DNA of 21,762 nt. It comes from a virus. Where the stretch lies: the IMG/VR virus record IMGVR_UViG_3300021963_000744, positions 1 to 21,762 of that record; one strand, written 5' to 3'. Both the position numbers and the translations under genes were made by a program. Under the pieces are notes generated by a model. That model was not told where the DNA came from. It worked only from the letters and a program-made list of their open reading frames with translations, and searched no databases. How positions within the stretch are numbered: the first letter of the stretch is position 1; the number at the start of each line of letters is the position of its first letter. Of the stretch, positions 1 to 21,762 are shown in pieces.

Positions 1-26
1 AGATTGACGCTTGTAAGAGTAATCAT
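1..26 (-). CDS. 5' end of a gene running off the window edge
   Basis: An ATG at 26 opens a frame (MITLTSVN) that stays open to the window edge, just after the stop of the 45-aa gene at 34-171. The seven-base gap fits the tight spacing of its neighbours. Only eight codons are visible, so the call rests on position alone and no function can be given. Confidence 0.4.
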
Positions 27-33
27 TTGAGGT

Positions 34-171
34 TCAGTTGGTAACAAGTTCAGCAGGACTTCCGCACGATTTGTAGAACTCAATCATCCTATTTGCTTCA
101 TCAAGAGTAGAGAAACTTTGCGTCCTCCATTGTTGTTGATAGGGAGTAAAGTAGCGGATTGTGAACATCAT
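34..171 (-). CDS. small hypothetical protein (45 aa)
   Basis: This frame starts MMFTIRYFTPYQQQW and ends SPAELVTN. It is rich in aromatic and polar residues, with no membrane segment or signal peptide. It resembles a small conserved hypothetical seen in cyanomyoviruses (TPYQQQWRTQ..., then an EANRMIEFYKSCG-like segment); that is from memory, not a search. The start could be either of two adjacent ATGs (171 or 168). It follows the 57-aa gene at 179-352 with a seven-base gap, so it is probably co-transcribed from the right. Function unknown. Confidence 0.7.
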   Translation of the reverse strand: MMFTIRYFTPYQQQWRTQSFSTLDEANRMIEFYKSCGSPAELVTN

Positions 172-178
172 TTAGGAT

Positions 179-352
179 TCAGTCTTGAGAGTGAAGAATG
201 TTGATCATTTGTTGATGGTAGGTATCTGCTTCTACCTCACATTGATGAGATTGAGTTGCATCTTCGATCTCATACTGTTTCATACTCAGAGTGTGCATTA
301 CGTTATTCAGAAGTTCAACAAGTGCATCAATCTTTTGAGTATCAGTCATCAT
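179..352 (-). CDS. small hypothetical protein (57 aa)
   Basis: The frame begins MMTDTQKIDALVELLNNVMH and ends INILHSQD. It is acidic, rich in Gln, Glu and His, and looks wholly helical, with heptad-like spacing of Leu, Val and Met in the first half. Two adjacent ATGs (352 and 349) are possible starts. It lies five bases after the stop of the 60-aa gene at 358-540. Function unknown. Confidence 0.7.
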   Translation of the reverse strand: MMTDTQKIDALVELLNNVMHTLSMKQYEIEDATQSHQCEVEADTYHQQMINILHSQD

Positions 353-357
353 CAATC

Positions 358-540
358 TCAGGAGTTTTGCATCACATCAGTTTCCATTTCATAGACAGTT
401 TGTTCATTCCACATTTCATCAATCATTGCACCATCAAGAGTGTAAAGTTCAGAAACCCAGTAATCATAAACCTGTTCATTTAGAATAGAAAGATTAGCAA
501 ATGCTTGGGAGATTGCACCGTTGATTTCTACTTGAGTCAT
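358..540 (-). CDS. small acidic hypothetical protein (60 aa)
   Basis: This acidic protein begins MTQVEINGAISQAFANL and has many Glu, Asp and Met residues toward the C-terminus. It has no recognisable domain, Cys pair or membrane span. It sits 30 bases downstream of the 104-aa gene at 571-885 and 5 bases upstream of the next gene, so it probably belongs to the same transcript. Function unknown. Confidence 0.7.
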   Translation of the reverse strand: MTQVEINGAISQAFANLSILNEQVYDYWVSELYTLDGAMIDEMWNEQTVYEMETDVMQNS

Positions 541-570
541 TGGAGGAAAGTGTAAAGAATGTGAGAAAGA

Positions 571-885
571 TCAGGCAAGACGCATACCATTGAAGAAAGG
601 AATTGGGGCACCTTGATAGTTAATAAACCACTGACCTTTCTTCTGGAAGATGTATTCTCCCTCCATACCAAACGCAGAAAGAAGTGCATTAAGACGACTC
701 TTTGTGGTTGCTGTTTGATAGCCACAGTCGAACAATTCCATCCAGGTTTCGCCAATCCGAGCAATCAGATTACCGTGCAGATAAACATCAGAAACATTGG
801 TGCAAGAGATAACCTCACTGTTTGCAACTTTGAGATCTTTGTTCTCTTGAATAGCTTTGATGATTTGAGTTTCGATCTTACGCAT
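571..885 (-). CDS. conserved phage-type hypothetical protein (104 aa)
   Basis: The sequence begins MRKIETQIIKAIQ and looks like an alpha/beta domain, with an amphipathic helix followed by strands around residues 23-50 (NSEVISC, VYLHGNLIARIG). The C-terminal half (SRLNALLSAFG ... GQWFINYQG) is typical of a small phage protein family that I recognise from marine T4-like phages only as hypothetical. It is the first gene after a repeat element (907-936), with about 22 bases between the element's TATAGT box and the ATG and no clear Shine-Dalgarno sequence. It probably heads the block that runs to the left edge. Confidence 0.8.
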   Translation of the reverse strand: MRKIETQIIKAIQENKDLKVANSEVISCTNVSDVYLHGNLIARIGETWMELFDCGYQTATTKSRLNALLSAFGMEGEYIFQKKGQWFINYQGAPIPFFNGMRLA

Positions 886-906
886 TGTGGGAAGGTTGTG
901 TGCTTA

Positions 907-936
907 TACTATAGGGACACTTTCAGGGGCCCAGTT
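907..936 (-). repeat. dispersed intergenic element, copy 1
   Basis: This copy matches the consensus: in the minus direction AACTGGGCCC, CTGAAAGTGTCCC, TATAGTA. It sits between the stop of the 40-aa gene (936-1058, whose TAA overlaps the element's first bases) and the start of the 104-aa gene at 885. The bases after TATAGT are ATAAGCACA, close to those after other copies. Confidence 0.95.
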
Positions 937-1058
937 TAATCATCAATCTTACAGAACTCCATCAGAAAGTAATCAACAGAGACATTAAGTTTCATTGCTT
1001 CAATGATAATCTCTGAGTGGATTTCTTCGGGGAGAATGTAATAATCAGTTTCAATCAT
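936..1058 (-). CDS. small acidic hypothetical protein (40 aa)
   Basis: The frame reads MIETDYYILPEEIHSEIII and ends MEFCKIDD. It is acidic, and helical after Pro10. Its ATG lies within the ATGATTGA that ends the preceding gene (1051-1182), giving an 8-base overlap, and its TAA abuts the dispersed element. It is the last gene of the block 2001-936. No family recognised. Confidence 0.7.
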   Translation of the reverse strand: MIETDYYILPEEIHSEIIIEAMKLNVSVDYFLMEFCKIDD

Positions 1059-1182
1059 TGGGTTGGAGAATGTCTGCTACAGTGTGCAATGTTTGTGCAG
1101 TGGTGTATCTTACTGGTGGTGATAGGAATAATGCAACAATGAAGATCAGTGCGATGGTTCTCACTTTGGGTCTCTTAATCAC
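1051..1182 (-). CDS. small single-span membrane protein, GTG start (43 aa)
   Basis: From a GTG at 1182 the protein has a basic N-terminus (MIKRPKVR), a hydrophobic stretch at about residues 9-20 (TIALIFIVALFL), then a polar tail ending DILQPND. This suits a single-span inner-membrane protein or an uncleaved signal anchor. The GTG overlaps the stop of the 58-aa gene (1175) and the end overlaps the next ATG, so both junctions are coupled. A downstream GTG at 1164 is an alternative start but would lose the basic residues. Function unknown. Confidence 0.6.
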   Translation of the reverse strand: MIKRPKVRTIALIFIVALFLSPPVRYTTAQTLHTVADILQPND

Positions 1183-1351
1183 GATCGCTGATGTTCCAAA
1201 CTGTTGTGGGTTGTGGGATGTATTCTCCTGAAAGAATTGCTTGCCTACGTTGTTCCTCTTGGTTTAATTGTTTGATGTAGTTTTGCATTGCAATTTGCAC
1301 AGCAGGATCATTCTTTGCTGCATCGTTGAGTATAAACATTTCAGAGACCAT
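1175..1351 (-). CDS. small hypothetical protein (58 aa)
   Basis: I chose the ATG at 1351 (MVSEMFILNDAAKNDPAV) over an upstream TTG at 1366. The protein is polar and Gln/Asn-rich, with a central helical stretch (QIAMQNYIKQLNQEEQRRQ) and a C-terminus ending WNISDRD. It overlaps the previous gene by 11 bases and the next by 8, so the block looks translationally coupled. No domain recognised. Confidence 0.7.
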   Translation of the reverse strand: MVSEMFILNDAAKNDPAVQIAMQNYIKQLNQEEQRRQAILSGEYIPQPTTVWNISDRD

Positions 1352-1589
1352 TGGTAACACTTTCAATCAGTTCATTCAGCACATCTTCATCATAAAAGTG
1401 TGACATTTCATCTAACACTTCAATCTCACTCATGCCGTCCATGTTATCACTAATTGTGTCGATTGCAAATGCACACAAATCGCGCACATCCATTCCATCA
1501 ACAACATCGTGAGCGTATGCTGCAATCAATGAGCGAAGTTGGTCGTTGGTAAGAGTCATTTTACTTGTAGGATTGGGGAGGGAAATCAT
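1341..1589 (-). CDS. conserved small acidic hypothetical protein (82 aa)
   Basis: The body (MTLTNDQLRSLIAAYAHDVV ...) resembles a small acidic protein common in cyanomyoviruses, with repeated short helices (DLCAFAIDTI, IEVLDEM, VLNELIESV). The ATG at 1589 gives an ATGA overlap with the preceding stop; an internal ATG at 1559 would yield a 72-aa protein beginning MTLTNDQL and is a serious alternative. Function unknown. Confidence 0.75.
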   Translation of the reverse strand: MISLPNPTSKMTLTNDQLRSLIAAYAHDVVDGMDVRDLCAFAIDTISDNMDGMSEIEVLDEMSHFYDEDVLNELIESVTNGL

Positions 1590-1819
1590 TTCAGAATGTG
1601 AATAAAATCAAGACCAAAGACACACCAACCAGTGGTATCTGTCACCTCTTCGACTAATGCTTGAGCGATGTTTTCATCATTATCGTCATCATCAACTTCC
1701 ACCTCAAAGACATTACCAACAACAGAATTGATGACCTCTTGTTGTTCTTCTACAGTGAAATCTTCATCATCAAAATCAAACGAAACTTCAGTGACTTGGA
1801 GTGTTAGAGTTTTCATCAT
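1586..1819 (-). CDS. very acidic small protein (77 aa)
   Basis: The protein begins MMKTLTLQVTEVSFDFDD and contains an extended Asp/Glu tract (EVEVDDDDNDENI) around residues 39-51, giving a strongly negative charge. The first residues resemble a beta strand that recurs in neighbours (MKTIRIQVETYD at 2699-2872), perhaps a shared small fold. It joins the previous gene through TGATG. A DNA-mimic role is conceivable from the charge alone, but nothing specific supports it. Confidence 0.7.
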   Translation of the reverse strand: MMKTLTLQVTEVSFDFDDEDFTVEEQQEVINSVVGNVFEVEVDDDDNDENIAQALVEEVTDTTGWCVFGLDFIHILK

Positions 1820-2001
1820 CAGTAGTTAGAAACGGTTTGGAAGATGATGCCAGTAGAGTTATAGCGAAGGTCCACATCACACTGGTATTCTTCACTCAAA
1901 CTGTAGGCAAGATCAATGGCACGATCAATGTCAGTGGTGGTGTTCTCCCAGGGAGCGCCATAGCACTTGACATCAATTCGGGTATCAGGAGAGATTCGCA
2001 T
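1819..2001 (-). CDS. small hypothetical protein (60 aa)
   Basis: It begins MRISPDTRIDVKCYGAPWEN and ends GIIFQTVSNY. The pattern suggests a small alpha/beta protein: strand (RIDVKCYG), helix (IDRAIDLAYSLSEEY), strand (DVDLRYNSTGIIF). It heads the block 2001-936, with its ATG 19 bases after the TATAGT of a dispersed element copy. No family recognised. Confidence 0.7.
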   Translation of the reverse strand: MRISPDTRIDVKCYGAPWENTTTDIDRAIDLAYSLSEEYQCDVDLRYNSTGIIFQTVSNY

Positions 2002-2019
2002 TTGGAAGTTCAGTGGTTA

Positions 2020-2048
2020 TACTATAGGGACACTTTCAGGGGCCCAAT
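2020..2048 (-). repeat. dispersed intergenic element, copy 2
   Basis: This copy has the AATTGGGCCC variant (T for C) at its 5' end in the minus direction, then CTGAAAGTGTCCC and TATAGTA. It separates the 83-aa gene (stop at 2054) from the 60-aa gene (start 2001). The following bases, ATAACCACT, match the downstream extension of other copies. Confidence 0.95.
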
Positions 2049-2053
2049 AATGA

Positions 2054-2305
2054 TTAACCACCGAACAGTTCATCAAAGAGATCATCAATGCTTTCACGTT
2101 CGTGATGCAAATCAATCGCATTTCGCATCTCAATGAGTGCTTGCTGTTGCATCTTAAGTTTCATTAACTCATCACCAAGTTTGTGGAGTTTGTTGTTAAT
2201 TTCAACACGATCCATTCCGTTCACTGTGGTGACCGTAATTGGCATACCTTGTGACATCGTGGTGCGTTCTGCGATGATGTTGGGCATTGCTTGAGTGCTG
2301 TTCAT
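2054..2305 (-). CDS. hypothetical protein with C-terminal helical region (83 aa)
   Basis: The C-terminal two thirds (EINNKLHKLGDELMKLKMQQ, then LIEMRNAIDLHHERES) look like coiled coil, ending in an acidic tail (DDLFDELFGG). The ATG at 2305 directly abuts the element's TATAGT. If the element is a promoter, the start would instead be the internal ATG at 2287 (MPNIIAERTTM). This gene stands alone between two copies of the element. Function unknown. Confidence 0.7.
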   Translation of the reverse strand: MNSTQAMPNIIAERTTMSQGMPITVTTVNGMDRVEINNKLHKLGDELMKLKMQQQALIEMRNAIDLHHERESIDDLFDELFGG

Positions 2306-2334
2306 ACTATAGGGACACTTTCAGGGGCCCAGTT
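2305..2334 (-). repeat. dispersed intergenic element, copy 3
   Basis: This is a consensus copy: AACTGGGCCC, CTGAAAGTGTCCC, TATAGTA in the minus direction. Its last base is shared with an ATG (2305-2303). The 47-aa gene ends two bases before it. The downstream bases ATGAACAGCACT resemble the extension after other copies, apart from a small insertion. Confidence 0.95.
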
Positions 2335-2335
2335 A

Positions 2336-2479
2336 TTATCGGAAACTGACATTGACAGCAACAACTTTTGCTGTAGGATTGCGAGCAAGTGCAGTCTCTC
2401 GTGCATCTTTTGGTGAGTTTGCTTGCACTTCTTCCTTGAAGACTTTGCCACCAACGTATAAATCAACGATGTATTTCAT
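2336..2479 (-). CDS. small conserved hypothetical protein (47 aa)
   Basis: It begins MKYIVDLYVGGKVFKEEV and continues with a helix (SPKDARETALARNP) and a final strand (AKVVAVNVSFR), a compact beta-beta-alpha-beta pattern. A near-identical small protein is familiar from cyanomyovirus genomes as a hypothetical (memory, not search). It follows the 72-aa gene by four bases and ends next to a dispersed element. Confidence 0.75.
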   Translation of the reverse strand: MKYIVDLYVGGKVFKEEVQANSPKDARETALARNPTAKVVAVNVSFR

Positions 2480-2483
2480 AGGA

Positions 2484-2702
2484 TTAGTTTGGGAATGAAA
2501 GTTTGTATTTGGAGATTAACAAATCTCTTACACATTCACGATCAACACTATCACCACAGAACTCATTTCCTTTCAGTTCAAGTATTTTGATGTGTGTAAG
2601 AGTTGCTTGTTCAATCAGGTCCAATGTTGCACTCATCGGATACAATCCACCAGCACCATAAAAAGAGAAAACATAATCGTAGAACTCTTGCAGATTAGTC
2701 AT
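2484..2702 (-). CDS. small conserved hypothetical protein (72 aa)
   Basis: It begins MTNLQEFYDYVFSFYGAGGL and has a central helix (LDLIEQATLTHIKIL) followed by FCGDSVDRECVRDLL. Two Cys residues (in FCGD and RECV) are eight apart but lack partners for a zinc site. ATGA coupling joins it to the previous gene (2699-2872). It resembles a cyanophage hypothetical family. Function unknown. Confidence 0.75.
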   Translation of the reverse strand: MTNLQEFYDYVFSFYGAGGLYPMSATLDLIEQATLTHIKILELKGNEFCGDSVDRECVRDLLISKYKLSFPN

Positions 2703-2872
2703 ACAGTGGCAGGAGAGAGGGAAACTTCGATACGTTTGAGATTCAATCCACCGAGTTGCTGATTCACACGTTTGCTGATAGCTTCAGTTGGATTCTTGAG
2801 TTTGGACTTCTCGTACCAAATAGTACGGCAACCGTCGTAAGTTTCGACTTGAATACGAATAGTTTTCATCAT
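2699..2872 (-). CDS. small beta-rich hypothetical protein (57 aa)
   Basis: The start at 2872 (MMKTIRIQVETYDGCRT) was chosen over an upstream start at 2914, because the upstream extension is the out-of-frame shadow of the preceding gene's 3' end and the ATG sits in an ATGATG overlapping that gene's stop. The protein has strands (TIRIQVETYD, RIEVSLSPATV) flanking a helix (ISKRVNQQLGG). Its first strand resembles that of the acidic protein at 1586-1819. Function unknown. Confidence 0.7.
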   Translation of the reverse strand: MMKTIRIQVETYDGCRTIWYEKSKLKNPTEAISKRVNQQLGGLNLKRIEVSLSPATV

Positions 2873-3105
2873 CAGTAAAGGAGAGAGAATGAACCACAGA
2901 AGCGACGAACCCACTGGAGAGTATCATAATGGGAACGTGGCTTGCTCATCACCATACTTTTATTGGTCTCAGGATTGAGAGCAATAGCAACATAACGATA
3001 GTGGTCGAAAGATACTTCAATCTCTTGAATCCACATTTGGCAGACTTTACCTTCTTTCCAGTTGGTGACGTAGGAGTAGACTTGATCCATTTGGTTAGTG
3101 CTCAT
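2872..3105 (-). CDS. small hypothetical protein (77 aa)
   Basis: It begins MSTNQMDQVYSYVTNW and contains strand-like segments with many aromatics (CQMWIQEIEVSFDHYRYVAI), ending in RRFCGSFSLLY. The ATG at 3105 directly follows the element's TATAGT. The internal ATG at 3090 (MDQVYSYVTNW) is the likely start if the element carries a promoter. It heads the block 3105-2336. No family recognised. Confidence 0.75.
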   Translation of the reverse strand: MSTNQMDQVYSYVTNWKEGKVCQMWIQEIEVSFDHYRYVAIALNPETNKSMVMSKPRSHYDTLQWVRRFCGSFSLLY

Positions 3106-3134
3106 ACTATAGGGACACTTTCAGGGGCCCAGTT
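3105..3134 (-). repeat. dispersed intergenic element, copy 4
   Basis: This is a consensus copy between the 84-aa gene (stop 3145) and the 77-aa gene. The sequence immediately downstream (ATGAGCACTAACCAA, then ATG) is nearly the same as after copy 5, although the proteins that follow are unrelated. This shows that the conserved segment extends past TATAGT. Confidence 0.95.
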
Positions 3135-3144
3135 TTACTTACTT

Positions 3145-3399
3145 TCACCACGTTCCACGTTGAATGTGAATCTTTTTAATTTCGCTATAAATGAACTGAC
3201 GAAGTTTAGGTTCGGTAGTGTTATCAAAAGCATAATAAAGACGATTCAGGTATTCATCTTGTGTTGCACCTATGTTACCATCACCACCAAGATCATTGAG
3301 TGAAGAACCTGCTTTAGCTTTTGCACGTCCGAAGTTGCCAGTGATGTTACCTTGTGTCCTCAGTTTGGGACGGATCTTTGAGAGATTAGAGTAATTCAT
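3145..3399 (-). CDS. hypothetical protein (84 aa)
   Basis: The N-terminal half is basic, Gly/Asn-rich and probably disordered (MNYSNLSKIRPKLRTQGN). The C-terminal half is helical (QDEYLNRLYYAFDN, PKLRQFIYSEIKKI). ATGA coupling joins it to the 148-aa gene upstream. It resembles a cyanophage hypothetical. Function unknown. Confidence 0.75.
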   Translation of the reverse strand: MNYSNLSKIRPKLRTQGNITGNFGRAKAKAGSSLNDLGGDGNIGATQDEYLNRLYYAFDNTTEPKLRQFIYSEIKKIHIQRGTW

Positions 3400-3842
3400 C
3401 GTGCGTACAGATAACCACCTGCCCAGTCAGCATGTTGCAGCAACCATTCACGTTGCTCGATGATTCGCAGGTCGAATCTTACACCTTTGGCAGGAGACTT
3501 CCAGGATGCAGACTTATACACTTCGCCAGTCTTTTTATCCACAAAAGCATGAACCGAACGAGAACCATTTGCGTTCATGATAATTTTGTGATACTTTTTA
3601 CCAGTTTCAGGATAGAACTCATAATCACAAATGCCTTGCTTCAGTTTAGCAATCTGTGCGTCGTGATACTCTACATCAGAGGTGCGAAGTTGATGACTGC
3701 GAATAGAATAATCAATGTAATTCTGACGCAGTGCTTCACACAAAGCATAAGTGTGCCCAAGAACAGCATTAGCGATGTTGCCTTGAGCTTCTTGCTGTGC
3801 AGAATAATCGGAGAGAGTAATCGTCATTTGTGCAGTGCTCAT
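3396..3842 (-). CDS. conserved phage hypothetical protein (148 aa)
   Basis: The C-terminal domain (about residues 80-130) contains GKKYHKIIMN, SVHAFVDKKTGEVYK and WKSPAKGVRFDLR, a pattern I recognise in many marine and T4-like phages as a conserved protein of unknown function. The N-terminal part is helical and Gln/Ala-rich (QQEAQGNIANAVLGHTYALC). The ATG at 3842 abuts the dispersed element; the internal ATG at 3827 (MTITLSDYSAQQEAQ) is the alternative. The KKTGEVYK segment could be a beta hairpin of a nucleic-acid-binding or structural fold; that is inference. Confidence 0.85.
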   Translation of the reverse strand: MSTAQMTITLSDYSAQQEAQGNIANAVLGHTYALCEALRQNYIDYSIRSHQLRTSDVEYHDAQIAKLKQGICDYEFYPETGKKYHKIIMNANGSRSVHAFVDKKTGEVYKSASWKSPAKGVRFDLRIIEQREWLLQHADWAGGYLYAR

Positions 3843-3871
3843 ACTATAGGGACACTTTCAGGGGCCCAGTT
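3842..3871 (-). repeat. dispersed intergenic element, copy 5
   Basis: This is a consensus copy. Unlike the other copies it is not directly preceded by an intact gene: a TAA at 3870-3872 abuts it, in frame with a short open stretch (3870-3920) that I read as the displaced end of the gene at 4436-5338. Downstream it continues ATGAGCACTGCACAA, then ATG, almost as after copy 4. Confidence 0.95.
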
Positions 3872-3920
3872 ACCAACTCTTTGCAAGATAAATACTTTGC
3901 CTGGTTTGTGTGGTAACTTC
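3870..3920 (-). pseudogene. possible displaced C-terminal remnant of the 4436-5338 gene
   Basis: In the minus direction this segment is open and reads EVTTQTRQSIYLAKSW, then TAA, with the TAA directly against copy 5 of the element. At copies 1 and 3 the upstream gene's TAA sits in the same position. By analogy this should be the end of the gene upstream of copy 5, but that gene now stops at 4436, on the far side of the HNH endonuclease. I infer that the endonuclease cassette inserted before these last codons. No homolog comparison was possible. Confidence 0.4.
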
Positions 3921-3974
3921 TCAGGTAGGGGAGATTTTAGGATTTCCCCTCATAAATAATAAAACCACACAAAC
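3904..3974 (+). promoter_or_regulatory. nested inverted repeats upstream of the HNH gene
   Basis: A perfect 11-bp inverted repeat (GTTTGTGTGGT at 3904-3914 and ACCACACAAAC at 3964-3974) encloses a second hairpin (AGGGGA at 3927-3932 with TCCCCT at 3945-3950). The 3' outer arm ends seven bases before the ATG at 3982, so in a long read-through RNA it could mask the initiation region. The late-promoter octamer at 3951-3958 lies inside, and RNA started there lacks the 5' arm. The same design occurs upstream of the GIY-YIG gene. Confidence 0.75.
3951..3958 (+). promoter_or_regulatory. T4-type late promoter octamer for the HNH gene
   Basis: The plus strand reads CATAAATA, seven of eight bases of the T4 late consensus TATAAATA, 23 bases before the ATG at 3982. 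It is the expected promoter for this lone plus-strand gene. A second, weaker candidate (GATAAATA at 3887-3894) lies outside the hairpin. Confidence 0.6.
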
Positions 3975-3981
3975 AGAGCAG

Positions 3982-4464
3982 ATGAAAGAACATCCTACCC
4001 ATAAGGGTTACTTTATCACGGAAGATGGTAGAGTATTTAATTGTAACAAATTGATGGGCAAATCAAGTGGAGGAACTTATAGTGTTGTTGACTATAAAAA
4101 TCCAAAAGAGTTGCAAGGTTATGATCTAAATGGTTATCGGTTCTTTTCTATAAAGAATAGATCAGTTGGAGGATACAGATTAGTTGCTGAAACTTACATT
4201 CCAAATCCAAATAACTTGGAAGAAGTTAATCACATTGATAGAAACAAAAGTAATAATCACGCAAGCAACTTAGAGTGGATTACTAAGAAAGATAACTTAG
4301 CAGATGCTCACGCAAAAACATACAAATTAAAAAATCCTAATGGTGAAATAATAATAGTTACGAATTTGAGAAGATGGTGTAAAGAAAACTCAATTCACGA
4401 AAGTCATTTATGGGGAAGAGGTAAAAGTAAAGGATTTACACTGATTGAAACCTTCCAGAGTTAA
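3982..4464 (+). CDS. HNH homing endonuclease (160 aa)
   Basis: This is a free-standing homing endonuclease, expected to cut a specific site in related phage DNA and promote its own spread. The N-terminus (KGYFITEDGRVFNCNKL) resembles a NUMOD4-like segment. The HNH core is at about residues 82-99 (VNHIDRNKSNN, then NLEW), with the catalytic His as H84 and the paired Asn at about N92/N96. The C-terminal tail (NLRRWCKENSIHESHLWGRG) looks like the small helical DNA-binding module common in phage endonucleases. I chose ATG 3982 over an in-frame GTG at 3910 because the promoter and hairpin lie between them. It is the only plus-strand gene and overlaps the convergent gene at 4436-5338 by 29 bases. 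Confidence 0.9.
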   Translation: MKEHPTHKGYFITEDGRVFNCNKLMGKSSGGTYSVVDYKNPKELQGYDLNGYRFFSIKNRSVGGYRLVAETYIPNPNNLEEVNHIDRNKSNNHASNLEWITKKDNLADAHAKTYKLKNPNGEIIIVTNLRRWCKENSIHESHLWGRGKSKGFTLIETFQS

Positions 4465-5338
4465 AGTTAGCATAAGAAAAGACCTCTCTGTTAATAAGTT
4501 TAAACATACCAAACTCATTGGTCATCACATAACCTTCTGCATCAATCCTGTTGTATCCAATGTATGCTGCAGGACCATCATTGCGGCAGAGGAACAAACA
4601 GTCATCTTTGATAGACTTCACCAACGACCACAAACGAATCAGGTTGGGGTCACAATCAAAGACATTCACATTCTCTACACTAATCTGCTCACCTGCACGA
4701 ATAAAGTCATTCAGTTGCTTGGTAATCTTTGCTGCTTCCTTATCAGAAACAAACTCACACATTGTAGACATTTGACGCGCAAATGCACAGACTTCAGCAA
4801 CATCAGCAAACGACTCTTGGCCGTGTTGAATGTATGCTTGAGGTTTCACAAACTTGACGTAAGGAGTATCCGTGATGATAAACTTCAACGGATACGCTAC
4901 AGCATCACGCAAATCTTTCTCTGCAACGTAGACAGTATGAGGAGCAATGATGATCTCTTCATACACTACTTCGGAGAACTTGTAGGTGATAGTGTTCGGT
5001 TTGTATTCGTCGGATCCACCGAAACCGATAAAATCACCCTGCAAAATACCAGCAGTGCGAGGCAAGTAATCCAAGCAAGCATGAAGGATCTGCGCGACAT
5101 TTCCTTGGTGGTTTGCATCAATGTCTTCGTGCGATTCGTTGATCTTGATCTTTACTTTGTTGAACACACTTTTGGTGCCCACAAAGAAGTTTCCAGTTGC
5201 AGGATTCGTGCCCCAAACAATAGCAGGAGCACCATCAATCTTAACACTTAAGGTGCCAGGATTCACAAACCAATCCAACACAGACAGATCGCCCGTCAGG
5301 ATAGAATCTTCGGGATGTTCGAGATGAGTGTTCTTCAT
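4436..5338 (-). CDS. nucleotidyltransferase-like phage protein (DUF6267-like), 300 aa
   Basis: The N-terminus (THLEHPEDSILTG) and the segment LSVKIDGAPAIVWGTN around K33 match a phage family I recall as DUF6267. K33-I-D-G has the KxDG form of motif I of the covalent nucleotidyltransferases (DNA/RNA ligases and capping enzymes), in which Lys accepts AMP or GMP. VGTKSVFNK (53-61) and QGDFIGFG (100-107) could be further motifs, with Asp where ligases usually have Glu. Family membership is fairly clear; activity is inference. The ATG at 5338 abuts the dispersed element and is needed for the conserved N-terminus. The C-terminus (NSGRFQSV) appears altered by the convergent HNH gene. Confidence 0.8.
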   Translation of the reverse strand: MKNTHLEHPEDSILTGDLSVLDWFVNPGTLSVKIDGAPAIVWGTNPATGNFFVGTKSVFNKVKIKINESHEDIDANHQGNVAQILHACLDYLPRTAGILQGDFIGFGGSDEYKPNTITYKFSEVVYEEIIIAPHTVYVAEKDLRDAVAYPLKFIITDTPYVKFVKPQAYIQHGQESFADVAEVCAFARQMSTMCEFVSDKEAAKITKQLNDFIRAGEQISVENVNVFDCDPNLIRLWSLVKSIKDDCLFLCRNDGPAAYIGYNRIDAEGYVMTNEFGMFKLINREVFSYANFNSGRFQSV

Positions 5339-5367
5339 ACTATAGGGACACTTTCAGGGGCCCAATT
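5338..5367 (-). repeat. dispersed intergenic element, copy 6
   Basis: This copy has the AATTGGGCCC variant followed by CTGAAAGTGTCCC and TATAGTA. It lies between the 54-aa gene (stop at 5368) and the nucleotidyltransferase-like gene. It is the one copy where the abutting ATG seems truly needed as a start, because the next sequence (MKNTHLEHPEDS) belongs to the conserved domain. Confidence 0.95.
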
Positions 5368-5532
5368 TTAATCAATGGGAAGTTTTGCTACGCTTTTACC
5401 TTTCTTATGATCTGTGATGTATTTTCGTGCTGATGCTTCAGTTCTACACAGTTTTTCAAGTTGTTGACCATTATGTATGATAATGTATCCACGGTTTCCA
5501 TAAGGCACAGCAGCGTATGTATCCTTGAACAT
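5368..5532 (-). CDS. small basic hypothetical protein (54 aa)
   Basis: The start at 5532 (MFKDTYAAVPYGNRGYIIIH) is set by a perfect Shine-Dalgarno sequence eight bases upstream. An ATG at 5550 that overlaps the helicase stop is less likely. The protein has strands (AAVPYG, GYIIIHNG), a helix (LEKLCRTEASARKYITDH) and a basic end. It resembles a small beta-alpha module seen in phage hypotheticals. Function unknown. Confidence 0.75.
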   Translation of the reverse strand: MFKDTYAAVPYGNRGYIIIHNGQQLEKLCRTEASARKYITDHKKGKSVAKLPID

Positions 5533-5540
5533 AGTAAATC

Positions 5541-5546
5541 CCTCCT
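5541..5546 (-). promoter_or_regulatory. strong Shine-Dalgarno sequence deciding the start at 5532
   Basis: AGGAGG lies eight bases before the ATG at 5532 and partly overlaps the helicase stop codon. It is the clearest ribosome-binding site in the window; many other genes here have none. Confidence 0.8.
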
Positions 5547-6719
5547 TCATCGCCGCACCACACTTACAGCAGGTTCACCTTTCTGGAAGATAGTATCAAC
5601 AACTGCTTGCACACTACGAGCGGTGCTGATACCAACCTTATCATACACAGGCACACAAACCAGACCAAACTTCTTGGATTCATCACCCAAACGGATCACA
5701 CGGCCGATAGTCTGCGAAATACCAATGTAGTCCATGTTACGCATAAACAACACTGCTTCCAGTCCAGAGACATTGATGCCTTCAGATAAGATGCTATGGT
5801 GAATCACAACAAATCGCTTGCTGCTATCCTTACCCCACGCATTGAGAGTATCAAAGAACTTCTCACGATCCACCTTCTTGCCATCAATAACTGCGCCAGT
5901 CTTAGATGTAATCATCATCCAAGAATAACCACGCTGTTGCAGTTGCGAACAGAAGTCAGATTCAGATACCAAACCAACAATTTGTTTGGTGGTGCGACCA
6001 CAAATCAGAACCTTTTTGACGCTCTGGTCATCAATAGTCTCCAGCAGATTCTCAGCATCACGCTCAAAAACTACCTGACGATCTTTGACCATCGGCAACT
6101 GCTTGACCACAACTTTAGGAGGCAGAATGTAACCACCGTCCACCAGTTCAGGTGCAGGAACCTGACAGATTACCTGACCATAAACCTCAGGAAGATTCAT
6201 TCCTGGTTTGTTGATAGTGATGGAATGTTTGGGAGTTGCAGTAAAGAAGTAGCAACGATCTGCATTAGCAGAGAAGTGCTCTGTTGCGGGGAAGAAGTTA
6301 CGCTTGACGCTATTATGTGCCTCATCAAAGTAAATCGTATCCACATCAATCTCGGCATCAACAATACGTTGCAGCGAATTGTACGTGGTGAAGATCAGTT
6401 GATGTTTGTATGCACGACGAGACCAGTTGTAAATCTCTGTGGGGTTGGTGGTGCTAATGTGGTGCGTTTCACCACTGTGAACGTGCAGAACTGCAACAGT
6501 TTTGATGTGCTCCAGAAACTCACTAGAGAGTTGTTCTGCAAGCAAAATGCGCGGAGCAACTACAACAACTGTTTGTGGAGTTTCTGACTGAAATAGACGC
6601 AGAGTATCATAGATCATTTTCAGTGTTTTACCACCGCCAGTAGGCACAATCACTTGGCCTTTGTTGTGCTTTTGCATAGCAGCAACAGCACGATGTTGAT
6701 GAGGACGAAGAGTAATCAC
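5547..6719 (-). CDS. SF2 DEAH-box helicase (390 aa)
   Basis: This is an ATP-dependent DNA or RNA helicase/translocase of superfamily 2. The Q-like region (TLRPHQHRAVAAM) precedes Walker A at 26-32 (PTGGGKT). Motif Ia follows as VVAPRILLAEQL, DEAH is at 132-135, motif III is TAT at 160-162, and motif VI near the C-terminus is QTIGRVIRLG with the arginine finger. It lacks extra nuclease or accessory domains, so it is a minimal RecA-like tandem. T4-like phages carry comparable helicases (UvsW-type) in replication and recombination, but a specific orthology cannot be claimed. It is ATGA-coupled to the 64-aa gene upstream. Confidence 0.93.
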   Translation of the reverse strand: MITLRPHQHRAVAAMQKHNKGQVIVPTGGGKTLKMIYDTLRLFQSETPQTVVVVAPRILLAEQLSSEFLEHIKTVAVLHVHSGETHHISTTNPTEIYNWSRRAYKHQLIFTTYNSLQRIVDAEIDVDTIYFDEAHNSVKRNFFPATEHFSANADRCYFFTATPKHSITINKPGMNLPEVYGQVICQVPAPELVDGGYILPPKVVVKQLPMVKDRQVVFERDAENLLETIDDQSVKKVLICGRTTKQIVGLVSESDFCSQLQQRGYSWMMITSKTGAVIDGKKVDREKFFDTLNAWGKDSSKRFVVIHHSILSEGINVSGLEAVLFMRNMDYIGISQTIGRVIRLGDESKKFGLVCVPVYDKVGISTARSVQAVVDTIFQKGEPAVSVVRR

Positions 6720-6910
6720 TTGTTCAGAATGTTGTTAAGGTCGTCAATCACAGAGTTCATCGCAGCGCGAGAATAACCTGTCGCAAAAGGATAGGTTTTC
6801 TCGTAACTATCGCTCTCGGATGAATCAACATTGTAGCACACGTTGACTGCATCCTGCAAGTTACCAATTAGACGTTTTAGGGTATCAACCCCCACAGTCA
6901 CGGTTTCCAT
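6716..6910 (-). CDS. small hypothetical protein (64 aa)
   Basis: It begins METVTVGVDTLKRLIGNLQ, and its short helices with Tyr and Ser (SYEKTYPFATGYSRAAMNSV) resemble a cyanophage hypothetical that often accompanies helicase genes. It heads the block 6910-5368, with the ATG 36-38 bases after the element's TATAGT, the longest such leader here. ATGA coupling links it to the helicase. Function unknown; a helicase partner role is only a positional guess. Confidence 0.75.
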   Translation of the reverse strand: METVTVGVDTLKRLIGNLQDAVNVCYNVDSSESDSYEKTYPFATGYSRAAMNSVIDDLNNILNK

Positions 6911-6948
6911 AATGTTGTAGGCGATTCTAGAGGGGTCTCAGGTGGTTG

Positions 6949-6978
6949 TACTATAGGGACAGTTTCAGGGGCCCAGTT
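6949..6978 (-). repeat. dispersed intergenic element, copy 7
   Basis: This copy has one internal substitution (CTGAAACTGTCCC in place of CTGAAAGTGTCCC). It lies between the basic 204-aa protein (stop at 6980) and the 64-aa gene. The change falls in the predicted loop of the element's hairpin, leaving the GGG/CCC pairing intact. Confidence 0.95.
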
Positions 6979-6979
6979 A

Positions 6980-7594
6980 TCAATCTTCGTCTTTATCAGG
7001 TCCGGTGTACTTATGCTTCAGTTCGCTTTCTTTCTTTTTACCTGTTGCCTTTAGAACTAAATCACGGAGTTTTTGCTTTCCAGCTCTCACCATTTGTTTT
7101 TTCTCTGCCCTGGTATATTTGCCTTTGATTTGATGTTCTTCAGGTTTTCTAGAACTTGAAAACCTTTCATCACTTGGTTTTGCTTTTGCTTTGGGTTCAG
7201 TTTTCTTTGTAAGTAATTTTGATGCTTGCTTTTCTAATTCTTTTGCTTTTGGTTTAGGTGCAGCACCACCAGACTTAGCAGCTCTTCGTGCAAGTGCTGC
7301 TTTTCTTCTTTCTTCTTTTGCTGCTGCTAATTGTCTTTCTCTAGCAGAGCCACGCTCTTGCTCTGGTTGCTGTTGACGCTCAGATGCTGCTTTTTGCTTA
7401 CCAATGTCTTTGCGTGGTTTATACTCTGATGGTTTAACTTGTCCACCACCAACTCTCTTGGTTCTGCGGATTTCAGGAGTTGTTTTAACCCTCTTAGCAC
7501 CAATTCTACCACCTTCACCAGTTTTGCGTATTTGACTACCAGACATTACAGCAGCGTCGTATGCTTCAGTGCAAAAGTGGGCAAATGTCTTCAT
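6980..7594 (-). CDS. very basic, low-complexity protein with a capsid-targeting-like N-terminus (204 aa)
   Basis: The N-terminus is MKTFAHFCTEAYDAA. T4 internal head proteins begin with a ten-residue capsid-targeting sequence (MKTYQEFIAE) removed by the prohead protease after Glu; here MKTFAHFCTE ends in Glu at residue 10 and is followed by Ala. The rest is Lys/Arg/Ala/Gln-rich and probably disordered (for example EERRKAALARRAAKSGG, then PKPKAKELEKQASK), as expected for a DNA-binding, histone-like protein. I infer a protein packaged with the genome and perhaps injected. Position -3 is Cys, not the Leu or Ile preferred in T4. A weak late-promoter match lies upstream. Confidence 0.8.
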   Translation of the reverse strand: MKTFAHFCTEAYDAAVMSGSQIRKTGEGGRIGAKRVKTTPEIRRTKRVGGGQVKPSEYKPRKDIGKQKAASERQQQPEQERGSARERQLAAAKEERRKAALARRAAKSGGAAPKPKAKELEKQASKLLTKKTEPKAKAKPSDERFSSSRKPEEHQIKGKYTRAEKKQMVRAGKQKLRDLVLKATGKKKESELKHKYTGPDKDED

Positions 7595-7618
7595 TTCTCT
7601 AAAATAAACCCTTTCAGG

Positions 7619-7626
7619 TATTTAGT
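7619..7626 (-). promoter_or_regulatory. weak late-promoter-like octamer upstream of the basic head-type protein
   Basis: The minus strand reads ACTAAATA, six of eight bases of TATAAATA, about 25 bases before the ATG at 7594, a spacing like that of the other late promoters here. A late promoter would suit a head protein, but the match is weak. Confidence 0.35.
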
Positions 7627-8303
7627 CAAGAGATGTGGTCCAGTTTCTCAACCGCCACGATGTCTTTATGTTTTTTTCTTTTTCCTTTTTCAATTAGATA
7701 AAGTTTATTGTAGTCATAGTTATTATCTCTTGCCCAAATTACAAGTCCACACTTTACAATTTGTGTACCGTCACTAAATGTTATTTTCCAAGTGTATGCT
7801 TGATGATGATTTTTTCCAAATCTAACTGGTGGTTTTATATTTTTTAAGCGTTCCATTTGTTTTTTTCTATAATCAGGATTTTCCCAATTTTTTTTAGTTT
7901 GTATTGATATTTGTTTTTTGCGATTATCATTGAGTTTTTTCCCTCGGAATGCTTTACCAATATTTTCTCTATGCTCATCACTAAAAATTATCCCTTTTCT
8001 TGCCCTACTTATTTTTTTCTTTGTGATTTCGCTCATATTTTTAACACCATCTCCACCATCAGTTTTATTTCTTAAAATACCAGTTCCTAAATCTTTTCTA
8101 CCAAACACAGCAATCATATAGATTTCGTGATTAAATGCTTCTTGTTCTGTTAGGTTATTTTTGAGAAATATAATTCTAGATTTATCTTTCGGTGGTTTTA
8201 TTTCATTCTTTGCTTTTTTATAAGCACGATTTCCTTCCCCCTTTCCAATGTAGTAAGGAGTTCCATCTTCACGCAAATAAGCGTAAGTGTAATAGTTATT
8301 CAT
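7626..8303 (-). CDS. GIY-YIG homing endonuclease (225 aa)
   Basis: The GIY-YIG nuclease fold covers about residues 4-80: YTYAYL (5-10) stands for GIY, YYIG is at 17-20, the conserved Arg is R26, and the catalytic Glu is probably E60 in HEIYMIAVFG. NUMOD3-like DNA-binding repeats follow (ITKKKISRARKG, then HRENIGKAFRGKK), then a linker and a C-terminal helical module (LVIWARDNNYDYNKLY). This is the architecture of T4 Seg-type free-standing endonucleases. The gene is strikingly A+T-rich compared with its neighbours, a sign of transfer. It carries its own terminator, hairpin and late promoter upstream. Confidence 0.92.
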   Translation of the reverse strand: MNNYYTYAYLREDGTPYYIGKGEGNRAYKKAKNEIKPPKDKSRIIFLKNNLTEQEAFNHEIYMIAVFGRKDLGTGILRNKTDGGDGVKNMSEITKKKISRARKGIIFSDEHRENIGKAFRGKKLNDNRKKQISIQTKKNWENPDYRKKQMERLKNIKPPVRFGKNHHQAYTWKITFSDGTQIVKCGLVIWARDNNYDYNKLYLIEKGKRKKHKDIVAVEKLDHIS

Positions 8304-8326
8304 ACTGCTTTATGTTTGGTCTTGAT

Positions 8327-8334
8327 TATTTATA
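8327..8334 (-). promoter_or_regulatory. exact T4-type late promoter (TATAAATA)
   Basis: The minus strand is an exact match to the T4 late octamer TATAAATA, 24 bases upstream of the GIY-YIG start at 8303, where initiation would give a leader of roughly 15-18 bases. Confidence 0.75.
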
Positions 8335-8336
8335 TC

Positions 8337-8359
8337 AAAAAAGGGGCATTTTTGCCCCT
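8337..8359 (-). terminator. factor-independent terminator
   Basis: On the minus strand AGGGGC (8359-8354) pairs with GCCCCT (8347-8342) around a six-base loop and is followed by six T residues (8342-8337). It ends transcripts from the genes at 8397-8752 and isolates the endonuclease from upstream transcription until the late promoter fires. Confidence 0.85.
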
Positions 8360-8396
8360 CTAATGTGCTTGTGCGACCAAACATAAGCATTAGTAT

Positions 8397-8612
8397 TTAG
8401 TTGTTTTCAGCGTCTCGTAGTTTATCTTGAGCGGACTTGCTTACCTTACAGACCCTATCTTCTGCATAAAGTTGCAGCACACGTTCGCGGCGAGTTGCAA
8501 TCAGAAGGTCATACTGTGCTTGTTGCTCTTTCGTAAAGATAAAGTCTTGTTTCCTCCAAGCATCCTTTAATTCACGAATGTGGGGGAGCACGTTAGCAAT
8601 AGTTTCAGACAT
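8397..8612 (-). CDS. conserved small hypothetical protein (71 aa)
   Basis: It begins MSETIANVLPHIRELKDAWR and is helical, with RKQDFIFTKEQQAQYDLL and a basic Arg-rich segment (ATRRERVLQLY), ending RDAENN. It resembles a cyanomyovirus hypothetical from memory. It follows the 45-aa gene by two bases, and its stop is a short distance before the terminator at 8337-8359. Function unknown. Confidence 0.75.
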   Translation of the reverse strand: MSETIANVLPHIRELKDAWRKQDFIFTKEQQAQYDLLIATRRERVLQLYAEDRVCKVSKSAQDKLRDAENN

Positions 8613-8614
8613 AA

Positions 8615-8752
8615 TTAGAAGTCAAAATTAGAGTTCAGAAATGCGTTGAAGGATTTGTCGTCATCTTTCTCATCAAAGATGCCTTCATTCATCTCATCAA
8701 CAAAGTCAAAGGAAGAGAAATCTTCAATTTGGATGTCGTCAAAAGAATCCAT
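8615..8752 (-). CDS. small very acidic protein (45 aa)
   Basis: It begins MDSFDDIQIEDFSSFDFVDE and ends NSNFDF. Nearly all charges are Asp or Glu, with many Phe residues, giving a short acidic aromatic peptide. It is the first gene after element copy 8, with the ATG about 18 bases past the element's TATAAT-like box. Acidic phage peptides of this kind sometimes mimic DNA or bind host proteins; no evidence for this here beyond composition. Confidence 0.65.
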   Translation of the reverse strand: MDSFDDIQIEDFSSFDFVDEMNEGIFDEKDDDKSFNAFLNSNFDF

Positions 8753-8769
8753 AATTTATGGGTTGCTTA

Positions 8770-8799
8770 CATTATAGGGACACTTTCAGGGGCCCAGTT
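8770..8799 (-). repeat. dispersed intergenic element, copy 8
   Basis: The core AACTGGGCCC and CTGAAAGTGTCCC is intact, but the box reads TATAAT, a perfect sigma70 -10 hexamer, followed by GTAAGCA. It lies between the MKTF protein (stop 8804) and the 45-aa acidic gene. This copy gives the best hint that the box acts as a -10 element. Confidence 0.93.
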
Positions 8800-8803
8800 T
8801 TCA

Positions 8804-8995
8804 TCAACGGGACATGATTGCTTTCATCTCTGCACGTTTCTGTGATTGCTGTGATCTTGCTTCTGCACCTATTTCACTATGAACGTGCTTGATTTGTGCT
8901 GACTTTTGTGTTGCTTGGCGTCTTGCAATCTGTTTATTATACTCATTAGGCTCCATGTGTGGAGTTTGTTCCATAAATTGCTGAAACGTCTTCAT
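8804..8995 (-). CDS. small basic protein with a capsid-targeting-like N-terminus (63 aa)
   Basis: The start MKTFQQFMEQ is close to the T4 capsid-targeting peptide MKTYQEFIAE, although residue 10 is Gln where cleavage would need Glu. The remainder is polar and basic (YNKQIARRQATQKSAQIKH, then QSQKRAEMKAIMSR). A late promoter within a short inverted repeat lies directly upstream, which suits a virion-associated protein. I infer a second packaged or head-associated protein alongside 6980-7594; a short helical peptide of another role is possible. Confidence 0.7.
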   Translation of the reverse strand: MKTFQQFMEQTPHMEPNEYNKQIARRQATQKSAQIKHVHSEIGAEARSQQSQKRAEMKAIMSR

Positions 8996-9201
8996 TTTAC
9001 CAACACTTTTTCATTATTTATTGTTGGTACGTCATTCCAGTGCCTTACGACCCCCGCAACAATAAAACAGTTAGTAATAAGATAACTGAGGAATAAAAGA
9101 GTCCGTATGTAAGCAATGTTGTCTGCTTCTCTGTCATTTTTACCTGCTTTCTCTCCTAGTGCTTTACACCAAAGTCTCCAAAAGTTCTTTTTCTTCTTCA
9201 T
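8992..9201 (-). CDS. single-span membrane protein (69 aa)
   Basis: A basic N-terminus (MKKKKNFWRLWCKALGEKAG) precedes a hydrophobic segment at about residues 34-52 (TLLFLSYLITNCFIVAGVV) and a polar tail. The FWRLWxKALGEK and transmembrane pattern is one I recall from cyanomyoviruses as a hypothetical. It overlaps the upstream gene by 38 bases and the MKTF gene by ATGA. A positive-inside topology puts the C-terminus in the periplasm. Function unknown. Confidence 0.8.
   Translation of the reverse strand: MKKKKNFWRLWCKALGEKAGKNDREADNIAYIRTLLFLSYLITNCFIVAGVVRHWNDVPTINNEKVLVK
8998..9029 (-). promoter_or_regulatory. late promoter inside an 8-bp inverted repeat
   Basis: TACCAACA (sense, 9029-9022) pairs with TGTTGGTA (9005-8998). 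The octamer AATAAATA (9022-9015) sits in the loop, sharing its first base with the 5' arm. The 3' arm ends two bases before the ATG at 8995. The structure lies inside the 3' end of the membrane-protein gene at 8992-9201. It is the third case in the window of a late promoter nested within a start-masking hairpin. Confidence 0.65.
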
Positions 9202-9427
9202 ACACAGATTCTCTTGATTTTATATACTCTAACTCTTTCCACTGTTCTGGATAACAAACAACAAGCACTCTTTCATTTCTGTGTAGGCAACACGCTTGAT
9301 AGTTTTCACAGTCTTTTGGGCGCACAGATACTTCTATTGTAATGTATTCTTTGTCCTTAAAATAAACCCAACCTTCAACACCTTTGGTCCAGCGAACATA
9401 GTCATTGATTTTGGGTTCGTAAGTCAT
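9164..9427 (-). CDS. conserved small hypothetical protein (87 aa)
   Basis: It begins MTYEPKINDYVRWTKGVEGW and looks like a small beta-barrel-like domain (VEGWVYFKDKEYITIEVSV) followed by a Cys-bearing strand (ACCLHRNERVLVVCY) and a Trp-rich helix. This pattern is familiar from cyanophage hypotheticals. ATGA coupling joins it to the gene before, and a 38-base overlap to the gene after. Function unknown. Confidence 0.8.
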   Translation of the reverse strand: MTYEPKINDYVRWTKGVEGWVYFKDKEYITIEVSVRPKDCENYQACCLHRNERVLVVCYPEQWKELEYIKSRESVYEEEKELLETLV

Positions 9428-9723
9428 ACAAAACAGGATTCTAGAATGGTTTGTTTTAACGGCATCGCTGTATAGTTTCTGGTATTCTTGAAACTTACAA
9501 CTTTACCAACTTCTTTACTATTTACAGGACTATAGAACTCACACTTTTTGTAGTTGTAGAACCCCCAAATAGTGCGGGTAGACTTACCCAAATTGTAATC
9601 AAACTTGCGGTGGCAACGCAACCAAATAGAAAAGACACCACGTTTGAACTCTTCAACTTCATAACTATAATCCTTTGGTGGTTTGTGAGTAAATTGTGGA
9701 ATCAAATCAATGGAGAGTTTCAT
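9424..9723 (-). CDS. hypothetical protein (99 aa)
   Basis: The start at 9723 (MKLSIDLIPQFTHKPPKDYS) is an ATG sharing TGATG with the preceding stop; an upstream TTG at 9729 is less likely. The protein is rich in aromatic and basic residues and probably all-beta (GVFSIWLRCHRKF, TIWGFYNYKKCEF). No family recognised. Confidence 0.75.
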   Translation of the reverse strand: MKLSIDLIPQFTHKPPKDYSYEVEEFKRGVFSIWLRCHRKFDYNLGKSTRTIWGFYNYKKCEFYSPVNSKEVGKVVSFKNTRNYTAMPLKQTILESCFV

Positions 9724-9890
9724 CAGCAATCGTAATACTTATCGTATGAGAGTAGTTTAATCTGCTCTTGAAGTTGCAGAATCTCTTTCTGCTGATCTGT
9801 AATCTTTTGTTGTAGTTCGGTGATGCGTTCTTGATATTGAGTTTTAAGTTCACCAATCATTCTATTGGTGTTTTCTACATTCTGCGTCAC
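9723..9890 (-). CDS. small coiled-coil protein, GTG start (55 aa)
   Basis: From a GTG at 9890 that overlaps the preceding TGA, it reads MTQNVENTNRMIGELKTQ and then a Gln/Leu heptad pattern (QERITELQQKITDQQKEIL, QLQEQIKLL), which predicts a single coiled coil, ending SYDKYYDC. An ATG at 9857 would give a shorter 44-aa form. A role as a small dimerising protein is plausible; function unknown. Confidence 0.65.
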   Translation of the reverse strand: MTQNVENTNRMIGELKTQYQERITELQQKITDQQKEILQLQEQIKLLSYDKYYDC

Positions 9891-10129
9891 GTTGTAAAAG
9901 ATTCAACAACACTAGATTCTACATCTTCAGCAAGAGCATAAGTCCTTGAGTTCAAGATGTTTTCTTTGAGATCGCTGTAGTATTTCTCATAGAAATTACC
10001 GTCATCTTCAGCAGAAATCAAATCAAAACACTCATCATCATCTTCTGCAATCACATTCCAAACACCACCGTATTCACTGGAGGGAAAAGGAACATAATGA
10101 TCTACGATGTAAAGAAACTTTTGTGCCAT
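9887..10129 (-). CDS. conserved small acidic hypothetical protein (80 aa)
   Basis: It begins MAQKFLYIVDHYVPFPSSEY and continues with GGVWNVIAEDDDECFDLISA, a ferredoxin-like strand and acidic-loop pattern that I recall from cyanophage hypotheticals. It ends VVESFTT. It starts 20 bases after the membrane protein at 10150-10263 and is GTGA-coupled to the coiled-coil gene. Function unknown. Confidence 0.8.
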   Translation of the reverse strand: MAQKFLYIVDHYVPFPSSEYGGVWNVIAEDDDECFDLISAEDDGNFYEKYYSDLKENILNSRTYALAEDVESSVVESFTT

Positions 10130-10149
10130 TGTTGTTTGTAAGTTACCTC

Positions 10150-10263
10150 TTAATTGTAATAGTTTTCGTCGCCTTCGTCAAGAATGTTTCGGTCAGCAGC
10201 AAAGATAAATGCTGTACCGATTGTAAGTAAAGAACCAAGTGCCATTCCAAGTAAAAACGTCAT
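10150..10263 (-). CDS. tiny single-span membrane protein (37 aa)
   Basis: An N-terminal hydrophobic segment (MTFLLGMALGSLLTIGTAFI) is followed by a short acidic tail ending DEGDENYYN. It is TGATG-coupled to the 45-aa gene upstream, the last of four overlapping mini-genes. Such short phage membrane peptides are often host-interaction factors, but no function can be assigned. Confidence 0.65.
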   Translation of the reverse strand: MTFLLGMALGSLLTIGTAFIFAADRNILDEGDENYYN

Positions 10264-10400
10264 CAATAAAACTCCGCGAGATAGTAGTCAACTGTAACTT
10301 CGTATTTTGCTGCTTCAGCTTCAACTTCCTTCCAAAACTCTTCTGCTGCTTTGTCCATCTCTGCTTTTTTAATCAGATCTCGAATACGTTTGGGAATCAT
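10263..10400 (-). CDS. small helical hypothetical protein (45 aa)
   Basis: It begins MIPKRIRDLIKKAEMDKAAE and is one long charged helix, ending YYLAEFY. An AAGGAG Shine-Dalgarno sequence lies nine bases before the ATG, inside the preceding gene's 3' end. It is overlapped on both sides by genes for membrane peptides. Function unknown. Confidence 0.7.
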   Translation of the reverse strand: MIPKRIRDLIKKAEMDKAAEEFWKEVEAEAAKYEVTVDYYLAEFY

Positions 10401-10522
10401 TTGGATTTCTCCTTAAGTTGTTTTTCTTCTCGTGGATACATCACTCGAAAGTAATACACCATCAGGGATGATACAACTGCAACAAGTGAAGTGTAGATTG
10501 CTATACCAAGTCCAACACTCAT
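10397..10522 (-). CDS. tiny single-span membrane protein (41 aa)
   Basis: Residues 1-23 (MSVGLGIAIYTSLVAVVSSL, then MVY) form a hydrophobic span, followed by a basic tail (YPREEKQLKEKSK). The positive charge after the span predicts that the C-terminus is cytoplasmic. It overlaps both neighbours by four bases (ATGA). Function unknown. Confidence 0.65.
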   Translation of the reverse strand: MSVGLGIAIYTSLVAVVSSLMVYYFRVMYPREEKQLKEKSK

Positions 10523-10653
10523 TTTTGTTGTTGAATTGCTTGCTGACGATAGTATGCCTTATACATTGCATCATCACGTTGAATACAAAAGATGTTCCAA
10601 CCAATGATAGCAACAAAACCAACAAGTCCAGCAATAAAATACTTACGGTTCAT
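10519..10653 (-). CDS. tiny single-span membrane protein (44 aa)
   Basis: A short basic start (MNRKYF) precedes a span (IAGLVGFVAIIGWNIFCI) and a polar Gln-rich tail (YRQQAIQQQK). Positive-inside reasoning puts the N-terminus in the cytoplasm, opposite to the preceding entry. It is ATGA-coupled to 10650-11060 upstream. Function unknown. Confidence 0.65.
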   Translation of the reverse strand: MNRKYFIAGLVGFVAIIGWNIFCIQRDDAMYKAYYRQQAIQQQK

Positions 10654-11060
10654 ACTGCAAGTGCTCCAGCGGGGATTTCAACGACTTCAGGCAGTTTGCT
10701 ATCATCAAACTGGTGCATATTATAGCACACCCATTCACCATTGCGGAACACATAAGCATACTCTTCGCTGTTGTTAGGAAGAAGATACTCACACAGATCA
10801 GAATCGTGACGAGGAGGAGCATCTTCACCACGAGCAGAATAATACAGCGGACCTTGCTCTACCGTTTCATTATTCCAACCACAGTTAGTCCAAGGCGAAC
10901 TCATATCACCACCATCAATCAGTTCAGCAACTTTATCTTTGCTGTTGTAATGAGTGCGAAGAATACGACCCATCCATTCAGGATAACCATCCCAATGTGC
11001 ATAAGCAGACAGAATAGAACCATCTGCAAGTTCAAGACCGATGCGTGAGCGAGTTGCCAT
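10650..11060 (-). CDS. conserved phage hypothetical protein (136 aa)
   Basis: The N-terminal block MATRSRIGLELADGSILSAY, then HWDGYPEWMGRIL, and the motif ELIDGGDMSSPW are strongly recognisable as a family that recurs in cyanophages and other large phages and also occurs in bacteria, with no established function. The end (YVFRNGEWVCYNMHQFDD) is also typical. It heads the block 11060-8804, with its ATG 16 bases after the element's TATAGT. The family is recalled, not searched. Confidence 0.88.
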   Translation of the reverse strand: MATRSRIGLELADGSILSAYAHWDGYPEWMGRILRTHYNSKDKVAELIDGGDMSSPWTNCGWNNETVEQGPLYYSARGEDAPPRHDSDLCEYLLPNNSEEYAYVFRNGEWVCYNMHQFDDSKLPEVVEIPAGALAV

Positions 11061-11076
11061 TTTAGAGAGTGCTTAC

Positions 11077-11103
11077 ACTATAGGGACACTTTCAGGGGCC
11101 CAT
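11077..11103 (-). repeat. dispersed intergenic element, copy 9 (5' end altered)
   Basis: GGGCCC, CTGAAAGTGTCCC and TATAGT are intact, but the usual AACT or AATT before GGGCCC is replaced by TGAT, which is coding sequence of the truncated methylase. That gene reads into the element and stops at the element's own TGA (within CCCCTGAAAG). The divergence begins exactly at GGGCCC. Confidence 0.93.
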
Positions 11104-11502
11104 CATAAATGCTTCCAACCCCTGCGGTTTTCCAAAACTATAATCATAGGTTAATGCATCAGCACAGACATAATGAGGATGGTCTATAGAAACTCCAAGA
11201 CGTTCACACATTTCTTTATGATTGTCTCCCATTAGTTCAACTGCATACAACATCTCATTTAAGACGTGATCTTCTGTGTGATAGTTTAGAAGTTTGGTTT
11301 TGAGTGTAATCAGAAAGTTGCCATTGCCTGCGGAATTATCAAGAAAGGTGGAGTTGGGATTTTTTAGAACTTCTTCTGGAATTTCATCAATCATCTGTTG
11401 ACATAATTCTAGAGGCGTAAAAACTTCACCTGTAGAATCAATTCTTTCATCAGATCTTTCAATATCAGAACCTAAAATTTGATTATGCCTGTTCTTTTTC
11501 AC
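11092..11502 (-). CDS. truncated N6-adenine methylase fragment with SAM-binding motif (136 aa)
   Basis: The start at 11502 is GTG, overlapping the preceding gene by 20 bases. GEVFTP at 25-30 and FLDNSAGNGNFL at 53-64 match the N-terminal signature and motif I (DPACGSGNFL type) of HsdM/Eco57I-like amino-methyltransferases. YAVELMGDN is likely motif II and VCADALTYDYS motif III. The NPPY motif IV that should follow is absent: the protein ends AFMMGP, with the last residues and TGA encoded by a dispersed element. It is therefore a 3'-truncated gene, or one half of a split enzyme together with 11483-12496. Confidence 0.8.
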   Translation of the reverse strand: MKKNRHNQILGSDIERSDERIDSTGEVFTPLELCQQMIDEIPEEVLKNPNSTFLDNSAGNGNFLITLKTKLLNYHTEDHVLNEMLYAVELMGDNHKEMCERLGVSIDHPHYVCADALTYDYSFGKPQGLEAFMMGP

Positions 11503-12496
11503 AGTTGGGATTAAATGGAGATGGAATCTTTTTGAACAAATCTTTGGTGGGATGAAAAGAAGTCATATTCATCTTAACGATTTTTTTAACCTCATCGGAC
11601 ATAAGGTAATCTCTGAGAATAACTGCTTCCTCGTTGGTATTAGTTTTTAGAAACACAACGCTGAAAGTAACAGATGCTTCATAGGGTTTGATCATAATTT
11701 TACCCAATCCACCCCATTCTGCTGCCATATTCATAATGACACCGTGTTGATTGCGACCAGTTTCTTCTAAACCAGGTTCAATGTACCTAATTTTTGGCGT
11801 TTCTTCAGATCCAAGAATTTCAACAACAGGAACTCCGCCAGAATAATCTTTAATTGCATTTCTATACAGATTTCCGTTAAAGTACATATGCGCCATATTA
11901 TTAGGAACTTCTTCAATAAAATCAGGATTGTCTAATTTTACCAAGTCTTTTTCTGTCAAATTTTTTTCAATAACTGTACCATCCTTGTATGTAATTTTAC
12001 AAGGACCTTTATAATTTCTATCCCAGGTTACAATACAAGTTTGTGTATTTTGAATAGTTGGAAAAGTTTCTGCAGAAAGATATTTAATTGAAACTAGGTT
12101 GTTAGAACTAAACAGTTTTTTTCTAAAGTTAGAAGAGGGTTTCATAAAATGCTTTGCTCTAATAATTAGAGAAACCCTGTCAGATATTTCCATACTCCGT
12201 TTAAAGAAGTCAGAATCCAAATTGTTAGAGCAACCACCCGTATTAGCACCACTAACTTTAGAGCGATCAGAGTAAGGAGGATTTCCAACAGTAACAAATC
12301 GCATATTTTTATCTACAATATTTTTATTTTCAAGTTCTTGAAAGTCTGTGATGATATTTATTTTAGCATCAATCTGATTGATTGTATAGATGTGCCTAGG
12401 GTCATTTTCCCAAACCCAGATGTTTTCGGGAGAATATTTTTTAAGAGCACTCATAGAATGAGTTCCCTTAGGGTCGCCAACAATCACAAGATTCAT
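11483..12496 (-). CDS. Eco57I-like DNA methylase/specificity protein with NPPY motif (337 aa)
   Basis: The segment VTVGNPPYSD (NPPY at 72-75) is motif IV of N6-adenine or N4-cytosine DNA methyltransferases. Ahead of it, LVIVGDPKGTHS (3-14) and WVWENDPRHI (27-36) may be degenerate motifs I and II. After it, VSLIIRAKHFM and the C-terminal region (GNLYRNAIKDYSGGVPVVEI, then EEAVILRDYLMSDEVKKIV) resemble the target-recognition part of Eco57I/type ISP-like enzymes. It is ATGA-coupled to the helicase at 12493-14619 and precedes the SAM-motif fragment at 11092-11502. Whether it is active alone or needs that fragment is unresolved. The segment looks more A+T-rich than the flanks. Confidence 0.82.
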   Translation of the reverse strand: MNLVIVGDPKGTHSMSALKKYSPENIWVWENDPRHIYTINQIDAKINIITDFQELENKNIVDKNMRFVTVGNPPYSDRSKVSGANTGGCSNNLDSDFFKRSMEISDRVSLIIRAKHFMKPSSNFRKKLFSSNNLVSIKYLSAETFPTIQNTQTCIVTWDRNYKGPCKITYKDGTVIEKNLTEKDLVKLDNPDFIEEVPNNMAHMYFNGNLYRNAIKDYSGGVPVVEILGSEETPKIRYIEPGLEETGRNQHGVIMNMAAEWGGLGKIMIKPYEASVTFSVVFLKTNTNEEAVILRDYLMSDEVKKIVKMNMTSFHPTKDLFKKIPSPFNPNCEKEQA

Positions 12497-14619
12497 ACAT
12501 TAAGCATTTCTTCAAACAATTCTACTGGAATTCCTTGCTGTGTCTGTGCAGACCTGGACAGTTTATCAAGTGTCATAATCTTATCGTTTTGTATAGAATG
12601 TTGCACATCAACATATGCTTTACTGATTCGAGTGCTTAATGATTTGCGATTGATAATACCATAGTCCAATGCCATCCGCAAAATATTTTCATCATCAAGA
12701 GTTACTGGTTGATAATGTCCAGATTCAAGAACAGAATCGATGTTATTCATAGATTCGCCAGAATTGATAGCGTGAAAAAGAACAAGAGGAACTCTCTCTA
12801 AAATTGCTTGAATGGTTTCAATCTTTTGATAGATTTCGTCCTTAGCAGATTTTTCCAGTTCATTTACTCGTTTCTTGTTGCTTTTGCCGTTAGAGTTATT
12901 ATCATTCAGTTGAACAGATTTTGCAATGTTAGAGTTAGTCGCTGCAAGACTTAAGTTGAAATCAAATTCACGAAGTTTGCTGTAATCAAGAGAGGTAACA
13001 AGACCAGATACAAGGCGGATGGCATTGCCAACATCTGCTGCAAGAATTTCATTCACTTTTTCCACAGAAAGAGTTTCAAATCCTTGATTCCATTCACTAA
13101 TGGCAATATAATCCGTAAAATCATATTCTGCAACTTCAGGTGAAGTATCGCAAGCAGCAACAAATGTCTGCCGAAGTGATTCTAAACAACGTTGTGGGCA
13201 AAAGTCAATCACGGTCCAATCTTCATCAGAAGAACCACCACGGAAAGCAAATTGTGTCCAGAATTCAATGCTACTGCCTTCTGCACAGTTGATAATAGTA
13301 TCAATTTCAGAAGCAGTTACGCCAAGAACATTAGCGGTGCGTGTCAGAATACAAGAACCGTTAGGATTTTGTTTAATATGCGTGTTGATATCCTCCGCAT
13401 CGTTATCAGTGTCTCCAGTAACAACAAGAGGAGCAAATCGTGTGCCTTTCATATACTTACTGATAGCGTGACAGGCAGCAACAGAAGGCAACGTCATATA
13501 AAGATGCGTTGAGTCCTTCAACAGACGATGTTGGGGTCGAAGAGTACGTTGAGTTTCGAAATGATTAGTAACAAAGTCCTGAACCAAAGAAGGTTCAACA
13601 AAATTGCCTTCATCATCAACCCGAAACAGATTCTTCATTGCATCGGGGTCATCTCCGAAGAGTGATTGATACTTTTCAGAATCATATTTTGCAAGAACAA
13701 CCTTCATAGAGGGGCGATTAATTAAACCACGCTTCTTATCAAGTTGTTCTTCGTAGTAAGAATAAATGTAACGGTTTGAATTACTGAAATCCCACACCAT
13801 CTTGTATGCAGTTCCAGTTACATACAGAACCTTACAATCGCAAGAATTCTGAAGTTCAATCCACTGTTTTGAGCCATATCCAATGTGTGCTTCATCATAA
13901 ACGATAAGGTCAACATTGCAGGGAAGATTCTTAAGTTTACGACTTTGAATACAACCCCAAAGAATCAGTTGTTTATCAGTATTCAGATACTTCGCAATCT
14001 CTTGATCATAATTTTTTTTATTCAAGTCAATGAAGACCAGATTTTCAAAGTTTTTAAGATTAGAATCTTCACGCCAAGATTGTTCTGGAGACTTGTATCG
14101 GGAAACAACAAGTGTTACCTTGACACCACTTTCTACAATAGCAGTAAGTACCATCGTAGATTTACCAGCACGACACTTTGCAAACAGCAGAAATTCTTTC
14201 CACTGCTCCCAAGTTGACATAATTTTGGTGACAAACTCTTTCTGATGTTTAAAGAGTTCGCGGGTTTCTGCAATTTTACTTACAGACTGAGAACCTTGAT
14301 ACTGTTCTAGTTCATATGCAGCATCTTCTACAGTGATATAAAACCATTCACGGTCTTTATCATCACGGGTTTTCTTGTAACCACTTTTCAAAAGATATTT
14401 GTGAAACTCTTTATCACCAAAAGTGGTTTCAAATACTCCTTTGGTGATAAGTTGCTGAGGATTAGAAGTTGTATCTTGCTGATTGATACGTTCTTCTGCT
14501 TCTTCTTGTTGCGTGTCTCCAATCTTAAGCATTGGGATACGACCAAGTTCAACTTGGTCCTCGTAATGTGCTTGAGTGGAATAGAAGTATATTTTCTTTT
14601 TGATGGTTTCCATAACCAT
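12493..14619 (-). CDS. GIY-YIG/T5orf172-like domain fused to SF2 helicase, restriction-enzyme-like (708 aa)
   Basis: The start at 14619 (MVMETIKKKIYFYSTQ) replaces an upstream start at 14667 whose extra residues translate the dispersed element. Residues about 8-95 fit the T5orf172/GIY-YIG pattern: IYFYS, MLKIGDT (30-36), R44, the likely catalytic Glu in DKEFHKYL (E71), and EWFY (91-94). A helicase follows: Walker A-like CRAGKST (149-155), DEAH at 242-245, TGTA at 268-271, and a motif VI-like stretch (FWTQFAFRGG). The fusion, plus the adjacent methylase genes, suggests a type I/III- or ISP-like restriction or DNA-processing subunit. It could instead be a phage helicase with an accessory domain. 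Confidence 0.88.
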   Translation of the reverse strand: MVMETIKKKIYFYSTQAHYEDQVELGRIPMLKIGDTQQEEAEERINQQDTTSNPQQLITKGVFETTFGDKEFHKYLLKSGYKKTRDDKDREWFYITVEDAAYELEQYQGSQSVSKIAETRELFKHQKEFVTKIMSTWEQWKEFLLFAKCRAGKSTMVLTAIVESGVKVTLVVSRYKSPEQSWREDSNLKNFENLVFIDLNKKNYDQEIAKYLNTDKQLILWGCIQSRKLKNLPCNVDLIVYDEAHIGYGSKQWIELQNSCDCKVLYVTGTAYKMVWDFSNSNRYIYSYYEEQLDKKRGLINRPSMKVVLAKYDSEKYQSLFGDDPDAMKNLFRVDDEGNFVEPSLVQDFVTNHFETQRTLRPQHRLLKDSTHLYMTLPSVAACHAISKYMKGTRFAPLVVTGDTDNDAEDINTHIKQNPNGSCILTRTANVLGVTASEIDTIINCAEGSSIEFWTQFAFRGGSSDEDWTVIDFCPQRCLESLRQTFVAACDTSPEVAEYDFTDYIAISEWNQGFETLSVEKVNEILAADVGNAIRLVSGLVTSLDYSKLREFDFNLSLAATNSNIAKSVQLNDNNSNGKSNKKRVNELEKSAKDEIYQKIETIQAILERVPLVLFHAINSGESMNNIDSVLESGHYQPVTLDDENILRMALDYGIINRKSLSTRISKAYVDVQHSIQNDKIMTLDKLSRSAQTQQGIPVELFEEMLNV

Positions 14620-14634
14620 TTTGGAGCGATTATG

Positions 14635-14662
14635 TAATAGGAACACTTTTAGGGGCCCAATT
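14635..14662 (-). repeat. dispersed intergenic element, copy 10 (degenerate)
   Basis: This is the most diverged copy: AATTGGGCCC, CTAAAAGTGTTCC, TATTAC. It lies between the secreted protein (whose TAA overlaps it at 14661) and the helicase fusion gene, and marks the right-hand limit of the element in the window. The CCC-to-TCC change still allows a G-U pair with GGG. Confidence 0.88.
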
Positions 14663-15134
14663 AGCAACTATAGAGCAATGCACCAAGACCAGCACCAAAA
14701 AGTGTCCAACCATTACTATTTGTACCATAGTTATTCCAACCACCAGAATAACTACCACGATTATAGTTTCGATAATAACTTCCACCATAATTGTAACTAT
14801 TACCAGTCAGAGCAGATGCGAGACCAGCACCCAATGCAGCCCCAGCAGTGGGATTACAAATCCTCTGACGATAACGTGGTTGTTCAATAGGAACTGCAAC
14901 AGGAGATTGATACACATTACCGTCATTCGGACGATAATAAGTTCCAGTTCCGCACTGAACATTGTACCGTTGAGTTCTCACACTCCCAGAAATATAATTT
15001 CCACTTCTATCATAATATCCAGGTATGTAGTTTTCCTGAATATTGGTACAAACAGAATAGATGTTAGTTTGCTGTGCAAATGCAGGGATAGGTGCTGCAA
15101 GAACTGATGCAAGCAAAACTGCCTTAAGTTTCAT
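14661..15134 (-). CDS. secreted glycine-rich protein with signal peptide (157 aa)
   Basis: The start at 15134 (MKLKAVLLASVLAAPIPAFA, then QQ) gives a classic Sec signal peptide with cleavage after AFA; an upstream start at 15188 lies before the promoter and is excluded. The mature part is Tyr/Asn/Gly-rich, with a glycine-zipper-like segment at about residues 102-114 (AGAALGAGLASALTG) and a second near the end (LFGAGLGALLYSC). There are four to five Cys residues. This looks like a periplasmic or outer-membrane protein, unusual in a phage, and may be host-derived. A role in superinfection exclusion is only a guess. It has its own early promoter. Confidence 0.8.
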   Translation of the reverse strand: MKLKAVLLASVLAAPIPAFAQQTNIYSVCTNIQENYIPGYYDRSGNYISGSVRTQRYNVQCGTGTYYRPNDGNVYQSPVAVPIEQPRYRQRICNPTAGAALGAGLASALTGNSYNYGGSYYRNYNRGSYSGGWNNYGTNSNGWTLFGAGLGALLYSC

Positions 15135-15155
15135 TTGGGGTTTAACTCTAAAGTC

Positions 15156-15184
15156 ATTATATATGAAAAAAGGGTACTTGTCCA
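15156..15184 (-). promoter_or_regulatory. sigma70-type early promoter
   Basis: On the minus strand a TGGACA -35 box (15184-15179, five of six) and a perfect TATAAT -10 (15161-15156) are separated by exactly 17 bases. Initiation near 15149 gives a leader of about 15 bases to the ATG at 15134. The -35 lies within the loop and stem of the terminator at 15166-15192. Confidence 0.75.
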
Positions 15185-15192
15185 GCACCCTT
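15166..15192 (-). terminator. factor-independent terminator overlapping the early promoter
   Basis: AAGGGTGC pairs with GTACCCTT (one G-U pair, seven-base loop) and is followed by a run of T (15171-15166) in the minus direction. It lies 12 bases after the stop of the 54-aa gene at 15204 and should end the transcript of the right-hand gene block. Confidence 0.85.
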
Positions 15193-15203
15193 AGGACACT
15201 TAT

Positions 15204-15368
15204 TCAACCGCCCTTTTCTCTCAAACTTCGCACCAAGTATGCAGTGAACTCTTCTAGTTTTTCGGGTACAACAGACTGTGGGCGTTGATTGATTGCATTT
15301 TTAAGTGCAGACATTTCATTCCACTCCGCATCAGTAAGTTTATCGTTTTTTCCTGATGAAAGCGTCAT
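15204..15368 (-). CDS. small helical hypothetical protein (54 aa)
   Basis: It begins MTLSSGKNDKLTDAEWNEMS and is helical, with LEEFTAYLVRSLREKGG at the C-terminus. A GGGAG ribosome-binding site lies about eight bases before the ATG. A 90-base gap with an inverted repeat precedes it, and the terminator at 15166-15192 follows. Function unknown. Confidence 0.75.
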   Translation of the reverse strand: MTLSSGKNDKLTDAEWNEMSALKNAINQRPQSVVPEKLEEFTAYLVRSLREKGG

Positions 15369-15389
15369 GGTTTTACTCCCGAATACCCA

Positions 15390-15413
15390 GATATGTTAGC
15401 ATATCAACATATC
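15390..15413 (-). promoter_or_regulatory. 8-bp inverted repeat (operator-like or leader hairpin)
   Basis: GATATGTT (15390-15397) and AACATATC (15406-15413) form a perfect 8-bp inverted repeat around an eight-base spacer (AGCATATC) that itself repeats the ATATC half. It lies between the 76-aa and 54-aa genes, about 21 bases before the ATG at 15368. It could be a repressor site or a leader hairpin. No convincing -35/-10 pair was found beside it. Confidence 0.5.
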
Positions 15414-15458
15414 ATTATCTATAAACTTAATAATTTCTTCGGGATTGCTTTACGGTTC

Positions 15459-15689
15459 TTAATCTTCATCATTAAAGAAAGAACCAAAACCACCACGACT
15501 ACCTGGTTTTCTGTTTTCCAGCATATCCATAATCTCTTCAAACTTCTTACATTGTTCCATATCAAGAAGAAGTTTAGATAGTTGTTGAATCACCAGTGGT
15601 TTTTCATTAACTGAAGCAGACTTAATTGCAGCACGAAGATGTGATTCTGCTTCAAGGAGATGTTCTAGGGTTTGTTGTGACAGTGCCAT
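15459..15689 (-). CDS. helical protein with acidic Gly-rich tail (76 aa)
   Basis: It begins MALSQQTLEHLLEAESHLRA and is helical for about 55 residues (IQQLSKLLLDMEQCKKFEEI), ending in a flexible Gly/Phe tail with acidic residues (GGFGSFFNDED). An acidic, aromatic C-terminal tail resembles those of single-stranded-DNA-binding or regulatory proteins, but no domain supports that. It overlaps the preceding gene by 38 bases. Confidence 0.75.
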   Translation of the reverse strand: MALSQQTLEHLLEAESHLRAAIKSASVNEKPLVIQQLSKLLLDMEQCKKFEEIMDMLENRKPGSRGGFGSFFNDED

Positions 15690-15912
15690 TTTTAAGTAAA
15701 TTGTGATAATAAAGGACTTCAGGATTTTCTAGATCTTTACATCTAGGATAGAAGATGCCGTCACGATAACACGCAGCTTCTGGATTTGGTTTAGCATATT
15801 GTAGCACAGAAGCGCGTGGTTGTCTAAAGTTGCAAAGTTCTCCTTGTTTGGTCATAAAGTTTTCAAAACACAGACCAGCAACAAAAGGAGCAAGGAACTG
15901 AAGTGTATACAT
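15652..15912 (-). CDS. hypothetical protein with hydrophobic N-terminus (86 aa)
   Basis: The ATG at 15912 shares TGATG with the preceding stop. The N-terminus (MYTLQFLAPFVAGLCFENFM) is hydrophobic, and the rest has three more Cys (LCNF, ACYR, RCKD), suggesting an exported, disulfide-bonded small protein or one anchored by its N-terminus. No cleavage site is clear. Function unknown. Confidence 0.7.
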   Translation of the reverse strand: MYTLQFLAPFVAGLCFENFMTKQGELCNFRQPRASVLQYAKPNPEAACYRDGIFYPRCKDLENPEVLYYHNLLKNGTVTTNPRTSP

Positions 15913-16412
15913 CAAACTTTACGCAACAGATAAGAACCATCACCTTGTTCAACCCATTCAACAGTATCACCTTCTTTAAGGTTTGCTGCCTCTAACAAAT
16001 CATCAGGGAACTGAACATAACATTCACCAGACAAACTATCAAGTTGGACAGGAAGTTGCCACCTTACAACTTTATCCTCTTGGGGAAGTGGTGTCCACTC
16101 ATATCCTTTTTCTTCAAGGGATTGTCTTACTTCATCATCAACACCTTCCCAGAAATCATTCCAGGCACCCTTACATTCTGGAGATGGGTCATCTTTATCG
16201 CAAGAAAGCATAGATTTATCTGCAACAGGACGATGCCCACTTAAAAGTTCAAGAAGTCCATAAGCACGACTTACTTGTTCTCGGTGATAATTATAATTTT
16301 CACGAACTGCTTCACGAATAGTTGAATAGATTTCGTGAGGTGATGCATCACTACTCATAGCATCGTGCATCCACTCTTCAAGTTTTTCAAGCGAATACTT
16401 CTTGTAGTCCAT
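15912..16412 (-). CDS. protein with C-terminal AbrB/SpoVT-like fold (166 aa)
   Basis: The start at 16412 (MDYKKYSLEKLEEWMHDAMS) is preferred to one at 16445 that lies inside the zinc-ribbon gene. The helical N-terminal domain (residues 1-60) resembles a conserved cyanophage family. The C-terminal 45 residues (YVQFPDDLLEAANLKEGDTV, then EWVEQGDGSYLLRKV) show the swapped-hairpin pattern of AbrB-like DNA-binding domains: a strand with FPDDLL, KEGDTVEW, and a closing strand. A transcriptional or toxin-antitoxin-type regulator is possible, but in cyanophages the family is hypothetical. Confidence 0.8.
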   Translation of the reverse strand: MDYKKYSLEKLEEWMHDAMSSDASPHEIYSTIREAVRENYNYHREQVSRAYGLLELLSGHRPVADKSMLSCDKDDPSPECKGAWNDFWEGVDDEVRQSLEEKGYEWTPLPQEDKVVRWQLPVQLDSLSGECYVQFPDDLLEAANLKEGDTVEWVEQGDGSYLLRKV

Positions 16413-16414
16413 AA

Positions 16415-16540
16415 TCAGTCTTCTCTGGGTTTGGGTTTGTTGCACTCATTGCAGTAGAAAGACAACCCACTGCGAAAGTATTTTACACGCTGGTAGTGTT
16501 GTTCGTCAAGTGGTTTGGTTTCACCACATTTACTACATAT
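16415..16540 (-). CDS. zinc-ribbon protein lacking a standard start codon (41 aa visible)
   Basis: From 16540 the frame reads ICSKCGETKPLDEQHYQR, then FYCNECNKPKPRED: two CxxC knuckles 25-26 residues apart, typical of a small zinc ribbon. The codon where a Met would be expected is ATA. The nearest in-frame ATG is 162 bases upstream at 16702, inside the 57-aa gene in another frame, and the residues in between look like shadow translation. Initiation at ATA, a mutated start, or a frameshift in the six-A run are the options. It overlaps the stop of the 57-aa gene. Confidence 0.55.
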   Translation of the reverse strand: MCSKCGETKPLDEQHYQRVKYFRSGLSFYCNECNKPKPRED

Positions 16541-16706
16541 CCTTTCCGTATTGCTTTTTTGCTCGTTTGAGTTCTTTAAGTTCTGCTTTGATTTCTTTGT
16601 AAGCAGAGATAGAATCAATCTTCCCACCCAATTCAAGTGCAATGATGATGTCAACTCTTGTGCCGAAATGAGCAAGGGCTTTTTCAAAGTCATCAAGTTC
16701 ATACAT
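16533..16706 (-). CDS. small conserved helical hypothetical protein (57 aa)
   Basis: It begins MYELDDFEKALAHFGTRVDI and continues IIALELGGKIDS, then a basic helix (EIKAELKELKRAKKQYGKDM). It resembles a small cyanomyovirus hypothetical. I prefer this frame to the overlapping 95-aa frame because the composition here is protein-like throughout. It overlaps the coiled-coil gene by eight bases and the zinc-ribbon frame at its end. Confidence 0.75.
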   Translation of the reverse strand: MYELDDFEKALAHFGTRVDIIIALELGGKIDSISAYKEIKAELKELKRAKKQYGKDM

Positions 16707-16926
16707 CTTTGTTATTCCAATTTTCTAAAGTCAGTATATCTATACGGGCATCAATAGCATCAATGGAATTTGATAGTTCATAAAAACAATTTGAATTTTC
16801 TACGTTCTCTTCTTCTAAATGCCGAATACGTTCTTCTAACTCTGCAATCTTTGCATACAAATCAATATCTTCTACAATCGGTTTTCGTGATGGTGAAAAA
16901 TACCAGTTAATGAATTTTCCAATCAT
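16699..16926 (-). CDS. small membrane-proximal coiled-coil protein (75 aa)
   Basis: A GGAGAG ribosome-binding site about six bases upstream supports the ATG at 16926 (MIGKFINWYFSPSRKP) over a TTG at 16941. The N-terminal aromatic helix could bind membrane. Residues about 25-45 (KIAELEERIRHLEEENVENS) form a clear coiled coil, followed by IDAIDARIDILTLENW. Function unknown. Confidence 0.75.
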   Translation of the reverse strand: MIGKFINWYFSPSRKPIVEDIDLYAKIAELEERIRHLEEENVENSNCFYELSNSIDAIDARIDILTLENWNNKDV

Positions 16927-17096
16927 AATATTTCTCTCCAAAATTGGTCACCTAATTGTAGTGCTAATGAGACTGTTGTATGCTCTCTTGCGTGTCGTTC
17001 AAGATCTTTTTCCTTAAAGTAAATATTAGACCTTTCTACAGCACACTTAAAGATATTAGCCCACATTTGTTGTTTAGGCGTTAGTCTCATTTTCAT
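16923..17096 (-). CDS. small basic hypothetical protein (57 aa)
   Basis: It begins MKMRLTPKQQMWANIFKCAV and is helical and basic (YFKEKDLERHAREH), ending DQFWREIL. It overlaps its upstream gene by 23 bases and the downstream coiled-coil gene by ATGA. The second ATG at 17090 is an alternative. Function unknown. Confidence 0.7.
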   Translation of the reverse strand: MKMRLTPKQQMWANIFKCAVERSNIYFKEKDLERHAREHTTVSLALQLGDQFWREIL

Positions 17097-17241
17097 TTTT
17101 CAAGTCAGGATGTGGAGCATAAAGAGGTCCTTGATAATTACCAGCAAACTTACGATATTCTGAAAGAGCAGTAAGAACTTCTGGTGTTTCTTGCCAGTTC
17201 CATTCGTTACCGTTTTTATCTACAAATGTGCGTAGGGTCAT
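17074..17241 (-). CDS. small hypothetical protein (55 aa)
   Basis: It begins MTLRTFVDKNGNEWNWQETP, a strand-turn-strand pattern, then EVLTALSEYRKFAGNYQGPL and a polar end. It is ATGA-coupled to 17238-17450. It resembles a short cyanophage hypothetical (FVDKNGNEWxWxETPE). Function unknown. Confidence 0.72.
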   Translation of the reverse strand: MTLRTFVDKNGNEWNWQETPEVLTALSEYRKFAGNYQGPLYAPHPDLKNENETNA

Positions 17242-17450
17242 AATTTTCCTTCAACAGTTGAACTATAAGTTTTTTCTTCAGATTTGTCAAATCCTTCTTG
17301 CAATCCTTTCATATACCAACGTGTAGCAGTAACACATTGATCTTCAGTTAGTGATGTAATCAACCCCTTTCCTTCTTTATCTGTAGAATACCACAGTCCA
17401 TATTTCCTTTGTTCCACATAGAAACAATCATCGTACAGTTGTTTTTCCAT
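17238..17450 (-). CDS. small hypothetical protein (70 aa)
   Basis: It begins MEKQLYDDCFYVEQRKYGLW and appears to be an antiparallel sheet followed by a helix (QCVTATRWYMKGLQEGFDK). It overlaps the preceding 54-aa gene by 23 bases. No domain recognised. Confidence 0.75.
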   Translation of the reverse strand: MEKQLYDDCFYVEQRKYGLWYSTDKEGKGLITSLTEDQCVTATRWYMKGLQEGFDKSEEKTYSSTVEGKL

Positions 17451-17592
17451 AATGACTTAATTGCCTCTTGAGTTCTACTTGAATTGAAATAAGGTGACTA
17501 TACATAAATTTTTCATATTCATTATCTTTGAGCAAATTGGTAAGGTTATCAATCTGCATCAGTGCAAGAATAAGTTTTGTTTCTTCAGTCAT
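17428..17592 (-). CDS. small helical hypothetical protein (54 aa)
   Basis: It begins MTEETKLILALMQIDNLTNL and is a helical hairpin by appearance (LKDNEYEKFMYSHLIS, then IQVELKRQLSHY). It is ATGA-coupled to 17589-17900. The family looks like a conserved small cyanophage protein. Function unknown. Confidence 0.72.
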   Translation of the reverse strand: MTEETKLILALMQIDNLTNLLKDNEYEKFMYSHLISIQVELKRQLSHYGKTTVR

Positions 17593-17900
17593 TTTTTACG
17601 CTTTGTAGTGCCAACAGCGTTTCGAGTGGAATCCACGCTGGATTTTCCTTTGCGAACTGAACCTGTACCTCTGTTACCTTTTGGTTTAGACTTTTGCTCC
17701 ACGTTTCCCTTGTGTTTTTTACTGCGTACAACGGGTTCTCCATCACGATAATCAATCTTAATTGTTCTTTTGTCTAGTTTATAACGGATTAGATGTTTTT
17801 GCAAGTCATAATCATCTTTGAACCAACAAATACGATTCTCTGCTTTCTGTTCCAATCTGACTGGAAAGTTCTCATAAGGAAACAAAGATGGTTCGGTCAT
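17589..17900 (-). CDS. hypothetical protein with basic disordered tail (103 aa)
   Basis: The ATG at 17900 (MTEPSLFPYENFPVRLEQKA) forms ATGA with the DUF4385-like gene's stop. The N-terminal half contains WFKDDYDLQKHLIRYKLDKR and IKIDYRDGEPVVR, a small alpha/beta module. The C-terminal 40 residues are Lys/Arg/Gly/Ser-rich and likely disordered and nucleic-acid-binding. Function unknown. Confidence 0.75.
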   Translation of the reverse strand: MTEPSLFPYENFPVRLEQKAENRICWFKDDYDLQKHLIRYKLDKRTIKIDYRDGEPVVRSKKHKGNVEQKSKPKGNRGTGSVRKGKSSVDSTRNAVGTTKRKK

Positions 17901-18358
17901 TCTGCTGCTCTCCATTCCTTACGCATCATAACATACTTTGGGTCTTTTGCTGCTATATCTCTGAAATGTTTGAAGATTGTTGCTGCTCTCGCTTTTTCGC
18001 ACGTAAGTGCTGTTGGACTTTGGGGTAATACTTCACCAGTTTCAGAGTATTTTTTCCCACTAGAATGATTCGCGTAGCGGCGGCTCCGTGTAAATCCCAT
18101 CTCAAGGAATTTGCGTGCCATATCCATACCAATGAAATCGTCGTCCCTTGAGTACGAACAGAACATTTCGTATATTTTAAGAGCAGATTTGCGAGCAGTA
18201 GTCTCATCCTTGAACCTCCAATACTGGCAAATATCTTCGGTGTATGGGCGACACAAGAGAACTCCCTGCTCCCCGCGTCCAATTCTATATAGTTTTCTTG
18301 TACTAAAATCAGTGAAATCTAAAGTTTTGTAATCAAGAGAGTAATCAAACTCCTTCAT
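17897..18358 (-). CDS. DUF4385-like protein (153 aa)
   Basis: The sequence FDYSLDYKTLDFTDF, then LYRIGRGEQGVLL, WRFKDETTARKSALKIYEMF, DDFIGMDMARKFLEMGFTRS and RRYANHSSGKKY closely matches a family I recognise as DUF4385, found in bacteria and in large phages. The length of about 150 residues fits the family. No function is established; the strongly conserved Arg, Tyr and Trp residues suggest a ligand- or nucleic-acid-binding role. It is coupled at both ends by ATGA. Confidence 0.85.
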   Translation of the reverse strand: MKEFDYSLDYKTLDFTDFSTRKLYRIGRGEQGVLLCRPYTEDICQYWRFKDETTARKSALKIYEMFCSYSRDDDFIGMDMARKFLEMGFTRSRRYANHSSGKKYSETGEVLPQSPTALTCEKARAATIFKHFRDIAAKDPKYVMMRKEWRAAE

Positions 18359-18750
18359 CTTCCAGTGGTGATGTCGTAGTCCATAAGTCTACCATACTTG
18401 AAGTGGATTCTACAACGGGGCCAGTCAGTCCATTCGCCGTCCCAATTTGCAGGATAAACCTCCACATATTTTGTAATCAACAAAGGAGAGACTTTACCTT
18501 TATTACCGTTCGGTTTCCAAGTAAAGTTTAGAAAGGATTTCTTATCATTGTATCCATCATCACCTTCCTTTAATTCTACAAAGTCTGCTGTGTGTGAATA
18601 ATCAATGTAATACAAATATCCGTGTGGGTCTAACCAATAGTGAGACATTGTACCACCGATACCATCTTCAATGTCTTTGGTTTGCAACTCTACATTCGTG
18701 AATTCTTCACCCAAATCATATGAAGAGCGAAGATAGTCAAACATCCCCAT
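18355..18750 (-). CDS. conserved phage hypothetical protein (131 aa)
   Basis: The N-terminal MGMFDYLRSSYDLGEEF, then TKDIEDGIGGTMSHYWLDPH and GYLYYIDYSHTADF is a pattern I recall in cyanophage and other phage hypotheticals. It appears all-beta, with many Tyr and Trp residues. It starts two bases before the stop codon of the preceding gene would end, as part of the same tight run. Function unknown. Confidence 0.82.
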   Translation of the reverse strand: MGMFDYLRSSYDLGEEFTNVELQTKDIEDGIGGTMSHYWLDPHGYLYYIDYSHTADFVELKEGDDGYNDKKSFLNFTWKPNGNKGKVSPLLITKYVEVYPANWDGEWTDWPRCRIHFKYGRLMDYDITTGR

Positions 18751-18751
18751 A

Positions 18752-19225
18752 TCATTCTCCTAATGTATGAATAACTGGTTTTTCGTGTGCAAGAATGTGA
18801 TACAAGTCCTTATCTTTTGCTGCTGATACGGGGATAAACTCCGTCTCTGGATCAAATTCTGAATCACGAATTGCTTGATTGATGACAATAGAACCATCAG
18901 CACCAGAATAAGAACGATGGAAAGTCATTTTAGGAATGACCAATGCACCAGAAGAACGATTAAGATGTACGATGTGATAAGGATAGCGCCATTCCTTATT
19001 CACCAATTCAAATGTGCGAAGTCCAGATAGAACACGATTATGGTCTATCTGGTGATAATGAATATAAAACTGTTTGGCTCCTACAATATCATCAGGAGGA
19101 CTGATAGCAGGACCAGTATGACACACAAGGTCCTGTGCATTAGAGTTTTCTACAGAAATATCATAGAATACAACTGCTTCAGTTTCACGGAATACTCTAT
19201 GTTTTTTGAATTGAACTTCGCTCAT
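18752..19225 (-). CDS. conserved hypothetical protein (157 aa)
   Basis: It begins MSEVQFKKHRVFRETEAVVF and contains FYIHYHQIDHNRVLSGLRTF, HIVHLNRSSGALVI and MTFHRSYSGADGSIVINQAI. The His-rich strands could suggest a cupin-like beta barrel (several HxH-type pairs), but metal binding is not demonstrated. It ends HTLGE next to the gene at 18750. A cyanophage-type hypothetical by recollection. Confidence 0.8.
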   Translation of the reverse strand: MSEVQFKKHRVFRETEAVVFYDISVENSNAQDLVCHTGPAISPPDDIVGAKQFYIHYHQIDHNRVLSGLRTFELVNKEWRYPYHIVHLNRSSGALVIPKMTFHRSYSGADGSIVINQAIRDSEFDPETEFIPVSAAKDKDLYHILAHEKPVIHTLGE

Positions 19226-19419
19226 CAGTCGTAAGTGTTTTGCTCCTGGTTCAGTCTATCTATATGATGATAAATGGTGGCAGTAGAGTATTCAAACTCC
19301 TTAAAACGTCGTGGATTATTCTGCTGCATTTTGGTTAGCATATTAATCCATTGATAGCGACTATCTACTACCCATCCATAACGGCGTTCATCGTGCTGAT
19401 AATCAAACTTCGTCATCAT
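19225..19419 (-). CDS. small hypothetical protein (64 aa)
   Basis: I chose the ATG at 19419 (MMTKFDYQHDERRYGWVVDS), which lies inside the preceding gene's acidic 3' end, over one at 19452. Aromatic and basic residues alternate, and ATIYHHIDRLNQEQNTY closes the protein. It overlaps the upstream gene by 17 bases. Function unknown. Confidence 0.72.
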   Translation of the reverse strand: MMTKFDYQHDERRYGWVVDSRYQWINMLTKMQQNNPRRFKEFEYSTATIYHHIDRLNQEQNTYD

Positions 19420-19756
19420 CTTCAAATGCCTCTTTAAACTTATCAATATCAAATGGAACTGGTTTTACCTTACCACTATCAATATCATCAACCATCTGCA
19501 TCAGTTCTTCAAGAAACTCTTTAGGATAAATCTCATCTTCTAAACTATCCCAAAAGTATATGATACATTGTTCCAGTGGGTCATCAGATATAAGAAGAGC
19601 ATAGTCTTGATAGTTATCGCCCATCAAGTCTGCCCAATTCTTAAAAGAATACCAACAATTATACCACCCCTGAATGATACAAGAGTTCCAGATATATTCT
19701 ATCCAAGTTAGTTTGGTCTTCTTTTTATTAGTTCCTAGAAGTGGTTTGCTAAACAT
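19403..19756 (-). CDS. hypothetical protein, Trp-rich with acidic tail (117 aa)
   Basis: The N-terminal half is basic and Trp-rich (TKLTWIEYIWNSCIIQGWYN, then CWYSFKNWADLMG). The C-terminal half is helical and acidic, ending FKEAFEDDDEV. No membrane span is predicted by eye. Its ATG abuts the preceding stop at 19756. Function unknown. Confidence 0.77.
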   Translation of the reverse strand: MFSKPLLGTNKKKTKLTWIEYIWNSCIIQGWYNCWYSFKNWADLMGDNYQDYALLISDDPLEQCIIYFWDSLEDEIYPKEFLEELMQMVDDIDSGKVKPVPFDIDKFKEAFEDDDEV

Positions 19757-19941
19757 TATTTTAAGTATTGTGGTTTTTCAGTATCAAATGTCGTCCACTT
19801 TGCTATTTTAAGGCACATTAACAAAGTTTGGTGTTCACGATTATACAGTTCCCAGTTTTGTGTTTGTTTCGCAGCATATCTACGACGATATGCACAACAC
19901 CAAACATTGTAGAAGATTTTTGCCTTTTCACTTAAGGTCAT
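19756..19941 (-). CDS. small basic hypothetical protein (61 aa)
   Basis: It begins MTLSEKAKIFYNVWCCAYRR and is helical and basic (RRYAAKQTQNWELYNREHQT), ending KPQYLK. It overlaps the preceding membrane-protein gene by 14 bases. No family recognised. Confidence 0.73.
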   Translation of the reverse strand: MTLSEKAKIFYNVWCCAYRRRYAAKQTQNWELYNREHQTLLMCLKIAKWTTFDTEKPQYLK

Positions 19942-20113
19942 TTTCTTTCACCACACACGATGTAGTGCATTTTAAATCACCAGAATGTCCCACCACAGTT
20001 GAAGTATGATGTGGAGTTTTCATATCTTGATTTGCTGCATACAAATAAGTGATGGATGCAAATACACCAATCAGTGCAAATCCCCAAACAATACCAGTTG
20101 CTAAACTTCTCAC
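19928..20113 (-). CDS. small membrane or exported protein (61 aa)
   Basis: A short basic start (MRSLATG) is followed by a hydrophobic segment at about residues 8-26 (IVWGFALIGVFASITYLYA) and a polar tail with two Cys (KCTTSCVV). It is either a signal anchor or a cleavable signal with an ALA-type site (YAA). ATGA couples it to 20110-20304. Function unknown. Confidence 0.72.
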   Translation of the reverse strand: MRSLATGIVWGFALIGVFASITYLYAANQDMKTPHHTSTVVGHSGDLKCTTSCVVKENDLK

Positions 20114-20304
20114 GGTGTTTCATCACTCCAGTAGTATCTCAGTTTATCACCATCTGCGTGAATATTCAAGTGATAGATTTTACCGTCTTGTCCGTAAATA
20201 CCACACCACAGGCTGCGTTCGTTCATACTTTCCAGGTGAAACATTTCCACCTCTTCCAGCACGATTTCGTCTGGGTTTTCTTCCCACTTTACAAGTTTAG
20301 TCAT
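20110..20304 (-). CDS. small acidic hypothetical protein (64 aa)
   Basis: It begins MTKLVKWEENPDEIVLEEVE and continues MFHLESMNERSLWCGIYGQD, a strand-rich pattern ending RYYWSDETP. It resembles a cyanophage hypothetical by recollection. It overlaps the preceding gene by eight bases. Function unknown. Confidence 0.75.
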   Translation of the reverse strand: MTKLVKWEENPDEIVLEEVEMFHLESMNERSLWCGIYGQDGKIYHLNIHADGDKLRYYWSDETP

Positions 20305-20704
20305 CTCTCAAACTATCTAATACTTGAAGAAGAAAAGCAATAGAGTTAGCATACTCTCGTCCATCTTGCCCACCCATCACAATGTAAGCAATCTCTTTCT
20401 CTGCTAGTTCAATTCTCTCATTTCTGGTGAGTTCTTGTAGTGTAGGACGATACCATTCACCATTGTCGTCTTGTTTGAAACCAGCAGCAAGTTTTTCTCT
20501 TTCTTCAGCAATTTCCAACATTTTTTCGTGCGTCAATTGCTTATGTGCTTTTTCTGCGGCATCAAACATCTCATCTGGATAAAATCTGTCTTCCATAAGT
20601 TCTCTCAACCTTTGTTTGCCGTATTCAGTGAGTTCGTGTTTTTTGTTGCGGAGTTCTTCTACTTCTTCTTGTGTGAGATTGACCCACGGCATTTCATCGT
20701 TCAT
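20297..20704 (-). CDS. acidic helical hypothetical protein (135 aa)
   Basis: The ATG at 20704 (MNDEMPWVNLTQEEVEELRN) forms ATGA with the preceding stop; a start at 20734 is less likely. The protein is mostly helical and highly charged (KHELTEYGKQRLRELMEDRF, then THEKMLEIAEEREKLAAGFK), ending LQVLDSLRDD. Function unknown. Confidence 0.78.
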   Translation of the reverse strand: MNDEMPWVNLTQEEVEELRNKKHELTEYGKQRLRELMEDRFYPDEMFDAAEKAHKQLTHEKMLEIAEEREKLAAGFKQDDNGEWYRPTLQELTRNERIELAEKEIAYIVMGGQDGREYANSIAFLLQVLDSLRDD

Positions 20705-20865
20705 CGTAGTTTCTCCCGCATAAGTTTCAGGCACTCATTCCATTTGTAAGAGTTAGTGTCGTGTTCTTTGGGCAACCAGTTCTCAACAGCATCTACGATC
20801 TCATCGGTACAATCAATACTATACCCCAAGTCCTCCCGTATAATATCCCAGAGTTTTCTAGTCAT
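20701..20865 (-). CDS. small hypothetical protein (54 aa)
   Basis: The ATG at 20865 (MTRKLWDIIREDLGYSIDCT) lies inside the end of the preceding gene (eight-base overlap). It is helical, with an acidic middle (DEIVDAVENWLPKEHD) and a basic end (LMREKLR). Its arrangement resembles the DEIVDxVExWLP module of neighbouring cyanophage hypotheticals. Function unknown. Confidence 0.73.
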   Translation of the reverse strand: MTRKLWDIIREDLGYSIDCTDEIVDAVENWLPKEHDTNSYKWNECLKLMREKLR

Positions 20866-21100
20866 AACACCCCGTATCATCAAGTTTTGGAGAACACCTT
20901 CCAGTATTATAACCCGTCAAGAAGGCAGAATGCAACCACTTTCTCAACAAATCCTCACGGGTTTTCAGGTCTTCTACGGCACAATCTCCATAGAACCATT
21001 CACAACGAAAGGTAAAAGGAGTATAAAGGTCGTTAAACCATTCCTGAAATGCGACTTCGGCAGTGTCTTCCCACTCCCATTCTGATGTAGGATGAGTCAT
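20858..21100 (-). CDS. small acidic hypothetical protein (80 aa)
   Basis: It begins MTHPTSEWEWEDTAEVAFQE and is Trp/Phe-rich, with helices (REDLLRKWLHSAFLTGYNTG) and a C-terminus CYD. Three Cys are present but not in a recognisable metal motif. It is ATGA-coupled to 21097-21282. Function unknown. Confidence 0.75.
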   Translation of the reverse strand: MTHPTSEWEWEDTAEVAFQEWFNDLYTPFTFRCEWFYGDCAVEDLKTREDLLRKWLHSAFLTGYNTGRCSPKLDDTGCYD

Positions 21101-21282
21101 AGGTCTAATGGTTGTTGTGGGTCTTGATACCAGAACTCTTTATATGTAATCCACTTTTCTACATCAGTTTCCATCTGTGCTAACCAGTGAATACCATTTA
21201 CATCAATCGCATCAAGATAATGAATACCTGTCTTGGGGCAGATTACTCTGGATACTTGTGCGAATTTTACTCGTTCAGTCAT
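21097..21282 (-). CDS. small hypothetical protein (61 aa)
   Basis: It begins MTERVKFAQVSRVICPKTGI and continues HYLDAIDVNGIHWLAQM, beta-rich, ending in a Trp/Tyr-bearing segment and QQPLDL. The CPKTG segment resembles a zinc-ribbon knuckle without its partner. It overlaps its upstream gene by eight bases. Function unknown. Confidence 0.74.
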   Translation of the reverse strand: MTERVKFAQVSRVICPKTGIHYLDAIDVNGIHWLAQMETDVEKWITYKEFWYQDPQQPLDL

Positions 21283-21550
21283 TTAGAAACTCCCATTTAC
21301 TATTGAAGAATACTCGTGTCCAAAATCGGATCCAACGATTGGGAATTATATTTTTCTCTGTAAAGTGAATACAAAATTGTCCTCCACCAAAGAAATCACA
21401 GGTACAAATGTATTTTACGATTGGTTGAATATTCATTTCACTTAAACGATCCCAATCAAATACACCATCTTTCTTTGCTTGTTTCATAGCATTACGCAGA
21501 CCTTCATCTACCTGCTCTGGTGTTTGTGGTGTTGGTTGAAATTCAGTCAT
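21275..21550 (-). CDS. small hypothetical protein (91 aa)
   Basis: The N-terminus is Pro/Gln-rich (MTEFQPTPQTPEQVDEGLRN), followed by a helix (AMKQAKKDGVFDWDRL) and a strand-rich C-terminus with CTCDFFGGGQFC (three Cys), which could bind a metal. ATGA couples it to 21547-21753. Function unknown. Confidence 0.75.
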   Translation of the reverse strand: MTEFQPTPQTPEQVDEGLRNAMKQAKKDGVFDWDRLSEMNIQPIVKYICTCDFFGGGQFCIHFTEKNIIPNRWIRFWTRVFFNSKWEFLND

Positions 21551-21753
21551 TTTCTAAAAAGTTTTTCAAGTTTTTCTTTGTTCTTGAAGAGTTCATAAGA
21601 TTTGATTTGCTCTCCATAATACTTACTGATATGCCTACACAAATCTTCTTCTTGTTTAGTAATATCCATATTATGTTTGTCTTTCAGGATAAGGATAGTT
21701 TCAATATCTTTGAGAGAACTAAATGGAAGGTCTAAAAATTCTTCATAAGTCAT
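21547..21753 (-). CDS. small charged helical protein (68 aa)
   Basis: It begins MTYEEFLDLPFSSLKDIETI and is helical and charged (KEEDLCRHISKYYGEQIK-like C-terminal half, ending KLEKLFRK). It is the right-most gene; its start is nine bases from the window edge, and its promoter must lie outside. Function unknown. Confidence 0.74.
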   Translation of the reverse strand: MTYEEFLDLPFSSLKDIETILILKDKHNMDITKQEEDLCRHISKYYGEQIKSYELFKNKEKLEKLFRK

Positions 21754-21762
21754 TTTGCCCTC

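What the first reader, a model, noticed from the sequence alone, without database searches (positions are those of the whole stretch)
11092..14619. Phage-borne restriction-modification-like cassette with a GIY-YIG-helicase fusion
Three coupled minus-strand genes encode (i) a 708-aa protein with an N-terminal T5orf172/GIY-YIG-like domain (KIGDT, R44, E71, EWF) and a DEAH helicase, (ii) a 337-aa protein with NPPY and an Eco57I-like C-terminus, and (iii) a 136-aa fragment with GEVFTP and the SAM motif DNSAGNGNFL. Nuclease, translocase and methylase in one operon, preceded by a degenerate element and a secreted protein, suggest a system acting on competing phage or host DNA, or a captured defence island. 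The fusion in a T4-like phage is unusual as far as I know.
Basis: partly seen in the sequence, partly recalled or inferred. Interest (0 to 1): 0.75.

Follow-up and report, generated by a model that had tools for sequence, protein, structure and literature searches.

The report
Phage restriction system with split methylase
A marine cyanobacterial phage carries a compact restriction-modification set whose DNA-methylating enzyme appears to be built from two separate proteins, a constant cofactor-binding piece and an exchangeable DNA-recognising piece, and related phages swap the second piece together with its nuclease as a cassette.

Summary
The three minus-strand genes are real, intact and conserved: a T5orf172/GIY-YIG plus ResIII-helicase protein (708 aa), a motif IV (NPPY) protein (337 aa) and a SAM-motif protein (136 aa). 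The 136-aa gene is not a fragment. In cyanophages it is a constant gene ("mI", motif I intact in 146/146). Next to it lies a motif IV protein whose own motif I is degenerate (69 of 70) or which lacks a SAM domain (20 more). The same catalytic/recognition half is joined to several unrelated N-halves or to none. An N-half is present when a nuclease/helicase is (67/67 informative) and absent when it is not (0/20). Aeromonas phage PX29 carries both halves in one permuted chain (AF2 pTM 0.76). Actinobacteria and Firmicutes carry an operon homologous to all three genes, with the same split point at Met65. Isolates of one phage species keep mI but carry unrelated cassettes. Best reading: a translocating restriction system with a split gamma-type adenine methylase whose SAM subunit is constant and whose specificity/restriction module is exchangeable. 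R-M in cyanophages was already annotated; the split, plug-in architecture appears undescribed in what I could search. No bench evidence exists.

The parts
12493..14619 (-). 708-aa restriction protein: N-terminal T5orf172/GIY-YIG-like nuclease (about residues 1-105, window 14619-14305), ResIII/DEAH helicase-translocase (about 120-480, window 14262-13180), helical C-terminal part (by inference a coupler)
   Evidence: Pfam T5orf172 and ResIII above cut-off; phrog_22930 1e-223; relatives; single-comparison BLASTP to bacterial operon proteins across nuclease and helicase
12305..12496 (-). N-half of the 337-aa protein (residues 1-64): Rossmann-like GDPKGTHS..WENDPRHIY segment with degenerate motif I; a kind of domain found with nuclease/helicase genes, proposed adapter to the restriction module
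   Evidence: motif comparison across partners; association with restriction genes
11483..12304 (-). catalytic plus target-recognition half of the 337-aa protein (residues 65-337, from Met65): motif IV NPPY then variable recognition region
   Evidence: Eco57I Pfam; same half found with other N-halves or with none; bacterial gene starts at this Met
11092..11502 (-). 136-aa constant SAM-binding subunit 'mI' (GEVFTP, motif I DNSAGNGNFL, motif II YAVELMGDN)
   Evidence: phrog_4376, 302 confirmed relatives in IMG/VR, motif I intact 146/146, gamma-class relative CamA in PDB by sequence
11063..11111 (.). repeat element copy at the 3' edge of the cassette; it encodes the last residues and stop of mI
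   Evidence: family D1, 10 copies
14620..14668 (.). degenerate repeat element copy at the 5' edge of the cassette, immediately before the 708-aa start codon
   Evidence: family D1

Best explanation
The trio is a compact ATP-dependent restriction-modification system with a split adenine-N6 methyltransferase of the gamma (M.TaqI/CamA/HsdM) type. The 136-aa protein (mI) supplies motifs X-III and binds SAM; residues 65-337 of the 337-aa protein supply motif IV (NPPY) and target recognition; together they form the active enzyme that marks the phage's own DNA. The 708-aa protein translocates from an unmodified site and cuts with its GIY-YIG domain. The first 64 residues of the 337-aa protein, a SAM domain with degenerate motif I, link the methylase to the nuclease/helicase. 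mI stays fixed while recognition half and restriction module are exchanged between phages by recombination at mI or in flanking repeats. Likely role (inferred): destroy unmodified DNA of the host or of rival phages. Shown: gene content, motif complementarity, module swapping, natural fused form, bacterial homologues. Inferred: assembly of the halves, cleavage, biological target.
For: (1) mI has a motif IV protein beside it wherever there is enough sequence: by regex 71 of the 72 mI loci with >=1.3 kb upstream, and the 72nd (L045) carries NPPY too. Starting from the catalytic half, mI follows in 26 of 29 loci and the other three contigs end there; starting from the 708-aa protein, mI follows in nearly all, and in L100 it lies elsewhere on the contig. 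(2) Complementarity: motif I intact in 146/146 mI but canonical-looking in 1/70 N-halves; 20 partners have no SAM domain and begin at motif IV. (3) One catalytic/recognition family is joined to at least five unrelated N-halves or none. (4) N-half with restriction gene 67/67 informative, without 0/20. (5) Rosetta-stone fusion in Aeromonas phage PX29 and a rumen contig, order IV-recognition-X-I; AF2 of the PX29 chain pTM 0.76, SAM half pLDDT mostly 92-97. (6) Bacterial operon SAM-half / helicase with N-half / motif IV gene, homologous to all three. (7) S-CAM7 isolates with 96-99% identical flanks carry unrelated cassettes and homology resumes at the first base of mI; in ACG-2014f it breaks at repeats; mI is in about 26 ACG-2014f records but the 708-aa relative in only 2. 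(8) Two catalytic genes before one mI (L046, L066, L129).
Against: No biochemistry. The joined model of mI with a window-like partner (L037, read through stops with a non-native linker) gave pTM 0.49 with poor strands in mI, so docking is not shown. Foldseek of the PX29 fusion aligned only part of the chain to CamA/M.TaqI (TM about 0.2; sequential alignment, so a permuted chain can match only in pieces). The A-type N-half keeps a conserved GDPxGxHS and an acidic residue, so it could bind SAM itself. Three of 11 family members lack R44 and carry a non-acidic residue 71, so nuclease activity may be lost in some. Counts include related sequences, and the 80 mI loci are the best of 302, so they are not independent events.
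Confidence: 0.72

Rival explanations
1. The 337-aa protein is a self-sufficient methylase with a variant SAM motif (GDPxGxHS, WENDxR), and mI is a separate accessory or regulatory SAM-binding protein.
For: N-half motif conserved within A-type partners; Eco57I profile spans residues 23-141.
Against: Partners lacking any N-half still sit beside mI; other N-half types have unrelated sequences; the PX29 single chain contains the mI-like half as its only SAM half.
Confidence: 0.15
2. Modification-only or decaying system: the methylase protects phage DNA, while nuclease/helicase parts are passengers or inactive.
For: Orphan forms without nuclease exist (P-SSM2 type); some GIY-YIG domains lack catalytic residues.
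Against: Window protein keeps Y11, R44, E71 and helicase motifs; the trio recurs intact in many phages; most marine Synechococcus and Prochlorococcus are reported to lack R-M (PMC9602691), so self-protection alone has little to act on.
Confidence: 0.1
3. Homing or mobile cassette: the GIY-YIG domain serves spread of the cassette (homing) rather than restriction.
For: Flanking repeats and cassette exchange; free-standing GIY-YIG and HNH homing-type genes nearby.
Against: Linkage to helicase and methylase and homologous bacterial R-M operons; homing enzymes do not need these.
Confidence: 0.03

Closest known systems
Unnamed bacterial three-gene operon (e.g. Aerococcus kribbianus L174, Microbacterium L167, Corynebacterium L160, Enterococcus plasmids; PADLOC PDLC03375 MTase_II / PDLC03626 REase_MTase_IIG; annotated on plasmids as 'N-6 DNA methylase' and 'Eco57I restriction-modification methylase domain-containing protein')
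   Same: Free-standing SAM-half, helicase protein ending in a degenerate SAM domain, motif IV gene starting at the same Met; all three window genes have homologues there
   Different: Bacterial proteins are larger (214-248, 1093-1150, 339-351 aa); N-half sits on the helicase protein; gene order is SAM-half first (as in ACG-2014f, unlike the window)
Cyanophage genes annotated 'type II restriction-modification system restriction subunit' (S-CAM7, MA01)
   Same: Direct relatives with the same module set
   Different: In MA01-type phages helicase and motif IV protein are one 1074-aa chain; recognition halves differ
Type ISP (LlaGI, LlaBIII)
   Same: Order nuclease, SF2 helicase, coupler, gamma-methylase, recognition domain (order from the PMC4666363 abstract; gamma class from memory)
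   Different: Type ISP is one chain with an Mrr nuclease; here GIY-YIG-like, multi-gene, SAM half in trans
M.TaqI / CamA / HsdM gamma-class methylases
   Same: GEVFTP-like motif X region, motif I and NPPY; Foldseek of the joined model, mainly its catalytic half, matches M.TaqI and CamA
   Different: Motifs I-III and IV on different chains, in permuted order when fused
T5orf172 nuclease Gp88 of phage ICP1
   Same: T5orf172 domain of the GIY-YIG superfamily in a phage nuclease (PMC8263062)
   Different: No helicase or methylase

Membership tests
Restriction-modification (general) | linked nuclease, methylase and recognition functions | tested here: met
   (by homology and linkage, not by activity)
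Restriction-modification (general) | methylation blocks cleavage | not testable with these tools
   needs bench work
Type ISP | single polypeptide | tested here: not met
   three genes in the window; even fused 1040-1177 aa forms leave the SAM half separate
Type ISP | Mrr-family nuclease domain | tested here: not met
   T5orf172 instead
Type I | separate HsdS specificity subunit | tested here: not met
   no HsdS match among the cassette proteins scanned
Type III | Mod protein carrying both SAM motif and DPPY-type motif IV in one chain | tested here: not met
   motif I and NPPY on separate proteins
Gamma-class adenine methylase | motif I and NPPY with gamma-type sequence | tested here: met
   Eco57I/N6_Mtase matches, CamA by sequence, M.TaqI/CamA by fold
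Gamma-class adenine methylase | order X-I-IV-recognition in one chain | tested here: not met
   split here; order IV-recognition-X-I in fused PX29
GIY-YIG nuclease (T5orf172) | profile match and catalytic residues | tested here: met
   Pfam above cut-off; Y11, R44 and E71 present in the window protein
GIY-YIG nuclease (T5orf172) | GIY-YIG fold by structure comparison | not tested
Bacterial three-gene split system | SAM half, helicase protein and motif IV gene all homologous | tested here: met
   single-comparison E-values 1e-11, 1e-5 and 2e-14

The most novel reading that the evidence does not exclude
mI is a universal SAM-carrying subunit into which different catalytic/recognition proteins plug: a phage keeps one mI and swaps specificity and restriction modules around it, sometimes running two recognition subunits on one mI. 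The Met conserved at the domain joint (71/71 joined partners) would in addition allow internal initiation, giving a methylase-only form beside the restriction-coupled form.
Probability: 0.4. Interest if true: 0.75.

Novelty: new variant of a known kind. Interest (0 to 1): 0.62.

Why it matters
If true, it shows a DNA methyltransferase divided inside its Rossmann fold into a constant cofactor subunit and exchangeable catalytic/recognition subunits, which would let phages change specificity by swapping one cassette without rebuilding the enzyme. It provides candidate intermediates (split, pseudo-domain retained, pseudo-domain lost, permuted fusion) for the circular permutations long inferred among methylases. 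It also makes testable whether lytic cyanophages, whose hosts mostly lack restriction systems, use restriction against the host chromosome or each other.

Tried and rejected
Frame error or pseudogene: rejected, the split recurs in dozens of contigs and in cultured phages. AF2 of a joined mI plus window-like partner (L037 read through its stops, about 120-residue non-native linker): inconclusive. Alignments with many mI rows dragged partner rows into the wrong half; fixed by reducing rows after offline tests. PDB sequence search with profiles of the 708-aa and 337-aa families: no meaningful hit. Genome scan with the 708-aa profile: none confirmed, although homologues exist in the operons found with mI, so that negative reflects pattern choice. 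Shine-Dalgarno at the internal Met: 15% versus 6% at control ATGs and 17% at mI starts; only suggestive. RNA folding of the repeat element: no stable hairpin. Promoter/terminator scan near chance. Literature searches for a split adenine methylase of this kind found no description, but most subscription papers are missing from the library.

Full report
What is in the window. The window is a 21,762-base IMG/VR virus fragment from a T4-like cyanophage: it carries a UvsW-like helicase and gene families shared with cyanophages, and its nearest relatives are Kyanoviridae and similar contigs. A 236-kb IMG/VR contig carries the same trio at about 90, 85 and 69% identity. On the minus strand the order is a 708-aa protein (14619-12493), a 337-aa protein (12496-11483) and a 136-aa protein (11502-11092), overlapping by 4 and 20 bases.

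Domains. The 708-aa protein has a T5orf172 domain (GIY-YIG superfamily; for T5orf172 in a phage nuclease see PMC8263062) and a ResIII helicase, both just above the Pfam cut-offs. Its N-terminal domain is itself variable in relatives: residues Y11, G34, T36 and D69 are invariant in 11 family members, R44 is kept in 8 and position 71 is acidic in 8. The 337-aa protein matches Eco57I; the 136-aa protein carries GEVFTP, DNSAGNGNFL and ELMGDN and is a full-length member of phrog_4376.

A constant SAM half. A profile of the 136-aa protein (here mI) confirmed 302 relatives in IMG/VR, of which the best 80 were read; tblastn found it in 79 phage records, the more distant ones including Aeromonas, Klebsiella and Prevotella phages. 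Among the 72 of the 80 loci with at least 1.3 kb upstream, every one has a motif IV protein there: 71 by regular expression and L045 by inspection. Motif I is intact in 146 of 146 mI. In the motif IV proteins the segment before NPPY is either a Rossmann-like half with a degenerate motif I (only 1 of 70 keeps a canonical-looking one, L004) or is missing altogether (20 proteins). The P-SSM2-type partner begins MKFTLAIGNPPY, so if it is a methylase it must take its SAM site from elsewhere.

Modules are exchanged. A scan with the recognition family of the window found 29 loci. The same catalytic/recognition half is joined to at least five unrelated N-halves (GDPxGxHS; FDSFLILT; KEPGNGAMSD; FVWRDAHG; AKEPDPAVLEEL) or to none (L037, L145-L148), and mI follows in 26 of 26 loci where the contig continues. 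The joint lies immediately before motif IV, where a Met is present in 71 of 71 joined partners. In fused bacterial relatives Met and Val both occur there. N-halves go with restriction genes: of 67 informative N-half proteins 19 are fused to the helicase, 8 carry a GIY-YIG-like N-terminus (judged by eye) and 40 have a restriction gene adjacent, whereas 0 of 20 proteins without an N-half do. The N-half therefore looks like a coupling domain of the restriction module, not the SAM site. These counts are not phylogenetically independent.

Population evidence. Three isolates of one species (S-CAM7) share flanks at 96-99% identity but carry unrelated cassettes, and homology resumes at the first base of mI. 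In ACG-2014f, homology between isolates breaks inside roughly 70-bp intergenic repeats on either side of the cassette; mI is in about 26 records, the 708-aa relative in two. In the window a 24-nt repeat with 10 copies (0 expected) brackets the cassette. From memory, such intergenic elements resemble the PeSL mobile regulatory cassettes of T4-type phages (Arbiol et al. 2010, not held), but no stable stem was predicted here.

Physical link between the halves. Aeromonas phage PX29 and relatives encode one 415-aa chain with motif IV first and the mI-like half last; a rumen contig has a 448-aa version. AlphaFold2 of the PX29 chain gave pTM 0.76, with pLDDT 92-97 over most of the SAM half. A stand-in joined chain (L037) matched M.TaqI/CamA, mainly through its catalytic half, but did not settle docking.

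Bacterial relatives. A genome scan with a broad mI profile found about 55 bacterial loci in Actinobacteria and Firmicutes, mostly with a 214-248 aa SAM-half protein without NPPY, then a helicase protein of about 1100 aa ending in a degenerate SAM domain, then a 339-351 aa protein that starts at motif IV; in Streptococcus and several Lactococcus the last two are fused to about 1450 aa. Each window gene has its homologue there, and the bacterial motif IV gene starts exactly at window Met65. PADLOC files them as generic MTase_II and REase_MTase_IIG; Enterococcus plasmid records call two of them 'N-6 DNA methylase' and 'Eco57I restriction-modification methylase domain-containing protein'. The phage set is thus a compact, shuffled version of a bacterial restriction system that seems not to have been recognised as having a split methylase, within the literature held here.

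Function. Most likely the set methylates phage DNA and cuts unmethylated DNA after translocation. Most marine Synechococcus and Prochlorococcus are reported to lack restriction-modification (PMC9602691), so evasion of host restriction is a weak reason to keep it; attack on host DNA or on rival phages, with frequency-dependent selection for new specificities, fits the cassette exchange better. This last step is inference.

Verdict. It is a new variant of a known kind (restriction-modification), with an unusual split, plug-in methylase.

Noticed in passing
window 910, 2023, 2308, 3108, 3845, 5341, 6952, 8773, 11079, 14636 (24 nt each): Ten near-identical copies of TATAGGGACACTTTCAGGGGCCCA, between genes and in one orientation upstream of minus-strand genes; candidate promoter or recombination element of this phage.
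   Followed up: partly
L046, L066, L129: Two different motif IV/recognition genes in tandem before a single mI, as if one SAM subunit served two specificities.
   Followed up: partly
L092 (Klebsiella phage KpV477) 2493-4426: A LEM-3-like GIY-YIG domain fused to a motif IV protein, then a small ORF and an mI-like 'DNA methyltransferase': a split set in an enterobacterial T4-like phage.
   Followed up: partly
L093, L094 (Prevotella Lak phages): mI-like and motif IV genes also lie close together in Lak megaphages (read with TAG as a residue).
   Followed up: partly
L157, L160, L167, L174, L196 and about 50 more bacterial loci: Widespread bacterial operon with the methylase split between motif I and motif IV genes, filed under generic names.
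   Followed up: partly
window 10650-11060: phrog_1987 protein just downstream of mI; relatives also lie near mI in other cyanophages (e.g. S-SKS1).
   Followed up: no
window 3910-4464 (+) and 7626-8303 (-): Free-standing HNH and GIY-YIG/NUMOD3 homing-type endonuclease genes.
   Followed up: no
window 15912-16445: 177-aa protein with a MazE-like antitoxin DNA-binding segment at its C-terminus (23.4 bits, just below the 24.7 cut-off).
   Followed up: no
L153: Contig filed as a Rhodobacteraceae MAG carries a cyanophage-type mI (71% identity) and helicase; probably phage sequence binned in error.
   Followed up: no
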